The notes beneath the pieces are model-generated. The model was not told the origin of the DNA. It ran no database searches and was given only the letters and a program-made list of their open reading frames with translations. The position numbers and the translations under genes are program-made. A DNA stretch of 59,298 bases from an uncultured delta proteobacterium (GTDB taxonomy: Bacteria; Desulfobacterota; Syntrophia; Syntrophales; UBA8958): the NCBI GenBank assembly GCA_903885795.1, contig CAISJV010000026.1, positions 1 through 59,298 of the forward strand. The letters are read 5' to 3'. Below, in pieces: positions 1 to 59,298 of the stretch (the stretch's first letter is position 1; every line of letters begins with the position of its first letter).

Positions 1-141
1 ATTTTCAAGTTGTTTGGAAAGGGACGATTTGACGGAATTGGAGACATGAGGTGACGCGATGATTCTTTGGTAAGGAGTTTTCGGGGAGTCATGGCGTTTT
101 ATGATTTTAGCTTTGGATCTTTCTTTGGCGATGAGTTTTAC
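1..141 (-). pseudogene. C-terminal part of a transposase/integrase, cut off by the IS3 element
   Basis: Reading the minus strand from 141 gives 47 uninterrupted codons that run off the window edge. They contain KLIAKERSKAKIIKRHD followed by PKTPYQRI, a pattern typical of the region after the catalytic core in IS481-like DDE transposases, where a KL-xxKxR segment precedes a TPYxRLL motif. The frame is lost exactly at 142, where the left end of an IS3-family element begins. The N-terminal half should lie right of 1384, but the minus-strand reading there shows no recognisable continuation. So the gene was probably both interrupted and rearranged. Family assignment rests on motif recall. Confidence 0.6.
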
Positions 142-222
142 TGACCTGCCCCCCGAAAATCGGTCCATTTTTTAAGTTAGGATTGGAGTATAATAAATGG
201 ATCATATTGAGGGGAGGTCAGG

Positions 223-501
223 ATGAGTCGGAAGCGGTTTACAATGGAACAGATTATCGGTTTACTTCGGGAAGTGGATGTAAAGGTTTTACAGGGCAAG
301 AATATTGGTCAACTTTGTCGGGAAACAGGGATATCAGAGCAGACCTATTACCGCTGGCGTAAAGAATATGGTGGCCTGAAGAGCGACCAGGTGAAGCGTC
401 TTAAGGAGTTGGAGAAAGAGAACTTGCATCTCAAGAAGGCAGTAGCAGAACTTACGGTGGACAAGCTGATTTTGAAGGAAGCCATGGAGGGAAACTATTA
501 A
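223..501 (+). CDS. IS3-family transposase OrfA (helix-turn-helix subunit)
   Basis: This 92-aa protein binds the element ends and regulates transposition. It begins [17 protein letters not shown] and carries an HTH of the type [20 protein letters not shown] at about residues 30-49, then a leucine-zipper-like stretch ([17 protein letters not shown], about 62-78), which is the standard OrfA layout of the IS407/IS2-like groups. A GGGGAGG ribosome site precedes the start. The last codons contain the slippery heptamer G GGA AAC (489-495), which would move ribosomes to the -1 frame and make the OrfAB transposase. OrfA made without the shift usually acts as a repressor in this family. Confidence 0.92.
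489..495 (+). promoter_or_regulatory. Programmed -1 frameshift slippery site G GGA AAC
   Basis: The heptamer has the X XXY YYZ form in the orfA frame (GGA at 490-492, AAC at 493-495). It lies four bases before the orfA stop codon at 499-501. After slipping, the -1 frame is open straight into orfB. The intervening codons read [16 protein letters not shown], which matches the usual start of IS407-type OrfB. No downstream stimulatory structure was worked out. Confidence 0.75.
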
Positions 502-524
502 GTCCCGACAGACGAAGGCGCTGC

Positions 525-1325
525 GTGGAGTATGTGAGAGAGAAGCTTCACATGTCCGAACGGCGAGTCTGTCGGGTGATTAATCAGCCTCGATCAACCC
601 AGAGGCACACCTCGGTTTTAAGGGATGATGATGGTCTTTTAAGGGCAGAGATTGTTCAGTTAGCTCTAAAGTATGGCCGCTACGGATATCGGCGGATTAC
701 AGTTCTTTTACAGCGTGCGGGATGGCATGTTAATCATAAGCGAGTGGAGCGGATCTGGCGGGAGGAAGGGCTGAAGGTTCCCAAAAAGCAGCCAAAGCGG
801 GCCCGTCTCTGGCTGAATGATGGTTCTTGTGTCCGTCTTCGACCGACTCATCGACACCATGTATGGTCTTATGATTTTGTGGCAGACCGTACCCATGATG
901 GTCGGTCAATCAAGATGTTAACGGTTATTGATGAATATAGTCGTGAATGCCTTGCCATTGTCGTAGAAAGACGATTGCAGTCGGATGATGTACTGAGCTG
1001 CCTCACAGATCTCTTTATCAGACATGGCATCCCTGAATATATTCGATCAGATAATGGTTCGGAATTCACAGCCCGGATAGTTCGCCAGTGGTTAAAACGG
1101 ATTGGCGTCCAGACGCTCTACATCGAACCGGGGAGCCCTTGGGAAAATGGTTACAATGAGAGCTTTAATGGCAAGCTCAGGGATGAGTTACTAAATGGTG
1201 AGATCTTCTATACATTGAAAGAAGCTCAGGTGCTGATAGAAAGATGGCGCTTTGAATACAACACATTCAGGCCGCATAGCTCATTGAATAACCGCCCTCC
1301 AGCTCCTGAAGCTTGGTTACACTGA
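525..1325 (+). CDS. IS3-family transposase OrfB (DDE integrase core)
   Basis: This is the catalytic part of the transposase and is normally made as an OrfAB fusion by frameshifting at 489-495. The frame is open upstream of the first possible start (GTG at 525), consistent with fusion. An N-terminal HTH-like region ([17 protein letters not shown]) is followed by the rve core. The DDE residues are visible in [13 protein letters not shown] (first Asp), [10 protein letters not shown] (second Asp) and [20 protein letters not shown] (Glu). The C-terminus has the familiar [15 protein letters not shown] motif. Length and motifs are intact, so the element may be active. Confidence 0.93.
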
Positions 1326-1626
1326 AGAGCATAAAATGGCAGAATTCTAACTTAACATGTGGTACAAGTTTCGGGGGCAGGTCAAATATACATGTTGACG
1401 GATAAATGAAAAGGGGGCACTCGGAAACGTGGGTTATGGTAGAATTAGGACACCACTGCATAAGCCGAAATGGTGCATTAATTGGTAACTATGCACTTAA
1501 AACTACGTGCGGTATTTCTGTCCCAAACTTAATTCAAATATCAAAAAATCTTTACTTTGAGAATGACGGTTTCACAATAGAGTAAAACCGGGTTGAACTA
1601 GAAGCTTAATGGTATTGAGGGATATA

Positions 1627-2367
1627 ATGACCAATTTTAAAAATATAATCAGAAGTTTATGCTTCGCCACGGCGCTGGTGTGCTATACTGGCACGCTGGC
1701 AGTGGATAGCTCAAATGCTACAGGGACTGACATCAGTCAGGTCGTCACCTGCACAGATAAAACCGCAACCTTCGATGGTGATGTACAGTTTGAAAGTTAT
1801 GCTGACTGGATAAAGCAGAATGAAAAAATGGCGATAAACCGAGTAAAAGGAATGGATAAACAGGTAACACCTGAAAACATAAAGCAGGCTAAAATATACC
1901 TTGCACGCCAGGTAGCCCTGGCAAAGCTCAGGACGATGGCCATGGCATATAACCGGGGAATACGGTTTGTTTACGAACCATCCTCAAAGGGGTGGAAATT
2001 CCAGACCGGAGGTGAGTCGAAGGGGCTGAACATAAAGAGCGTTCAGAGCTTTGATGACGGTCTTGTTGTTCTCAAGGGAGAAATCAAACGAACGCCAGAG
2101 GAAACAATCACAGGCTATATCAGAACATGCGAAGTGACAGGAAAATCTGTTATGATTAAGGATAATCTCCCTAGCACTGCTGATGAAACGCGAAACAATG
2201 CATTCATAAAAGCGATTCGCTACGTGGCTGCAGATCGTTACGAAGGAAATATCCCTGTCAAGCTGTCCGGCCGGTTGCTTCATGTCGACACCCTTTCCTC
2301 AAAGCCAATGAGTGAAGAATATACATTACGCATCCGCGTAACTTTAGCACTGGATGACCAAAACTGA
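1627..2367 (+). CDS. Exported protein of unknown function
   Basis: This 246-aa protein is not recognised. A GAGG at 1617-1620, six bases upstream, supports the ATG at 1627 over an in-frame ATG at 1609. The N-terminus MTNFKNIIRSLCFATALV has the basic and then hydrophobic layout of a signal peptide, with possible cleavage after GTLA. The mature part starts with a polar segment and then a helix-rich stretch (about 60-105) containing repeated Lys and Ala. The C-terminal half looks like alternating strands and ends in TLRIRVTLALDDQN. The general look (secreted, about 220 mature residues, late ADRYEGN segment) recalls LPP20/FlgP-like envelope proteins, but no diagnostic motif supports that. It stands alone downstream of the IS element in lower-GC sequence, which suggests acquired DNA. 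Confidence 0.6.
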   Translation: MTNFKNIIRSLCFATALVCYTGTLAVDSSNATGTDISQVVTCTDKTATFDGDVQFESYADWIKQNEKMAINRVKGMDKQVTPENIKQAKIYLARQVALAKLRTMAMAYNRGIRFVYEPSSKGWKFQTGGESKGLNIKSVQSFDDGLVVLKGEIKRTPEETITGYIRTCEVTGKSVMIKDNLPSTADETRNNAFIKAIRYVAADRYEGNIPVKLSGRLLHVDTLSSKPMSEEYTLRIRVTLALDDQN

Positions 2368-2547
2368 TATATTAGAAAGATAAGAGGAAATGGGATTTAT
2401 CTTGCGGCTGTGCAAGGATCGCAAGGAATAAGGAGAATTGTTTGGCCCGCTAGACTTCTGCGACAATAGGAACATGACTAATGGCTCGTTCATGGGGCCG
2501 GACCGAGGCTATGAGCTCGTAACAATAATTTAAGGGAGGAAACAACA

Positions 2548-2940
2548 ATGAAAAAGAGAGTTTTGTCAGTTAGTTTTATTATGGTTCTTTTGCTTTTCGT
2601 TGTAAGCGCTGCATTTGCTGGGGCTACTTTAGACGGAGTTTATGAAGAAGTTGGTTATCCTGACTCAGTCGCCGTGTATGCGCAGGATGGTAACATGGTA
2701 TATGTGACTGGATACTACGTTATCAATGGACAGCCTCGCGTTTGGTACGGTAAGGGACAGAGGGAGGGGAATATCATCTCATATGCGACAAAGATAACCC
2801 TTGGTCCATCTAGCTTGACTACAATGAAACCTGGGAAGCATAGCTTGACAATCTCCTCTGACGGTACAACCATGACAGGGAAAGCAATGTCAGGTGATGG
2901 TAAGTCCTCTTCCTTCTCAATGAAAAAGAAATCTAACTGA
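2548..2940 (+). CDS. Small secreted protein of unknown function
   Basis: This 130-aa protein begins with a clear signal peptide: KKR, then a hydrophobic core (VLSVSFIMVLLLFVVSA), then a probable signal peptidase I site AFA before GATLDG. The start has a strong AAGGGAGG ribosome site. The mature protein, about 105 residues, is rich in Gly, Ser, Thr and Tyr, with a beta-like alternation (NMVYVTGYYVINGQPRVWYG). It ends in a Lys/Ser tail (FSMKKKSN). The pattern resembles a small periplasmic or surface beta-sandwich or lipocalin-like fold, but this is a composition-based guess. It has no operon partners. Confidence 0.7.
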   Translation: MKKRVLSVSFIMVLLLFVVSAAFAGATLDGVYEEVGYPDSVAVYAQDGNMVYVTGYYVINGQPRVWYGKGQREGNIISYATKITLGPSSLTTMKPGKHSLTISSDGTTMTGKAMSGDGKSSSFSMKKKSN

Positions 2941-3374
2941 TTAATTTCTTATTCAAATTGTCGGTGCTCAGGAATGACTATGGAGCAACCCATGTTTTTC
3001 AAAAACAGGACTATATTGTGCAGATGGATTGTACGGATGCAACCGCTCATTTCTGGAAACTGGAAAGTGTCATGAATTAGTAAAAGAAGGGGGGGGCTGC
3101 GATAATCACCGAAAGGGAACTGGAGGGTGTTGCCGTTATGTCACAAATATATATTAATCCTGAATCCAGAGCGAATGATCTGCTTGGGAGGGATCGGCCA
3201 TGATTTCCTGGAAAAAAAGAAAAAGCGTAGGTGCGACGGTTACAATTTAGCGATCATCTCGTTCAGGCCATGCTATGGTCCTTAAAAATGTAAATATTGC
3301 AATAATTATAAACATATTTCCATCTAATCAGTATTGAGCTGTACACGTTAGTTTATGTTCTGCGCCAGCCGATT
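2941..3374. other. Gene-free stretch with possible decayed coding remnants
   Basis: No intact gene is seen. On the plus strand a frame that stays open from the previous stop to TAG at about 3080 reads GATHVFQKQDYIVQMDCTDA and then HFWKLESVMN, which looks like the C-terminus of a real but unrecognised protein with no start. A 21-codon frame begins at the ATG near 3139 (MSQIYINPESRANDLLG). The stretch is AT-rich and lies between an orphan gene and a transposase remnant, so decay is the likeliest explanation. Confidence 0.35.
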
Positions 3375-3773
3375 CTATGCCGGTGCAGGATGCAAGTTTT
3401 TATACAACCATAAGAAACGCTCTTTGACAAACTGCAGAACATCAACGAATGGGAATCCTGCCATCAGACGCATGATCATTTTGCCGGAACGATTTACCAA
3501 CCTTCCAGGAATGTTGATCAGATTCTTGCGGATGGTCGATGTCAGGGCGTTGTGCCATTGGTCGGTGAGGATATAGCGCTTAAATATCAAGGCCATATTG
3601 TAGGCCAGCACACAATGGCAGAAGTAGGCAAAGTTGCTATTGAAGTTTCCCGTGGGTACGTTGGTGATGAAGTGATCGTAGCCCAGATCCCGGATTGTAA
3701 ACTCGATCTTTCCCCTCTTGTTGTAATCCTTCCAGACTTCCTTGATGGTGACATCATTCAGGCGAGATTGCCG
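3375..3773 (-). pseudogene. C-terminal remnant of an IS1380-like DDE transposase
   Basis: The minus-strand frame from 3773 to the stop at 3375 codes for about 132 residues. It begins RLNDVTIKEVWKDYNKRGKI and includes FCHCVLAYNMALIFKRYIL and TIRKNLINIPGRLVNRSGK. This follows the C-terminal third of IS1380-family transposases, which have an EVW-x-YN-x-RG segment, a LAYN-xxxxF-R segment and a (T/L)R-x-KLI-x-I-G/PGR segment. The N-terminal two thirds and the catalytic Asp residues are missing. The fragment lies in the same frame as uup and directly after the uup stop codon, so the deletion or insertion junction falls at the end of uup. Confidence 0.7.
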
Positions 3774-5765
3774 TTACCCCGGCTTGCCAATGAATTTTGC
3801 TGCCAGATTCTCCAGTTCATCCCAGCGGGCGTAGGCCTCGTTCAATTCCTCTTCCAGTGCTTTCAGGCGATTAGAGGACTTGTTTATCTCGACGACGTCT
3901 CTGTTGGCATGGACGTAGAATGCGGGAGAATTCAGGGTCGTAATCAGGCGCTCCCTCTCCTCCTCCAGAGCTTCGATTGTCTGGGGCAACGCTTCCAACT
4001 CCCTTGTTTCTTTAAAAGACAATTTTTGCTTTTCCTGCGGAGGTTTATCCTTCTTTCCAGTGCGTGGAACCGGCCCTGATTTTTTTGCCGACCCTGGCGG
4101 TTGCGAGACGATTCTTCCATCCCCCAGGCTTGCCGGCCGATCCATCCGATCCGGAATTTGCCGGTCCGGCGTCTGCCGCTGCCGGAGCCAGTCGTCGTAG
4201 CCGCCGACGTATTCCTGAAGCCGCCCGTTACCTTCGAAGACAATCGTCGAGGTCACCACGTTATTGAGAAAAGTTCGGTCATGACTGACCATGAGGATTG
4301 TGCCGCTGTAGTCGAGGAGACGGTTTTCGAGGAGTTCAAGGGTTTCGGCGTCGAGATCGTTGGTCGGCTCATCGAGGACCAGGACATTGGAGGGAAGCAT
4401 GAAGAGCTTCGCCAGGAGGAGGCGATTGCGTTCACCCCCCGAGAGAGCGCTGACAGTAGACAGGATCTGGTCTGCCGGGAAAAGGAAATCCTGTAGATAG
4501 CCGATGATATGCCGCGAGACGGCACCGATTATGACCATATCGTTGCCGTTGACGATATTGTCCTTCAGAGTTCTGTTTTCGTCTAGCTGGGCGCGGAGTT
4601 GATCAAAGTAAGCGATCTGGACGCCTGTACCGAGACGGACCCGGCCCTGTTGCGGTTCAAGGTCGCCGAGGAGGATCTTGAGGAGCGTTGTCTTGCCGGC
4701 GCCGTTGGGTCCGATAATGCCCACCTTGTCGCCGCGCATTATTACGGTGGAGAACCCGGTCACGATTATTTCCTTGTCGAAGGCGAAGCTGATCTTTGTC
4801 GCTTCGGCAACCAATTTACCGCTGCGCTCCGCCTCCTGGATCGTCAGCCGTACATTGCCCGCCTGCTCCTGCCGGCGTTTACGCTCCCGACGCATTTGCT
4901 CCAGCGCCCGCACCCGTCCCTCGTTCCGGGTGCGACGGGCCTTGATCCCCTGGCGGACCCAGGTCTCTTCCCGGGCTAGTTTCTTGTCAAATTCATCCCA
5001 CTCTTTCTCTTGCGCCTCCAGCAGGGCCTGGCGGCGATCGAGGTAGGTGGTGTAATCACAGGGAAACGCAATCAGGCGACCGCGGTCGATTTCTACGATG
5101 CGAGTCGCCAGTCGTTGGAGAAACGTCCGGTCATGAGTAACGAACATGAGGGTTTTTTCGAACTTCAGGAGGAAATCCTCGAGCCAGAGGATGGTGTTTA
5201 GATCCAGATGGTTTGTTGGCTCATCCAGGAGCAGGAGGTCCGGGTCGTTCACCAGAGCCCTAGCCAGAAATACCCGGCGTTTCATCCCTGCCGACAGTAG
5301 CCGGAACTCGGCATTCTCATCTACGTCAATCATGGCGATCATCTTTTCCACCTGCTGATGAAAAAGCCAGGCGCCGGAGGTCTCTAGCCGGTGCTGAACC
5401 AGTTCGAGCTTCTTCATCAAGGTGCTATCGTCGCTCCGGGCCATCTGCGCCGTGAGATCGTGGTATTCCCGGAGCAGGTCAAGATGCCCCCTGCCACCGG
5501 AGGCCACAACATCATAGACCGGTCCCGGCAGGTCATCTGGAACGTCCTGGGGCAACATGGCGATTCTGATCTCGCCATTGCGGATGACCCCGCCGGTATC
5601 CGGGGTAATTTCACCCATGAGCAATTTCATGAGGGTGGACTTGCCCGCGCCATTTCTGCCCAAAAGGGCGATTCTTTCGCTCGCCTCAATCTGGAGCGTA
5701 GCGCCATCCAGTAGCCGCGGTCCACCGAAGCTGACCGAAACCTCATTAATCCATACTAGTCCCAT
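3774..5765 (-). CDS. uup: ABC-F family ATPase, Uup-like
   Basis: This 663-aa soluble protein has two fused ABC ATPase domains and no membrane segments, so it is a ribosome-associated ABC-F factor and not a transporter. Domain 1 has Walker A GRNGAGKS (36-43), signature LLSAGMKRR (156-164) and LLLLDEPTNHLD (177-188). Domain 2 has GPNGAGKT (352-359), LSGGE (441-445) and VLVLDEPTNDLD (461-472). The linker holds WVRQGIKARRTRNEGRVRAL, characteristic of Uup within ABC-F. The C-terminal 120 residues are charged, Lys/Pro-rich and then coiled coil (LEALPQTIEALEEERERL), as in the DNA-binding tail of Uup. The first signature has Ala for the usual second Gly. It ends directly against a transposase remnant, but the length is normal for Uup (E. 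coli about 635). Confidence 0.93.
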   Translation of the reverse strand: MGLVWINEVSVSFGGPRLLDGATLQIEASERIALLGRNGAGKSTLMKLLMGEITPDTGGVIRNGEIRIAMLPQDVPDDLPGPVYDVVASGGRGHLDLLREYHDLTAQMARSDDSTLMKKLELVQHRLETSGAWLFHQQVEKMIAMIDVDENAEFRLLSAGMKRRVFLARALVNDPDLLLLDEPTNHLDLNTILWLEDFLLKFEKTLMFVTHDRTFLQRLATRIVEIDRGRLIAFPCDYTTYLDRRQALLEAQEKEWDEFDKKLAREETWVRQGIKARRTRNEGRVRALEQMRRERKRRQEQAGNVRLTIQEAERSGKLVAEATKISFAFDKEIIVTGFSTVIMRGDKVGIIGPNGAGKTTLLKILLGDLEPQQGRVRLGTGVQIAYFDQLRAQLDENRTLKDNIVNGNDMVIIGAVSRHIIGYLQDFLFPADQILSTVSALSGGERNRLLLAKLFMLPSNVLVLDEPTNDLDAETLELLENRLLDYSGTILMVSHDRTFLNNVVTSTIVFEGNGRLQEYVGGYDDWLRQRQTPDRQIPDRMDRPASLGDGRIVSQPPGSAKKSGPVPRTGKKDKPPQEKQKLSFKETRELEALPQTIEALEEERERLITTLNSPAFYVHANRDVVEINKSSNRLKALEEELNEAYARWDELENLAAKFIGKPG

Positions 5766-5943
5766 ATTACCTTATTTTTCAGATAGTTGAAATACATAGT
5801 TAATTTGTTGCATGTATATATGGTTCGGGAATAGCGGTGTCAAGATAAATCGTCCCCAGAAAATCGTTGACGTCAAACATTAATCCGGTTTAGAAGGGCA
5901 AAGAAATATTATTTAATAAAATAGGCATGAATGATAAACGTTT

Positions 5944-7095
5944 ATGAAGATTCGTGAAGATTTTCTACCCCTGAGCAAACCTTCCATCGGTCCGGAAGAG
6001 ATCGAAGCCGTTACCCGCTGCCTCCTGTCGGGCTGGATCACCACCGGCCCCGTCTGTCAGACCTTCGAGAAGGCTTTATGTGAACTGACGGCGGCAAATA
6101 ACGCCATTTCCTTTACTTCGGGGACAGCGGCAATGCACCTGCTGCTGACGGCCCTGGAGATCGGGCCGGGGGACGAGGTAATAACCCCCTCCCTGACCTT
6201 CGCCTCGACGATCAACATGATCATCCTGCGCGGCGCCCGCCCCATATTTGTAGATATTGATTACAAAACCCTGAATTTGAATCCGGCCCTCCTGGAAACA
6301 CTGATTACGGACCGGACAAAGGCCATAATCCCCGTCCATTTCGCCGGGGCTCCTGCTGATATGGGTCCCATTCTGGAAATCGCGCAGCGCCGCGGGCTCC
6401 TGGTCATCGAAGATGCAGCCCATGCTATCGGTACTTACTACCGGGGCGTCCATGCCGGCGGCTTTGGCTACCCGGCGGTTTTTTCCTTTCATCCTATCAA
6501 GAATATTACCAGCGGCGAAGGGGGTATGATCACCCTATATGATGCTGAACTGGAAAAGCAACTCCGCCTCCTGCGGTTTCACGGTATTGAGAGGGATGCC
6601 TGGAAGCGTTACGGCAAGGGGGGGAACCCGGATTACGACATCCAGCATCCTGGCTTCAAGTACAATCTCCCGGATATTTTAGCCGCCATCGGTGTTGCTC
6701 AGATGTCCAAATGGCAGGTAATGAATAAGCGCCGGACGGAGCTGGCCGGTCAATACCTGAGAGGACTGAAAGATGTCGCCGGTATTGAGCTGCCTGAAAG
6801 CCCCGAATATGATCATGTTCACGCATGGCATCTCTTCGTGGTGAAGGTGACGGCGATGAGACGGGGACGATTCATGGAGCAACTCTCAGAGTATAATATC
6901 GGTTATGGCCTCCACTTTCCAGTGACCCATCGACTGCAGTATGTCCGGGAACGGTTTGGGGATCTCGACGCCCTGCTTCCGGAAACGGGACGGGCCGCCG
7001 ACCTGATTATTTCCCTGCCGCTGTATCCCGGCATGGCAGACGATGACGTGACATATGTCTGCGCGGCGATTAAAGAAATTATACGGCAGGGATAA
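5944..7095 (+). CDS. arnB: UDP-4-amino-4-deoxy-L-arabinose aminotransferase (DegT/DnrJ family)
   Basis: ArnB is a PLP-dependent enzyme that transfers an amino group from glutamate to UDP-4-keto-arabinose in the cytoplasm. At 383 aa it is family-sized and tracks E. coli ArnB closely from recall: SGWITTGP near 29, VITPSLTF near 79, IIPVHFAGAPADM near 128 and VIEDAAHAIGTYY near 154. The PLP lysine is in SFHPIKNIT (Lys186). HVHAWHLF and GIGYGLHF-like motifs follow in the C-terminal half. It opens an arn operon that continues through arnC, two arnA halves and arnD, and diverges from uup across about 180 bp. The ribosome site is weak. Confidence 0.9.
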   Translation: MKIREDFLPLSKPSIGPEEIEAVTRCLLSGWITTGPVCQTFEKALCELTAANNAISFTSGTAAMHLLLTALEIGPGDEVITPSLTFASTINMIILRGARPIFVDIDYKTLNLNPALLETLITDRTKAIIPVHFAGAPADMGPILEIAQRRGLLVIEDAAHAIGTYYRGVHAGGFGYPAVFSFHPIKNITSGEGGMITLYDAELEKQLRLLRFHGIERDAWKRYGKGGNPDYDIQHPGFKYNLPDILAAIGVAQMSKWQVMNKRRTELAGQYLRGLKDVAGIELPESPEYDHVHAWHLFVVKVTAMRRGRFMEQLSEYNIGYGLHFPVTHRLQYVRERFGDLDALLPETGRAADLIISLPLYPGMADDDVTYVCAAIKEIIRQG

Positions 7096-7179
7096 GGGGA
7101 TAAAGGGCTTGCCTAATGAGCGGAAATGTGACTCAATATGGCATCTATTTAGACCAGAAGGGTAATAGAAAAGAAAGGC

Positions 7180-8139
7180 ATGAATAAAACGCCCCCGTTG
7201 ATATCTATTGTCATTCCCGTTTATAACGAAGAGAATAACCTGGATGCCCTGATCGGCCGCCTCCGGCCCGTCATGCAATCTATGGAGAAACCTTATGAGA
7301 TCATCCTCATCGATGACGGCAGCCGGGATGGATCCCTGGAGATCCTGACGGGATTTGCCCGGGAACCGGATATTCGGGTTGTGGAGCTGACGCGCAACTA
7401 TGGTCAGCATGCCGCAATCATGTCGGGCTTTTCCATCGCCCGGGGTGACATAGTCGTTACCCTCGATGCGGATCTTCAAAACCCTCCCGAGGAGATTCCC
7501 CGGCTCATCAGGGAAATGGAAACAGGAGGATATGATGTTGTCGGCACCATCCGCAAGCAGCGTCAGGATTCCGCGTTCCGCCTGGGGGCTTCCCGGCTGA
7601 TCAATATTGTGGCGCGCCGCATCACCGGCGTTCACATGACGGACTGGGGATGTATGCTGCGGGCTTACCGCCGTCCAGTAGTTGAGCGTATGATCGAGTG
7701 TCGCGAGCATGCCACCTTTATCCCGGCCTTGGCGACTGTTTTCGCCAAGCGGGTCACGGAGATCGAAGTGGCCCATGAGGAACGGCATGGCGGCAAGTCA
7801 AATTATCCTTTAACAAAACTAATTAATCTCCAGTTTGACCTGGTGGCGTCCTTTTCCGATTTTCCCATGAAGATGCTCATGTACGGCGGTATCATCTTGT
7901 CAATCATGGGGGTCTGTTTCGGCGTCTTTCTTGCGGTAGCCCGCCTGGTTTACGGGGCGGCCTGGGCTGCTCAGGGTGTATTTACACTTTTTGCAATTCT
8001 CTTTGTTTTTGTGGGATTGCAGTTTTTTGCCCTGGGAGTTATCGGGGAGTACATCGGACGTATTTATCGGGAAGTCAGAAAGCGGCCGGAATATGTCGTT
8101 GCCCAAATCCACGAAGTAAATGACCGGAGCGGGTTGTGA
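7180..8139 (+). CDS. arnC: Undecaprenyl-phosphate 4-deoxy-4-formamido-L-arabinose transferase
   Basis: This 319-aa GT2-family glycosyltransferase moves formamido-arabinose from UDP to undecaprenyl phosphate on the inner face of the cytoplasmic membrane. It has the GT2 start (SIVIPVYNEENNLDAL), the first Asp pair in ILIDDGSRDGS, and the DxD motif in VTLDADLQNPPEEI (Asp96, Asp98). Two C-terminal membrane helices are visible: about residues 230-258 (GGIILSIMGVCFGVFLAV) and about 267-290 (LFAILFVFVGLQFFALGVIG). It ends in the EYIGRIY motif usual for ArnC/DPM1-like enzymes. It overlaps the next gene by four bases (GTGA), which implies translational coupling. The arn context separates it from other dolichol-phosphate-like transferases. 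Confidence 0.9.
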   Translation: MNKTPPLISIVIPVYNEENNLDALIGRLRPVMQSMEKPYEIILIDDGSRDGSLEILTGFAREPDIRVVELTRNYGQHAAIMSGFSIARGDIVVTLDADLQNPPEEIPRLIREMETGGYDVVGTIRKQRQDSAFRLGASRLINIVARRITGVHMTDWGCMLRAYRRPVVERMIECREHATFIPALATVFAKRVTEIEVAHEERHGGKSNYPLTKLINLQFDLVASFSDFPMKMLMYGGIILSIMGVCFGVFLAVARLVYGAAWAAQGVFTLFAILFVFVGLQFFALGVIGEYIGRIYREVRKRPEYVVAQIHEVNDRSGL

Positions 8140-9065
8140 AGTCAGTCGTTTTTGCCTACCACAACATGGGCGTCACCGGCCTGGAGGCCCTTCTGCGCAA
8201 TGGGTTTAAAGTCGGGACGATATTTTCACATGAAGACGATCCTGGAGAGAAATGCTGGTTCGCCTCTGTCGCCGACTGGGCAAAGAGCAGAGATATTCCT
8301 TTTTTATGTCCCGAGGATGTCAACAAAAAGGAGTGGATCGGGCATATCGCCACCCTGGCTCCGGATATGATATTTTCATTCTACTATCGAAAAATGCTCT
8401 GCCAGGAAATACTTGATATACCCACAGCCGGGGCTTATAACCTCCACGGTTCCCTGCTTCCCGCCTACCGGGGCCGCGTTCCTGTCAATTGGGTTTTAGT
8501 GAATGGGGAAAAGCAGACCGGTGTGACCCTCCATAGCATGGTTGTCAAACCCGACGCTGGAGAGATGGTTGGTCAAAAGGTGGTGGATATTGCCTTTGAA
8601 GACACGGCTGCTAGTTTGTATGACAAGCTGTGTCAAGCATCATCTTTGCTGTTGGACGAGGTTCTGCCCCTGATTCGCACTGGCAGGGCGCCTCGCATGG
8701 TTCAGGATGCGGGCAAGGCCTCTTATTTCGGTGGCAGGAAACCAGAAGATGGTCTCATAAACTGGTCATGGACGGCGATCAGGATCTATAACCTTATCCG
8801 GGCTGTGACCGATCCCTATCCAGGGGCCTACTCATTGCTACCGGACGGGACAAAGGTGCTTATCTGGTGGGGTCTGCCGGAGGCGGGATCAGAAACCGGC
8901 GATGCGGGAACCGTGGTGGTTGATAACGCAGAAGAAAATGTTTATGTCGTATCCGGCGACGGGAGAATCCGCCTGCTGGATATTGAAGTCAATGGCAGTA
9001 GAATCAAGAATGGCGAGATATGGCAATATTTCCGGCACTATATAAATATGCCAGTGCTGAAATAA
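8136..9065 (+). CDS. arnA: UDP-4-amino-4-deoxy-L-arabinose formyltransferase (separate ArnA N-terminal half)
   Basis: This 309-aa protein matches only the N-terminal formyltransferase half of the bifunctional E. coli ArnA. It adds a formyl group from 10-formyl-tetrahydrofolate to UDP-amino-arabinose. Asn102, His104 and Asp140, in YNLHGSLLPAYRGR and LHSMVVKPDAGEM, fall at the same residue numbers I recall for the ArnA formyltransferase catalytic residues. The C-terminal 100 residues form the usual OB-like domain (KASYFGGRKPEDGLINW). The start is GTG at 8136, overlapping the arnC stop. The decarboxylase half is a separate gene 41 bp downstream, so ArnA is split here. Confidence 0.9.
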   Translation: MKSVVFAYHNMGVTGLEALLRNGFKVGTIFSHEDDPGEKCWFASVADWAKSRDIPFLCPEDVNKKEWIGHIATLAPDMIFSFYYRKMLCQEILDIPTAGAYNLHGSLLPAYRGRVPVNWVLVNGEKQTGVTLHSMVVKPDAGEMVGQKVVDIAFEDTAASLYDKLCQASSLLLDEVLPLIRTGRAPRMVQDAGKASYFGGRKPEDGLINWSWTAIRIYNLIRAVTDPYPGAYSLLPDGTKVLIWWGLPEAGSETGDAGTVVVDNAEENVYVVSGDGRIRLLDIEVNGSRIKNGEIWQYFRHYINMPVLK

Positions 9066-9106
9066 TCCCCCTGGATGGGGAGGAAGAAAAGAGAGTAAGA
9101 AAAATT

Positions 9107-10153
9107 ATGAAAATATTGATTTTAGGGGTTAACGGCTTTATCGGTCATCATCTGACCAATCGTATTCTGGAAACTACGGACTGGACCGTCTATGGCATGG
9201 ACCTCGGCGATGATCGCCTCGATCGAGCCCTGTCCAACCCGCGCTTCCATTTTCTGGAGGGCGATATTGCCATCAACAAGGAATGGATAGAATATCATGT
9301 CAAGAAATGCGACGTCATCATGCCCCTGGTGGCCATTGCCACGCCGAAGCTATATGTGGAAGATCCCATCGGTGTTTACAATCTCGACTTCGAGATGAAT
9401 CTCAACATCATCAAGCAATGCGTTAAATATCGAAAACGGGTCGTATTCCCTTCCACGTCAGAAGTTTACGGGGCCTGTCCCGATCCTGAATTCAGTGAAG
9501 ATGAGAGCTTCCTCGTCGTCGGGCCCATCCAGAAGGAACGGTGGATATATTCCTGCTGCAAGCAGCTTTTAGACCGGGTAATCTACGCCTATGGCACCCG
9601 GGGACATCTGGAGTTTACCCTGTTTCGCCCCTTCAACTGGGTCGGGCCCCGTCTCGATTCCCTTTTTACCGCCAAAGAAGGCAGCTCCCGGGTAGTAACC
9701 CAGTTTATTGCCGAGCTCCTTATGAAGCGGCCTATCACTTTGGTGGACGGAGGGCACCAGAAACGCTGCTTTACCTACGTGGATGACGGGATTTCAGCCC
9801 TCATGAAAATCCTTGAGAATAAGGATGATTGCTGTAAAAACGAGATCATCAACATCGGCAATCCGGAAAACGACTGCTCCGTCAAGGAATTGGCCCACCT
9901 GATGAAAAAAATATTCATGGACCATCCCCGCCATCGTCGGGACGACGAGTATTCAGACATCGTCGAGGTTCCGGCGGTAGAATTCTACGGAAAGGGTTAT
10001 CAGGACATTTACACACGTAAACCAAGCATCGCCAAGGCCAGAAAGCTCCTCGAATGGGAACCGAAGATTGACCTGGAAGATTCCCTAACCAGAACCATCT
10101 ACTCATTTCTGGAAGAAAATGAAGCGAACCCTGGGACTGAAGATCGACGTTGA
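9107..10153 (+). CDS. arnA: UDP-glucuronate decarboxylase/dehydrogenase (separate ArnA C-terminal half)
   Basis: This protein oxidises and decarboxylates UDP-glucuronate to UDP-4-keto-arabinose with NAD+. With the ATG at 9107 it is 348 aa and starts directly at the Rossmann motif MKILILGVNGFIGHHL (Gly7, Gly10, Gly13). A longer frame from 9020 would overlap the upstream gene and adds no conserved residues. Catalytic features match the ArnA dehydrogenase domain: PSTSEVYG with Ser118 and Glu119, YSCCKQLLDR with Tyr148 and Lys152, and IINIGNPEN plus YGKGYQDI near the C-terminus. It is fused to the formyltransferase in enterobacteria but separate here. It overlaps arnD by 35 bases. Confidence 0.9.
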   Translation: MKILILGVNGFIGHHLTNRILETTDWTVYGMDLGDDRLDRALSNPRFHFLEGDIAINKEWIEYHVKKCDVIMPLVAIATPKLYVEDPIGVYNLDFEMNLNIIKQCVKYRKRVVFPSTSEVYGACPDPEFSEDESFLVVGPIQKERWIYSCCKQLLDRVIYAYGTRGHLEFTLFRPFNWVGPRLDSLFTAKEGSSRVVTQFIAELLMKRPITLVDGGHQKRCFTYVDDGISALMKILENKDDCCKNEIINIGNPENDCSVKELAHLMKKIFMDHPRHRRDDEYSDIVEVPAVEFYGKGYQDIYTRKPSIAKARKLLEWEPKIDLEDSLTRTIYSFLEENEANPGTEDRR

Positions 10154-10979
10154 TACCTACGAGGGGATGAAAAAGGGGGTCCCATGCCTTCTGGACAGCC
10201 TTGCGGAGCTTGCGATCAAGGGAACATTTTATCTGAGCTTGGGCCCGGATGCCTCCGGTCTAGCGGTTCTGCAACTCCTTAAAAACCCACGGTTTCTAAA
10301 GAAGATGCTCCGAAGCAACGCCCCGGGTTTGTATGGCTTCAAAACAGCCCTCTATGGAACCCTGCTGCCGTCGCCGATGATTGCCCTGTCTTTTCCGGGG
10401 CTGGTCAGCCGGATCGTGGCAGAGGGACACGAGGTGCAATTTCATGCCTGGGATCACCGGCGCTGGCAGGATGGCCTGCCCCGGCAATCGGAGCAATGGA
10501 TAAGAGACTGGTTTGACAAGGGGATGACGGCATTTCGGAGCGTAACAGGGCAGAATGCGTCTTCCTTCGGTGCCCCGGCCTGGTTGATAGATGATCGGGT
10601 TCTGAAAATTGTCGGTGATTACGGTTTTAACTATCTGAGTTGTACACGGGCCAGGGAACCCTTTCTCCATGAGGGACTGCTGATACCGGAAATTCCCTCC
10701 GATTTGCCCTGCTTTGAGGAATTGGGCGTGAAAACGGCGGGAGAGAATATTCTTTCCCAACTGGCGGATGGTGGTCTCCATGTCCTCCCCGTTCACGCTG
10801 AGGTCGAGGGGGGCATCTGGAATACCCATTTCATGGAGTTAATGGACGAGATTAAAAAGATGTCCTATACCTTTTCCCGTCTCCATGAGATCAGCGACAG
10901 CTTGAAGCGCAACCAACTGGCAATTCGCAAATATGGGATGGCAATGTTGCCGGGACGTTCCGTTCCCTGCGCCGTCTAG
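10119..10979 (+). CDS. arnD: 4-deoxy-4-formamido-L-arabinose-phosphoundecaprenol deformylase
   Basis: This 286-aa member of the polysaccharide deacetylase (NodB) family removes the formyl group from the lipid-linked sugar and makes transfer irreversible. The start KRTLGLKIDVDTYEGMKKGVP resembles E. coli ArnD. Metal-site residues are visible in IDVDT (Asp10, Asp12) and FHAWDHRRW (His109, His113). KMLRSNAPGLYG and HAEVEGG, both typical of ArnD, follow. It is the last gene of the arn operon; no arnT, arnE or arnF follows. The protein has no membrane anchor, so it should act at the cytoplasmic face. Confidence 0.9.
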   Translation: MKRTLGLKIDVDTYEGMKKGVPCLLDSLAELAIKGTFYLSLGPDASGLAVLQLLKNPRFLKKMLRSNAPGLYGFKTALYGTLLPSPMIALSFPGLVSRIVAEGHEVQFHAWDHRRWQDGLPRQSEQWIRDWFDKGMTAFRSVTGQNASSFGAPAWLIDDRVLKIVGDYGFNYLSCTRAREPFLHEGLLIPEIPSDLPCFEELGVKTAGENILSQLADGGLHVLPVHAEVEGGIWNTHFMELMDEIKKMSYTFSRLHEISDSLKRNQLAIRKYGMAMLPGRSVPCAV

Positions 10980-10982
10980 TTA

Positions 10983-11002
10983 AAAAGCCGCTAGCACGGC
11001 TC
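10983..11002 (-). terminator. Rho-independent terminator for the ygiQ/microprotein unit
   Basis: On the minus strand AGCCG, a six-base loop (TGCTAG) and CGGCT form a short GC stem followed by TTTTTAA. It sits about 95 bases past the stop of the Lys-rich microprotein. The stem is only five pairs, so efficiency is uncertain. On the plus strand the hairpin lacks a T tract. Confidence 0.5.
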
Positions 11003-11094
11003 AGGACGGAATCCAGATTGCACATAAATAGTTGATATGAATGGTTTTCCTGTTTAACGGGAATTACAGAAAAAGGTATCTGCTCTTTCCGATC

Positions 11095-11193
11095 TCATCC
11101 GGCCTTCTTCTGTCTTTTAGCTTCCTTCTTTTCTTTCACCGTTTTGGCAGGCTTTTTCTTGTTTTCTTTTTTGACGTCCTTGTCTTTGCCCAT
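11095..11193 (-). CDS. Lys-rich 32-aa microprotein overlapping the ygiQ 3' end
   Basis: A short frame starts at ATG 11193 behind an excellent ribosome site (AGAGGAGA, eight bases upstream). It codes for MGKDKDVKKENKKKPAKTVK followed by EKKEAKRQKKAG. Nearly half of the residues are Lys, with few hydrophobics, so it should be disordered and nucleic-acid- or ribosome-binding if expressed. It overlaps the last 58 bases of the radical SAM gene in another frame and would be translationally coupled to it. A terminator-like hairpin follows. Function unknown; the ribosome site is the main reason for calling it a gene. Confidence 0.55.
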   Translation of the reverse strand: MGKDKDVKKENKKKPAKTVKEKKEAKRQKKAG

Positions 11194-12935
11194 GATTTAT
11201 TCTCCTCTGTGGTTTGATGATCTTTGGGGTTTCCATACTTGAAACGGGAGTTTTTCACAACCAAAATCTGTTTCTGAAGCTCACGACCGGCCGCCGTTTT
11301 CTCCACAAAAAGACTTCGCCCGGTCAGGGGATTCCGCTCGGTGCAGTACATCAATGTGGAGAGTGTGGAGGGAGCCGGGGTGAAGAGTTGGACATGTTCG
11401 GGGTGGAGAGCCAACTCCCGCTCCGCGAAGCGGCGGAGGGCTTCCATATCCGCCTGTGTACAGCCGGGATGGGCGGCGATGAGGTAGCAAGAGAGAAACT
11501 GTTTCTTGTTTGCATTTGCCGAAAATTTGCGAAAGAGGTCGCGGCACATGAGCAGTGATTCCGTCCCCGGCTTTCCCATAAAAGCGAGGACCCGCTCCTC
11601 GGAATGTTCGGGGGCGATCTTCATTTGTCCGGAAACATGGCGCCCCACGACATCGCGGAGGTAGGGGATGCCGTGCTTCCTGTCGGCCAGAAGGAGGTCG
11701 TGGCGGATTCCCGAGGCGACGATGGCCTGCTTGACGCCGGGAACCTTTCTTAGCTTGCCGAGGAGGGAGATCTGGGGGCCGTGATCAGGACGCAGGTTTT
11801 CACAAACGACGGGATAGAGACAGCGCCGATCCGGGCAGGCGCCGTGGACGAGCTTCTTTTTACATTCAAATCCGTACATATTCGCCGTAGGTCCCCCCAC
11901 ATCGAGGATGTAACCCTTGAAACCGGGGAGGGAGGCGATAACCGATGCCTCCCGGAGAATGGACGCCTCGCTGCGGGAGCTGACGGTTCGCCCTTCGTGA
12001 ACGGTGATGGCACAGAAGTGACATTCTCCGTAGCAGCCCCGGTGGGTGGGGATGGAAAAGCGGATTGTCTGGAGCGCCCGGACCTCGCCCTCCTGGTGGT
12101 GTTTTGGGTGGACCGCCCTCTCGAAGTTCATCCCATAAACATCGTCCATTTCCGCCGCGCTGAGGGGCAGGGCCGGGGGGTTGTGGATCAGCCAGCGGGT
12201 GTCCTGCTTCTGGCAGAGTCCTGATGCCGTCCGGGCATCCTGGTGACTGTAGAAGGTGAGAAACATCTTCTCAAACGCCGCTGGGTCTACCGCCGCCTCT
12301 TCCCAGGAAGGGAGTTCCAGAAAGCCCGGTTTTATCTCTGCCGCGGCATAACAAATGCCCTTCACATCCCAGAATTTCCGTCCCTCGCGGAGCCGGTGGG
12401 CAAGATCCAGCACTGTATTATCACCCATGCCGTAAACGATGATATCCGCCTTCGCGTCCATCAGGATGGATCGCCTCACCCGGTGCGACCAGAAGTCATA
12501 ATGGGCGATCCGCCGGAGACTTGCCTCGATTCCGCCCAGGACAATGGGTTTTGTGTTTCGGAAGTGACGACGTATCAGATTGGCATAGGCGATCACCGCA
12601 CGATCGGGGCGGCGGTTGTTGACTCCCCCGGCGGTAAAATCATCTCCCTGGCGCTTCTTCCCCGAAGCGGTGTGGTTGGCGATCAGGGAGTCGATGCAGC
12701 CGCCGGTGACGCCCCAGAATAGCTCCGGTTCGCCGAGACGGGTGATGTCCGCGCCGGAGTCAATGTCCGGCTGGGGGATGATTCCCACCCGGTAGCCGGC
12801 GGCAAGGAGACGCTGGCCAATGACGGAGATGCCTACATAGGGGCTGTCAATGTAGGCGTCTCCGGTGATCAGGATTACATCTAGCCGCGTCCAGTCGCAG
12901 GCGAGTACTTCTTCAGGGGTGACGGGCAGAAACAC
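11136..12935 (-). CDS. YgiQ-family radical SAM protein
   Basis: This 599-aa cytoplasmic protein starts at GTG 12935. The N-terminal third resembles a B12-binding-like UPF0313 domain (ILITGDAYIDSPYVGISVIG; VLGGIEASLRRIAHYDFW). The radical SAM cluster motif is CYGECHFC (Cys301, Cys305, Cys308). A second conserved Cys-containing region, CKKKLVHGACPDRRCLYPVVC, follows within about 80 residues, as in other YgiQ proteins. The C-terminus ends in a Lys/Arg-rich tail that overlaps the microprotein gene. It is shorter than E. coli YgiQ (about 739 aa). The substrate of this widely conserved family is not known to me. The gene lies tail-to-tail with the arn operon. Confidence 0.85.
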   Translation of the reverse strand: MFLPVTPEEVLACDWTRLDVILITGDAYIDSPYVGISVIGQRLLAAGYRVGIIPQPDIDSGADITRLGEPELFWGVTGGCIDSLIANHTASGKKRQGDDFTAGGVNNRRPDRAVIAYANLIRRHFRNTKPIVLGGIEASLRRIAHYDFWSHRVRRSILMDAKADIIVYGMGDNTVLDLAHRLREGRKFWDVKGICYAAAEIKPGFLELPSWEEAAVDPAAFEKMFLTFYSHQDARTASGLCQKQDTRWLIHNPPALPLSAAEMDDVYGMNFERAVHPKHHQEGEVRALQTIRFSIPTHRGCYGECHFCAITVHEGRTVSSRSEASILREASVIASLPGFKGYILDVGGPTANMYGFECKKKLVHGACPDRRCLYPVVCENLRPDHGPQISLLGKLRKVPGVKQAIVASGIRHDLLLADRKHGIPYLRDVVGRHVSGQMKIAPEHSEERVLAFMGKPGTESLLMCRDLFRKFSANANKKQFLSCYLIAAHPGCTQADMEALRRFAERELALHPEHVQLFTPAPSTLSTLMYCTERNPLTGRSLFVEKTAAGRELQKQILVVKNSRFKYGNPKDHQTTEENKSWAKTRTSKKKTRKSLPKR

Positions 12936-12965
12936 AGCAGCCTTGTTCCTTTTTTAGCAATTTGT

Positions 12966-13004
12966 CCCCTCCCCTCCAAGGGGAGGGTTAGGGTGGGGAT
13001 GGGG
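12966..13004. repeat. Dispersed GC-rich palindromic repeat, copy 1 of 4
   Basis: The core is a hairpin CCCTCC-CC-TTGG/CCAAGG-GG-AGGG with a TTAGGGTGGGGATGGGG arm. Related copies lie at 26053-26091, 50978-51015 and 55202-55240, always between genes. Confidence 0.75.
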
Positions 13005-13110
13005 TTAAAAAACCATAATTGTCTCCCCATTGACAAATTGTCATGAAACGGCCGCAAAGATCAAGGGTTTTTGTCATTGCCACGCGCCCTTTTCAAGATC
13101 TCGGAAACTA

Positions 13111-13293
13111 AGAGTTTGTCCGTAAATAATCCTTACCAGCTCGCATCCCATCTTCAGGCCATCTTTTCCCGTGTCTCAATCGTAAAATCCTCAACGTAGC
13201 GCTGCTACGCCTGTGGTTTTACTCAATCCACACAGTAAAATCTGACATAAATCTGGGCGCGATCTCTGGCAACGTTATTCAGGGACAAGCTCT
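13111..13293. repeat. MITE-like element with terminal inverted repeats, 183 bp
   Basis: The left end reads AGAGTTTGTCCGTAAATAA and the reverse complement of the right end reads AGAGCTTGTCCCTGAATAA, matching at 16 of 19 positions. The middle folds into a long imperfect hairpin around 13182-13222, whose tip is the perfect CGTAGC-GCT-GCTACG (13195-13209). It has no coding capacity. The shape (inverted ends, internal hairpin, under 200 bp) is that of a non-autonomous transposable element. No parent transposase is seen in the window. Confidence 0.6.
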
Positions 13294-13363
13294 AAACTGA
13301 TTTTAATTTGACACAACAGGACTTTTCTTATATTCCTATCACGAAAAAATAAGGAGAAAAATC

Positions 13364-13912
13364 ATGAATCCAAGTGAATGTATTCTTTATAGCGGCGGCG
13401 CCAATGGGGCGGAGACCGAGTTCGGCTGCGGGGCGGAGAGGCATGGCGTCCAGGAGGTCAACTACGGCTTTGAAGGTCATCAGATGGAACGCGTCCGCGG
13501 AATCAGGATATTGACCACTGAGGAGCTGGAACGCAAAGATGTCAGCATGACCTATGTATCCAAACTCATGCACCGCAGCTACTCCACAGCCCCCATTTTT
13601 CGTAAGGTGCTGCAGAGCATCTGCTGGCAGGTCACCGGTGGTCAGGAGGTTTTTGTTATTGGCCAGATCATGGCTGACGATACGATCAAGGGCGGAACCG
13701 GATGGGGGGCGGAGTACGCCAAGTTCTGCAATAAGCCGCTCTACGTTTTTGATCAGGAGCAAAACGCCTGGTTCAGCTGGGTAAAAGCCCTTTGGAAACC
13801 GTCAGCCGCACCGCTCATCACTCAAAAGCATTTCACCGGCACCGGCACCAGGTTCCTCAAAGAAAACGGAACAAAAGCCATCGCCGATCTGTTTGAAAGA
13901 TCCTTCAAATAA
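13364..13912 (+). CDS. SLOG/Rossmann-like protein of unknown function
   Basis: This 182-aa cytoplasmic protein is not recognised by name. It starts behind AAGGAGAAA. The N-terminal ILYSGGANGAETEFG (about 7-21) is a glycine-rich nucleotide-loop motif like those of SLOG/LOG-type folds (DprA, YpsA, TRPM N-terminal domains). Around 110-130 comes GQIMADDTIKGGTGWGAEYA, a second Gly-rich segment, then KPLYVFDQEQNAWF. The alternation of strands and helices fits a Rossmann-like fold binding a nucleotide-derived ligand. No catalytic residues can be named. The gene stands alone and converges with the spermidine-synthase-like gene eight bases after its stop. Confidence 0.65.
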   Translation: MNPSECILYSGGANGAETEFGCGAERHGVQEVNYGFEGHQMERVRGIRILTTEELERKDVSMTYVSKLMHRSYSTAPIFRKVLQSICWQVTGGQEVFVIGQIMADDTIKGGTGWGAEYAKFCNKPLYVFDQEQNAWFSWVKALWKPSAAPLITQKHFTGTGTRFLKENGTKAIADLFERSFK

Positions 13913-13919
13913 AAAGTCG

Positions 13920-16103
13920 TCAGATAACTAGAAAAGACAAGAGAATTATCGCACTGACAATCTGGACGGGAATATCGAGTCCCGTCGCCGGAATCAGGAG
14001 CAGTCCCCCGAGGATCGCTCCTGATCCGCCGCCGATAAGATCAGCGGCGTAGAGTGGGGAGATCAGGGAGGGCCCTTCTGTGGCATCGGCAAGGGTGGCG
14101 TAGGCAAAGAGGGCGCCCGTAAAAAAGCCGGTAAAAACAAGCAGGCAGGCCATGAGAAGTAATCCGGCGCCACCATCCCGGATGAGGATAAAGTAAATAA
14201 GTATCGTCAGGGTAAAAAATCCCCCCAACAGCACCCCGCCCCAGCGCCGATTGGGAAGGGAAAGGCAGCGTGGCAGGAGAATGGCCCCCAAGGCCATTCC
14301 GGCCATGAAACATGCGATCAGCAGGCCGATATCCTGGTAAAGGGCGCCGTCTTTGACCTGGTAATGAAGGAGCAGTACATTTTGCAGGATCATCCCGCAA
14401 AAGCCGGCCACGCCCGCCAGGAATATACGTTTAATAGACGGATAAGATCGGGCCAGGAAGAAGGCGCCGGCCATGACTGCCAGGGAAAGCAGGACGGCCG
14501 GCAGGGGTAGGGTGACGTCCAGGAAAGAAGCCCGGGGGAAAAACTTGGATAGCCAGATCTGGAGTGTGTACCGGTAACAGACAGGCTGGATGTCGCTGTT
14601 GGGGGAAATGACAGTTGTCTCCAGGATCTGCCTGATCTCCTGAAACCGGTCGTTGGTAAAGAGATAGTTGATAAACGGCGGCCGCACCATGCGGGCGGAA
14701 ATCTGACGGGACTGCCAGCGCACGATGAGGGGCGCCGCGTCTTTGGCCAGGGGAGTTGCAGCGGCAGTGACAATGTTTGTTGTTCCCGGCAGGAAGAGGA
14801 CGTGGGGGAAAACGGACTTTAACGCCCCGTAGATGCTGGTCATGCGGTACGTCAGGGGCAGGGGCCAGATGTTTTCGGCCGAGCGGAGTCGCAATCCCAT
14901 GACGCCTCCGGGATGGAGCCGGGCGGCACAGGCCTGGAAAAACTCCCGGGTGTAGAAGCGGTTGGTCTGTCCCGATGCCGGGTCCGGCATGGCGACGAGG
15001 ATCAGATCATAGGCACCGCTGTGGCGCAAAAAATCGCGGGGATCGGCAAAGATCAAACGGACCGGTGGTGTGGTCAGGGACCTCTGTCGCTGCGGGGGCA
15101 TGTGTCGTGACACCATCTGGACCATTTTTGAGTTGAGTTCTACCACATCTATCTTCTCTGCCGGATGTTGCCGGAGGGCCTCCACCAGCCCTTCCGTTCC
15201 CCCGCCCAGCAACAGAACCATACGGGGATGGGGATGCTGTAGCGCTATCAGGTGGGCGAAGGTTTCTCCTTCCGTACCTTCCGTTTCAAAAGACAAAACG
15301 TCGTTTTCAAAGACCGCCGCCTGGCCGGACAGACCGGTAACGGTGATCCGTCCGTAAGCTGTATCCTGACTTTCCACAATGTGAGGGTGGTTCCAGCCGA
15401 TTGTCTTCCGATCCAGCCAGGACGTCCAGTTAAGGGCGACAAGGCAGCATACGGATATGATAAGGGCCAACTTCCAAGCCTTGGAATGTACCAAAGGTCT
15501 CGACCTTTCTGTTTTCCTCAGGAAGATCAACGGGGTCAAGGCGATAAAAGCGCTGCCGAGCAGAGTTGCCGATAAAACGGGGATATCAAATTTCAGGAAG
15601 AGGGTGGAAAGGATGCCCCCGGCCAGGGTGCCGAGACTTTCGATACCGTAAGCCAGAGCCAAGCTCCTTTGAGATCTTTGAATTTTGTCATTACTCTCCC
15701 TTTCCTTGTCCGGATTTTCATTGATATAAATCGTCGCGGCCAGGGGAAAAAGGAAACCTGCCAGCAATCCGACGGGAAAAAGAGCAAGGATCGGGACGAG
15801 AAGTTGTTGATAAAAAAGCAGATATGCCCCCGGAACGCCTGCAAATATCAATCGGCTGGCACGGATGCAGAAGACGTCAAGAGGAAGGAGAACCGCAAGG
15901 CAGAGAAAAGCGAAGGTCATGGCCCCAGCCGTGGCGATGCGATAGCGACTGATCATGGCCCCAGCAGCAGTGAAGAAAAGCCATATGCCCAGAGCGAAAA
16001 GATAAATCAGCTCCACGCCATAGAAGGCTACGGCAAGTTCCCGGAGGAGAATAACCTGGATCAGGAGGGAGATGAGGCCGATATTGAACAGGATTAACTG
16101 CAT
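13920..16103 (-). CDS. Membrane protein with spermidine-synthase-like methyltransferase domain
   Basis: This 727-aa protein has three parts. Residues 1-225 hold about six membrane helices, beginning LILFNIGLISLLIQVILLRELAVA. Residues about 240-450 form an aminopropyltransferase-like Rossmann domain with VLLLGGGTEGLVEAL (297-310), the acidic VELN (321-324) and YDLILVAMPDPASGQTNRFY (365-384). Residues about 520-727 hold a second set of roughly seven helices. Fused membrane/SpeE-like proteins of this layout are common in anaerobes and are often annotated as spermidine synthase. The polyamine-site residues are not clearly conserved here (PDPASGQ in place of the usual D-x-DP-x-GP), so the substrate is open. 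Confidence 0.8.
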   Translation of the reverse strand: MQLILFNIGLISLLIQVILLRELAVAFYGVELIYLFALGIWLFFTAAGAMISRYRIATAGAMTFAFLCLAVLLPLDVFCIRASRLIFAGVPGAYLLFYQQLLVPILALFPVGLLAGFLFPLAATIYINENPDKERESNDKIQRSQRSLALAYGIESLGTLAGGILSTLFLKFDIPVLSATLLGSAFIALTPLIFLRKTERSRPLVHSKAWKLALIISVCCLVALNWTSWLDRKTIGWNHPHIVESQDTAYGRITVTGLSGQAAVFENDVLSFETEGTEGETFAHLIALQHPHPRMVLLLGGGTEGLVEALRQHPAEKIDVVELNSKMVQMVSRHMPPQRQRSLTTPPVRLIFADPRDFLRHSGAYDLILVAMPDPASGQTNRFYTREFFQACAARLHPGGVMGLRLRSAENIWPLPLTYRMTSIYGALKSVFPHVLFLPGTTNIVTAAATPLAKDAAPLIVRWQSRQISARMVRPPFINYLFTNDRFQEIRQILETTVISPNSDIQPVCYRYTLQIWLSKFFPRASFLDVTLPLPAVLLSLAVMAGAFFLARSYPSIKRIFLAGVAGFCGMILQNVLLLHYQVKDGALYQDIGLLIACFMAGMALGAILLPRCLSLPNRRWGGVLLGGFFTLTILIYFILIRDGGAGLLLMACLLVFTGFFTGALFAYATLADATEGPSLISPLYAADLIGGGSGAILGGLLLIPATGLDIPVQIVSAIILLSFLVI

Positions 16104-16245
16104 GGTGTCGTTAATTACTTCCCGCAGCTATTATCGCTTGTCACGATTATTATTGATATCGATTGCCATTTCCTAATATGGCAGGGCTCAGATGCATAAT
16201 ATTGTCTTGTCCAGTATTTTCGAGAGAGGTATACTCTATCAATCC

Positions 16246-16503
16246 TCATTTGAGGCTGTAATTCTTCGCGATAATTTCCAGGATGGCCTTTCTCTCATCC
16301 ACTGATAATATGAGTCCACGAGCTTCCATACCGTAGAGCTGACGTTCCCATTCCACCATGGGGCGCTTTTTTTGATAGACTATTGATGATTTATGGCAGG
16401 TGGAGCACTTCTGTTCGATCAGTTCAGGTTTGCTCGTGCATCCCAGGAGAAGGACCGGGATAATTGTGAATAGACTGAGTCGACTACACAATAAGTTTAT
16501 CAT
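16246..16503 (-). CDS. Small CxxCH lipoprotein, possible monoheme cytochrome c
   Basis: This 85-aa protein has a signal peptide ending in a lipobox (VLLLGC, Cys22), then CSTCHK at about 33-38, which is a CxxCH heme-c attachment motif. The remaining 45 residues are helical and charged and contain MVEWERQLYGMEARG. A Met-rich stretch could supply the distal ligand, as in small cytochromes c. It should be anchored to the outer or inner membrane, facing the periplasm. It lies downstream of the Memo-AMMECR1/AmrS-like pair on the same strand, separated by 64 bp, so it may belong to their operon. Confidence 0.75.
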   Translation of the reverse strand: MINLLCSRLSLFTIIPVLLLGCTSKPELIEQKCSTCHKSSIVYQKKRPMVEWERQLYGMEARGLILSVDERKAILEIIAKNYSLK

Positions 16504-16567
16504 AAATTCCTTTTTGATGGACGCCTGACAAGAGGAATCACTTTATCATTGATATGTCATTAGTTTT

Positions 16568-18103
16568 TTACTTGAATTCGGACTCATGAAATACAATTGC
16601 CTGGAATGTCTGGAACTCCGCCCCTGTACGCCAGCTCCCCTTGGCAAGTCCCGCCTTCATGCAAAGCTGATCGAGCATCTCTTCCCGGCTCCAGCCCTGC
16701 TCGGTTGCCACTTGGGGAAGAAATACAGCCCCGGCCCGGCCTTTCTGGAGGAGGACGCCATCTCGGCCGACAACGATATCTTCCGCACTGGGAACAGATT
16801 TCATCGGCGTCAGGACGGATAATTCGATTTCGATATCCTTCACCTCGTCAATGGTTACGGGCCGGAAACGAGTGTCGTTGAGGGCGGATTGAATGGCCAT
16901 TGCCCCCACAAGCTGGCCGAGAGGGGCCTCGGGGATGAGACGTCCAATGCAGCCTCTCAGATTTCCAAATTTTTTCAGGGTGACAAAGACGCCGCGAAAT
17001 TCCTGCACGGCCGGAGAAAACCCTCTGGCCAGAGGGACTGTTTCCGTCGTGAGATAGCGGGTGATCGTCTTTCTGGCCAAGGCGAGGAGGGCTTTTTTGT
17101 CTCCAGGTTGGAGCTCACCCGCCGTACCGGAAATCGGTTTTACCACCGCCGATGGGTGAGGCACGTCAACGGTCATGGCCACCGCTCCATAACCTACGAC
17201 CCGGGAACGGTCTCCGATGGCGATATCTCCGGAGTTGGCGTAACTGACTACCTTTCCCGCCCTAGCCCCCATAACCTTGGCCGCAGCCATAGCAGTGAGA
17301 ATGGGACCTTCGCCACAGGCCACGGTATGGAGATTCGCAATCCCCTTGTTCATCAGGGCTTTTATGGTTTCCTGAACCAGTTGCAGATCAAGGGAGGCAA
17401 TGGCGGCCAGGAGCGGCAGATCCACGGCGACAGCGTCGCCATAGGAAGGATAGTGGGAGAGATCGGAACTGGCGACAATAAGGGCATTTTTGCCTTTAAG
17501 AACCTTGCCCAGAGCCTGACCAAAGCGTTCGCAGAGGTGCGCGTCGGGGGTGCCGATGATCACGGGAACGATCTTTGCTTTGGGGAAAACTACCTGGATA
17601 AAGGGGACCTGGACTTCTACAGAATGTTCATCCCGATGTGGAGCGGAAGTCAGGAAGCAGTCCGGGGACGCTGCTTTCAAAGCTTCCACGATTGTCCTGT
17701 CAACCCGGGCAGTCCCCAGGGGGGTTGCGAAGCCATCACCGGGGTAGAGGGCGATCTTGTTGAAATGGGGGGTTGTATGATTCGTGCCGAGAATCACCAC
17801 GGTATCATAGCTATGACTGCGGGCCTGGTTATAGCCGTCGGCGGCGATCTGTCCCGAGTAAATGTAGCCGGCGTGGGGCAGGATGAGGGCCAGGGGCTTG
17901 AGCGTCGCTACCGGATCAGCATCCTCAAGAAAACCGGTTATGGCGGCCTTGAGAATCACAGGCGACTCTGAATAAAACTTTCCGGCGACAGCGGGGGGAC
18001 GAACGGTATCCATTTCCGGTTCCTTTCTGGCTTGAATAACCACGGCAAAAGACATTAAAAGAATAATAAGGACCAAAACAATGAGAACGTAGCTTCTCTT
18101 CAT
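16568..18103 (-). CDS. Memo (AmmeMemoRadiSam B) fused to AMMECR1 (AmmeMemoRadiSam A), with N-terminal export signal
   Basis: This is a fused two-domain protein of 511 aa. A GGAG six bases ahead favours ATG 18103 over GTG 18115. Residues 1-23 (MKRSYVLIVLVLIILLMSFA) form a signal peptide or membrane anchor. The Memo domain spans about 30-300: VRPPAVAGKFYSES, ILPHAGYIYSGQIAADGY, HSVEVQVPF and VASSDLSHYPSYGDA carry the conserved metal-site His residues. The AMMECR1 domain spans about 330-510 with the invariant core NLRGCIGRL and DTRFRPVT. Fused or adjacent A and B proteins with a radical SAM partner define the AmmeMemoRadiSam system, whose chemistry is not settled as far as I know. The export signal is unusual. 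The partner gene lies 39 bp upstream. Confidence 0.9.
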   Translation of the reverse strand: MKRSYVLIVLVLIILLMSFAVVIQARKEPEMDTVRPPAVAGKFYSESPVILKAAITGFLEDADPVATLKPLALILPHAGYIYSGQIAADGYNQARSHSYDTVVILGTNHTTPHFNKIALYPGDGFATPLGTARVDRTIVEALKAASPDCFLTSAPHRDEHSVEVQVPFIQVVFPKAKIVPVIIGTPDAHLCERFGQALGKVLKGKNALIVASSDLSHYPSYGDAVAVDLPLLAAIASLDLQLVQETIKALMNKGIANLHTVACGEGPILTAMAAAKVMGARAGKVVSYANSGDIAIGDRSRVVGYGAVAMTVDVPHPSAVVKPISGTAGELQPGDKKALLALARKTITRYLTTETVPLARGFSPAVQEFRGVFVTLKKFGNLRGCIGRLIPEAPLGQLVGAMAIQSALNDTRFRPVTIDEVKDIEIELSVLTPMKSVPSAEDIVVGRDGVLLQKGRAGAVFLPQVATEQGWSREEMLDQLCMKAGLAKGSWRTGAEFQTFQAIVFHESEFK

Positions 18104-18142
18104 GACTTGCTCCACTATACTTGCATCTCTATCCCTGTTTCT

Positions 18143-19381
18143 CTATGTCCAAACGCCGGCGATCCTCCGACGGCAGAAGGCACAACGACCTTCTTTGATA
18201 TGCATCTCTTCAAGGAAGAAGCCCATGCGTCTGACTACCACTTTTTTACAGCTTGGGCAATAGGTGTGATTACCCGGATGGTTGGGGACGTTGCCGACAT
18301 AAGCGTAATTCATTCCTCTGGACATGGCCATTTCTCTGGCCCGCTCCAGTGAGGCCACCGGGGTTGGCGGAAGATTCAGGAGCTGATAATCGGGGTGAAA
18401 GCGGGTAAAGTGAACCGGCACATCGGGACCTGTCTCGGCAAGAATCCATTCGATCAGCCCTTTGAGCATATCATCGGAATCATTGAGAGTCGGGACCACG
18501 AGATTGACAATTTCCAGGTGCACTTTTCTCTTGCTGACCTCTTTGATGGTATTAAGAACCGGCTTTAATTCCGCCCCGCATACATTCCGGTAAAAGGGTT
18601 CGCTGAAGCCCTTGAGATCTATTTTAACGGCGTCGAGGACATGACACATCTCCAGCAAGGGCGCCTTATTCATGAAGCCACAACTGATGATTACGGGGCG
18701 GAGGCCATGCTTTTTTGCCTCTCTGGCGATATCGATGAGATACTCGGTGAATACGGTAGGTTCATTGTAGGTAAAGGCGATGATCGGGGCCTTCCGGAGG
18801 TGGGCCGATCTGACAATAAGGGAAGGAGGAGTATAGGTGGTTTTGAGATCTTCCGGCCAGGTCTGGGAGATTTCCCAGTTCTGGCAGAATTTGCAGCTCA
18901 GGGGGCATCCAGCGGTGGCCAGGGAAAATGCCGCCGTTCCCGGCAGGAAATGATAAAATGGTTTCTTCTCGATCGGATCGACATGAATGGAGACTGGACG
19001 TCCATAGACGAGACTCCGGAGTTCCCCGCTGACATTGACACGAGTACGGCACCGACCACGCTGGCCATCTTTTATAATACAGTTCTGAGCGCAGAGGAGA
19101 CATTTGACAAGGTTTTCTTCGTGATGATGGGATTTACCTTTTGCGGTGATTGCACCGGAGTGGCAGCTTTGGCAGTCCTTGCCGGCCAGGGGAATGGAGG
19201 TCCAGAATCTGGCCCGGGGGGCCTGGTGGATCAGTTCGCCACTGGAATCGGCAGCCAAAGCCGTTACAGCCAAAGTTAGGGGAGGAGGAATGATCTGGGC
19301 AAGTCCGACCAAGGTGGCAATCTGTGTGATGTTTGTCAGGAGGTTGCGTCTTGTCAACATGGGTATTATTCTACTCTCCAT
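18143..19381 (-). CDS. amrS: AmmeMemoRadiSam system radical SAM enzyme with Tat-like signal and CxxCH motif
   Basis: This 412-aa protein begins with a twin-arginine-like signal (MLTRRNLLTN, then a hydrophobic stretch to about residue 45). An extension holds CQSCH (70-74), a heme-c-type CxxCH motif. A Cys-rich segment with Cys94, Cys97, Cys101 and Cys111 (CLLCAQNCIIKDGQRGRC) follows. The radical SAM cluster is CPLSCKFC (Cys159, Cys163, Cys166). The C-terminus has a zinc-ribbon-like CPSC...CAFC pair. The core matches pyruvate-formate-lyase-activase-like AmrS enzymes. The start could be the first ATG (no ribosome site) or ATG at 19360; both keep the RR motif. Radical SAM enzymes are normally cytoplasmic, so the Tat-like signal is odd. 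Confidence 0.85.
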   Translation of the reverse strand: MESRIIPMLTRRNLLTNITQIATLVGLAQIIPPPLTLAVTALAADSSGELIHQAPRARFWTSIPLAGKDCQSCHSGAITAKGKSHHHEENLVKCLLCAQNCIIKDGQRGRCRTRVNVSGELRSLVYGRPVSIHVDPIEKKPFYHFLPGTAAFSLATAGCPLSCKFCQNWEISQTWPEDLKTTYTPPSLIVRSAHLRKAPIIAFTYNEPTVFTEYLIDIAREAKKHGLRPVIISCGFMNKAPLLEMCHVLDAVKIDLKGFSEPFYRNVCGAELKPVLNTIKEVSKRKVHLEIVNLVVPTLNDSDDMLKGLIEWILAETGPDVPVHFTRFHPDYQLLNLPPTPVASLERAREMAMSRGMNYAYVGNVPNHPGNHTYCPSCKKVVVRRMGFFLEEMHIKEGRCAFCRRRIAGVWT

Positions 19382-19738
19382 CCGGGAGGGCTTGAGGTAA
19401 TCTCAGTTACCATATGTGCTTTCCCCTTTTCTTGAGCATCTTTGCAACATGAATCAGCAACGATCATATATTTCGAGAAGGACTATATCATAATTACTAT
19501 AAAAAGCATCAATGAAAGTGGATTGAAATCAGGCATATTCGACAATATTTATTTACAATTGCGGCAGGATATGTATACGTGACACGTAGGAGCGGTGTCA
19601 GGTGTTACGTATATTCTCCTGTAGTCGCTAAATGAGGAATTCCATCGGAAATGTTAGATTTAAGAGCGTTATCAGTGAGGTTATTCCCTGGATAATTATG
19701 ATATGTAAGAACTATTTCGTATGTAGCCGGTTATAATT
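19382..19738. other. Gene-free divergent region with a long hairpin
   Basis: This 357-bp gap separates the minus-strand AmmeMemoRadiSam genes from the plus-strand HDOD gene. It is AT-rich. A 12-base inverted repeat, TATACGTGACAC at 19574-19585 and GTGTTACGTATA at 19602-19613 with one G-U pair, encloses a 16-base loop containing AGGAG. No open frame of note was seen. Confidence 0.5.
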
Positions 19739-20584
19739 ATGGATAGTGAGATTGCAACCCAGATCGAAACAATTGAGCTTTCCTTGATAAAGAACTCCGT
19801 CCTTGGTTTTGACCCGGCGGTCCTCTTCGTCCTGGACGATGTCGAAATCGGACAGCGCGAAATTGAAGAGCTGAAGTCCAAGTTGGGGACTGACGTTTTC
19901 ACATATCTCTTTAACATCGCAAATTCTGCCTATCATGGCAGCTTGAAAATGGGCCCGGTCAAGCATTTTTACGATGTTGTCAACCGCCTCGGCATGCAAT
20001 ACACAAGGGGTTTAATTCTGCTGTATGCCATGCATCGTTTGGCCCGAGGAGATCAAGACGCTGAAATAATCTTTGCAAAAAGTTTTAGCGCTGCTGTTGT
20101 GGGAAGAATTATGGCTCGCGGTTTCGGCTTCCGGGACGATGGGGCGCGACAGGTAGAACTCGCCTGCCTCCTCGCGAGTCTCGGCGCCCTGATGATGACG
20201 GTGTATCGAAATCGTTATCACACGGAAGATTTTGTTTTATCCGATGATTTTATTGAAAAGTATCATTTGTACCTCACAGAACAGATTATGCGCCGATTTC
20301 AACTTCCCGAATATCTCTATGAAATGATTCTAACCAATTGCTTCATCCTTGGCCGCATGGGAATCGGTCTGACTACAGTGGTAAAGTTGGCTATCAGCGC
20401 AGTGGAATGGTCTTTTCGAACCTTGGATAACAAACTTGTGTTTCGGTCACCATATATATCATTAGAGGATAGGTTTGCCCCTTCAATGGCAGGGATGATT
20501 GAAGAGCAGTTTGCTGCTGCAGGCCTGAAAAAGTATCTGGTTATTTTGCCTGAAACAGACCAAGTTCGTCAAAATATGCACTAA
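19739..20584 (+). CDS. HDOD-domain protein
   Basis: This 281-aa cytoplasmic protein has the HDOD fold, a degenerate HD-type domain of signalling proteins. The core is seen in TYLFNIANSAYHGSLKMGP (about 55-73), followed by the helix VVNRLGMQYTRGLILLYAMH. This corresponds to the usual NSA-Y/F then I-x-x-LG-x-x-x-(L/R) pattern. The later FGFRDDGARQVELACLLASLG (about 132-152) replaces the HD-type motif, so no catalytic His-Asp pair is evident. HDOD proteins often act in chemotaxis, motility or stress signalling without a known enzymatic activity. The ribosome site is weak. No receiver or EAL domain is attached. Confidence 0.8.
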   Translation: MDSEIATQIETIELSLIKNSVLGFDPAVLFVLDDVEIGQREIEELKSKLGTDVFTYLFNIANSAYHGSLKMGPVKHFYDVVNRLGMQYTRGLILLYAMHRLARGDQDAEIIFAKSFSAAVVGRIMARGFGFRDDGARQVELACLLASLGALMMTVYRNRYHTEDFVLSDDFIEKYHLYLTEQIMRRFQLPEYLYEMILTNCFILGRMGIGLTTVVKLAISAVEWSFRTLDNKLVFRSPYISLEDRFAPSMAGMIEEQFAAAGLKKYLVILPETDQVRQNMH

Positions 20585-20630
20585 AAATGGCTATCCAAGC
20601 CGGAACAGTAAGGTTATTCAGGAGGAAATA

Positions 20631-20669
20631 ATGAATTTCAGGACTCTGATTCTAAAAATAATATTTTAA
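20631..20669 (+). CDS. 12-codon leader peptide coupled to the zinc-ribbon gene
   Basis: An excellent ribosome site (CAGGAGGAAATA) precedes ATG 20631, which opens a frame coding for MNFRTLILKIIF. Its stop overlaps the ATG of the next gene as TAATG. The downstream gene has no ribosome site of its own, so it is probably translated by termination-reinitiation from this leader. The peptide itself may have no function. Confidence 0.5.
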   Translation: MNFRTLILKIIF

Positions 20670-21268
20670 TGAAAGCTTTAACTGGAAACATTAACAGGGG
20701 AGGTGCCCTTGATTTGCAAGATCTGCTGGATGCCGTACCGGCCGACCAGAAAGTCGCCATCCTGCCAACCACCGATACCCTCATCCTTTACGCCAGCGAA
20801 AAGGAACTCGGCCGTATTCCCCTAAACGGCGTGGTCGATGTATCCCTCATAGACGATTCCACGGTCCGAAGACGTCCCACCATATGGCGTTTTCTGCTCC
20901 TGGGGCCGCTGGCTTTCCTCTGGCTGAAAGCCACAATTCGCGAGGCTTTCCGTCTCTGCATTCAGTGGAAAGATTCGGAGGGAGCCTACCACTTCACCCA
21001 CGTCCCTATCGCAACAAGGATCATGGCTAACCATATGCTCAACACCGTTGAATCTTCGCTTACCCCGGAAGGCCGCATGAAACTGGATCAAAAGGCTAGT
21101 AAGGGCAGGATGATGGCCGCTGCCTCAGCAATAAAACAACACCAAGGCCCCGTCGAGATCTCGCCTTTTGTCACATGCGGGTACTGTAGAATGGAATTCA
21201 GGAAGACCGACCTGCCACCCGGCGGCAAGTGCCAGGTCTGCGGACGGTCACTCAATCTAGATGTTTGA
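20669..21268 (+). CDS. Unknown protein with C-terminal zinc ribbon
   Basis: This 199-aa protein is not recognised. Residues 1-65 look like a beta-rich domain (KVAILPTTDTLILYASEKEL). A hydrophobic stretch at about 72-88 (IWRFLLLGPLAFLWLKA) could be a membrane helix or a buried strand-helix unit. The C-terminus has two Cys pairs, Cys170/Cys173 (CGYC) and Cys188/Cys191 (CQVC), spaced as a zinc ribbon. The start is fixed by TAATG overlap with a 12-codon leader frame. It lies between an HDOD gene and a 286-bp gap, with no clear operon partner. A structural or regulatory role is possible, but nothing specific can be said. Confidence 0.65.
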   Translation: MKALTGNINRGGALDLQDLLDAVPADQKVAILPTTDTLILYASEKELGRIPLNGVVDVSLIDDSTVRRRPTIWRFLLLGPLAFLWLKATIREAFRLCIQWKDSEGAYHFTHVPIATRIMANHMLNTVESSLTPEGRMKLDQKASKGRMMAAASAIKQHQGPVEISPFVTCGYCRMEFRKTDLPPGGKCQVCGRSLNLDV

Positions 21269-21554
21269 GAGGCTTTGTCACGCAGGCGATATCTGCATTG
21301 GCCATAACAACACGAAGGGGAGATGTGATCAAAGCATTAGACGATCGAAATTGCCTTATAACAGAATATGCCTATATTCAGTGGCTGACACACGACGGTC
21401 CACCAATCAGAGCGCAGGGCGTCCGGCAGATTTACGTTATCGTATTCGTCAAGCAGCTCGACAGATGACAACAACCCTGGATTTATTTTTCATCTTATGT
21501 TGACCGGCGGTCAGAAATCTGCTAAGGGTCCCCACCGGTTGAAACAAGGAGCAA

Positions 21555-22214
21555 ATGGTGATCGATCTTCACACCCATTGTATTTTCAGCGACGGTGAAT
21601 TGATTCCGGCGGAACTGGTCAGGCGGGCCAAGGTAAAAGGCTATCGGTCCATCGCCATTACGGATCATGGCGATGCCTCGAATATCGATTTCATAATTCC
21701 CCGGATAGCCCGAATCTGTAAGTCTCTGAGCGAAGCCCACGCAATGGAGGTAATCTGCGGGATCGAGCTGACCCATGTTCCGCCTCAACATATCGCGGGA
21801 CTCGTTGCTGAGGCAAGATCACTTGGCGCCCGTATTGTTGTTGTACATGGTGAATCAATCGTTGAGCCCGTAGCTCCGGGTACAAACAGGGCCGCTCTGG
21901 AAACGGATATCGACATTCTGGCCCATCCGGGACTGATTGCGGAAGAAGATGTTATTCTGGCGGCGACTAAGGGAATCTATCTCGAAGTAACGACGCGGCG
22001 CGGCCACAGCCTGACAAATGGGCATGTGGTAAGATTGGCGCGACAGTGCGGGGCATCTCTGGTTCTGAACACTGATTCTCATGGTCCGCAGGACCTTGTA
22101 TCAAAGGAGATGGCAGGGAAGATTGCCCGGGGGACGGGTATGGTTGATACGGAAATACAAAAGATGTTCTGTAATTCCGAAGCACTGGTAAAAAAGGCGG
22201 GAATCATTCCATGA
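21555..22214 (+). CDS. PHP-domain phosphoesterase (histidinol-phosphatase type)
   Basis: This 219-aa enzyme has the four PHP motifs: IDLHTHCIFSDG (His6, His8), ITDHGD (Asp37, His38), a central ARIVVVHGE and LAHPGLI (about 117-123), and NTDSHGP near 176. The family uses a trinuclear metal centre to hydrolyse phosphate esters. It is smaller than histidinol phosphatases of histidine operons (about 260 aa). It opens a six-gene cluster whose other members make or decorate a sugar-containing product, so it probably dephosphorylates a sugar or lipid intermediate; that is inference. An AAGGAG ribosome site precedes the start. Seventeen bases separate it from the glycosyltransferase gene. Confidence 0.85.
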   Translation: MVIDLHTHCIFSDGELIPAELVRRAKVKGYRSIAITDHGDASNIDFIIPRIARICKSLSEAHAMEVICGIELTHVPPQHIAGLVAEARSLGARIVVVHGESIVEPVAPGTNRAALETDIDILAHPGLIAEEDVILAATKGIYLEVTTRRGHSLTNGHVVRLARQCGASLVLNTDSHGPQDLVSKEMAGKIARGTGMVDTEIQKMFCNSEALVKKAGIIP

Positions 22215-22230
22215 CAGGTGAACAATTATT

Positions 22231-23499
22231 GTGGGTACAAGAAATGAAAAGCGGAATGGCCGTCTGAAGATATGTTTATTGACCTATCGGGGGAATCCAA
22301 CGTGCGGTGGTCAGGGCGTCTACATAAACTACCTAAGCCGGTCCATGCGGGATCTCGGACACGAGGTGGATGTCATCTCCGGGCCTCCTTATCCGGTTCT
22401 GGCCGACGGCGTAAAACTTCACAAACTCCCTGGACTGGATCTCTATAATCCGGACCACCTCTTCGAAGTTCGGAATTTCAGAGATCTCCTTTCCCCTCTG
22501 AATCAGATGGAGTATGTTTCCATGTGCGCCGGTGGATTTCCGGAACCCTTCACCTTCGGATGGCGTGTCTATAAATACCTGCGTACCGGAAGGCATGACT
22601 ACGATATTGTCCATGACAATCAATGTCTTGCCTATGGCCTTTTAGGGCTTCCCCGCCTTGGATTTCCAACCCTGGCCACGATTCACCATCCCATTACCGT
22701 AGATCGGAATGTGGAACTTAAAGCATCGTCAAACCTGTTGAAAAAGATCAAGGTCCTTCGCTGGTATGCCTTCATTAGGATGCAGAAAAGGGTGACCCGC
22801 CGTCTTTCGAGAATCATCACGGTTTCGGAATGTTCCAAAAAGGATATCGGCCTGGATTTCCATGTTGCCACCGACAAGTTCCGCGTCGTTCCCAACGGGA
22901 TAAATACGGATTATTTTTACCCCTTGCCCCACATCAAACGTAAACCACATCACCTGTTGACGACCAATAGCGCCGATACACCCCTGAAAGGGTTGCGTTA
23001 TCTCCTGGAAGCGGTGACCATAATCAGAAAAAGCCGCCCCATTCACCTTACTGTTATTGGCGAACCTAAAAAGGACGGTGTTGTCGAAAAACTGTTCAAG
23101 GATTGGCAACTGTCCGAGAATGTGAACTTTACCGGCAGGATCGGCTATGAGGAATTTGCCAGGTATTATGCGGAATCCACCCTGGCTGTGATTCCATCCC
23201 TCTATGAAGGATTCGGGATGCCGGCCGGTGAAGCGATGGCCTGCGGGGTGCCCGTCATCAGCACCACCGGGGGGGCCCTTCCCGAGGTGGTGGGGGAGGC
23301 CGGGGTGCTTGTTCCACCCGGTGAGAGTCGTGCCCTTGTAGGGGCCATCGAAGATCTTCTCGATCACCCTCACAAGCGTGATGATTTAGGTAGGGCTGGT
23401 CTCTTGCGGGTTATGAACTCGCTGACCTGGGAACATGCCGCCAGAAAAACCGTCGAAGTTTACAGGGAAACCATCGATGCTGACCATCGATTTCAATAG
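22231..23499 (+). CDS. GT4-family glycosyltransferase
   Basis: This 422-aa cytoplasmic or membrane-associated retaining glycosyltransferase has a GT-B fold. The N-terminal domain starts with ICLLTYRGNPTCGGQGVYI (about 14-32), typical of GT4 enzymes that begin G-x-x-GG-x-x. The C-terminal domain has VVPNGINTDYFYP (about 222-234) and the E-x(7)-E signature in YEGFGMPAGEAMACGVPVI (about 325-343), which binds the nucleotide-sugar phosphates. The start is GTG 22231. The acceptor and sugar are unknown; proximity to methyltransferase, acyltransferase and toroid genes suggests an envelope glycolipid or a secondary metabolite. Its end overlaps the next gene by 23 bases. Confidence 0.88.
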   Translation: MGTRNEKRNGRLKICLLTYRGNPTCGGQGVYINYLSRSMRDLGHEVDVISGPPYPVLADGVKLHKLPGLDLYNPDHLFEVRNFRDLLSPLNQMEYVSMCAGGFPEPFTFGWRVYKYLRTGRHDYDIVHDNQCLAYGLLGLPRLGFPTLATIHHPITVDRNVELKASSNLLKKIKVLRWYAFIRMQKRVTRRLSRIITVSECSKKDIGLDFHVATDKFRVVPNGINTDYFYPLPHIKRKPHHLLTTNSADTPLKGLRYLLEAVTIIRKSRPIHLTVIGEPKKDGVVEKLFKDWQLSENVNFTGRIGYEEFARYYAESTLAVIPSLYEGFGMPAGEAMACGVPVISTTGGALPEVVGEAGVLVPPGESRALVGAIEDLLDHPHKRDDLGRAGLLRVMNSLTWEHAARKTVEVYRETIDADHRFQ

Positions 23500-24181
23500 A
23501 CTGCATCTGGAGAAGGGCATGAAGGTTCTTGACGCCGGCTGCGGGGCCGGGCGTCACCTCTGTGAGGCTTTTCGCAAGGAAGGAATCGATGTCATCGGCA
23601 TTGATCTGAAATGGGAGGATCTCTGTCAGGCGCGAGGCTATTTGTGCCTCCTGGCTCAGGAAAAAGGCGGCCGGTGGTGCATAATGAAAGGCGATGTGAC
23701 CCGCCTGCCCTTTGCGGACGGCGCCTTCGATGTCGTGATCTGTTCCGAAGTCCTGGAGCATATTCCCGACAGTGGGGCAGCAATCCGGGAAATCGTCCGC
23801 ATTCTCAAACCGGGAGGCGATCTGGTGGTCAGTGTCCCCCGATACCTGCCCGAGCGGATTTGCTGGCTTCTCTCCCGGGCCTATCATGAAGAAATGGGGG
23901 GACACATCCGGATCTACAGGCAAAGAGACCTCCGACACCTCCTAGAAGACGCTGGAACATCATGCGACCGGATTCGCTACAAACATTCCCTCCATGTCCC
24001 TTACTGGTGGCTGAAATGCATAGTCGGACACAAGAATGACAAGCATCCGCTCGTGAGACTCTATAAACAATTTCTTGAGTGGGACATCATGCAGCATCCG
24101 CCGTTTATCCGCACTCTCGAAAGAATGCTTGACCCACTGCTGGCCAAGAGCGTTGTTTACTATATGAAGAAGGGATACTGA
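23477..24181 (+). CDS. Class I SAM-dependent methyltransferase
   Basis: This 234-aa enzyme has the SAM motif I VLDAGCGAGRHL (17-28), an acidic loop (VIGIDLKWEDL), motif GDVTRLPFADGAFDVVICS (about 73-91) and ILKPGGDLVVSVP, so it is a UbiE/Methyltransf_11-type enzyme. ATG 23477, preceded by an AGGG, gives a normal start; a frame from 23435 would need a longer overlap. The C-terminal extension (YWWLKCIVGHKNDKHPLVRL, YYMKKGY) is unusually basic and may contact a membrane or anionic acceptor. It sits between the GT4 and toroid-protein genes. Confidence 0.85.
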   Translation: MLTIDFNRLHLEKGMKVLDAGCGAGRHLCEAFRKEGIDVIGIDLKWEDLCQARGYLCLLAQEKGGRWCIMKGDVTRLPFADGAFDVVICSEVLEHIPDSGAAIREIVRILKPGGDLVVSVPRYLPERICWLLSRAYHEEMGGHIRIYRQRDLRHLLEDAGTSCDRIRYKHSLHVPYWWLKCIVGHKNDKHPLVRLYKQFLEWDIMQHPPFIRTLERMLDPLLAKSVVYYMKKGY

Positions 24182-24184
24182 TTT

Positions 24185-25246
24185 ATGAAAGTGGGCGTCG
24201 AACCCTGTCTGGAAATAGCAACTGTTGATATTGAGGGTCTGGCCTCGTTTATTGCTGGAATACAGAAGGAAAACGGAGAAATACCCTGGTCCGCGGGGGG
24301 GAAGACGGACCCCTGGGATCATGTGGAGAGCGCCATGGGTCTGAGCATCGCCGGACAGAAGCAAAGGGCGGAACGGGCCTATGATTGGATGGCGGCGACC
24401 CAACTGGAAGACGGAAGCTGGTGGTCCGCCGTTCGGGACGGTATTATCGAGGACGGGACCCGGGACAGCAATTTTGCCGCTTATATTGCTGTTGGTGTCT
24501 TTCACCATTATCTGATCACGGAAGATCTGGGATTTCTGCGACGCATGTGGACAGCGGTAAAGGCTGGACTTGATTATGCTTTGAGTCTCCAGTCCCCGGC
24601 CGGCGAAATCTACTGGGCAAAAAACCAGGAAGGGCAGGTGGACCCCATGGCCCTGCTGACGGGCTCAAGTTCTATTTATATGAGTTTCAAATGCGGCCTG
24701 TCCATTGCCGCGCAATTGGGAATGACGGTGAACTCCTGGTCACAGGCCTTGAAGAAACTTGGCAGCGCCATCAAAAATCGTCCCACTCATTTCAACATGA
24801 TCAAATCGCGGTTTTCAATGGACTGGTATTATCCGATTTTATGTGGCGCTTTGACGGGGGTCGAGGCGCGGAAACGAATTGACCACTACTGGGATAAGTT
24901 TGTCGTACCGGGCTGGGGCGTCCGCTGCGTATGCGACCGTCCCTGGGTGACTATGGCCGAGACATCGGAGCTTGTCCTGGCTCTGGCGGCCGTCAATGCG
25001 TACGAGGAAGCTGAGATGGTTTTTTCCTGGCTTTGGGACAAGAAGTATGAAGACGGTAGCTACTGGATGGGTGTTACCTTTCCTGATTGCGTTGTCTGGC
25101 CGGATGAAAAAACAGCCTGGACAGCGGCGGCTGTGCTCTTGGCTTATGACGCCCTGCGGGGAATAACACCGGCGGGAGGATTGTTCAAACATTCCGGATG
25201 GGAAGATAATCGTTGGCTAGGCCATAATCATAAAAAGAGAATTTGA
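24185..25246 (+). CDS. Alpha/alpha-toroid protein (prenyltransferase/terpene-cyclase-like fold)
   Basis: This 353-aa soluble protein has repeated helical hairpins that begin with Gly/Trp-rich turns: ENGEIPWSAGGKTDPWDHVES (about 30-50), LEDGSWWSAVRDG (about 76-88) and YEDGSYWMGVTFPDCVVWPD near 285-304. Such QW/D-G-S-W turns are typical of six-barrel (alpha/alpha)6 toroids like squalene cyclases, prenyltransferase beta subunits and some glycoside hydrolases. No DxDD or metal-Cys motif was seen, so cyclase or farnesyltransferase activity is unlikely. The family name used in databases (phenyltransferase domain) is not informative. The cluster context suggests a carbohydrate-processing or scaffolding role; unproven. 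Confidence 0.7.
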   Translation: MKVGVEPCLEIATVDIEGLASFIAGIQKENGEIPWSAGGKTDPWDHVESAMGLSIAGQKQRAERAYDWMAATQLEDGSWWSAVRDGIIEDGTRDSNFAAYIAVGVFHHYLITEDLGFLRRMWTAVKAGLDYALSLQSPAGEIYWAKNQEGQVDPMALLTGSSSIYMSFKCGLSIAAQLGMTVNSWSQALKKLGSAIKNRPTHFNMIKSRFSMDWYYPILCGALTGVEARKRIDHYWDKFVVPGWGVRCVCDRPWVTMAETSELVLALAAVNAYEEAEMVFSWLWDKKYEDGSYWMGVTFPDCVVWPDEKTAWTAAAVLLAYDALRGITPAGGLFKHSGWEDNRWLGHNHKKRI

Positions 25247-25277
25247 TAGTTAACTCATTAAGAGGATATAGATTTAC

Positions 25278-26000
25278 TTGAGGCGGGATACAAGACCCTA
25301 TATAATCAAGCGCCTTGATCTGCTGTTTCAGCGCTGGTACGCCGACCACTTCCTTCGCCCTCAATTTCAACGGCTTGGAATCGGGTGTCTCTTCATGAAA
25401 CCCTGGCATGTCGAGGTATTCGGGGGACCCGTTATTCTGGGCGACTATGCCCACGTAATTGCCGCACCCGACAAGAAGGTCCGGCTGACAGTCTGGTCCA
25501 ATCTAGAGGGACAGGGGCGAATTGCAATCGGCGACTACAGTCTCCTGTGCCCCGGCGTCCGCATCAGTGCCGCTCTGGATATTAACATTGGCGATAGTTG
25601 CATGCTGGCCCAGGGGGCTTTTATCACCGATTCCGACTGGCATGGAATATATGACCGGAGTCTTTCCGTTGGACAAAGTGCACCAGTGATTATTGGCGAG
25701 AACGTCTGGATCGGCGATAGCGCCATGGTCTGCAAAGGGGTAACGATAGGGGAAAACAGCATCATTGGCGCCGGATCCGTAGTCCTTAAGGATGTGCCCT
25801 CTAATGTTGTCGTTGGCGGGAATCCCGCCTCGATAGTGAAAAACCTTGACCCCGACCGTCAGAGAAAAACCAGATCTGACTGGCTTGCCCATCCTGATGT
25901 TTTGGCTTCAGAATTTGACGAAATAGACCGGCATCTCATGGAAGGAAATACCTGGCTTGACTGGTTCCGTTCCCTTTTATTTCCCGGCAGGAGAGACTGA
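25278..26000 (+). CDS. Hexapeptide-repeat acyltransferase
   Basis: This 240-aa protein uses TTG at 25278 as its start (AGAGGA ten bases upstream). The central part is a left-handed beta-helix: repeating [LIV]-G-x-x-x units run from about 68 to 190, for example RIAIGDYSLLCPGVRISA, INIGDSCMLAQGAFITD and VIIGENVWIGDSAMVCKG. SDWHGIYD (about 120-127) supplies the catalytic-type His. The end of the helix has GAGSVVLKDVPSNVVVGGNP, common to LacA/WbbJ-type O-acetyltransferases. The C-terminal 45 residues (RKTRSDWLAHPDV onward) form an added helical tail. It probably acetylates a sugar of the cluster product. Confidence 0.85.
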   Translation: MRRDTRPYIIKRLDLLFQRWYADHFLRPQFQRLGIGCLFMKPWHVEVFGGPVILGDYAHVIAAPDKKVRLTVWSNLEGQGRIAIGDYSLLCPGVRISAALDINIGDSCMLAQGAFITDSDWHGIYDRSLSVGQSAPVIIGENVWIGDSAMVCKGVTIGENSIIGAGSVVLKDVPSNVVVGGNPASIVKNLDPDRQRKTRSDWLAHPDVLASEFDEIDRHLMEGNTWLDWFRSLLFPGRRD

Positions 26001-26052
26001 AAAAGAAACTTACATGACGGGGAGCCGTCACAAGGGTGGAAAAAGATGTAAG

Positions 26053-26091
26053 CCCATCCCCACCCCGGCCCTCACCTTGAAGGGGAGGGAG
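26053..26091. repeat. Dispersed GC-rich palindromic repeat, copy 2 of 4
   Basis: The sequence runs CCCATCCCCACCCCGGCCC and then TCACCTTGAAGGGGAGGG. It lies between the acyltransferase and radical SAM genes, and its GGGGAGGGAG end lies about 17 bases before the ATG at 26108, where it could act as a poor ribosome site. Confidence 0.75.
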
Positions 26092-26107
26092 AAAGTTGTA
26101 TTTGACG

Positions 26108-27697
26108 ATGAAAGTTGCGATTATTGCTCCTCCCTACCCCTTAGCCGAGGCGCCGGCGCCACCCCTGGGAATAACATATGTTGCCGCTGCCTTTGCTGCA
26201 GCGGGAGCAGAAGTACGGATTTTTGACTATATCGTCCGGCGTTACACCGTAAAAAAACTCCGGGAGGAACTTGCTGACTTCAGTCCCGATGTGGTCGGCG
26301 CCACATCAGTTACCCTCAATTTTCCCCCGGCGGCGTCAATCCTCGAAGAGGTCAAACGCGCTGATCCTTCCATAATAACAGTGATGGGGGGACCCCATGT
26401 TTCTTTTACGGCGGCAAATACCTTGGCTGCCTATCCTGGCATCGACCTGATCGTTATGGGAGAAGGCGAGGAAACAATCAGGGATCTTGTTGAGGGTGGT
26501 TTCAAAATGAATCTCTTACCAGGGATCAAAGGCATTGCCTTCCGAAAAAACGGCGCTATTGAGGTTAACGACCCCCGGGAATTTATTACGGACCTGGACA
26601 GTCTACCCCTGCCTGCCAGGCATCTCCTGCCTTTGTCGCGTTATCAGGCTTTGGGTTACCCCATCAGCATTATTACGGGCAGGGGCTGCCCGTATGAATG
26701 TATTTTCTGCCAGGGAAGGCGAATGGTCGGCAAAAGGATTCGACAGCGGTCAGCAGTGCTGGTTGTCGATGAGATCGCTGAGATCCTGTCCTATGGGATC
26801 AATCGTATAAATGTCGCCGATGATCTGTTTGTCACCAACAAAAAGAAGGTGCGGGAGGTCTGCAAAGAGATTAAGGATCGGGGACTGAACTTTACTTGGA
26901 GCGCTTTCGCCAGGGTCAACACGGTGGATCGGGAAACCCTGGAGATCATGCGGGACACCGGTTGTGACAGTGTCAGTTTCGGAGTGGAATCAGGGAACCC
27001 GGAGATGCTGGCCAGGATCAAAAAGGGTATCACCCTGGAGCAGGTACGCCGGGCGGTGGATCTTTGTAATGAAGTGGGCATCCTCGCCCATACTTCCTTC
27101 ATTGCCGGTCTTCCCGGTGAATCGCCGGAAACCCTTGCAGATACAAAAAAATTTGCCGCCAGCCTGGGGTCCCTCTACGGTTATCACATTCTCGCCCCCT
27201 TTCCGGGAACAACGGTGAGGGAAAATGTCGCCGACTACGACCTGCAGATTCTCACAGATGACTGGGTCCGATATGACGCCAACCGGGCGATCACCCGGAC
27301 ATCCCAACTGTCACCGGAAGCCATTAATGCCTTTGTTGACGATTTTGAAGGGGAGATCATGAAGGTATGGGAAAAGCAGGTACGGAACTATCAAACCGGA
27401 GCCAATTCTCCATCGGAAGATTTGCAGGTAGGTGGACACTTTCGCACTCAGCTTGTTTACCGCCTTCTTTCCGAGGATCTGATTGAAACGGAGGGGCAGC
27501 ACAACGGCGCTCTGACTATTGATAAATCAAGGCAACTTCTATGTAAGCGTATCGAGAAGAAGACCGGCAGCGACGGCGTGCTTGTGGAAAAAACCCTTGG
27601 CGATTTTATTGCCAAGGGGTACATCAAGACTCACAAGGACCAGGAAAATCTCAGCTGGTACTGGACACACAACAACAAGGAGGATATCCTGCCGTAA
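26108..27697 (+). CDS. B12-binding-domain radical SAM protein (BchE-like)
   Basis: This 529-aa protein has an N-terminal cobalamin-binding domain (about 1-135; VAIIAPPYPLAEAPAPPLGI, VTVMGGPHVSF-like segment at 90-100, IVMGEGE). The radical SAM cluster is CPYECIFC (Cys194, Cys198, Cys201) in a TIM-barrel core ending near 400 (GVESGNPEMLARIKKGITLE; GHTSFIAGLPGES-like segment). A C-terminal helical domain follows. ATG 26108 is chosen over TTG 26096 because it begins directly at the domain. Such enzymes methylate or rearrange unactivated carbons; the substrate is unknown. It ends the six-gene cluster that begins at 21555 and may act on the same product. Confidence 0.88.
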   Translation: MKVAIIAPPYPLAEAPAPPLGITYVAAAFAAAGAEVRIFDYIVRRYTVKKLREELADFSPDVVGATSVTLNFPPAASILEEVKRADPSIITVMGGPHVSFTAANTLAAYPGIDLIVMGEGEETIRDLVEGGFKMNLLPGIKGIAFRKNGAIEVNDPREFITDLDSLPLPARHLLPLSRYQALGYPISIITGRGCPYECIFCQGRRMVGKRIRQRSAVLVVDEIAEILSYGINRINVADDLFVTNKKKVREVCKEIKDRGLNFTWSAFARVNTVDRETLEIMRDTGCDSVSFGVESGNPEMLARIKKGITLEQVRRAVDLCNEVGILAHTSFIAGLPGESPETLADTKKFAASLGSLYGYHILAPFPGTTVRENVADYDLQILTDDWVRYDANRAITRTSQLSPEAINAFVDDFEGEIMKVWEKQVRNYQTGANSPSEDLQVGGHFRTQLVYRLLSEDLIETEGQHNGALTIDKSRQLLCKRIEKKTGSDGVLVEKTLGDFIAKGYIKTHKDQENLSWYWTHNNKEDILP

Positions 27698-27836
27698 ATC
27701 CCTAAGCCAATTTCCACCCCGCTTTCTAAACAGTTATTCAGTCCAGTTTTGCAGTGTTTTAGCGATTGACTTTGTAACCATCCTATGAACTTACTTCTCT
27801 TATATCAAATGATCTCGTAAAAAGGGGGTAACAAGG

Positions 27837-28220
27837 ATGACGCAACCTCATCCATTAGAAAAAATAAGAACATGCATCGATCTGATTCTTCAATATAATA
27901 AATCACTTTTTATCGATAAGCTGAGATTGGGGGATATGCCTTCGGATACCGCAAGATGTGATTTGGAACAAATCTTTGGTTTGACGGCCCATATAAGAGA
28001 GATGCCCATTGACGGTCTTGTTGAAAATGACAGAGCTTCTTTGGCTGAATCCTTAGAGAACATAAACTCGCTTTTCCACGAGATCAACAATTATGACGCC
28101 GCTGCCATTGTCGAGGTAGAGAAAATACTGCGAGAAAAAATTCGGGCGCAGGCTGACCATCTCTACGACATAACTCTGCCCTGGAGGGGTTTGATTAACT
28201 TCCTTTATGAATCAACCTGA
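27837..28220 (+). CDS. Helical protein of unknown function
   Basis: This 127-aa cytoplasmic protein is not recognised. It starts after GGGGGTAACAAGG. Predicted composition is almost wholly alpha-helical, with amphipathic stretches (IRTCIDLILQYNKSLFIDKL, about 10-29; VENDRASLAESLENINSLFH, about 62-81; AIVEVEKILREKIRAQADHL, about 90-109). There are no Cys pairs and no signal peptide. Base composition is poorer in GC than the neighbouring genes. It stands alone between the end of the glyco-cluster and a convergent methyltransferase gene. Confidence 0.55.
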   Translation: MTQPHPLEKIRTCIDLILQYNKSLFIDKLRLGDMPSDTARCDLEQIFGLTAHIREMPIDGLVENDRASLAESLENINSLFHEINNYDAAAIVEVEKILREKIRAQADHLYDITLPWRGLINFLYEST

Positions 28221-28237
28221 TCATCAGCCAGCAAACT

Positions 28238-28924
28238 TCACTGCCCGGTAAGATTGAGCCATTTTTGCCGGGCCGCTTCCGGAATAACATCCCCGGAAGC
28301 TTTTTGAAGTACTCCCAGGGTCTTTGTCATGGGCAGCTCGACAAAAAGTCCCGAGGCCAAGGCCAGTTCATAGATGCAGTGGGGGGCCTGACCGCCTTGA
28401 GCAGGATCGAAAAAGATGTCATGGATGACCAGAAAGCCGCAGGGTTGGAGGTGATAAGCCCAGGCAAGATAATCTCCAAAGGCGGACGCAAAGGTGTGGC
28501 TCCCGTCAATGAAGACCAGACTAAGTGGGGTCTGCCAGGCCTTGGCAATCAAGCTGGAAGGGCAAACCAGAGGGACCACGGTGTCAGAAAGGGACAGTTC
28601 GGCAATGGTTCTTCGAAAAAGGGGAAAGGTGTCAATCAATCCGCTTCTTTCGTCCAGCAGCTCCGGGTCGAAATAATCCTGTCCTGGCTGCTGTTCCTCC
28701 GATCCCCGGTGATGGTCGATGGAAAAAAGGACGGCTCCGTGCTGCTTACAGGCAAGACCGAGAAAAGCGGTTGATTTTCCGCAATAACTGCCGATCTCCA
28801 GGCAGGGGCCATGTCGGCTTGCTTCCCGGGCAAGTTCGTAAAGCCGCATGGCCTCTTCATCAGCGAGAAACCCCTTGATATTTTGTGATAAAAGATACTC
28901 TGTCGTCAGAGGGTATTTTTTCAT
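28238..28924 (-). CDS. Class I SAM methyltransferase (Methyltransf_24 type)
   Basis: This 228-aa enzyme has CLEIGSYCGKSTAFLGLAC (about 40-58) as motif I, the acidic IDHHRGSEEQQPGQD loop (about 68-82), and LVFIDGSHTFASAFGDYLAW (about 135-154), the typical DG-x-H motif of this family. GFLVIHDIFFDP follows. Family members methylate small molecules or sugars such as cephalosporin or macrolide precursors. It is oriented opposite the glyco-cluster and separate from it, so a link is only possible. RBS GGAGAAAGG precedes the ATG. Confidence 0.8.
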   Translation of the reverse strand: MKKYPLTTEYLLSQNIKGFLADEEAMRLYELAREASRHGPCLEIGSYCGKSTAFLGLACKQHGAVLFSIDHHRGSEEQQPGQDYFDPELLDERSGLIDTFPLFRRTIAELSLSDTVVPLVCPSSLIAKAWQTPLSLVFIDGSHTFASAFGDYLAWAYHLQPCGFLVIHDIFFDPAQGGQAPHCIYELALASGLFVELPMTKTLGVLQKASGDVIPEAARQKWLNLTGQ

Positions 28925-28989
28925 AAAAAATCTACCTTTCTCCCTGCCTTTTGCGACGGCAAGTCGTCATCAATTATTTATTTTTAATA

Positions 28990-29778
28990 TCAGAGGACGG
29001 GACTGAAGATCTTGCCGTCGGGCATGATTTCGACCAAACGGCCGTCTTTTTTTGTAACCTTGGTCAGTATGGAGGGAACGCTTTTCGCCTCCGCAGACTG
29101 AATGATGGCCTCGATGCTATCAAATCGATCTAGTTCCCGGAGGGTTACAATGGTCGGCAGAACCATGTTGAAACGATTCTGTTCGTATTCCCCAAGGGCG
29201 CGCCGAGGGGTGATCCAGGTGTGTCCGATCAGTTCAATGCCGTCATGCATGGCTTCCTGACCTTCCGGGGCGACCGTCACGAAGAAACGAACATCATACC
29301 GGTAGGGAAGAAACTCCGGGGTGATCCAGTGGGCAAAATATTTGAGACGATCCAATGAAAGCGTCCATTTCTCCATTTTGAGGATGTCCGTGAAGCTGGC
29401 TTTTCCATCTAGGAGTTGACGCCGGCAGCAGGCGAGGTTAGTGAGATCCAGTCGATCGGAAGACAGAAAGATGCCCGTTTCTTCATATGTTTCCCGCGTT
29501 GCTGCCACCCAGGCTCCGAGGGCAGTCGCTTCGTTAGGCATGTCAACGAGGATCTGAAATGCCCTTTGTCGATCAAGGCCGCGGCAAAAAGACTCTAATT
29601 CCATTGAACAGTCATCATCGTCAATGCAACCTCCGGGAAAGACGTGACAATCAGGGACGAAAAGACTGTCGGGATGACGCTGGACCATCAGGACTTCGAA
29701 GGGGCCATACTCACGGTCAATCGCTGGTCTCATCATTATGACCGTCGAGGCTTCTTTAGGGGTAGAAATGGTTTTCAA
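28990..29778 (-). CDS. Nudix hydrolase (NUDT19-like)
   Basis: This 262-aa protein starts at TTG 29778 behind GGAGGAAACC. It has a split Nudix box: FPGG at 47-50, then, after an insertion of about 40 residues, RETYEETG at 95-102. That insertion inside the Nudix box is a feature of the NUDT19/RP2 subfamily, some of which cleave CoA or acyl-CoA. The start (ASTVIMMRPAI, LMVQRHPDS) and the later WITPEFLPYRYDVRFFV also fit. Activity on CoA derivatives would suit the acyl-CoA metabolism nearby, but this is inference from subfamily features. Confidence 0.82.
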   Translation of the reverse strand: MKTISTPKEASTVIMMRPAIDREYGPFEVLMVQRHPDSLFVPDCHVFPGGCIDDDDCSMELESFCRGLDRQRAFQILVDMPNEATALGAWVAATRETYEETGIFLSSDRLDLTNLACCRRQLLDGKASFTDILKMEKWTLSLDRLKYFAHWITPEFLPYRYDVRFFVTVAPEGQEAMHDGIELIGHTWITPRRALGEYEQNRFNMVLPTIVTLRELDRFDSIEAIIQSAEAKSVPSILTKVTKKDGRLVEIMPDGKIFSPVL

Positions 29779-30128
29779 AGGTTTCCTCCGCCTTTATGGG
29801 TGACGGCATAGCCCAGATTATAATCTCACGCAATCTAAAAAATGGGGGGGGGAAGGAATTTTATCTTGACAAGCTTGGTCAGAAAGATTATGCAAAGCCA
29901 CACTGGAGCATGTTCTGCGCAATAAATAGCTAGTTAGACGGTCATTTAAAGAGATTTACTGACCAGCGATTGAAGCATTCGCCCAATGATCATGAGAGGG
30001 TCATTTCATCTTATTAATCAAGAAGGTATTCCAATATTAGATTGTGAAAGGAGGGATTTTAGGTACAGAGTCGGCGAAGGTCTAACTAATAATCGGTTGC
30101 AACGGCTACAGAAGGAGGGATTTGTTAC
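29779..30128. other. Intergenic leader region of the CoA-transferase gene
   Basis: This 350-bp gap carries a promoter-like pair at 29866-29894 and then about 235 bases of untranslated leader. Two copies of a GAAGGAGGGATTT-like motif occur, at about 30049 and 30113; only the second is placed as a ribosome site. Confidence 0.5.
29866..29894 (+). promoter_or_regulatory. Sigma-70-type promoter of the CoA-transferase gene
   Basis: TTGACA (29866-29871) and TATGCA (29889-29894) are separated by 17 bases. The -35 is perfect; the -10 matches four of six positions. Similar TCTTGACAA boxes occur at 31886 and 32995, upstream of the two acetate channel genes. Confidence 0.5.
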
Positions 30129-31640
30129 ATGACAACACCGATACAACAAAAGATTCGTGACAAAAAGAGAACCCCCCAGCAGATACTCGATATGGTAAAA
30201 TCAGGAAGCTGGATCCAGCCAGGTTCCGTCGGCGGCGACTCCACGGAATGTATGAAGGAACTGGCCAAGAGAGTTGGTCCGAACCTGAAAGATATCGAGA
30301 TCTGGAACTATGCGAACTTTTTCCCCCATCCTGAATTTCAGCAGGTAGATCCTAAACAGGAATATCATGCCTTCCATGAGTTCTTCTACTTCCCCTGGAA
30401 CCGCAAGGCGCGCGACACCAACAACGTAACGAGCTGGGCAAACTGGGGATGGACGCTGGGTATGTACTTCGCCCACTACCGTTTTACCAACGCTGTAAAG
30501 GCCAACCGTGGATATGACTGGTGGTTCAATGCCGCGACGGCCCCCGATGAATTCGGTTTCTTCAACTGGTCCTATGGAACGAACAACTGTAAGATCTTCA
30601 GCGAATGTGCCAAGAATATCGTCGTGGAAGTTCGTGCCGACTATCCCTGGGCCGAAGGTGGACGCTTCAACACTATCCACATCGACGAGATCGATTACTG
30701 GGTGGAAGTTGATGTCGAAAAGTACAAATGGCCCCAGATCAATGAGAAGGGTATCAAACCTAAAGCCGAAGAGATAGCGATTGCCGAACATGTCCTCAAG
30801 ATCATGAGGGATAGGGATATAATTCAGTTGGGCATCGGCGGTCTGCCGTCAGCTGTGGCGACGGCCATGACCTCTGCCGGACTGAAAGATCTGGGCATCC
30901 ATACGGAGATGCTGAACTTTGGCCTCATCAACCTTATTGAGTCCGGTATGGTGACAAACAAGTATAAAACCCTGCCCGGCGACAAAGGCAAGAGCGTCTA
31001 TACCTTCGGTTTTCCCGTGGATGTGGATTGGTATTATAAAACCATTCACCGGAACCAGAACCTGGCGGCTTACGATATCGGCTATACGAACAACATAGCG
31101 AATCTGGCCCGCATGGACAACATGGTCGCCATCAATAACTTCGTGGCCATCGACCTTCTGGGTCAGATGTCCACCGGCTTCTACGAAAAACGCCCGATAT
31201 CCGGCACCGGCGGTTTCTTCCAGTTCGTCCTCGGTTGCTCACAGTCTAAGGGTGGCCGCGCTTGCGTATGCGCCACGACGAGAAGCAAGCATGGCACTTC
31301 CCGTATCGTTCCCTTCCTGCCCGAAGGCTGTTCTGTTGATATTCCGGCACAGTTCACTTCCCATATCTGCACCGAATACGGCATCGTCAACCTCCGCGGC
31401 CTCAACGGTTACGAAAGAGCGGCGGCCATAATCTCCGTCGCCCATCCCGATGATCGGGAATGGCTCACGAAAGAGGCCCATGAAAACGGCCTCCTGGCGC
31501 CGAAATTCCCAGTTTCCATGCTTCCAAAAGAAGGTGGCGCCCGACGGTATCCTTCCATTGCAGATAGGAAGAACTACAAGATTCCTGCCATGAGCGATAA
31601 CATTGGCTTTGACTGGGATCCCTACATGTCCGGCAAGTAA
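30129..31640 (+). CDS. Acetyl-CoA hydrolase/CoA-transferase family protein
   Basis: This 503-aa cytoplasmic enzyme probably moves CoA between acetate and another acyl group. Two related domains are visible: residues 1-220 (KRTPQQILDMVKSGSWIQPGS, then IVVEVRADYPW), and residues 221-503 with DIIQLGIGGLPSAVATAM (230-247) and DLGIHTEM (254-261). Glu260 in the latter is the likely catalytic glutamate that forms a CoA thioester. SGTGGFFQFVLGC and RIVPFLPEGCSVDIP follow in the usual order. Whether the partner acid is butyrate, succinate or another acid cannot be read from sequence. The acetate channels follow downstream, and a strong terminator follows the gene. It fits a syntroph or fermenter that handles acetate. 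Confidence 0.88.
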   Translation: MTTPIQQKIRDKKRTPQQILDMVKSGSWIQPGSVGGDSTECMKELAKRVGPNLKDIEIWNYANFFPHPEFQQVDPKQEYHAFHEFFYFPWNRKARDTNNVTSWANWGWTLGMYFAHYRFTNAVKANRGYDWWFNAATAPDEFGFFNWSYGTNNCKIFSECAKNIVVEVRADYPWAEGGRFNTIHIDEIDYWVEVDVEKYKWPQINEKGIKPKAEEIAIAEHVLKIMRDRDIIQLGIGGLPSAVATAMTSAGLKDLGIHTEMLNFGLINLIESGMVTNKYKTLPGDKGKSVYTFGFPVDVDWYYKTIHRNQNLAAYDIGYTNNIANLARMDNMVAINNFVAIDLLGQMSTGFYEKRPISGTGGFFQFVLGCSQSKGGRACVCATTRSKHGTSRIVPFLPEGCSVDIPAQFTSHICTEYGIVNLRGLNGYERAAAIISVAHPDDREWLTKEAHENGLLAPKFPVSMLPKEGGARRYPSIADRKNYKIPAMSDNIGFDWDPYMSGK

Positions 31641-31658
31641 AAAATATTTACAAAAAGA

Positions 31659-31682
31659 CCCGGGGGCAACCCCGGGCTTTTT
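31659..31682 (+). terminator. Rho-independent terminator after the CoA-transferase gene
   Basis: CCCGGGG (31659-31665), GCAA tetraloop, CCCCGGG (31670-31676), then CTTTTTTG. A run of A residues precedes the stem, so it may also work on the other strand. Confidence 0.9.
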
Positions 31683-31702
31683 GTATACAGGGAAAGAACC
31701 GC

Positions 31703-31873
31703 ATGTCTAAAAAAAGAAAGTCGGCAAGAAAGCAGGACTTGATAGCAAATAAGAAAATCGAGGATCTTGCAAAAAGGCATTCCTTTAACAGGGGCAATCT
31801 GGTGCTCTTAATTTCTATCGTCTGGCTGATCGGTCTTTTTCTCATTGTAGCCAAGTATGGAAAGCTCTGGTGA
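31703..31873 (+). CDS. Small single-span membrane protein, 56 aa
   Basis: ATG 31703 follows an AGGGAAAG ribosome site and opens a 56-aa frame. The N-terminal half is strongly basic (MSKKRKSARKQDLIANKK); residues about 33-50 (LVLLISIVWLIGLFLIVA) form one membrane helix; the C-terminus is KYGKLW. By the positive-inside rule the basic tail faces the cytoplasm. It lies between two terminated units, 20 bases past the CoA-transferase terminator. Function unknown. Confidence 0.6.
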   Translation: MSKKRKSARKQDLIANKKIEDLAKRHSFNRGNLVLLISIVWLIGLFLIVAKYGKLW

Positions 31874-32184
31874 CGATTTTTCCTCTTGACAAGGGGAATT
31901 ATGATCTGTTAGCGTGACCGTGAAAGGTTGCTCAGTTTTGATATTAAAGCTTCATAGATTCATTTACATAGGGGGGCGGAAAAAACAATAACCGTTCCAT
32001 AACTAGTAGGTCAATTTATTTCAACCATTTTATAAGGTCGTACGAAGAAGTGTCGTAGGCAAAAAAATAAACATGGAAGGGAGGGATGAAAGAGGAAGAA
32101 GTGCCAAAGGCGACATCGCTCAGACGTTATTTGACATTTCAAAACAGAGTTTATAACATTTAAATCAAAAAGGAGGATTTATTT
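31874..32184. other. Leader region of the first acetate channel gene
   Basis: This 311-bp gap begins with TCTTGACAA (TTGACA at 31886-31891) without a convincing -10 at 17 bases. The last 110 bases align with the leader of the second channel gene (33181-33289): both contain GGAGGGATG, then AGTGCCAAAG, then CATTTAAATC and AAAAGGAG. A 25-codon frame opens at ATG 32086. Confidence 0.55.
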
Positions 32185-32907
32185 ATGGCGCACGAACACA
32201 GTTTTGCGACACCGGGTCCCGCGGGATTGGGAGCCTTGGCCGTTGCCTGTTTCGGTTTTGGTGCAGTATTTATGGGTAAGGTAGATATATCCGGTTTTCC
32301 CCTGCTCGCCGCCTGGCTTATCGGCGGCTGCCTTGTCCAGTACACCACGGCGGTTATGGAATTGAAAGATCATAACATCACCGGTGGTAACGTCTTTTTG
32401 TTCTTCTCAGCATTCTTCATGCTTGCGGCCGCTATCAGCGTCTTTGCCAAGTGGTACTCAATTAGTTTCATTTTCGTTCCCAAGGCCGCCAAGGAGGCGA
32501 TGGATGCGGCCATGGCAGCGGCAGGGGTGACAGATGTAAAAATGCTGACACCTGAGCAGCTCACGGCAGCGAAGGCCGGTATCGGCAAGGCCGTTGGCGC
32601 CATGGTAGCTAAAATGGTCTATATTGAAGGCTGGATGTGGATGGCCGGGGCCGGCTTCCTGACCGCAGTTACCCCAGCTTATGCCAAGAGCGGGCTGTTC
32701 TTCCTCGTCGTAGCCATTGATGTCGTCCTCTGGATGATCGTGGGTATGGATACGGGTTGGTTTGGCGATCCCAAAACCTGGAAACCGATCATTGGATACC
32801 TCCTGGTCTTCTCCGGTTTCTACGGTATCTACATGGCAGGGGCAGTTTGTTGCAATACGGTGTACGGCAAAAAGGTCTACTGGACTCCGCCACCGCTCAT
32901 CAAATAA
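32185..32907 (+). CDS. Acetate/succinate channel, GPR1/FUN34/YaaH (SatP) family, copy 1
   Basis: This 240-aa inner-membrane protein belongs to the AceTr family of acetate uptake or export channels. The N-terminus TPGPAGLGALAV corresponds to the family NPAPLGL signature, with changed residues. Six membrane helices can be placed: about 13-30, 38-55, 66-84, 143-162, 168-187 and 198-218. About 45 residues with the Ala/Met-rich AAKEAMDAAMAAAGVTDVKM (about 99-118) lie between helices 3 and 4, making it longer than E. coli SatP (about 188 aa). It is near-identical to the gene at 33290. Acetate is a likely substrate given the CoA-transferase upstream. A strong AAAGGAGG ribosome site and a strong terminator frame it. 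Confidence 0.92.
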   Translation: MAHEHSFATPGPAGLGALAVACFGFGAVFMGKVDISGFPLLAAWLIGGCLVQYTTAVMELKDHNITGGNVFLFFSAFFMLAAAISVFAKWYSISFIFVPKAAKEAMDAAMAAAGVTDVKMLTPEQLTAAKAGIGKAVGAMVAKMVYIEGWMWMAGAGFLTAVTPAYAKSGLFFLVVAIDVVLWMIVGMDTGWFGDPKTWKPIIGYLLVFSGFYGIYMAGAVCCNTVYGKKVYWTPPPLIK

Positions 32908-33289
32908 GTTATCTTTAACGCTTGGTGTTTTAAGGGCAGGTTCGAAAGAACCTGCCCTTTTTTATTTCCGGGAAGCGCTGACGGCGTTTTTTTCTTGACA
33001 ATTGGGTTCGGGATCGATAAGCAGCACCGCGAGCGGTTATCCAGTATCGAACTTAATCCTGCCTGTGTTTCGGAGTAACGGAGGGCCTATAAAAGTAGAA
33101 ACCATTCAGAAATCATCAAATCCATTTTTTAAAATTTATAATCTCATACGGGAAAATAGCTAAGGCAAAAAACAAATTGGGAAAGGAGGGATGGAAAGAG
33201 GGGGAGTGCCAAAGACTTTATCGCATGGACTTGTTTTGGCATTTTAGGAAAACATTTATAGCATTTAAATCGAAAAGGAGAATTCATTC
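32908..33289. other. Terminator plus leader region of the second acetate channel gene
   Basis: This 382-bp gap opens with a terminator (32934-32963). TTCTTGACAA (TTGACA at 32995-33000) is the likely -35. The last 110 bases repeat the leader seen before copy 1. An 18-codon frame opens at ATG 33191 directly after GGAGGG. AGTGCCAAA (33206 on) and TTTTGGCATT (33234 on) could pair as a hairpin. Confidence 0.55.
32934..32963 (+). terminator. Rho-independent terminator after channel copy 1
   Basis: GGGCAGGTTC, GAAA tetraloop, GAACCTGCCC, then TTTTTTA. The ten-pair stem is perfect. Confidence 0.95.
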
Positions 33290-34012
33290 ATGGCTCATGA
33301 ACACAGTTTCGCAACCCCGGCTCCCGCCGGACTGGCCGCTTTGGCCGTAGCGTGTTTTGGTTTTGGCGCGGTATTTATGGGTAAGGTAGATTTATCAGGT
33401 TTTCCGCTTCTCGCCGCTTGGCTCATTGGCGGCTGCCTTGTCCAGTACACCACGGCTGTTATGGAATTGAAAGATCATAATATCACCGGTGGGAACGTCT
33501 TCTTGTTCTTCTCTGCTTTTTTCATGCTTGCGGCCGCTATCAGCGTCTTCGCAAAGTGGTATTCTATCAGTTTTATTTTCGCTCCGAAAGCTGCTAAAGA
33601 GGCTATGGATGCGGCCATGGCAGCGGCAGGGGTTACAGACGTCAAAATGCTGACCCCTGAACAGCTCACGGCAGCGAAGGCCGGTATCGGCAAGGCCGTT
33701 GGCGCTATGGTCGGCAAAATGGTCTATATCGAAGGTTGGATGTGGATGGCCGGGGCCGGCTTCCTGACCGCGGTAACACCTGCTTATGCCAAGAGTGGAT
33801 TGTTCACTCTCGTTGTTGCCGTTGACATCGTTCTTTGGATGATCGTGGGTTGTGATACGGGTTGGTTTGGCGATCCCAAGACAATGAAGCCCATCATCGG
33901 TTATATTCTGGTCTTTGTTGGTTGGTATGGTATTTACATGGCGGGGGCTGTATGCTGCAATACGGTCTACGGCAAAAAGGTTTTATGGACACCCCCACCG
34001 CTTATCAAATAA
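33290..34012 (+). CDS. Acetate/succinate channel, GPR1/FUN34/YaaH (SatP) family, copy 2
   Basis: This 240-aa protein differs from copy 1 at only about 14-15 positions, so the pair is roughly 94% identical; no gaps are needed. Changes cluster at the C-terminal end, for example GMDTG to GCDTG, KTWK to KTMK and SGFYG to VGWYG, and in helix 1. Third-position changes are frequent, so the duplication is not very recent, or the proteins are under strong purifying selection. The long loop between helices 3 and 4 is kept. It has its own leader, ribosome site (AAAAGGAG) and terminator. Confidence 0.92.
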   Translation: MAHEHSFATPAPAGLAALAVACFGFGAVFMGKVDLSGFPLLAAWLIGGCLVQYTTAVMELKDHNITGGNVFLFFSAFFMLAAAISVFAKWYSISFIFAPKAAKEAMDAAMAAAGVTDVKMLTPEQLTAAKAGIGKAVGAMVGKMVYIEGWMWMAGAGFLTAVTPAYAKSGLFTLVVAVDIVLWMIVGCDTGWFGDPKTMKPIIGYILVFVGWYGIYMAGAVCCNTVYGKKVLWTPPPLIK

Positions 34013-34040
34013 GTTATCGTTTCAACCACTTATTTCTAAA

Positions 34041-34072
34041 GGGCAGGTTCGCAAGAACCTGCCCTGTTTTTA
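34041..34072 (+). terminator. Rho-independent terminator after channel copy 2
   Basis: GGGCAGGTTC (34041-34050), GCAA loop, GAACCTGCCC (34055-34064), then TGTTTTTA. The stem is the same as after copy 1, which shows that the terminator was duplicated too. Confidence 0.93.
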
Positions 34073-34122
34073 ATTTTAACAAAGTTCTTGACTCCATTAT
34101 TATAGTCCTGCATGTGAATGTA

Positions 34123-34160
34123 TGATTCAATTATTGAACGATAATTCGATAATTGAATCA
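34123..34160. promoter_or_regulatory. Palindromic operator for the TetR regulator
   Basis: TGATTCAATTAT (34123-34134) and ATAATTGAATCA (34149-34160) are a perfect 12-base inverted repeat separated by 14 bases. It lies 10 bases before the regulator start, over the probable promoter, as expected for autorepression by a TetR dimer or pair of dimers. Confidence 0.75.
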
Positions 34161-34170
34161 CTGGTTCATT

Positions 34171-34791
34171 ATGGAAAAGGCAAAACGGAAAGAAAAAGAA
34201 TTCATTGCCCGCCGGCAGGAGATCCTGGATGAGGCGGAAATAATATTTGCGGCCAAGGGTTTTCATGCCACCACGATGGCGGAGATCGCCCAGGGGGCGG
34301 GATTTGCCATTGGAACGCTGTACCAGTTCTTCAAGGGCAAGGAAGATCTGTATGTCTCTATGGTTACAGAGAAATTACAGCTTATGTATCAGGAGATCCG
34401 TGGTGCTGTCCAGGCAAAGGAGGACACTTTGCAGAAAGTAGATGCCCTGGTGAGGACGTATTTTCTCTTTGTAGAAAATAATGCCGGCTTTTGTACCTTT
34501 TTTGTCCGATCAGACGGGGCGACTCTGCCGGATGTAAGTAATGCCCTTCGGGAAGAGATGATCGATGCTTATTTAGGGCAGATTCAATTCATCGCGGGAA
34601 TTATCAGCAAGGGAATTGAAGAGGGGATATTCCAGCCAGAAAAGGAAAGGGATTACGCCTTTGCACTTTCCGGAATCATCAGGGGCATCATCTTTGACTG
34701 GCTGGTGGGAGCACAAAAGGGATCCCTGACCGGTAAAACAGAACTGGTTACGGATATTTTCCTAAGAGGAGTATTGCAAGCTAAGAACTGA
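34171..34791 (+). CDS. TetR/AcrR-family transcriptional regulator
   Basis: This 206-aa repressor has an N-terminal HTH at about 18-58 with AEIIFAAKGFHATTMAEIAQ and AGFAIGTLYQFFKGKEDLY, the conserved TetR pattern. The C-terminal 140 residues are helical and form the ligand-binding and dimer domain. ATG 34171 is preferred over the upstream TTG 34153, which lies inside the palindromic operator. It heads an operon with tolC-like, adaptor, RND permease and PII-like genes, so it most likely represses this efflux system in the absence of ligand. The ligand is unknown. Confidence 0.9.
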   Translation: MEKAKRKEKEFIARRQEILDEAEIIFAAKGFHATTMAEIAQGAGFAIGTLYQFFKGKEDLYVSMVTEKLQLMYQEIRGAVQAKEDTLQKVDALVRTYFLFVENNAGFCTFFVRSDGATLPDVSNALREEMIDAYLGQIQFIAGIISKGIEEGIFQPEKERDYAFALSGIIRGIIFDWLVGAQKGSLTGKTELVTDIFLRGVLQAKN

Positions 34792-34822
34792 GAAACACAT
34801 ATTGATTAAAGGGGTTAAAGAA

Positions 34823-36196
34823 TTGAAGAATAAAAGTAAATGGTTGATCGCGCTGGCATGGGGCGTTCTGATCGCATTGACCTGCAACGCCAAGGCCGGG
34901 GCTGTGGAATACACCTGGGAGGATCTCTGTCGGATTGCTCTGGAGAATTCTGAGAAGATAAAAATCATGGAAGATAATGTTTCCATTGCCCGGACTGGAA
35001 AAGACAAGAAAATGTCAGCCCTCATTCCGAAACTGACCGCATTCGCCAGCTACACCGATTGGACGGAGAGTAAATATTCTCCAGCCAGTACATTTGCCCC
35101 CACCATCGTGGTGCCGGGCACTGTTATTCAACCTAACAGTGGCACTGCGTGGGGAGTGCGCCTTGACCAGTCCATTACTCTAAATGGAAAGGAGATTACC
35201 GACTTCTCAATTTCCAAAGATAACATCGAGCGACAGCAGAATGAAACCAACGCCCAGAAGGAAGAATATCTGATGACGGTATCAGCTGCTTTTTATGAGA
35301 TGTTGCGGGCCCAGAAGGTCTTGGAGATCGCCAATACCACCGTGGAGCGTCTGACTGCCTACCGGAAAGCTGCGGAAAAAAGGCTCAAGGTCGGGGAAGT
35401 TACCAAAACCGTGCTCTTGAGGGCGGACGGCGAACTTTCCGGCGCCCTGTCTGATCAGATCAGGGCCAAGAATGTCCTGGATCTGTCCCGGGCGGTCTTG
35501 GCAAGGATCGTTGGGATTACCGAGGATTTCACCCTTAAAGAAAAGTTTCTTGAAGATTCTCCCCTGCCGCCGCTGGATAGCTATGTGACTACGGGACTGG
35601 CTCAACGGGCGGAAATGAAGGGTGTTGAAATTGAAAAACAGATGACCAAGGATCAGATACGAGTGGCCAAAGGGGGCTATTGGCCCATCCTTTCCATTTC
35701 CGGTGTTTATGGTGGGATGGATCAAGACCCCGTCCCGAGCACTATCAACAGGGAGAGTGCTTATGGCCAGGTTGCGCTTAATTATCCGTTCTTTGAGGGC
35801 GGCTTGCGACGGGCGGAAGTAAAAGAGGCCATGATCAGAGACAGGCAAGCGGGGTTGAAGATGGAGGATATGAAAAAGACCATTCGTATCGAGGTTGAAA
35901 CAACCTATCTGGAGCTGAAGAATCAGCGGGGAATCATCAAGTCCCTGGAGGATCAACTACTCTTTGCACAGGATAATTACAGGGCCGTAACGCGGCAGTT
36001 CGAAATGGGCCTTGCCAACAGCATCGATGTCATGGATGCCAACAGCCTCCTGGTTTCAACGGAGCGGCAATTGACAACAGCTATCTATTCCCATCAGGTA
36101 TTCCAGTTCCGCATGAAGCGGGCAACGGGGGTACTACTCACGGAATTTGCCGGGAATGGGCAGGCGGCAAAAGCGCAGGCAGTTAAAGCGCCTTAG
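34823..36196 (+). CDS. TolC-family outer membrane efflux protein
   Basis: This 457-aa protein has a signal peptide (KSKWLIALAWGVLIAL, cleavage likely after AKA or AKAGA). Two OEP repeats are seen: the first begins YTWEDLCRIALENSEKI and the second is at about 240-440, with long coiled-coil helices (ALAQRAEMKGVEIEKQMTKD-like; LKNQRGIIKSLEDQLLFAQD). NSIDVMDANSLLVSTERQL near the end is typical of TolC. TTG 34823 with AAGGGG upstream is preferred; TTG 34802 is possible. It forms the outer membrane channel for the adaptor and RND pump downstream. Confidence 0.9.
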   Translation: MKNKSKWLIALAWGVLIALTCNAKAGAVEYTWEDLCRIALENSEKIKIMEDNVSIARTGKDKKMSALIPKLTAFASYTDWTESKYSPASTFAPTIVVPGTVIQPNSGTAWGVRLDQSITLNGKEITDFSISKDNIERQQNETNAQKEEYLMTVSAAFYEMLRAQKVLEIANTTVERLTAYRKAAEKRLKVGEVTKTVLLRADGELSGALSDQIRAKNVLDLSRAVLARIVGITEDFTLKEKFLEDSPLPPLDSYVTTGLAQRAEMKGVEIEKQMTKDQIRVAKGGYWPILSISGVYGGMDQDPVPSTINRESAYGQVALNYPFFEGGLRRAEVKEAMIRDRQAGLKMEDMKKTIRIEVETTYLELKNQRGIIKSLEDQLLFAQDNYRAVTRQFEMGLANSIDVMDANSLLVSTERQLTTAIYSHQVFQFRMKRATGVLLTEFAGNGQAAKAQAVKAP

Positions 36197-36231
36197 CTAT
36201 GATAAATTGGGGGAGAGGAAAGGAGATATTC

Positions 36232-37335
36232 ATGGTTGGTCATAGAGGGTCAAGGTGTCTTAGAAGATATACCGGCCTGATGGTCGTTTTCATACTTAGC
36301 TTTCTGATAGTCTTTACGGGTTGCGGAAAAAAGGAAGATAAAGGGGTTAAGGAAAGGATTTTTAATGTCCGGGCTATAACTGTTGAAAAACGCGCCCTCC
36401 GTCCCTTCGTGGAGGCAGTAGGAACCTTGAAGGCCAATGAAGAAGTAGTTGTCAGTTCAGAAATCGACGGTATACTCAAGAGGATAACTGTGACCGAAGG
36501 ATCGAAGGTTTCCAGGGGTATGCTGATTGCCGAGGTGAATGAAACGGACTATCGCCTGGAAGTCAAGCGGGCGGAAGCGGCGCTTCGTCAGACGGATGCT
36601 TCCATGGCCAACGCCAAGGTTGAGTTTGAGCGTAAGGACGCCCTCTATAAAGAGCAACTGGTGACACGGCAGCAATTTGACGATATAACGGCGCGCCTGG
36701 CTTTGGCTGATGGTGATGTGGAACGGGCCAAGGCAGCCTTGGACCTCGCCAGAGAGAAACTCTCCAAGACGAAAATTTATGCACCCCTGGCAGGTTCGGT
36801 AAAAGAAAAGCGAACTACGGCGGGGGATTACGTGAGAAACGGGACACCCCTTGTATACCTGATTCAGACCGATCCCATAAAACTAATCTTTTCTGTTATC
36901 GAGCGTGATGTTGGCAAGATCAAGACCGGCCAGGATATGCAATTCCGGGTGGATTCTTTTCCCGATCAGGAGTTTCGTGGGGTTCTGAAAAATATCTATC
37001 CCCATCTGGAAGAAAAGACCCGCAGCCTTCAGGTGGAGGCAATTGTCGCCAATTCTCAACAGCTTCTTAAGCCTGGTCTTTTTGCCCGGGTCATCCTTTT
37101 TACCGGTCCGGCGCGAGATGTTGTTGTGGTTCCCATCACCTCTCTTTTGTATGAGGGTACAAGCGTTAAAGCTTTCGTTGTAGAAAATGGTCAGGCCAAA
37201 GAAAAACAGGTTAAAACAGGACAGAAATACGGGGAATTCATGGAGATTATGGAAGGCTTGCAGGGGGGAGAACAATTGATAACCGTAGGCCAGAACAATC
37301 TTTCCCAGGGGGTCAAGGTCAATGTGGCTCGCTGA
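36232..37335 (+). CDS. RND efflux periplasmic adaptor (MFP) lipoprotein
   Basis: This 367-aa adaptor links the RND pump to the TolC channel. ATG 36232 has a good AAAGGAG site, better than the upstream ATG 36199. A lipobox (IVFTGC) gives inner membrane anchoring. A barrel-sandwich/lipoyl half occurs at about 60-95 (VVSSEIDGILKRITVTEGS), followed by a coiled-coil hairpin (AEAALRQTDASMANAKVEFE) and the second lipoyl half ATKIYAPLAGSV-like (KTKIYAPLAGSVKEKRT). The beta-barrel and membrane-proximal domains follow (IKLIFSVIERD, GLFARVIL). It overlaps the permease gene by 14 bases. Confidence 0.92.
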   Translation: MVGHRGSRCLRRYTGLMVVFILSFLIVFTGCGKKEDKGVKERIFNVRAITVEKRALRPFVEAVGTLKANEEVVVSSEIDGILKRITVTEGSKVSRGMLIAEVNETDYRLEVKRAEAALRQTDASMANAKVEFERKDALYKEQLVTRQQFDDITARLALADGDVERAKAALDLAREKLSKTKIYAPLAGSVKEKRTTAGDYVRNGTPLVYLIQTDPIKLIFSVIERDVGKIKTGQDMQFRVDSFPDQEFRGVLKNIYPHLEEKTRSLQVEAIVANSQQLLKPGLFARVILFTGPARDVVVVPITSLLYEGTSVKAFVVENGQAKEKQVKTGQKYGEFMEIMEGLQGGEQLITVGQNNLSQGVKVNVAR

Positions 37336-40300
37336 CACCTCTATTAAAAGGCCTGTATTAGCGACGATGTTTATCATGGCCCTGGTGATTCTCGGATTGG
37401 TAAGCTATCCGGAGATCGGGGTTGATCTCTTCCCGAAGATCGAGTTTCCCATAGTCAATATCAACACCCGTCTCAAAGGTGCGTCTCCGGAGATCATGGA
37501 CATCGACGTCACCGACAAGATCGAGGAGTCTGTCAATACCATCAATGGTGTTAAAACCATTTCATCCACTAGCGCCGAAGGCATCTCCACGGTGACTGTC
37601 GAATTTGTTCTGGAAAGGAATATCGATCTGGCCGTACAGGACGTCAGGGAGAAGATCTCTCTGATTCGATCCAAATTGCCCACAGATGTCCTGGAGCCCA
37701 TCATACAAAAGGTGGATCCTGATGCCAATCCTGTCTTCTATATGACCTTGACGGGACAGAAATCGGTCCGTGATCTTTCGACTTATGCCGATGAGGTATT
37801 GAAAGATCAGCTGCAACGGATAAATGGTGTTGGCGCCCTGCGTTTCATCGGCCTCCAGTTGCGCCAGGTGAGGATCTGGCTCGACGCTGAAAAACTCCGG
37901 GCTTTTCAGGTCGCTCCGAGCGATGTCATGACGGCCTTGGCCAAGGAAAACATTGAAATACCCGGGGGACGCATCGAGGCGGCGACCAAGGAATACAGCG
38001 TCAAGGTCAAGGGAGAGTTTCCTTCCGTCCGGGAATTCAATGATCTAATTGTGTCCTGGTACCAAGGCGCTCCGGTAAGGATCAGGGACATCGGCAGGGC
38101 TGATGACGGCATGGAGGATAGACGCACCATTGTCCGCTTCAATGGGACTCCTGCGGTTACCATCGGCATTCAGAAGCAGTCGGGAACCAACACGGTAGAG
38201 GTTGTAAACCGGGTGAAAAGTGAAATCGAAAAAATTCGCAAAACTCTGCCCCCGGGAATGGTTATTCATGCAGCCTTTGATCAGTCTACCTTTATCAACC
38301 GTTCTATTAAAGAGGTTCAGAACCATCTGATCATCGGCGGTATCCTGGCAGTATTGGCCGTTTTTCTTTTCCTGCGCAATTTCCGGACAACCCTGATTAG
38401 CGCCTTGGCGTTACCCATATCCGTCATTGCCACTTTTACCCTGATCAGGGCCTTTGATTTCACCTTCAACAATATGACCATGCTGGCCCTTTCCCTTTCC
38501 GTGGGTATACTTATCGACGACGCCATTATTGTCCTTGAGAACATTTACCGCCACATCGAGGATGGGATGGAGCCACGGGAGGCGGCCAGTTTTGCGACCT
38601 CCGAAATCGGCATGGCCGTTATGGCTACAACTTTGGCTATCGTTGCCATATTTTTGCCCGTCGCCTTTATGAAAGGAATCATTGGCAGATTTTTCATGTC
38701 CTTTGCCTTAACCGTCGTCTTCTCGGTACTAGTTTCTCTCCTCGTGTCCTTTACTTTGACACCCATGCTGGCATCAATGATGCTTAAGATGCATAAAAAA
38801 AATCACGAACCCCCCTCGGGTGCAGGCGGCAGAATCAGGAAGTATCTCAATAGGATTGGTGACAACCTGGAAAAATATTATAAAATAACTGAGAACTGGT
38901 ATCGGGAAGTGCTGGTTTTTGGACTAGGTTATCGAAAAAGCGTCCTTATTGGGGCATTGGTGATTTTCATCATGAGCATGTACATGACGAAATTCATGGG
39001 AAAGGAATTTGTCCCCCCGGAAGATCAAAGCAATTTCCTCGTCCGTCTTGAGGCGCCGATTGATTATTCCGTGGAGCAGACCGACCAGCTTTTCAGGCAG
39101 GCCGAGGAAATTGTCAGAAAGACGCCGGAAGTCAGGACTCTCATGTTTGCGCTGGGGTTAGGTCCCGGCGGGGCAGGGCAGGCTAACAAAGGGATCATGA
39201 TGGCGGGCATGTTGAAAAAGAATGAAAGAAAACGAAGCCAGGAAGAGGTCAAGGCTGAGATCAGACGCAAGATCAATCAGATCCCTGGCATCAAGGGGAC
39301 AGCGGAGGATATTTCCCTGATCGGTGGCGGGCTCAGGAATGTTCCTATCCAGTACGTCGTCCGGGGAACGGACCTTGGCTATCTGACTGCTTACATGAAG
39401 CAGATCGTCTCACAATTTGTGAAGCTCCCCGGGATTGTCGATGTGGATACCTCTCTGGAAGCGGGAAAACCGGAATTGCAAGTGCTAATTGATCGTGACA
39501 AGGCGGCGGACATGGGGGTCAGTGTCGCCAGTATCGCCGAAGCAGTCAATGTGCTGATCAGTGGCGAGGTGGATATTACCAAATATAAGGATGAAGCCAA
39601 GGGACGGCGGTATGATGTACGAGTTCGGCTTATTCCCGAAGACAGGGTCAGCCCTGCGGATATCGGTCGCATCTATGTACGGGCAAAAGACGGTCGGCTG
39701 GTCGAACTGGCTAATGTAGTAAGAATTCAGGAAGGAGGAGCGCCCAGCACCATTTACCGGGTGGATAGACAGCGGGCAATGATCATGTATGCCGGTCTGG
39801 AAAAGAAACCCCTCGGACAGGCCATGGATGAACTGAGCGCTATTGCGGCAAAGATCCTGCCCCTGGACTACACGGCTGTATATAAGGGCTCCGCCGAGAC
39901 GATGAAAGAGTCTTTCGGCTATCTGCTTTTTGCTTTGTTTCTGGGGATAGTGATGGCTTACATGGTCCTGGCCGCCCAGTTCGAGAGTTTTCTGCAACCC
40001 GTTATTGTTCTCCTTGCCATGCCCCTATCTTTCATCGGCGCCTTTGGAGCACTGGTAATAACGGGTAAAACAATCAGCATATTCAGCATGATCGGTTTGA
40101 TTCTCCTGATGGGACTTGTGAAGAAGAATGCCATTTTGCTGGTAGATTACACCAACACCCTACGGGAAAGAGGGTTATCCCGCCGGGATGCAATTTTGGA
40201 GGCTGGACCGGTTCGGTTGCGGCCGATTCTGATGACGACTTTTGCCATGGTTTTTGGTATGCTTCCTGTGGCCATGGGCTTGGGGGAAGGAGCAGAAACA

Positions 40301-40438
40301 AGATCCCCCATGGGGGTGGCCGTGATCGGCGGTTTGTTGACTTCCCTGTTCCTCACCCTCATTGTTGTCCCGGCGGCCTACGATCTCTTTGAAGACTGGC
40401 ATGAAAAGATCAAGATATGGAGGAGGAAGGGATCATGA
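37322..40438 (+). CDS. RND-family efflux permease (AcrB/MexB-like)
   Basis: This 1038-aa inner-membrane pump has the usual 12 membrane helices and two large periplasmic loops. It begins ADTSIKRPVLATMFIMALVI. The proton-relay Asp pair lies in SVGILIDDAIIVLENI (helix 4, near 390-405). The Walker-like GAETRSPMGVAVIGGL near the end and the helix-10 KKNAILLVDYTN with its Lys are also conserved. The protein is the size of hydrophobe/amphiphile (HAE1) pumps that export drugs, dyes or bile-like compounds. It is likely powered by proton motive force; the substrate is unknown. Confidence 0.95.
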   Translation: MWLADTSIKRPVLATMFIMALVILGLVSYPEIGVDLFPKIEFPIVNINTRLKGASPEIMDIDVTDKIEESVNTINGVKTISSTSAEGISTVTVEFVLERNIDLAVQDVREKISLIRSKLPTDVLEPIIQKVDPDANPVFYMTLTGQKSVRDLSTYADEVLKDQLQRINGVGALRFIGLQLRQVRIWLDAEKLRAFQVAPSDVMTALAKENIEIPGGRIEAATKEYSVKVKGEFPSVREFNDLIVSWYQGAPVRIRDIGRADDGMEDRRTIVRFNGTPAVTIGIQKQSGTNTVEVVNRVKSEIEKIRKTLPPGMVIHAAFDQSTFINRSIKEVQNHLIIGGILAVLAVFLFLRNFRTTLISALALPISVIATFTLIRAFDFTFNNMTMLALSLSVGILIDDAIIVLENIYRHIEDGMEPREAASFATSEIGMAVMATTLAIVAIFLPVAFMKGIIGRFFMSFALTVVFSVLVSLLVSFTLTPMLASMMLKMHKKNHEPPSGAGGRIRKYLNRIGDNLEKYYKITENWYREVLVFGLGYRKSVLIGALVIFIMSMYMTKFMGKEFVPPEDQSNFLVRLEAPIDYSVEQTDQLFRQAEEIVRKTPEVRTLMFALGLGPGGAGQANKGIMMAGMLKKNERKRSQEEVKAEIRRKINQIPGIKGTAEDISLIGGGLRNVPIQYVVRGTDLGYLTAYMKQIVSQFVKLPGIVDVDTSLEAGKPELQVLIDRDKAADMGVSVASIAEAVNVLISGEVDITKYKDEAKGRRYDVRVRLIPEDRVSPADIGRIYVRAKDGRLVELANVVRIQEGGAPSTIYRVDRQRAMIMYAGLEKKPLGQAMDELSAIAAKILPLDYTAVYKGSAETMKESFGYLLFALFLGIVMAYMVLAAQFESFLQPVIVLLAMPLSFIGAFGALVITGKTISIFSMIGLILLMGLVKKNAILLVDYTNTLRERGLSRRDAILEAGPVRLRPILMTTFAMVFGMLPVAMGLGEGAETRSPMGVAVIGGLLTSLFLTLIVVPAAYDLFEDWHEKIKIWRRKGS

Positions 40439-40725
40439 AGATGTTTTTTATCGTCTATTCCCGGGCTGCCGATTATGACGTAATCTCAAAACTAAAAAGC
40501 GCCGGCATCAAAGGATACACCAAGATGAAAGACGCAAGCGGTGAAGGAACGGAGACGGAACCGAAACTGGGGACCCATTGTTGGCCGGGGGAAAACAATG
40601 TTCTGTATATCGCCGTCCAGGATGAAGAAGTTCCGAGCGTTTGCGAAGTGATCAGGGAACTTAGAAAATCCCATCCCCGGGCGGGGGTGAAAGGATTCAT
40701 TCTCCCCATGGTGGAAATTATATAG
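40435..40725 (+). CDS. PII-like transporter-associated protein (PG0541 type)
   Basis: This 96-aa cytoplasmic protein starts at ATG 40435, four bases before the permease stop and behind GGAGGAAGGG, so it is translationally coupled. The sequence MKMFFIVYSRAADYDVISKL and LRKSHPRAGVKGFILPMVEI has the alternating beta-alpha-beta pattern of PII-like trimers. The middle region (KDASGEGTETEPKLGTHCWP) is a T-loop-like stretch. Such proteins recur after RND permeases in Bacteroidetes and deltaproteobacteria and may sense a ligand or regulate the pump. No nucleotide-binding residue can be fixed. Confidence 0.75.
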   Translation: MKMFFIVYSRAADYDVISKLKSAGIKGYTKMKDASGEGTETEPKLGTHCWPGENNVLYIAVQDEEVPSVCEVIRELRKSHPRAGVKGFILPMVEII

Positions 40726-40732
40726 TGAAAAA

Positions 40733-42253
40733 ATGACTTTTTCTGATGCCGATATTAAGCAGATCCATAGCGAAGGTCTATCCATGGAGCTCGTTACGGA
40801 ACAGATTGCCCTGTTTGTTAGGGGCGTTTCTCATATTAAATTGGATCGGCATTGTACCGTCAACGATGGCATAGAAATAATCCCCCCTGAAGATGAAGGA
40901 AATCTTATTGCCCGCTATGATCAGGCGGCGGCAGCAGGGCGTTGCCTGAAATTCGTTCCCGCCTCAGGCGCAGCCAGCCGGATGTTCAAGGAATGGTTTC
41001 GGGCTCTCGATCAGCCCTGGAAAGAATCCGAGTCCTCAGCCGTCTCTTTTGCCGAACAGCTCCATTGTTACCCTTTCTACGATGATTTGCGTCAGGTTAT
41101 GTTCATTTCCGGGGAAAATATTGATGGTATGATGGAAGAGAAGAGATATAGCGACATTCTAGCCTATATCCTAACCTCACAGGGTCTTAAGTACGGTAAG
41201 TTGCCGAAAGCGCTCCTCAAGTTCCACAAATATCCGGGTGGTAACAGGACGTCGCTTGAGGAGCATCTTGTGGAAGCGGCCCTCTATGTCACCGACGCCC
41301 GGGGCGTCAGTAGACTCCATATTACAGTTTCCCCGGAGCATCGGCATCCAGTGGAAACATTTCTTGATAGGGTCCTGCCAGTGTATGAAAGACTCTTCAG
41401 CGTTACTTACCAGATCGGCGTCTCCTGCCAGGAGACTGCAACTGACACCATTGCCGTGGACATGGAAAACAGGCCGTTCCGTTCCGACGACGGCCAACTC
41501 TGCTTTCGTCCCGGGGGCCATGGCGCTTTGCTGAAGAATTTAAACGATATTGACGGCGATATCATTTTCCTCAAGAACATTGACAATGTCTCCCCTGATC
41601 GAATTAAAGCGGTAACGGTTCGCTACAAAAAAGCGCTGGGTGGATTGCTGCTGAAGCTCCAGGAAGAAACCTTCCGTTATATCGAATGCCTGGCGGGGGA
41701 TAGAATCGGTTCGGAAGAAATGACGGCCATTGACGATTTTTGTCGGGACAAGCTCCACATTGTCTTTCCAATAGATTATCGACAATGGCCAGTGGAAAAA
41801 AAGAAGAAGATCTGGAGAGAGAAACTCGATCGACCCATTCGGGTATGTGGGGTAGTTCGCAATGAAGGCGAACCGGGGGGAGGTCCTTATTGGGTACAGG
41901 AGGCAGACGGCGCCCAATCGCTTCAAATCGTAGAGGAAATGCAGATAGATCCGCGATCCGCCGACCAACAGGCCCTCTGGAAGGGAGCGACCCATTTCAA
42001 TCCCGTCGATCTTGTATGTGGCGTAAGGGACTACAAGGGCAGAAAATTTGCTCTGCAGCAATTTGTTGATTCCGGGACTGTCTCCATGTCAATAAAAGCC
42101 GAGAAAGGACGTGATCTTAAAGCCCTCGAACTTCCCGGCTTGTGGAATGGCTCAATGGCGAAATGGAATACCATTTTTGTCGAGACTCCCATAGAAACGT
42201 TCAATCCGGTTAAAACGGTTGAAGATTTGCTTCGGCCGCAGCATCTTTCCTGA
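40733..42253 (+). CDS. DUF4301 protein
   Basis: This 506-aa cytoplasmic protein matches the DUF4301 family: a start SDADIKQIHSEGLSMELVTE, a glycine/alanine-rich KFVPASGAASRMFKEW (about 77-92), KALLKFHKYPGGNRTSLEEH (about 159-178) and a later FRPGGHGALLKNLNDID (about 261-277). The PASGAASRM and RPGGHGALL segments recall nucleotidyltransferase loops of the UTP-glucose-1-phosphate type, so it may use a sugar phosphate or nucleotide. No function is established to my knowledge. It lies seven bases after the PII-like gene but is probably not part of the efflux system. Confidence 0.85.
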   Translation: MTFSDADIKQIHSEGLSMELVTEQIALFVRGVSHIKLDRHCTVNDGIEIIPPEDEGNLIARYDQAAAAGRCLKFVPASGAASRMFKEWFRALDQPWKESESSAVSFAEQLHCYPFYDDLRQVMFISGENIDGMMEEKRYSDILAYILTSQGLKYGKLPKALLKFHKYPGGNRTSLEEHLVEAALYVTDARGVSRLHITVSPEHRHPVETFLDRVLPVYERLFSVTYQIGVSCQETATDTIAVDMENRPFRSDDGQLCFRPGGHGALLKNLNDIDGDIIFLKNIDNVSPDRIKAVTVRYKKALGGLLLKLQEETFRYIECLAGDRIGSEEMTAIDDFCRDKLHIVFPIDYRQWPVEKKKKIWREKLDRPIRVCGVVRNEGEPGGGPYWVQEADGAQSLQIVEEMQIDPRSADQQALWKGATHFNPVDLVCGVRDYKGRKFALQQFVDSGTVSMSIKAEKGRDLKALELPGLWNGSMAKWNTIFVETPIETFNPVKTVEDLLRPQHLS

Positions 42254-42286
42254 TGGTTTCGCAAAAGTCCCTTTTGCATCCAGCTG

Positions 42287-43732
42287 TTATTTCGAAGGCC
42301 GGAATCCAGTATTACCAGACATTTTCTTCAGCGATGAGATCTCTTTTTGGATCTCCTCGGCTTCCGGGCTGTTCGGGGAAACGTATTTCATGGCGGCCAG
42401 AAAATGGAATAAAGCGCTTTCTCGCTTGAGTTTCCTTCTAAAATACTTGCCAAAATAATAGTGGGATTCATAAGGATGATTGGTCTTCCCGTAGATCATA
42501 GCCATGGTATAGTAAACATCATCATCCTCAATGGTTTTACCCTCGATTTTCTTGAAAAGGGCTATTGCCTGCCCGGTATCACCGGCAGCCTCGCAGGAAC
42601 GGGCAAGGTACAATAAGCTGATCACATTGTCAGGATCATGTTTGAGGGTCTCCTGGAGGTAGCCCATGGCCTCCGCTGCCTTCCCCGCATGATAATAAGC
42701 TATGCCCATTTCCCGCAGGACATCAGGGTCGGAAGGAGATATGGCGTGGGCCTTATGAAAGGCCTGAAAGGCCTCGGATGTTTGCCCGAGTTTTTCGCAG
42801 GTGACGGCCAGGCCGAACAGGTCGTCAACGTCATTTTGATTCTTCTTCAAATTATCACGAAAATGCTTGAGGTTGCCATGATAATCCCGGGATTGTAAAA
42901 TCACCAGGGTTTGAATTCTTTTAAGATTGCCGACGATACTCAACTCTCCACGCCGGGTATAGGTTGTCTGGATTTCGGCGTCGAGATATCGGATTCTTTC
43001 ATCAGTTCCCGGGTGGGTGAGAAAATAGGAAGGAATTGTATTGGAGTAATACTCGTAACGCCTCATTATTTTTAAGAAATCGAGCATGGACTTTCCATCA
43101 TAGCCTGTGGATACGAGATAGGCCATACCGAGGCGGTCAGCCGCTTCTTCGTGTTCTCGGCTATATTTGAGACTCATGGATTGCATACCACCGATGGAAA
43201 AAGCCGTGATGGCGGCGCCAAGGTCCCCGCCAACACCTAGAAAGGCGCCGGCAAGGACGGCTGCCAGAGTGGCAATGTTCAATTTCTTTGATTTTTCTAT
43301 GGAATCGGCAATATGGCGGGCATTAATGTGGGCAATTTCATGGGCTAGAACGCCTGCCAGTTCACTTTCTGATTCAACAAGCGTCAAGAGTCCCTGATTG
43401 ATATACACATAACCTCCGGGGGTAGCAAAGGCATTGACAGCCAAACTTTTGATGACGGAAAAACGGTAGTCATAAGGAAGGCGCTGGCTATTAGCAAGGA
43501 TCTTGTTACCCACCGTCGCGACATAGGCCGTGACGCGTTGATCGTGGAGGATGGCTTGATGCTTCTCGATATTGTCATAAAACTCCTTGCCCAGTTTCTT
43601 CTCATCATCAAGGGTAAAGGCCGCTTTTGCCATATTCGGGCAACATAGACAAAGGGCAATGATAATCAGCAGGAACAATCGTAGTGGCAAGGACAACCAC
43701 TTCACCAATGATGAACAGGGGAAATATTTCAT
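42287..43732 (-). CDS. M48 metalloprotease with C-terminal TPR repeats (BepA/YfgC-like)
   Basis: This 481-aa periplasmic protease probably assists or clears outer-membrane proteins. A signal peptide (about 1-36) is followed by the M48 domain. The zinc site is HEIAH (131-135) with the third ligand in YSREHEEAADRLGMAYLV near 190-207. The C-terminal part has about four TPR repeats (AFHKAHAISPSDPDVLREMG; AMGYLQETLKHDPDNVISL; AIALFKKIEG), as in BepA. The gene converges with the DUF4301 gene. Confidence 0.92.
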   Translation of the reverse strand: MKYFPCSSLVKWLSLPLRLFLLIIIALCLCCPNMAKAAFTLDDEKKLGKEFYDNIEKHQAILHDQRVTAYVATVGNKILANSQRLPYDYRFSVIKSLAVNAFATPGGYVYINQGLLTLVESESELAGVLAHEIAHINARHIADSIEKSKKLNIATLAAVLAGAFLGVGGDLGAAITAFSIGGMQSMSLKYSREHEEAADRLGMAYLVSTGYDGKSMLDFLKIMRRYEYYSNTIPSYFLTHPGTDERIRYLDAEIQTTYTRRGELSIVGNLKRIQTLVILQSRDYHGNLKHFRDNLKKNQNDVDDLFGLAVTCEKLGQTSEAFQAFHKAHAISPSDPDVLREMGIAYYHAGKAAEAMGYLQETLKHDPDNVISLLYLARSCEAAGDTGQAIALFKKIEGKTIEDDDVYYTMAMIYGKTNHPYESHYYFGKYFRRKLKRESALFHFLAAMKYVSPNSPEAEEIQKEISSLKKMSGNTGFRPSK

Positions 43733-43803
43733 GCTGCGTAGCTTACATATTTTTCTTATAGAATCAAGGGCGTGTTATTCTGAGTTGAGCTCATGAAATC
43801 ACT

Positions 43804-44307
43804 GTGCTATGGAGTGGGCAACTGGCAGGCCGATCTAAACGGAGAATTGATTCATTTGCAAAACATTTATCATCCGTGAAGTTTAAATATTTTTATCTGT
43901 TATTTTATATTTTTCCCGCTTGCACCTATAGTGGCGTTATTTTTTATCTGTCCTCCCTGTCTGCCTTTCCCGAAGAGATGCCTTCATTCTGGGGCTTCGA
44001 TAAAATTATCCACTTCATCGAATATTATATCTTTGGGTATCTGATTATTCGTTGTTTCTCCCGCTGGGAAAGCAGCGCTTTTAAACTGCGCCAGGCAATC
44101 CTGTGGACTATTGGGATCGGTGTCTTTTACGCATTGACCGATGAATGGCATCAATCATTTGTGCCCGGTCGTGATCCTTCTCTCTGGGATGCCTTCTTTG
44201 ATTCCTTGGGCGTTGCCTTTGCCGCCCTGACGTTTCAAGGCATTCGTAATCAAGTGAAGGTGATTAAATGGACGGAAAACTGGTTGGAGAGGAGGATTAA
44301 GCGTTGA
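43804..44307 (+). CDS. VanZ-like membrane protein
   Basis: This 167-aa inner-membrane protein has about four helices: YFYLLFYIFPACTYSGVIFY, FIEYYIFGYLIIRCF, AILWTIGIGVFYALTDEWHQ and AFFDSLGVAFAALTF. The signature FGFDKIIHFIEYYIFG-like segment and DEWHQSFVPGRDPSLWDAFFDS are diagnostic of VanZ family proteins. The real start may be the GTG at 43876 (giving about 143 aa), since neither it nor GTG 43804 has a clear ribosome site. Function in envelope biology is poorly known outside teicoplanin resistance. It overlaps cmk by four bases. Confidence 0.85.
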   Translation: MLWSGQLAGRSKRRIDSFAKHLSSVKFKYFYLLFYIFPACTYSGVIFYLSSLSAFPEEMPSFWGFDKIIHFIEYYIFGYLIIRCFSRWESSAFKLRQAILWTIGIGVFYALTDEWHQSFVPGRDPSLWDAFFDSLGVAFAALTFQGIRNQVKVIKWTENWLERRIKR

Positions 44308-44999
44308 AAAAGGATCTCATCGTCACTGTAGATGGGCCGGCCGGATCGGGAAAAAGTACCGTCAGCAAGATTTTGGCAAAGCGCCTGTCCTATCTTTATC
44401 TAGACACCGGGGCCCTTTACCGAGCGGTAGCCTATCTGATTGACAGGGAAGGCACCTCCGGAAATGATGAGCAGGTAATCCATGACCTGCTAAAGAGTAC
44501 GGACATTAGTTTGCAGAAATCGGGAGAGGGTTTGCAGGTTTATGTAAACGGGGAAGACGTCACAGGACATTTGAGAACTGAAGAGATAGGACTTATGGCC
44601 TCGAAAATATCTGCTTTGCCCTTGATCAGAGAAATACTGTTGCCGATTCAACGAAAAGCGGGCGCCAAGGGAGGAATCGTCGCTGAAGGACGGGACATGG
44701 GGACCATTGTTTTTCCCAACGCTGAGGTGAAATTCTTTCTCGATGCCAGCGAAAGTGAAAGGATTCAAAGGCGATTCATGGAATTATCCAGCCGCGGTGT
44801 TCGCATCCCCTATGGAAACATAGCAAGAGATATGGGGCAGCGAGACCATCAGGACAGGGAAAGGGAGGTCGCGCCCCTCCGGCCTCATGAGGAGGCGGTG
44901 ATTATCGATACTTCCGGCATGACGATCGCCGAGGTTGTTGAAGCTATGCTGGAGATTATTAATATTTCATTAGCCTCAAATTCGCTTGATCTTTTATAA
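44304..44999 (+). CDS. cmk: Cytidylate kinase
   Basis: This 231-aa enzyme phosphorylates CMP and dCMP. The P-loop is GPAGSGKS (11-18). LDTGALYRAVAYLIDREG (about 34-51) holds the NMP-site Asp and Arg. VAEGRDMGTIVFPNAEVKFFLDA (about 127-149) and ERIQRRFMEL follow, then RDHQDREREVAPLRP, the lid Arg motif. The start is TTG 44304 with GGAGAGGAGG ahead, overlapping the VanZ stop. cmk directly before rpsA is the common bacterial order. Confidence 0.96.
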   Translation: MKKDLIVTVDGPAGSGKSTVSKILAKRLSYLYLDTGALYRAVAYLIDREGTSGNDEQVIHDLLKSTDISLQKSGEGLQVYVNGEDVTGHLRTEEIGLMASKISALPLIREILLPIQRKAGAKGGIVAEGRDMGTIVFPNAEVKFFLDASESERIQRRFMELSSRGVRIPYGNIARDMGQRDHQDREREVAPLRPHEEAVIIDTSGMTIAEVVEAMLEIINISLASNSLDLL

Positions 45000-45062
45000 T
45001 CAGTGTGTTAGTGCACCTGCACATAGCGGCGGTTTTTATAAAATTTAGGGGGTAAAGGGTTA

Positions 45063-46838
45063 ATGGTAAACGGTAGTGATGTCAGTGAAACATCCAAAAA
45101 TCAAGAGGTGAAAAGTGATACGCCCATAGACAAGGCAGAAGAAGTGAAATCGGCTCCGGGCAGGGAAGAAGACATGGGATTCCGGGAGTTGTATGAGCAA
45201 TCCCTGCAAACATTGCAATTGGGAGAGGTTGTAGAAGGGAAAGTTATCCAGATCAACCCGGACATGGTCATGGTAGACGTGGGCTGGAAAACGGAAGGTT
45301 ACATTCCAGCCAAGGAATTGCGGGACGAACAGGGAAATATCACCATTGCCGTGGGTGATCGTGTTGAGGTTTTTGTGGATCGCCGTGATGGCGACGGCAA
45401 TCTCGTTTTATCGAAAGACAAGGCGGCTCGTCTGAAGATTTGGGACGATGTCAAATTTGCCTGTGAAAATAGTACCACAATGAAGGGTGTTGTCATTGAG
45501 AGGGTCAAGGGTGGTTTGTCCGTGGATATAGGTATCCCGGCGTTCCTTCCCGGGTCCCAGGTAGATATCCGGCCTATTCGTGATCTTGATCAATTTGTCG
45601 GTCAGACTATAGACTTCAATGTCATCAAATACGATCGCAAAAGAAATAATGTGGTCTTGTCAAGAAGAGCCATTCTGGAGAAGCACCGGGATGAAGAGAA
45701 GCGCGTAACCCTTGAAAATATTCAGGAGGGTAACGTAGTTGAAGGAATCATAAAGAATATTACTGATTATGGTATTTTTATAGATCTCGGGGGTATCGAC
45801 GGCCTCCTGCACATTACCGATATTTCCTGGGGAAGGATCTCCCGTCCCGCCGATACTTTCAGCAAAGGACAGCGGATTATGGTGAAGGTCATGTCCTTCG
45901 ACCGGGAAAAGGAAAGGGTTGCCCTTGGGCTCAAGCAGTTGACAGAAAATCCCTGGGAGACGATCCATGAAAAGTATCCCGTCGGATCGGTTATGGAGGG
46001 CAAGGTTGTCAATCTCACCGATTACGGCGCCTTTATCGAACTTGAACCTGGCGTAGAAGGTCTTGTCCATATCTCTGAGATGTTCTGGACAAGGGAAATC
46101 AGGCACCCCTCTAAGGTTCTGTCACCGGGTCAGCAGGTTCAGGTCATGATCCTGGAAGTTAAAACAGAGGAAAAGCGGATATCCCTAGGCCTTAAGCAGA
46201 CCATGTCAAATCCCTGGGAAGCTCTGAGAGAGAAGTATCCCGTAGGAACTCTGATTAAGGGAGTTGTAAGGAATATCACTAATTTCGGTGTCTTTGTCGG
46301 TATTGAAGACGGGATAGACGGTCTTATTCACCTCTCCGACATTTCCTGGACCCAGAAAGTAAAACACCCTTCCGATCTTTTCAAAAAGGGTCAGGAAATT
46401 GAGGCGATGGTCCTGAATGTTGACGTGGAAAACGAAAAGTTTTCCCTCGGCGTTAAGCAGATCGAGAAGAACCCCTGGGAAGAATTTACCAATAAATATG
46501 GTCCCAATGCTTCCGTATCGGGTAAGGTCACCAATATCACCGATTTCGGCATCTTTGTCGAAATCGAAGAGGGTATTGAGGGTTTGGTGCATATCTCGGA
46601 ACTGAGCCAAAAACGGGTCAAATCCGCATCGGAGCTCTTTGCTATCGGCGATACAGTTACGGCGACCATCAAAAGCATCGATTCCAAAGCAAGAAAGATT
46701 CGTCTGAGTATCAAGGACTATGAAACTGGGGCCGAAGGTCCAACAGTTCAACATCAGTACCTCAATAACCGTGAAAACATGGGCTCCAGCCTGGGGCGAG
46801 CCTTGGCGGATTTAAAGATCATGGACTCTGACGGATAG
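45063..46838 (+). CDS. rpsA: 30S ribosomal protein S1
   Basis: This 591-aa protein has six S1 RNA-binding domains, with repeats starting at about residues 55, 140, 226, 311, 398 and 485. Typical turns are GIFIDLGGIDGLLHITDISW, GAFIELEPGVEGLVHISEMF and GVFVGIEDGIDGLIHLSDIS; each repeat ends in a KEERVxLGLKQ-type segment. An acidic N-terminal extension of about 45 residues (SETSKNQEVKSDTPIDKAEE) is present. It lies between cmk and sppA. S1 is needed for translation of structured mRNAs. Confidence 0.97.
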   Translation: MVNGSDVSETSKNQEVKSDTPIDKAEEVKSAPGREEDMGFRELYEQSLQTLQLGEVVEGKVIQINPDMVMVDVGWKTEGYIPAKELRDEQGNITIAVGDRVEVFVDRRDGDGNLVLSKDKAARLKIWDDVKFACENSTTMKGVVIERVKGGLSVDIGIPAFLPGSQVDIRPIRDLDQFVGQTIDFNVIKYDRKRNNVVLSRRAILEKHRDEEKRVTLENIQEGNVVEGIIKNITDYGIFIDLGGIDGLLHITDISWGRISRPADTFSKGQRIMVKVMSFDREKERVALGLKQLTENPWETIHEKYPVGSVMEGKVVNLTDYGAFIELEPGVEGLVHISEMFWTREIRHPSKVLSPGQQVQVMILEVKTEEKRISLGLKQTMSNPWEALREKYPVGTLIKGVVRNITNFGVFVGIEDGIDGLIHLSDISWTQKVKHPSDLFKKGQEIEAMVLNVDVENEKFSLGVKQIEKNPWEEFTNKYGPNASVSGKVTNITDFGIFVEIEEGIEGLVHISELSQKRVKSASELFAIGDTVTATIKSIDSKARKIRLSIKDYETGAEGPTVQHQYLNNRENMGSSLGRALADLKIMDSDG

Positions 46839-46851
46839 ACCAGCTTAAAGC

Positions 46852-47736
46852 ATGAGAAGACATCCCATCCTGTTTGCCTTCGTGCTCCTCATCATGATGG
46901 CCCTGATTTTTTCGGCGGTTATTTTCAGTGTCAGCGCCCTTTCCGGCAAGCGGAAATCTCTGCTGGCTTCGGAAAAGGTTGGTGTAGTCACGGTCGAAGG
47001 GGTGATCACCGACGCCAGGGAAACTGTTCAACAATTAGAGGAACTTGGGAAAGATGAGTCCGTACGCGCCGTTGTCGTCAGAATTGAGACGCCAGGTGGG
47101 GCCGTGGCGCCGTCGCAGGAGATCTATGGGGCCGTTCGGGAGCTGAAGAAAAAGAAAAAGGTGGTCGCCTCCATAGGGTCGGTTGGCGCCTCCGGCGGTT
47201 ATCTGATTGCTTGTGCTGCCGATCGCGTAGTTGCCAATCCGGGTTCTATTACCGGCAGTATTTCCACGGTGATGCATCTGCTCAACGCCGAGGGTCTGCT
47301 GGGTAAGATCGGCTTGAAACCGTCAGTCATCAAGAGTGGGAAATATAAAGATATTGGTTCTCCTTCCCGGGAAATTACCCCGGAAGAAAGAGCCCTGCTG
47401 CAAGCGGTTATTGATGATATGAATGATCATTTCATCGATACGGTGGCAGCGGAGAGAAAAATGCCCAGGGAAAAGGTGAAGGCCATCGCCGACGGAAGGA
47501 TATTTTCCGGTCGTCAGGCCAAGCAGGCGGGGCTGGTTGATGAGCTTGGCGACATGAATCAGGCCATTGGGATCGCGGGAACCATGTCGGGGATGAAGGG
47601 GAAACCGGAAGCGGTCTATTTAGGCAAGAAAAAATCGTATTGGGATGTTTTGTTTAAAAACAGCCTCTCTGCACTGGTTTCGGAATGGAAAAATCAGGAA
47701 GCAAGACTGGCAGGGGCATATTATGTTTACGAGTAA
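46852..47736 (+). CDS. sppA: Signal peptide peptidase SppA, short form
   Basis: This 294-aa membrane-anchored serine protease degrades cleaved signal peptides. Residues 10-30 (VLLIMMALIFSAVIFSVSAL) are the anchor. The nucleophile Ser114 lies in GSVGASGGYL, and the partner lysine lies in the IKSGKYKDIGSPSR segment (about 160-173). It has one protease domain, like the Bacillus and not the duplicated E. coli protein. Seven bases separate it from ihf. Confidence 0.93.
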   Translation: MRRHPILFAFVLLIMMALIFSAVIFSVSALSGKRKSLLASEKVGVVTVEGVITDARETVQQLEELGKDESVRAVVVRIETPGGAVAPSQEIYGAVRELKKKKKVVASIGSVGASGGYLIACAADRVVANPGSITGSISTVMHLLNAEGLLGKIGLKPSVIKSGKYKDIGSPSREITPEERALLQAVIDDMNDHFIDTVAAERKMPREKVKAIADGRIFSGRQAKQAGLVDELGDMNQAIGIAGTMSGMKGKPEAVYLGKKKSYWDVLFKNSLSALVSEWKNQEARLAGAYYVYE

Positions 47737-47742
47737 TAGATT

Positions 47743-48033
47743 ATGACGAAAAGAGAATTGGTCGCAAAGGTACAGGCGGAGTTTCCAGATAATCGTACTG
47801 CGGATATTGCATTCGCCGTCTATAGAATGTTTGACGCCATGTCGGAAGCTTTGGAGAGGGGAGAGCGAATTGATATTCGTGACTTCGGCAACTTTACTGT
47901 GAGAAGCAGAAAGGCCCGGCAAGCAAGAAATCCCCGGACTACAGAGGCAGTCAAGCTGCTGGAGCGACGAGTGCCATTTTTTAAGGTGGGCAAGGAACTG
48001 AAGGAGCGGGTGGCAGGAAAAGGGCATGTATAA
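47743..48033 (+). CDS. Integration host factor/HU-family DNA-binding protein
   Basis: This 96-aa nucleoid protein has the HU/IHF fold: TKRELVAKVQAEF, then AMSEALERGERIDIRDFGNF (about 33-52), then the DNA-binding arm with VRSRKARQARNPRTTEAVKL (Pro at the tip, Asn/Pro-Arg). IHF versus HU is suggested by the R-x-G-RNPRT-type arm and the position after rpsA and sppA, where ihfB is usual. It overlaps the next gene by eight bases. Confidence 0.9.
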   Translation: MTKRELVAKVQAEFPDNRTADIAFAVYRMFDAMSEALERGERIDIRDFGNFTVRSRKARQARNPRTTEAVKLLERRVPFFKVGKELKERVAGKGHV

Positions 48034-48796
48034 AACAATTCTTCTTGAAAAAAGAGAAGGTTACGCCATCATTACCATGAATCGACCCCGGGAGATGAAC
48101 GCCCTGTCCGGGGAAATGCGTTCCGAACTCAACGATGCCCTCGATCATTTGGAAAACGAGGAAACGATAAGGGTCCTGATCATGACCGGCGGTGAGTATG
48201 TCTTTTCAGCCGGGATGGACATCAAAGAAATGACGGCCCTTTCCGATGAGGAAGTCGCATCTTATTTCGGGTCCATTCTGCAGTATTTAAAGAAAATTTA
48301 CACCTACAGAAAGCCAGTTATTGCCGCTGTGGGCGGTATCGCCCTGGGGGGCGGTTTTAATATTGCAACGGTCTGTGATCTGATTATTGCCTCGGAGAGC
48401 GCCATTTTTGGACATCCTGAGCTAAAGTTCGGTTTGAATCCCCTCTTCAGCCCGTTAAGGCATCTCGTGGGGATGGCCAAGGCGAAGGAAATCAGCATGC
48501 TTGGCGAGCCGATTGGGGCAAAAGAGGCCCTGAGAATAGGCCTGGTAAACAAAGTGGCGACGCCGGAAAAATTTATGGATGAAGCCATTGCTATGGCGGA
48601 AGGGCTGGCGGCAAGATCCGGAAGGGCAATCGAATCGGTTAAGAGGATATCCGTTATGACGGAGAAGCTCGATAAAACTTCAGCTTTGGACCTGGAGTTT
48701 GAGTTCATGGTGCACCTTTTTTCAGGTCCGGAAAGAAAGGTCCGTATGCATGAGTTCATGACCCGGGAGCACCTGACGAAGATGTCCAAGGGTTAA
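48026..48796 (+). CDS. Enoyl-CoA hydratase/isomerase (crotonase) family protein
   Basis: This 256-aa protein is a crotonase-fold enzyme. The oxyanion-hole segments are EYVFSAGMDIKEM (about 55-67) and AVGGIALGGGFNIATVCD (about 98-115). Glu in FGHPELKFG (about 130) and Glu in MAKAKEISMLGEP fall where the two hydratase glutamates lie. The loop LNPLFSPLRHLVG replaces the typical PG-x-GGTQRL, so hydratase is not certain; isomerase or another acyl-CoA reaction is possible. It is probably co-transcribed with ihf through an eight-base overlap. Confidence 0.85.
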   Translation: MYKTILLEKREGYAIITMNRPREMNALSGEMRSELNDALDHLENEETIRVLIMTGGEYVFSAGMDIKEMTALSDEEVASYFGSILQYLKKIYTYRKPVIAAVGGIALGGGFNIATVCDLIIASESAIFGHPELKFGLNPLFSPLRHLVGMAKAKEISMLGEPIGAKEALRIGLVNKVATPEKFMDEAIAMAEGLAARSGRAIESVKRISVMTEKLDKTSALDLEFEFMVHLFSGPERKVRMHEFMTREHLTKMSKG

Positions 48797-48815
48797 AATG
48801 TACAAATCCAACTGG

Positions 48816-49097
48816 TTAAAAGTCCCAGTCATTGTCGGGAGATGCAAAATCTCGCAGCTGATCACGCCTTTTTTTATGCTGTAATTTTTTGAGAGCCTTG
48901 GCCTCAATCTGACGGATTCTTTCCCTTGTCACCCCCATCATTTCTCCTACTTCTTCCAGCGTGAACGGTCCAAAATTACAGGCCACCCAAGTGCAGTTAA
49001 AAAAAGCCTCATTCTTCAATCGCCATTCACATGCCTGATCAATGCATATCTCACTAATAAGACTGCCCTTTTTTTTGCACCGATAAGTATTATTCAA
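48816..49097 (-). CDS. Small sigma-70 region-4-like HTH protein with Cys-rich N-terminus
   Basis: This 93-aa protein consists of a Cys-containing N-terminal half (Cys7, Cys18, Cys23, Cys35, Cys40) and a C-terminal [23 protein letters not shown] (45-64) and EAKALKKL match region 4.2 of primary sigma factors, the part that reads the -35 box. Regions 2 and 3 are absent, so it cannot act as a sigma factor alone. The Cys residues could bind a metal or a cluster and make it a redox-responsive regulator; this is inference. It converges with the crotonase gene. Confidence 0.75.
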
Positions 49098-49329
49098 GGG
49101 ATTATATCTCCTTTATCCGATAATAAAAGCCTATCTAACTCAATTACGTTCGTCGTAACCTATTAACGAGGCTCCTGTTTGTCAAGCAGTTTCGTGGCCG
49201 GAACTTGATGAATGATCTGGTCGCAGCTTAGTAATCATTTTACGAAATCACCATAATTAGATATAATACGCATCATAGTTATTTGCCCCTAATTCGTATT
49301 TGAAATGTCAAGGAAAATGAAGGAAAAAA

Positions 49330-50163
49330 TCAAAGAACCCGCCTCTGCAAGCCGCACTCATGGAGAACAGTAGCTGCGATTTCCTCTACGGATACAGTAG
49401 TAATATTAATATATGGTATGTGTTCTGAAAGAAAAAGAGATTCAGCGGCAGCTATTTCTACCTGGCATTGGTGAAGCGAGGCATAACGGCTCTGGGATCT
49501 CCTTTCGGACCTGATCCTGTGCAAACGTTCGGGTTTGATGGTGAGCCCATACAATTTCTTCCGGAAGGGGATCAGGACGTTGGGGAGTTCGTCGTATCGT
49601 CCAAAAAGGTCTTCCTCGGTAAGGGGATAATTGGCCGCATAAATACCGAACTGCATGCCAAGATAAAGACATGTCGGCGTCTTTCCGGTGCGCGAAACAC
49701 CCACAATGATGATATCTGCCTTATCGTAATTCTTGGTGGAGATCCCGTCGTCATTTCCGAGGGCATAATTCACGGCGTCGATGCGGACATCATAGCTGCC
49801 ATTGCTTACGAAGCTATGGTATCGTCCGATGGTATGAGAGGATTCACAGTTGAGCTCCTTTTCCAGACGACCGATGAAGACTTCAAAGAGGTCAAAGAAT
49901 TTGCTCTGACTATTCACAATGATACTGCGAAGCTCGGCATCAATGAGGGTGCTGAAAATAATGGGAGGGAATCCCGTCTGGCTTGCCTCCAGATTGATCT
50001 GGTTTACCGCCCGATACGCCTTGGCGGCGGTATCGATAAAGGGGAGGGTGACCTGATCAAAAAGGACATTGTTGAACTGGGTCAGGAGACTCTGCCCCAA
50101 GGTCTCCGCCGTGATGGCTGTGCCGTCAGATATGAAAAAAACTGTCCTTCTAGCTGTAAGCAT
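49330..50163 (-). CDS. Pyruvate, water dikinase (PEP synthase) regulatory protein, DUF299
   Basis: This 277-aa bifunctional regulator would phosphorylate (ADP-dependent) and dephosphorylate a Thr of PEP synthase or pyruvate phosphate dikinase. It begins with FFISDGTAITAETLGQSLL. The P-loop-like motif is VGVSRTGKTPTCLYLG (about 155-170). The C-terminus has DRLHRIRSERRS-like LHRIRSERRSQSRYAS and a closing helix. ATG 50163 is preferred; a TTG at 50208 would add 15 residues overlapping the MBL gene. Whether the target is PpsA or PpdK cannot be told. It follows the MBL gene closely. Confidence 0.87.
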   Translation of the reverse strand: MLTARRTVFFISDGTAITAETLGQSLLTQFNNVLFDQVTLPFIDTAAKAYRAVNQINLEASQTGFPPIIFSTLIDAELRSIIVNSQSKFFDLFEVFIGRLEKELNCESSHTIGRYHSFVSNGSYDVRIDAVNYALGNDDGISTKNYDKADIIIVGVSRTGKTPTCLYLGMQFGIYAANYPLTEEDLFGRYDELPNVLIPFRKKLYGLTIKPERLHRIRSERRSQSRYASLHQCQVEIAAAESLFLSEHIPYINITTVSVEEIAATVLHECGLQRRVL

Positions 50164-50176
50164 AAAATTGTAATCT

Positions 50177-50842
50177 TTAAATATAGGGGAAGATGTGATC
50201 CACGACAACTTTGAAATTGCTTTTCACGCTATTAGCGCCTTCAATGATCTCCATATGCCCCGGCAGGAGCCATTCCACGTCCAGAACGCTCAGCTTGGAA
50301 ATGCTCTTTTTAAGCAGCGACCCGTTACCGCCTGGGAAATCTGTTCTCCCGACGTTTTGATTGAAAATGACGTCTCCCGGGAAAAGGGCCTTCCGCAGTG
50401 GCCAATAAAGGGCGATAGAGCCCGGTGAATGACCGGGGACATGGATGACCTGAAGTTCTTCATCGCCCAGGCTCAAAGGGCCTTCCGGTAGAAATAGATC
50501 GATTTTGGCCTGGGGCGCCGTGAGTCCGAATAGTCCATAGAGTTCTCCTCCCGCTCCCTTAAGAAAATCAAGTTCCTCTTTATTCAGGGCTATTTGAATT
50601 TCTTGGTCATAGAAATATTCCGAGCCTTCAAAATGGTCGGGATGGGAATGTGTATTGATGATGTAATGGATGTCTTTTGTTTCAATGCCATCTTGGGCCA
50701 TTCTTTCCAGGAGAGCGGGGACATGTTTTGTCAGGCCGGGATCGACAAGGGCTCCGATATGGCCGCCGATATAAAAGCTGTTGCAATTGTTGTCGAAATA
50801 ATCTTTCCATTCATAGGCATAGAGATCATCTGTGAGCTGCAT
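50177..50842 (-). CDS. MBL-fold metallo-hydrolase
   Basis: This 221-aa protein has the zinc-binding motif NTHSHPDHFEG (HxHxDH) at about 65-75, then VIHVPGHSPGSIALYWP with its His at about 134-150, the acid FPGDVIFNQNVGRTDFPGG and a final LPGHMEIIEG. These cover all five conserved MBL motifs. The glyoxalase-II-like GRTDFPGG loop suggests a thioesterase-type or persulfide-dioxygenase-like relative. A strong AAGGAGG ribosome site precedes the ATG. It probably shares a transcript with the PEP synthase regulator. Confidence 0.88.
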   Translation of the reverse strand: MQLTDDLYAYEWKDYFDNNCNSFYIGGHIGALVDPGLTKHVPALLERMAQDGIETKDIHYIINTHSHPDHFEGSEYFYDQEIQIALNKEELDFLKGAGGELYGLFGLTAPQAKIDLFLPEGPLSLGDEELQVIHVPGHSPGSIALYWPLRKALFPGDVIFNQNVGRTDFPGGNGSLLKKSISKLSVLDVEWLLPGHMEIIEGANSVKSNFKVVVDHIFPYI

Positions 50843-50977
50843 GGGGCCTCCTTTTTTTTATTGCGCCCCCTAATACCCTAAATTCATTGAAAACACAAAC
50901 AGGGAAAGTGATATCTGAAACCCCCTACCTTCAGGGCGAGGAAGTAATTATGACTTGCCTCATGAAAGTGACGGGTA

Positions 50978-51015
50978 CATCCAACCCCTCCCCTTCAAGA
51001 GGAGGGGTTGGGTTA
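50978..51015. repeat. Dispersed GC-rich palindromic repeat, copy 3 of 4
   Basis: CATCCAACCCCTCCCCTTCA meets AGAGGAGGGGTTGGGTTA in a nearly perfect palindrome. It sits just past the stop of the acyl-CoA synthetase gene and could act as a terminator or mRNA stabiliser. Confidence 0.75.
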
Positions 51016-51018
51016 ACG

Positions 51019-53052
51019 TTACGCTTGGCGACAGTAAATACGGAAATCAACAGCCACGGCCCCTTTCTCATAAACAAGCACCGGATTAAGATCAATCTGG
51101 TCGATGTCCGGGCGATCTTTGATCATCGCCGCCAGGGCTTTCATTGTGGAAATAAGTGCCTTTTCATCCTTCGGTTTCTGACCTCGCACTCCGGCCAGAA
51201 GGGGATACCCCTGAATCCCGCGGATGGTTTGCCGGAATTCCTTTTCAGTCGCCGGAAGCAGGCAAAACTGAACATCTCGATATACTTCCGTAAAAATTCC
51301 GCCCAGTCCGAACATTAAGACATGACCGTATTGGGGATCACGAATGATGCCGATGATCACTTCCAGACCCTCCGCTTCTGCCATGGGAGACACGGTGACG
51401 CCGTTAATTCTGGCTTTGGGGAGGGCAGACTTAACGCAGGCCATGATGCCCTCATAGGCCTTGCTGATTTCCGTCGGCTTGGAGAGATTAAGGCGCACCC
51501 CGCCAACATCTGTCTTGTGTGCCAGATCCGGGGAAGCGATCTTCAAGGCTACGGGCGATCCGATCTTTTTGGCGAGGGAAAGAGCCTCTTTTGCCGTTGT
51601 GGCCAAAAACGTATCGATGGCATTTATGCCGTACTTCTTCATCAACACAACCGATTCGTTGACGGTAAGGAGATTCAGGTCAGACCGCGTCGCTTCTTTG
51701 TGACGCTCCTTTTTCTTAACGACCTTGGAATTATCAAATCGTACAAGCTGATATAGGGCTCTGATTGCCCGCTCCGGGGTCGGGTAGACGGGAATCCCCT
51801 TTTCGTGCATTTTCCTGGTTTCCTCACGCTCAACATCGGCCCCTCCGCAAAAAACGATCAGCTCGCCATCGCCGGTGACGATGTCTGCGGCGCCGTGGAT
51901 TGGGTCGCCAAAAATAACCACGCTTGTATCAAAGTCGCTTTTTGCTGCAGCAATTGCCTTTGAGTAGAGACTGGGATCGGTTATGGCGTCGCCGGTCAGG
52001 TCTATGGGGTTCGTGACACCGCAGTGGGCGGGAAGGAAAGATCTCAGTTTCTCCTTTAAAGCTTGACTCGGGGCGGGATTTTCGAAGCCAAGTTTTTCCG
52101 CTTCGTCGATGCCGAGAATCGCTGCTCCTCCGGAACTGGAAATATTCAGGAGCCGCTTACCTTTTGGTTTCTTCATGTAGGCTAGGGCCTTGGCAAAATC
52201 ATAAAGTTCCTCAAGATTGTCTGCCCGGTGGACCCGGTATTTATTGAAAATGGCATTGTATATCTCATCGGTTCCAGCGAGGGATTTGGTGTGGCTCTCG
52301 GCGGCGATGCGGCCCCGGGCCGTTCTACCTGCCTTGAGGATGACCACCGGTTTTGTCGCCATGGAAAGGGAATCGAGAAAATGCTGCGGCCTCTTGACGC
52401 CCTCCATGTATATGGCAATAACCTTGGTGTGGGTATCCTTATCGAAATAACGAATGCAGTCCGATTCATCGACATCAGCGCGGTTACCCAGGCTGACGAA
52501 GACGCTGACACCTAAATGCTCCTCGCTTGCCCAATCCATAAGGGCGGCGCCGACCGTGCCGCTCTGGGAAATAAAGGCCATGCCGCCCTGATTTGTGAGG
52601 AGCGGCCAGGAGGCGCAGAGGTGATGGTGGGGATAATTGATCCCCTGGCAGTTGGGTCCGACCACCCGGATTCCATAGCGACGGGCAACTTCAGCCAACT
52701 CCAATTGAAGCTTTTCCCCCGCATCACCCGCTTCGGCAAACCCCCCCGTGACAACGACGGCAGCTTTGACCCCTTTCTCCCCGCATTTCTCAATGGCGCC
52801 ACAAACTGCTTTGGACGGGATGACAATGACGGCCAGTTCAGCGGGGGTTGGCGTCGCCGTGATGTCCGGGTAAGCTTTAAGACCCAGAAGCTCATCCGCT
52901 TTGGGGTTGATTGGGTAGATCGGTCCCTTGAATCCAGCATGGATAAGATTGTAAAGGATGTCATAACCAAGTTTACCGGGGCTACCGGAGGCGCCGATCA
53001 GGGCGACACTGCGGGGTTTAAACAGCGCATCCAGGTTGTTCCTTTCTTTCAT
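51019..53052 (-). CDS. ADP-forming acetate/acyl-CoA synthetase (acetate-CoA ligase family)
   Basis: This 677-aa cytoplasmic enzyme makes ATP from acyl-CoA or the reverse. The CoA-binding domain (about 1-130) starts FKPRSVALIGASGSPGKLGY. The ligase domains follow (VGPNCQGINYP; AFISQSGTVGAALMDW; NPIDLTGDAITDP). DPIHGAADIV near 385 lies where the phosphohistidine would be; I cannot confirm the His. The C-terminal ATP-grasp domain (about 470-677) has GIMACVKSALPKARINGV and QIDLNPVLVYEKGAVAVDFR. Alpha and beta units are fused, as in archaeal and many anaerobic bacterial ACDs. AAGGAGGGAAAG precedes the ATG. Confidence 0.9.
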   Translation of the reverse strand: MKERNNLDALFKPRSVALIGASGSPGKLGYDILYNLIHAGFKGPIYPINPKADELLGLKAYPDITATPTPAELAVIVIPSKAVCGAIEKCGEKGVKAAVVVTGGFAEAGDAGEKLQLELAEVARRYGIRVVGPNCQGINYPHHHLCASWPLLTNQGGMAFISQSGTVGAALMDWASEEHLGVSVFVSLGNRADVDESDCIRYFDKDTHTKVIAIYMEGVKRPQHFLDSLSMATKPVVILKAGRTARGRIAAESHTKSLAGTDEIYNAIFNKYRVHRADNLEELYDFAKALAYMKKPKGKRLLNISSSGGAAILGIDEAEKLGFENPAPSQALKEKLRSFLPAHCGVTNPIDLTGDAITDPSLYSKAIAAAKSDFDTSVVIFGDPIHGAADIVTGDGELIVFCGGADVEREETRKMHEKGIPVYPTPERAIRALYQLVRFDNSKVVKKKERHKEATRSDLNLLTVNESVVLMKKYGINAIDTFLATTAKEALSLAKKIGSPVALKIASPDLAHKTDVGGVRLNLSKPTEISKAYEGIMACVKSALPKARINGVTVSPMAEAEGLEVIIGIIRDPQYGHVLMFGLGGIFTEVYRDVQFCLLPATEKEFRQTIRGIQGYPLLAGVRGQKPKDEKALISTMKALAAMIKDRPDIDQIDLNPVLVYEKGAVAVDFRIYCRQA

Positions 53053-53230
53053 AACTTTCCCTCCTTAAAGTATTTTAGCAATTTTAAAATCAAACCATTG
53101 CCTTTTTCGCAACTGATGTCGGCTGCTAAATGATTGTCATACGCTGCCAGGTAGAACACACTCAGGATTGTTGACAAGAATCAACTGGATCAGTATAGTC
53201 AATTATCATTTTTCTGGAAAGGAAAAAACG

Positions 53231-54397
53231 ATGCAAAATTTCATTTTTGAGAACCCTACGAAAATTATTTTTGGCCAGGGTCAGATCAAACGTATTGGCC
53301 AGGAAACAGCGCGATTCGGGAAAAAGGTACTGCTGGTCCATGGTCAGGGCAGCATCAAGAAAAACGGCGTCTATGACCAGGTAATATCCTCGCTTTCAGA
53401 GAGTCAACTCTCGGTGGTAGAATTTCCAGGTGTACGCTCGAATCCAGTCCTTTCACATGCCATGCTGGGTATTGAAACTGCGAAGCGGGAGGGTGTCGAG
53501 GTCATTCTCGCCGTCGGCGGAGGGAGTGTTATCGATACGGCCAAGACCATTGCCGCCGGCGTCGGCGCTGAACACGATGTCTGGGATTTCTTTACCTTCA
53601 GGAAAACCATTCAAACCGCACTGCCTGTCTTAACAGTGGTTACTGTATCTGCCAGCGCCTCCGAGATGAATGCCGCCGCCGTGATGACCAGAGAAGAGGG
53701 ACGCCAGAAATACAGTATCCGCTCTCTCTTTATCCAACCGAAGGTCTCCATTCTCGATCCCACGGTCCTTTTTTCTCTGGACAGGGCATACAGCGCCTAT
53801 AGCGCCGTTGACGCCGTGACGCATATGCTGGAAGGATATTTCAATAACATGGAACCAAACCCCAGTCCCTTGCAGGACGGAATGGTAGAAGGTTTGATGA
53901 AGACCATCATGGGGGCCACGGAAACGATTCTTCAGAATCCTGAAGATTATGACGCCCGGGCTAATATGATGTGGGCGGCCACCCTTGCCTTCAATGGTTT
54001 GACCTCGGCGGGGATGGGGCAGATTGCCCTTCCTGTCCACATGATCGAGCACTCCCTGAGTGCCCTTTATGACGTGGCCCACGGTGCCGGACTTTCCATC
54101 GTCCTTCCCGGGTGGATGAAATCGCAGCTTCCAGGCAAGGCGGGGCGCTTCGCTAAACTGGGAAGAGAGGTATTTGGCGTCACCACATTAAATGACGAGG
54201 AAGCGGCCCTTGCAGGTATTGACCGGCTCAAAAAATGGTTTTCCTTGATCGGTAGCCCCGTTTCCTTGGGGGCAGCGCAAATCCCCGCCCAGGATATCGA
54301 GAAAATAGCTGAAAATGCTGCTGCCCTGGCTCAAGTATGGGGACTGAAGGCTTATACCAAAGAAGTGATAGCCGAGGTTCTGAAATTGTGTGTGTGA
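53231..54397 (+). CDS. Iron-containing alcohol dehydrogenase (YqhD/BdhA-like)
   Basis: This 388-aa enzyme reduces aldehydes to alcohols with NAD(P)H. ATG 53231 has AAAGGAAAA upstream and is favoured over TTG 53168. The start NFIFENPTKIIFGQGQIKRI is typical. GGGSVIDTAKTIA (about 96-108) is the cofactor-binding loop. Metal ligands lie in DAVTHMLEGYF (about 194-204) and HMIEHSLSALYDVAHGAGLS (about 260-279). It stands alone between two divergent units. Confidence 0.92.
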   Translation: MQNFIFENPTKIIFGQGQIKRIGQETARFGKKVLLVHGQGSIKKNGVYDQVISSLSESQLSVVEFPGVRSNPVLSHAMLGIETAKREGVEVILAVGGGSVIDTAKTIAAGVGAEHDVWDFFTFRKTIQTALPVLTVVTVSASASEMNAAAVMTREEGRQKYSIRSLFIQPKVSILDPTVLFSLDRAYSAYSAVDAVTHMLEGYFNNMEPNPSPLQDGMVEGLMKTIMGATETILQNPEDYDARANMMWAATLAFNGLTSAGMGQIALPVHMIEHSLSALYDVAHGAGLSIVLPGWMKSQLPGKAGRFAKLGREVFGVTTLNDEEAALAGIDRLKKWFSLIGSPVSLGAAQIPAQDIEKIAENAAALAQVWGLKAYTKEVIAEVLKLCV

Positions 54398-54407
54398 AGT
54401 AAAGCAA

Positions 54408-55190
54408 CTATTTCTTGCGGTCGACGCAGTACACGTTCCGTTGGGCTGTAGGTGTGAGCAGAATATTCTGGATGTTGACGTGTGCCGGGGCGTTGATGAT
54501 GAAAAAGATTGCATCGGCAACATCTTCGGCGCTTAGGGGCATAAATCCCTCATAAACCTTGTCGGCGGCTTCCCGATCACCATGGAAGCGAACTTCTGAA
54601 AATTCCGTATTTGCCGCTCCGGGACAAACCATGGATACACGGATTGACGTTCCGGTCAAGTCGATGTTCATGCCTTCAGAAAGGGCCCGGACGGCGAATT
54701 TTGTGGCGTTATACACGTTTCCCCCTGGATAGACCTGGTAGCCGGCGAGGCTGCCCACATTGACGACGTGTCCTCCGCCGGCCTCAACCAAATGGGGAAT
54801 AATAAAGCGGGAAACATTGAGGAGGCCCTTGATGTTGGTGTCAATCATCCGGTCCCAGTCCTCGAAATTACCCAACTGAAGGGGGTCAAGACCGGAAGCC
54901 AGACCTGCGTTGTTGATCAGAATATCCGGAATCAGGTCCTGGTTTTTCAGTTGGTCGGAAAAGGTCTCCACCGCTTTTCTGTCCCGGACATCAAGGGGAA
55001 ACACATCTACTGCCACCCGGAATCGTTCTGATAGTTCCTGGCGGATGTCTTCAAGTCTGTCAAAGCGCCGGGCGGCGAGGATCAGACTGGCGCCCGAAGC
55101 AGCAAACTTCTCGGCGCAGGCCTTACCGATACCCGCGCTTGCTCCGGTGATGAGAATTCGCTTTCCTTGAATTCGGTTTTCCATAATCAA
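54408..55190 (-). CDS. Short-chain dehydrogenase/reductase
   Basis: This 260-aa oxidoreductase has the Rossmann start ITGASAGIGKACAEKF (about 13-28), NNAGLASG (about 91-98), a Ser in NVGSLAGYQVYPGGN (about 140-154) and the catalytic YNATKFAV (Tyr-x-x-x-Lys, about 155-162). It resembles YdfG-type serine or 3-hydroxyacid dehydrogenases. It starts after AGGAGGG. No substrate can be named; it converges with the Fe-alcohol dehydrogenase gene 10 bases away. Confidence 0.9.
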   Translation of the reverse strand: MIMENRIQGKRILITGASAGIGKACAEKFAASGASLILAARRFDRLEDIRQELSERFRVAVDVFPLDVRDRKAVETFSDQLKNQDLIPDILINNAGLASGLDPLQLGNFEDWDRMIDTNIKGLLNVSRFIIPHLVEAGGGHVVNVGSLAGYQVYPGGNVYNATKFAVRALSEGMNIDLTGTSIRVSMVCPGAANTEFSEVRFHGDREAADKVYEGFMPLSAEDVADAIFFIINAPAHVNIQNILLTPTAQRNVYCVDRKK

Positions 55191-55201
55191 CCCTCCTTAG
55201 T

Positions 55202-55240
55202 CCATCCCCACCCTAACCCTCCTCTTGAAGGGGAGGGTGG
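55202..55240. repeat. Dispersed GC-rich palindromic repeat, copy 4 of 4
   Basis: CCATCCCCACCCTAACCC and TCCTCTTGAAGGGGAGGGTGG. It lies between rmlC and the SDR gene and is the copy closest to the reverse complement of copy 1. Confidence 0.75.
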
Positions 55241-55262
55241 CAAATGATTTATTACGAGTTTA

Positions 55263-55826
55263 TCAATCCGTAAGATATGTAAAATTGCAGTCGGCTTCGC
55301 GAAGGCGGGGTAGAGCGGCGTCTTTGGGGGATAGCAGGGGCGCCTCCACATGCCAGGGAATGTCGATATCCGGATCACTCCAGACGATACCCCGGTCCAG
55401 GGTTGCAGTGTATTCTTTGGTGACCTTGTACGAGACGATAGCTTCTTCACTCAATACGGAGAACCCATGGGCAAAGCCAGGAGGTATATAGATCATCATT
55501 CCATTTGTGGTCGAAAGTTTTTCTCCCACCCAGCTGCCAAACGTTGGAGACCCATGTCGAATGTCGACGGCGACGTCGAATATTTCCCCATAACAGACCA
55601 TTACTAGTTTGCCCTGAGCCATCGGTTCCTTTTGATAGTGCAGCCCTCGGATGGCCCCCCGCTTTGAAAAGGAGAAATTGTCCTGAACAAAAAGTTCCGG
55701 GATGCCGGCGGCAATGAAATCGCTTAGCTTATACGTCTCTGCAAAGTAGCCCCGCTCATCGGGAAATTTTCTTGCCTCAATCAGGATGACCTCCGGTATT
55801 TCCAGTGATGAGAATATAAATGGCAT
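55263..55826 (-). CDS. rmlC: dTDP-4-dehydrorhamnose 3,5-epimerase
   Basis: This 187-aa cupin enzyme of dTDP-rhamnose synthesis has the RmlC signs: IEARKFPDERGYFAETYK (about 17-34), FVQDNFSFSKRGAIRGLHYQ (about 46-65) with the base His63, and FDVAVDIRHGSPTFGSWVG. IPPGFAHGFSVLS follows. Other rml genes are not in the window, so it may serve a pathway encoded elsewhere. Nine bases separate it from the dehydrogenase gene. Confidence 0.92.
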   Translation of the reverse strand: MPFIFSSLEIPEVILIEARKFPDERGYFAETYKLSDFIAAGIPELFVQDNFSFSKRGAIRGLHYQKEPMAQGKLVMVCYGEIFDVAVDIRHGSPTFGSWVGEKLSTTNGMMIYIPPGFAHGFSVLSEEAIVSYKVTKEYTATLDRGIVWSDPDIDIPWHVEAPLLSPKDAALPRLREADCNFTYLTD

Positions 55827-55835
55827 CGGATATCG

Positions 55836-56816
55836 CTACCTCAATACTTCTGGGTTGATCAGATTGGGAGGCGCCTCACCACGCAGACCGGAGAGAAGGT
55901 TATGAGCCGCCATCGCAGCCATCTTGGTACGGGTTTCCAGGGTGGCGCTGCCAACATGGGGCAAAAGAAGAACCTGATCGAGTTTCTCAAGACCAGGCGT
56001 TATGGATGGTTCATTTTCATAAACATCAATTCCGGCGCCGGCAATGACCCCGTTTTTCAGCGCGCTGAGGAGCGCCTTTTCATCGACGACAGGACCGCGG
56101 GAGGTATTGATGAGGAAAGCAGTCAGTTTCATCTGGACAAACTCCTTCTCACTGATGAAATGCCTTGTTCCCGGAGAAAGAGGTATATGGAGGGAGACAA
56201 AGTCCGATTCTCCGAGCAGGGTGCTCAGAGGGACGTAACGGGCGTTAAGCTCCTCTTCCTCGGCCTTTTCCAAGGGGTTTCTGTTGAAATAAAGGATTGG
56301 CATCTGAAAGCCGCGGGCTCTCCTGGCGACGGCCTTGCCAATTCTTCCCATACCGACGATCCCGAGGGTCTTTCCGGAGACATCACGGCCCAGAAAGTGA
56401 AATGGGGCCCAGAAGCTGAAACGCCCTTCCCGAACCATCCGGTCGCCTTCGGCGATTCGTCTTGCGGCGCCAAGGATGAGGGAGAAAGCCAGGTCCGCCG
56501 TAGCCTCGGTCAGGACCCCGGGGGTATTGGAAATGAGGATGCCCCGTCTGGTCGCCGCGGCGAGATCAACATTATTATAGCCTACGGCCATATTTGCAAC
56601 CATGATTAGCTTGGGGGCATGATCGAGAAGTTCCTCGTCGATGTCATCGGTGATCATGGACAATAACCCGGCTTTGTCACGGATGGAATGAAGGAGTTTT
56701 GACCTGGACATGGGACGATCTTCTGCATGGCATTCCACCTGGAATTCACTTTTCAGGGTATCCAGGACGGAAGCGGGCAGGTTTCCTGTGACCAGAATCG
56801 GAGCGAGAGTTTTCAT
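55836..56816 (-). CDS. D-2-hydroxyacid dehydrogenase (glyoxylate/hydroxypyruvate reductase type)
   Basis: This 326-aa NAD(P)-dependent enzyme starts at ATG 56816, two bases past the stop of the FTR gene; an ATG at 56882 would lie inside that gene. The catalytic domain begins APILVTGNLPASVLDTLKSE. The nucleotide-binding loop is GKTLGIVGMGRIGKAVARRA (about 146-165). FLINTSRGPVVDEKALL (about 232-248), the Glu in YENEPSI and the His in LPHVGSATLETR complete the Arg-Glu-His set. It is similar to glyoxylate/gluconate reductases. Confidence 0.9.
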   Translation of the reverse strand: MKTLAPILVTGNLPASVLDTLKSEFQVECHAEDRPMSRSKLLHSIRDKAGLLSMITDDIDEELLDHAPKLIMVANMAVGYNNVDLAAATRRGILISNTPGVLTEATADLAFSLILGAARRIAEGDRMVREGRFSFWAPFHFLGRDVSGKTLGIVGMGRIGKAVARRARGFQMPILYFNRNPLEKAEEEELNARYVPLSTLLGESDFVSLHIPLSPGTRHFISEKEFVQMKLTAFLINTSRGPVVDEKALLSALKNGVIAGAGIDVYENEPSITPGLEKLDQVLLLPHVGSATLETRTKMAAMAAHNLLSGLRGEAPPNLINPEVLR

Positions 56817-56817
56817 G

Positions 56818-57150
56818 TCAGAAGGCCATTTTTTCCGGGAGGCGACGCTCAGGAACATAAACATGTTCAAGGAGTTCCTCATTCCATTCCCTGGAGACGT
56901 AAAGGTTGCAGTAGCAACTCCCGAACTCTGCTATATCGGCAGCCCGGTAGGCACAGGGACAAATGATGTCTTTGTCCATTTCCCGATTCCCGGCCGACAG
57001 ACGGCAGGGACAGGTCATATATCCGTAGCGCTCCCTGTTGACCAGGAGATCGCCCAGGATTTCCAGAACCCAAGGCTTGTTTTTGTTAAAATAATAACCT
57101 TTTGGCTCCTGAACCTTTTTCATCGTGTCATAAAGCTGCTCGGCATTCAT
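56818..57150 (-). CDS. Ferredoxin:thioredoxin reductase catalytic subunit
   Basis: This 110-aa iron-sulfur protein carries the FTR cysteine pattern in pairs: Cys47-Pro-Cys49 (MTCPCRL), Cys64-Pro-Cys66 (IICPCAYR) and Cys79-Tyr-Cys81 (GSCYCNL). These hold the 4Fe-4S cluster and the redox-active disulfide that pass electrons from ferredoxin to a thioredoxin. There is no FTR variable subunit nearby, as usual for non-photosynthetic anaerobes. It overlaps the upstream glutaredoxin-like gene by four bases, and the downstream dehydrogenase begins two bases after its stop, so all three are likely coupled. Confidence 0.92.
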   Translation of the reverse strand: MNAEQLYDTMKKVQEPKGYYFNKNKPWVLEILGDLLVNRERYGYMTCPCRLSAGNREMDKDIICPCAYRAADIAEFGSCYCNLYVSREWNEELLEHVYVPERRLPEKMAF

Positions 57151-57401
57151 TCTATCCCCAGCGCCTCCCGAATGGCTTTTTCATTGAAACCTACAATGAC
57201 CTTGTCGCCAATGATGATTGTCGGGAAAGAACGGTTGGGATTGTATTTAATAACCTCATTGATCACGAGCTGTTTTTCGTCGCCTTTGAGAAGATCCACG
57301 TCGGTGGCGTCGAAGGTGACATTGCAGTCATTGAGGAATTTCTTCGTGGCTTTGCAGTGACTGCACGTACTCAGGCTAAATATTTTTACGGTTGATGCCA
57401 T
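57147..57401 (-). CDS. Glutaredoxin-like protein
   Basis: This 84-aa thioredoxin-fold protein has the active site CSHC (Cys13, Cys16) in KIFSLSTCSHCKATKKFL, the cis-Pro FPTIIIGDKVIVGF (about 58-71) and a final helix. It starts behind AAGGAG. The four-base overlap with the FTR gene makes it the best candidate for the FTR electron acceptor. Confidence 0.9.
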   Translation of the reverse strand: MASTVKIFSLSTCSHCKATKKFLNDCNVTFDATDVDLLKGDEKQLVINEVIKYNPNRSFPTIIIGDKVIVGFNEKAIREALGIE

Positions 57402-57427
57402 GGGTTATATCTCCTTTTGATAAATGG

Positions 57428-57721
57428 TTAAGGCAACTCAAAGTCCACTACGAGAATACTATCGCAGAGGCTCCTGACTTTTTGGATTACGGGAATATGG
57501 TCGGGGTGGGCCTGGTATCTTTTCAGGGAATCGAGGTCCGTAAAAGTGGCGATCAGTGCGAAATCGTAAGACCGCTCCGACTTGAGAATGTCCGGCCCGA
57601 ATTCGAACCCAATGATCTCGTCAATTTTACCGGGGAGTGATCCGAGACTCCCTTTCAAATCTTCAATCTGCAACTCATCAACGCCTGTTTTGAATTTCAT
57701 GAAGACAACATGTTTCAGCAT
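57428..57721 (-). CDS. Dabb (stress-responsive A/B barrel) protein
   Basis: This 97-aa dimeric ferredoxin-like-fold protein starts MLKHVVFMKFK, with the conserved His4 and a typical closing YQAHPDHIPVIQKVRSLCDSI. AAAGGAG precedes the ATG. It has been called a stress-response domain in plants; in bacteria its role is often unclear. It lies 26 bases upstream of the glutaredoxin gene on the same strand and may share its transcript. Confidence 0.88.
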   Translation of the reverse strand: MLKHVVFMKFKTGVDELQIEDLKGSLGSLPGKIDEIIGFEFGPDILKSERSYDFALIATFTDLDSLKRYQAHPDHIPVIQKVRSLCDSILVVDFELP

Positions 57722-57797
57722 AGAATCTCCTTTTCCCCTAAACTCACATGTGTTCGTACATATTCTAATTCCGGATAGAATTCAAACAAAAATAGTG

Positions 57798-58130
57798 TCA
57801 GTGAGGCTTCCAGAGAGGGCATATCTCCGAGGACGCCGGCGCAAAATTCCTGCAGACGGCGGGACGTGTCTCATAAATGGAGCAGGCCGAGTGATCTTCC
57901 TCCCACATTAGAAAGGGGCAGCCATGAAAATAACGGCCATTATCGGCAGAAATCAGGTGGTCTCCCGCCCAGAAGGCATGTTCGTTTTTAATTACAGACT
58001 TAATATCTATCCGTCCCTCCCTTTCCCATCGTAGTATGTCTTCATCCCTGACATAGGCGATAAAGTCGGCGAGGCAGCATTTTCCACAGCGGCGGCAAAG
58101 CTCTTCGCAGGAAGAATTATTCAGGCCCAT
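57798..58130 (-). CDS. YkgJ-family cysteine cluster protein
   Basis: This 110-aa protein has eight or more Cys in the YkgJ pattern: CEELCRRCGKCC at about 8-19, GCPFL, then CSIYETRPAVCRNF and a final CPLW. The residues could hold zinc or an iron-sulfur cluster. ATG 58130 places the start 14 bases inside the methyltransferase gene and just before the first Cys; a longer frame from 58199 would overlap by over 80 bases. Function unknown. Confidence 0.85.
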   Translation of the reverse strand: MGLNNSSCEELCRRCGKCCLADFIAYVRDEDILRWEREGRIDIKSVIKNEHAFWAGDHLISADNGRYFHGCPFLMWEEDHSACSIYETRPAVCRNFAPASSEICPLWKPH

Positions 58131-59076
58131 GTTTTTCTTTGCTGAGCAGGAGATATTCATACTTATAAAGATCCTCAATAAAATAGCGGATGATTTCATC
58201 CTCGTCCCGCCATGGTGAGGGGGCCTTCATGATTGCCCGTAGCCGGGCCGTCATCTCGAAAGGGATAAAATCAGCCACCGGCCCCCGGATGATCTTGTAA
58301 CCATAGTAGCGGCCTATTTTTTCAAGATGAGAAAACTGGATCGTAAATTCATCGTGGCCCTTGAGGATGATGCATTCAGGATTGTCCGATGTGGAAACGT
58401 GGATCAGGTCTCTGTAAGCACCGGCGACCGCCGCTTCACAACTGTGCTCACTTAGGAAGATGAAGGGAACATGGGCACAGCACAGCTTTTCCAGGGCCAT
58501 GAGGGCTCCAATGTTAATGTGAAATGCAGGATGTTGAGGTTCCGGAAGCCCATATCTGGCAAAGAACTCCCATACCAGCTTCAGATCGGGAGATAACATT
58601 GACGGAGAGCTTATAAGGAAATCTTTTGTCAAGTCCGTGATGGTGGGATAGTCGCCGATATTTTCATTCAGGAGAGCGAGGTCCACGTCTTCGAGAACCA
58701 TCGGAGGGGTTTCCAGAAAGTCTTCTTCCCGGAAGGAAAAGGCGCCCGGGAAGTCTTTCAATGCATTCTTCTGCCGATCGAGAAGGTGCGGAGAAATATC
58801 GATCATGGTCACCTTCTGAAATGGCTTCCGGCAGATGAAATCCCTCATAAGCCATCCGTAACCTCCTCCTACTTCAAGAAGATGGGTAATTAGATTAAAT
58901 GGTAAAAGGCCATTCAGATAATCGAAGAGAAGATTTCCGTATGAGTCTTTAATCTTGAGCGTCATGCGGCAGGGACTGCGATGATCGGCAAGGGTGTTAC
59001 ATAGGGTCGTTTCCCAACCGAGGGTACGGAGGTCCTGCCGATGATAATCTGCCGATGAATGTACGGTGAAATCCAT
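58117..59076 (-). CDS. Putative sugar O-methyltransferase / SAM-dependent methyltransferase
   Basis: This 319-aa protein has the SAM motif LLEVGGGYGWLMRDF (about 67-81) and VTMIDISPHLLDRQ (about 89-102), then REEDFLETPP and DVDLALLNENIGD. The N-terminal YGNLLFDYLNGLLPF and the length suggest the putative sugar O-methyltransferase group rather than the UbiE type. The C-terminal 120 residues have no clear homologue that I recognise. It overlaps the YkgJ-type gene by 14 bases. Confidence 0.7.
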   Translation of the reverse strand: MDFTVHSSADYHRQDLRTLGWETTLCNTLADHRSPCRMTLKIKDSYGNLLFDYLNGLLPFNLITHLLEVGGGYGWLMRDFICRKPFQKVTMIDISPHLLDRQKNALKDFPGAFSFREEDFLETPPMVLEDVDLALLNENIGDYPTITDLTKDFLISSPSMLSPDLKLVWEFFARYGLPEPQHPAFHINIGALMALEKLCCAHVPFIFLSEHSCEAAVAGAYRDLIHVSTSDNPECIILKGHDEFTIQFSHLEKIGRYYGYKIIRGPVADFIPFEMTARLRAIMKAPSPWRDEDEIIRYFIEDLYKYEYLLLSKEKHGPE

Positions 59077-59236
59077 AATTGCCTTTTGATGATCCCGTTT
59101 GTATAAAACGACCTTTTTTAACCAGTGTCAAGCACTTCGTGTATTTAGAAAAAAATATTATGTTGCGAGTTCGTGACATGTCCGGTTTGTAGCACGTAAT
59201 CTGTCCGGTTCATATAGTCATCTGTAGAGGTGACAG

Positions 59237-59298
59237 ATGAGACCGACAGAGATGCTACAGGAGATCCGGAAGATGAGATTTGAAGAGGTGTATTCGGA
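59237..59298 (+). CDS. ISNCY-type transposase, N-terminal fragment at the window edge
   Basis: ATG 59237 opens MRPTEMLQEIRKMRFEEVYS, the well-known start of ISNCY-type transposases, and runs off the end of the window. Upstream, TGTCCGGTT occurs twice, at about 59179 and 59203, spaced by 24 bases. These are probably part of the element's left end. No further check is possible without the flanking sequence. Confidence 0.75.
   Translation, partial: MRPTEMLQEIRKMRFEEVYS

Follow-up and report, generated by a model that had tools for sequence, protein, structure and literature searches.

A predicted exported AmmeMemoRadiSam variant and its candidate membrane partner in an uncultured delta proteobacterium

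Can a radical SAM enzyme work outside the cytoplasm? These enzymes are regarded as cytoplasmic because they need both SAM and strongly reducing, low-potential electrons, and we know of no supply of SAM outside the cytoplasm in bacteria. The question is raised by a 59,298-nucleotide contig from an uncultured delta proteobacterium (the whole of this stretch is hereafter the window). Adjacent genes on its reverse strand, the strand of every window feature described below, encode AmrS, Memo and AMMECR1, each scoring above the curated cut-off of its AmmeMemoRadiSam model.

AmrS (18143-19381) matches NCBIfam TIGR04337 with 367 bits (cut-off 220) and Pfam PF04055 with 55.1 bits. The cysteines of its radical SAM motif, CPLSCKFC (18884-18907), conform to CxxxCxxC, and this motif, followed by QN, is intact in all 101 AmrS rows and kept over several phyla. 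An AF2 model (pLDDT 85.3) has the radical SAM fold, with low confidence in the linker that holds a CQSCH sequence, and its nearest PDB fold by Foldseek is the PFL-activating enzyme 3cb8. Translation probably begins at codon 8 (19360), since in a relative, L032 (the same locus as L003), a stop lies shortly ahead of that codon. The genome also encodes, elsewhere, a second AmrS that lacks a signal (G000:C6:62474-63439, 42% identity); the sequence-only reading of this DNA had overlooked both this copy and a membrane gene at 13920-16103.

The window's AmrS begins with MLTRRNLL, within which TRRNLL (19337-19354) resembles the twin-arginine (Tat) consensus S/T-R-R-x-F-L; a hydrophobic stretch follows, and then ALA before A, read by eye as the cleavage site. 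Over 36 aligned rows the second arginine is invariant and the first nearly so (lysine in L061). In the AmrS clade, which has 62 tree rows with the window included, RR occurs in 60 and KR in one (L061), that is, in 61/61 readable rows, with a weak hydrophobic stretch (0.95) in L070. Ordinary AmrS proteins have the motif in 0/14 rows; these, with L091 and L109, are the 16 outer tree rows that remain when the 23 labelled Tat are taken from the total of 39. L091, L109 and also L140 are AmrS of near groups without the motif, and RR or KR was present at 25 of the 27 further AmrS loci in a phylum survey. Such calls rest on motif and hydropathy, and four rows (L016, L017, L018 and L070) were assigned Tat by hand in the tree. 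AmrS of L076, its N-terminus cut by the contig, bears the tree label "none" and is excluded from the CxxCH-histidine count given below; L014 and L074, with the N-terminus missing, were unscored; L003, L004, L005, L006, L007 and L011 were omitted as copies of other loci, and L001 is the window itself. L042 and L078, both with a Tat motif and CxxCH, are absent from the tree because the core-cutting rule shortened them. A TatC gene is present in the window's genome, and by motif and hydropathy AmrS has the properties expected of a Tat substrate; its predicted export is strongly supported by the conserved N-terminal segment. The sequence-only reading had named both a twin-arginine-like signal and CQSCH (19160-19174) in this protein, and both are there.

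Memo and AMMECR1 are fused in a single protein (16568-18115, with the ATG at 18103 the probable start) that is recognised by the Pfam Memo and AMMECR1 families and scores 245.7 bits against TIGR04336 (cut-off 26) and 167.6 bits against TIGR04335 (cut-off 99). The signal or anchor segment proposed for it was confirmed as a hydrophobic N-terminal segment, found in 61/61 readable rows (the window counted twice); the N-terminal segments of both AmrS and Memo are therefore conserved among relatives, a point on which the earlier proposal had been made to depend. Columns of the Memo iron ligands, placed in the alignment from PMC11081632, are conserved, as is the AMMECR1 motif. Memo N-termini in the phylum sample were read directly because a search with the fusion failed to separate exported from cytoplasmic pairs, many matches running through a stop. 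A signal was seen at 24 of 25 readable loci in genomes with Tat-type AmrS, as against 4/19 loci, with one more borderline, in genomes without it; two of these four signal-bearing genomes do have the membrane partner described below. L174 is a Memo from a Tat-type genome that has no signal. Like that of AmrS, the predicted export of Memo-AMMECR1 is strongly supported.

Hydrophobic N-termini can also serve as mere membrane anchors, which would leave the catalytic parts of both proteins in the cytoplasm, where the SAM and electrons for radical SAM chemistry are normally found. We think this quite unlikely: the N-terminus of AmrS agrees with the Tat consensus, its arginines lying on the N side, a loose lipobox pattern, which would place the protein outside, can be seen in 20/61 Memo rows, and charge bias sets the soluble domain of the membrane partner outside as well.

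This partner (13920-16103) is a predicted 14-helix protein in which a spermidine-synthase-like domain (Pfam Spermine_synth, PF01564) lies between helices 7 and 8. Its AF2 model has a 7+7 arrangement of helices (pLDDT 90.3, pTM 0.91), and the domain (residues 240-530, 14514-15386) has an aminopropyltransferase fold, with 1uir as the top Foldseek match (TMt 0.74). The K/R bias puts the domain outside the cytoplasm in 46/46 close and 20/20 distant rows, or 66/66. With the two N-terminal segments there are thus three separate predicted signals for export or outward placement, each conserved, and we regard export as well supported at the sequence level. In aminopropyltransferases the GxG(D/E)G motif has an acidic residue that binds decarboxylated SAM (PMC10349129). 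The corresponding residue of the partner is non-acidic in 46/46 close and 20/20 distant rows, and at the gate position Asp is found in 2/46 close rows and D or E in 2/20 distant rows. With this acidic residue lost, polyamine synthesis, which had been considered for the partner, is unlikely.

Among 148 genomes of the phylum, 49 have both Tat-type AmrS and the membrane partner, 3 have AmrS only, 4 the partner only and 92 neither (Fisher p 1.3e-30, genomes treated without correction for relatedness); by families, both occur in 29, out of 32 and 32. The two genes are often not adjacent where they co-occur, and in 7/8 genomes searched in which the AmrS locus has no membrane gene the partner is encoded elsewhere. 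Across 57 loci, Memo-AMMECR1 comes after AmrS in 52 and the membrane gene is downstream of AmrS in 44; the gene-order rule scored L079 as lacking Memo, although Memo is present there in a long overlapping ORF. G007, which belongs to the window's genus, carries the partner only in fragmentary form (L074). At L033 a homocysteine methyltransferase/MTHFR gene sits between Memo and the membrane gene, and looked attractive as a means of SAM recycling; the corresponding gap at L035 holds an ORF of another kind.

If AmrS is exported, does it still cleave SAM repeatedly? Tat carries folded, cofactor-loaded proteins, and with no SAM pool known outside, the enzyme could take up SAM before it is exported and act a single time, or serve only as an iron-sulphur electron carrier. 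The conservation of the radical SAM motif throughout the 101 rows and several phyla argues against such a reduced role, as does the tight association with a partner whose SAM-type binding fold is predicted to be outside, and we hold it to be unlikely. We infer instead an extracytoplasmic AmmeMemoRadiSam variant to which SAM would be supplied, or for which it would be handled, by the 14-helix protein.

Where might the electrons come from? CQSCH lies in the AmrS linker ahead of the radical SAM core and is a candidate heme c attachment site, and HHH (19121-19129), shortly before the first core cysteine, is a candidate distal ligand within a histidine pattern seen in the clade. CxxCH is present in 44/62 clade rows, and a histidine 5-9 residues ahead of the core cysteine occurs in 44/44 rows with CxxCH compared with 3/17 without it. 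Independent pairs number only 2 on starred branches, or 4 when all branches are counted, so that a sign test on this link cannot reach significance. With CxxCH, predicted export and the ligation genes of the genome (ResB and CcsA-type genes were both found), the linker has the sequence properties of a c-type cytochrome, and AmrS could plausibly carry a heme c of its own. Such a heme would not be general, because CxxCH is missing from 17/61 readable clade rows and from the 23 outer Tat rows; heme c thus appears not to be required for the exported state. Loss of CxxCH through loss of cytochrome c maturation was considered as an explanation and is not supported, because G023, G025 and G033, without CxxCH, keep ResB and CcsA-type genes. 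G004 has CxxCH in AmrS and no ResB match (genome 92% complete). A C-C-H-H set can also bind zinc, and the model shows a flexible linker, so that zinc or another metal might occupy the site; the exact CxxCH spacing, the predicted export of AmrS in a genome with heme c ligation genes and the tracking of histidine loss with CxxCH loss, though over only about four tree changes, make this rather unlikely.

A different electron route had been suggested from the sequence, namely a CxxCH lipoprotein encoded in the same direction, as part of the set, that would feed AmrS. The ORF exists (16246-16503; 85 aa, small and monoheme-c-like, with a lipobox-like LLGC and CSTCH), but its membership of the set did not survive comparison with relatives. 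No significant relative was found in 111 loci, though 31 of these have flanks of just some 1.5 kb, so that not every one of them could have revealed it, and a relative was present in 3/41 genomes, its own included; in G007, judged by eye, it adjoins another radical-SAM-like gene (L113). We have rejected it as a conserved member of the set. As a dedicated donor to periplasmic AmrS it is favoured by strand, proximity and its two motifs, and this distribution makes such a role highly improbable.

The arrangement that we consider moderately probable is one in which AmrS is folded in the cytoplasm, clusters in place, before crossing the membrane by Tat, Memo-AMMECR1 crosses by Sec (in some relatives being retained as a lipoprotein), and both work on the outer face beside the 14-helix protein and its outward spermidine-synthase-like domain. 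The 14-helix protein, putatively an MFS-like fold with a SAM-type binding fold outside, would bring SAM out or hand it over, and AmrS would cleave it on the outer side. In proteins of the window's type the electron may reach AmrS through heme c in its own linker, and the Memo Fe(H,H,C) site and the AMMECR1 RGCIG loop would act on the same substrate. That several bacterial phyla perform radical SAM chemistry outside the cytoplasm, with a dedicated transporter-like partner bringing SAM across and a built-in heme c route in one large clade, is a more tentative proposal, which we offer with some doubt. If correct, a conserved exported set would overturn the view that radical SAM enzymes are confined to the cytoplasm, and would need a route for SAM out of it. 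The Memo/AMMECR1 pair, which has human relatives and an unexplained role, would gain a new partner and a cellular place, and its function would therefore be easier to test. Related observations may be present in a 2019 study of the PCAD-Memo superfamily in J Biol Chem, which PMC7159879 cites. A literature search for periplasmic or exported radical SAM enzymes under those names returned no report, and PMC10924467, where radical SAM, periplasm and twin-arginine transport come together, mentions one radical SAM gene as a neighbour.

How does this locus compare with known systems? All three parts of the known AmmeMemoRadiSam trio (TIGR04335, TIGR04336 and TIGR04337) are present, and the conserved motifs of AmrS, of the Memo iron site and of AMMECR1 are common to both; the window's set is distinguished by its export signals, the fusion of Memo to AMMECR1, the CxxCH linker in AmrS and the membrane spermidine-synthase-like partner. 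In fold and sequence the closest solved radical SAM protein to AmrS is the PFL-activating enzyme (3cb8, 3c8f), over an alignment limited to about 250 core residues; that enzyme is cytoplasmic and, to our knowledge, has neither a signal nor a CxxCH linker. The helices of the membrane partner align over about 330 residues with SV2A (Z 23.0, rmsd 3.7, 334 aligned) and NorC (Z 19.6, rmsd 4.3, 328 aligned), both with an MFS-type fold, the values being for the whole model with its domain included. By sequence the partner has no MFS family match in Pfam, and it scores 18.3 against NF037959 (fused MFS/spermidine synthase), under the cut-off of 40. The fungal seven-transmembrane N-terminal histidine methyltransferase NHMT, compared here from its description, likewise has seven helices before a spermidine-synthase-like domain and a GxG(D/E)G motif that has lost its acidic residue, and its targets are exported proteins, on which it works within the secretory pathway (ER) (PMC10349129). 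Its 7TM part is reported in fungi only (PMC10349129), whereas the bacterial partner continues with seven further helices after the domain.

On the minus strand of the window, AmrS (18143-19381), the radical SAM enzyme of the AmmeMemoRadiSam system, is followed in transcription order by a Memo-AMMECR1 fusion (16568-18115), an 85-residue CxxCH lipoprotein (16246-16503) and a 727-residue membrane protein (13920-16103) containing a spermidine-synthase-like domain. The AmrS and Memo-AMMECR1 proteins score above the curated cut-offs of the AmmeMemoRadiSam families and are clear members of these. A second AmrS encoded in the same genome has no signal and shares 42% identity with that of the window. 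A sequence-only reading had proposed an exported AmmeMemoRadiSam set with heme c motifs; the observation holds and is strengthened, the lipoprotein being removed from the set and the membrane protein added. No published description of an exported AmrS was found in the literature searched, mainly papers outside subscription journals.

Relatives were compared at 111 loci, drawn from the genome of the window, from 40 related ones and from a contig scan (best 80 of at least 578 relatives). The window AmrS carries MLTRRNLL near its N-terminus, and its translation probably starts at codon 8; a stop immediately precedes that codon in relative L032 (the same as L003). A tree of 101 core sequences, built by a quick method with SH-aLRT support only, places it in a clade of 62 rows (support 100), comprising 44 with a twin-arginine (Tat) motif and CxxCH, 17 in which the Tat motif occurs without CxxCH, and a single row (L076) truncated by its contig. 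The twin arginine is present in 60 of the 61 readable rows and is KR in the other (L061); a hydrophobic stretch follows in all 61, weakly in L070, and the second arginine is invariant in an alignment of 36 clade members. Record titles and NCBI ranks assign clade members to Thermodesulfobacteriota, Acidobacteriota, Calditrichota, Bacteroidota, Latescibacterota and others, mostly as metagenome bins whose single placements may be wrong. Of the 39 rows outside it, 23 have a Tat-type motif and lack CxxCH, 14 are ordinary AmrS without a signal, and the other two, L091 and L109, have no signal despite placement closer to the exported groups; KR replaces RR in four outer rows (L096, L097, L100 and L106). 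TatC is encoded in the window's genome.

Tat-type AmrS matches occur as tandem pairs, about 1 kb apart, on five contigs (G161:C91, G080:C12, G044:C31, G121:C42 and G145:C6). Adjoining the Tat-type AmrS of L098, on the opposite strand, is another radical SAM gene (4439-5572, minus; Pfam Radical_SAM, 53.9 bits) whose product has a Tat-like signal, and similar ORFs were seen by eye in L096, L100, L102 and L106, the Pfam scan covering L098 only. Exported radical SAM proteins may form a wider class. DUF362 genes (Pfam) lie directly upstream of Tat-type AmrS in L092 (4531-5673, plus), L094 (4750-5766, plus) and L105 (4825-5769, plus), two of the three opening with a Tat-like motif.

The Memo-AMMECR1 partner was aligned in 67 rows, with the window entered twice (WIN and L001) and a few rows taken from the outer groups. 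An N-terminal hydrophobic segment is present in all 61 readable rows, 20 of which match a loose lipobox pattern. The N-terminal segments of both proteins are kept among relatives; the sequence-only reading had named their non-conservation as a refuting result. The iron ligands of human MEMO1, given as H49, H81 and C244 in PMC11081632, correspond to columns in which 62, 64 and 66 of the 67 rows hold H, H and C, respectively (the rest being gaps, one X and one R), and the AMMECR1 cysteine is retained in 65, with two gaps. In a phylum sample, with signals partly judged by eye (L195, L205), Memo N-termini were taken from 26 of the 31 genomes with both a Tat-type AmrS and a Memo match, the five excluded belonging to the same type as the window, and from every one of the 19 genomes in which a Memo match occurs without a Tat-type AmrS. 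A signal was found in 24 of 25 readable cases in the former (L174 has none; L183 was unreadable), against 4 of 19 in the latter (L195, L197, L205 and L207; L189 is borderline). The source genomes of L205 and L207, G059 and G072, are among the four with the membrane partner and no Tat-type AmrS. Predicted export of the partner proteins goes together, and exceptions exist.

In AmrS, a histidine lies 5-9 residues ahead of the first core cysteine in all 44 rows with CxxCH and in 3 of the 17 without it (L013, L049 and L062). This pattern suggests a bis-His heme c adjoining the N-terminal cysteine motif, which is present in most AmrS rows; since only about four changes occur on the tree, the association is suggestive and not proof. 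CcsA-type and ResB genes are encoded in the window's genome. A link between loss of CxxCH and loss of the CcsA-type or ResB genes was considered and is not supported, as CxxCH loss does not track these genes. An AlphaFold2 (AF2) model of AmrS (pLDDT 85.3) is confident in the core and not in the linker.

The CxxCH lipoprotein, originally read as part of the set, was excluded from it: no significant relative was detected in the 111 loci, 31 of which have short flanks, relatives occur in 3 of 41 genomes (its own included), and in G007 the relative adjoins, as judged by eye, a different radical-SAM-like gene.

Memo-AMMECR1 follows AmrS in 52 of 57 named loci (53 counting L079), and the membrane gene does so in 44. 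At least four of the 13 loci without the membrane gene have a contig end within 1 kb; genomes were searched for eight of the 13, and the gene lies elsewhere in seven. The search of G188 did not find it. A Memo match was present in all nine genomes searched, weakly in G193. Across 148 genomes of the phylum (E up to 1e-95 for Tat-type AmrS and 1e-30 for the membrane gene), raw counts ignoring kinship give 52 with Tat-type AmrS, 53 with the membrane gene and 49 with both; families number 32, 32 and 29, respectively. The two genes lie within 10 kb in 23 of the 49 genomes and not in 26 (G131 added by hand), and draft contig ends can hide adjacency. Among 27 newly fetched loci used to check the AmrS threshold, 25 have the Tat motif, L140 lacks it and L141 begins at a contig end. 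In the complete genome of Desulfonema magnum, the membrane gene lies at a separate site, immediately preceded by a Memo gene without fused AMMECR1. In L074, from G007 in the window's genus, the membrane gene is only a fragment (3621-4040) beside Memo, a close relative in which AmrS and Memo persist without an intact copy. In L033, another close relative, a homocysteine S-methyltransferase/MTHFR gene (7988-9814, plus) lies between Memo-AMMECR1 and the membrane gene.

The AF2 model of the membrane protein (33 sequences; pLDDT 90.3, pTM 0.91) predicts seven helices, a soluble domain and seven further helices. In all 46 close rows, the window included, and in all 20 distant homologs, K/R bias puts the N-terminus on the inner side of the membrane and the domain on the outer side. 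The domain has an aminopropyltransferase fold (match 1uir), and the acidic residue responsible for binding decarboxylated SAM is absent from it in 66 of 66 rows. The analysis shows signals, gene order, co-occurrence, motifs and predicted folds. In the simplest reading, the AmmeMemoRadiSam set would face outward, and its close membrane partner would handle SAM on the outer side. What, then, might this partner do? It could transport SAM and hand it to AmrS, or it could be a second SAM-dependent enzyme acting on the same substrate. AmrS is nearest to glycyl-radical activases and a protein target is therefore possible; the AMMECR1 RGCIG loop is a candidate, as a guess.

The membrane helices align with those of SV2A and NorC, both of which are MFS-type; the inserted domain of SV2A lies on the lumenal side. 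A further likeness is to NHMT, described in PMC10349129 as a fungal 7TM methyltransferase that acts in the ER on secreted proteins, which has lost the same acidic residue as the domain of the bacterial membrane protein.
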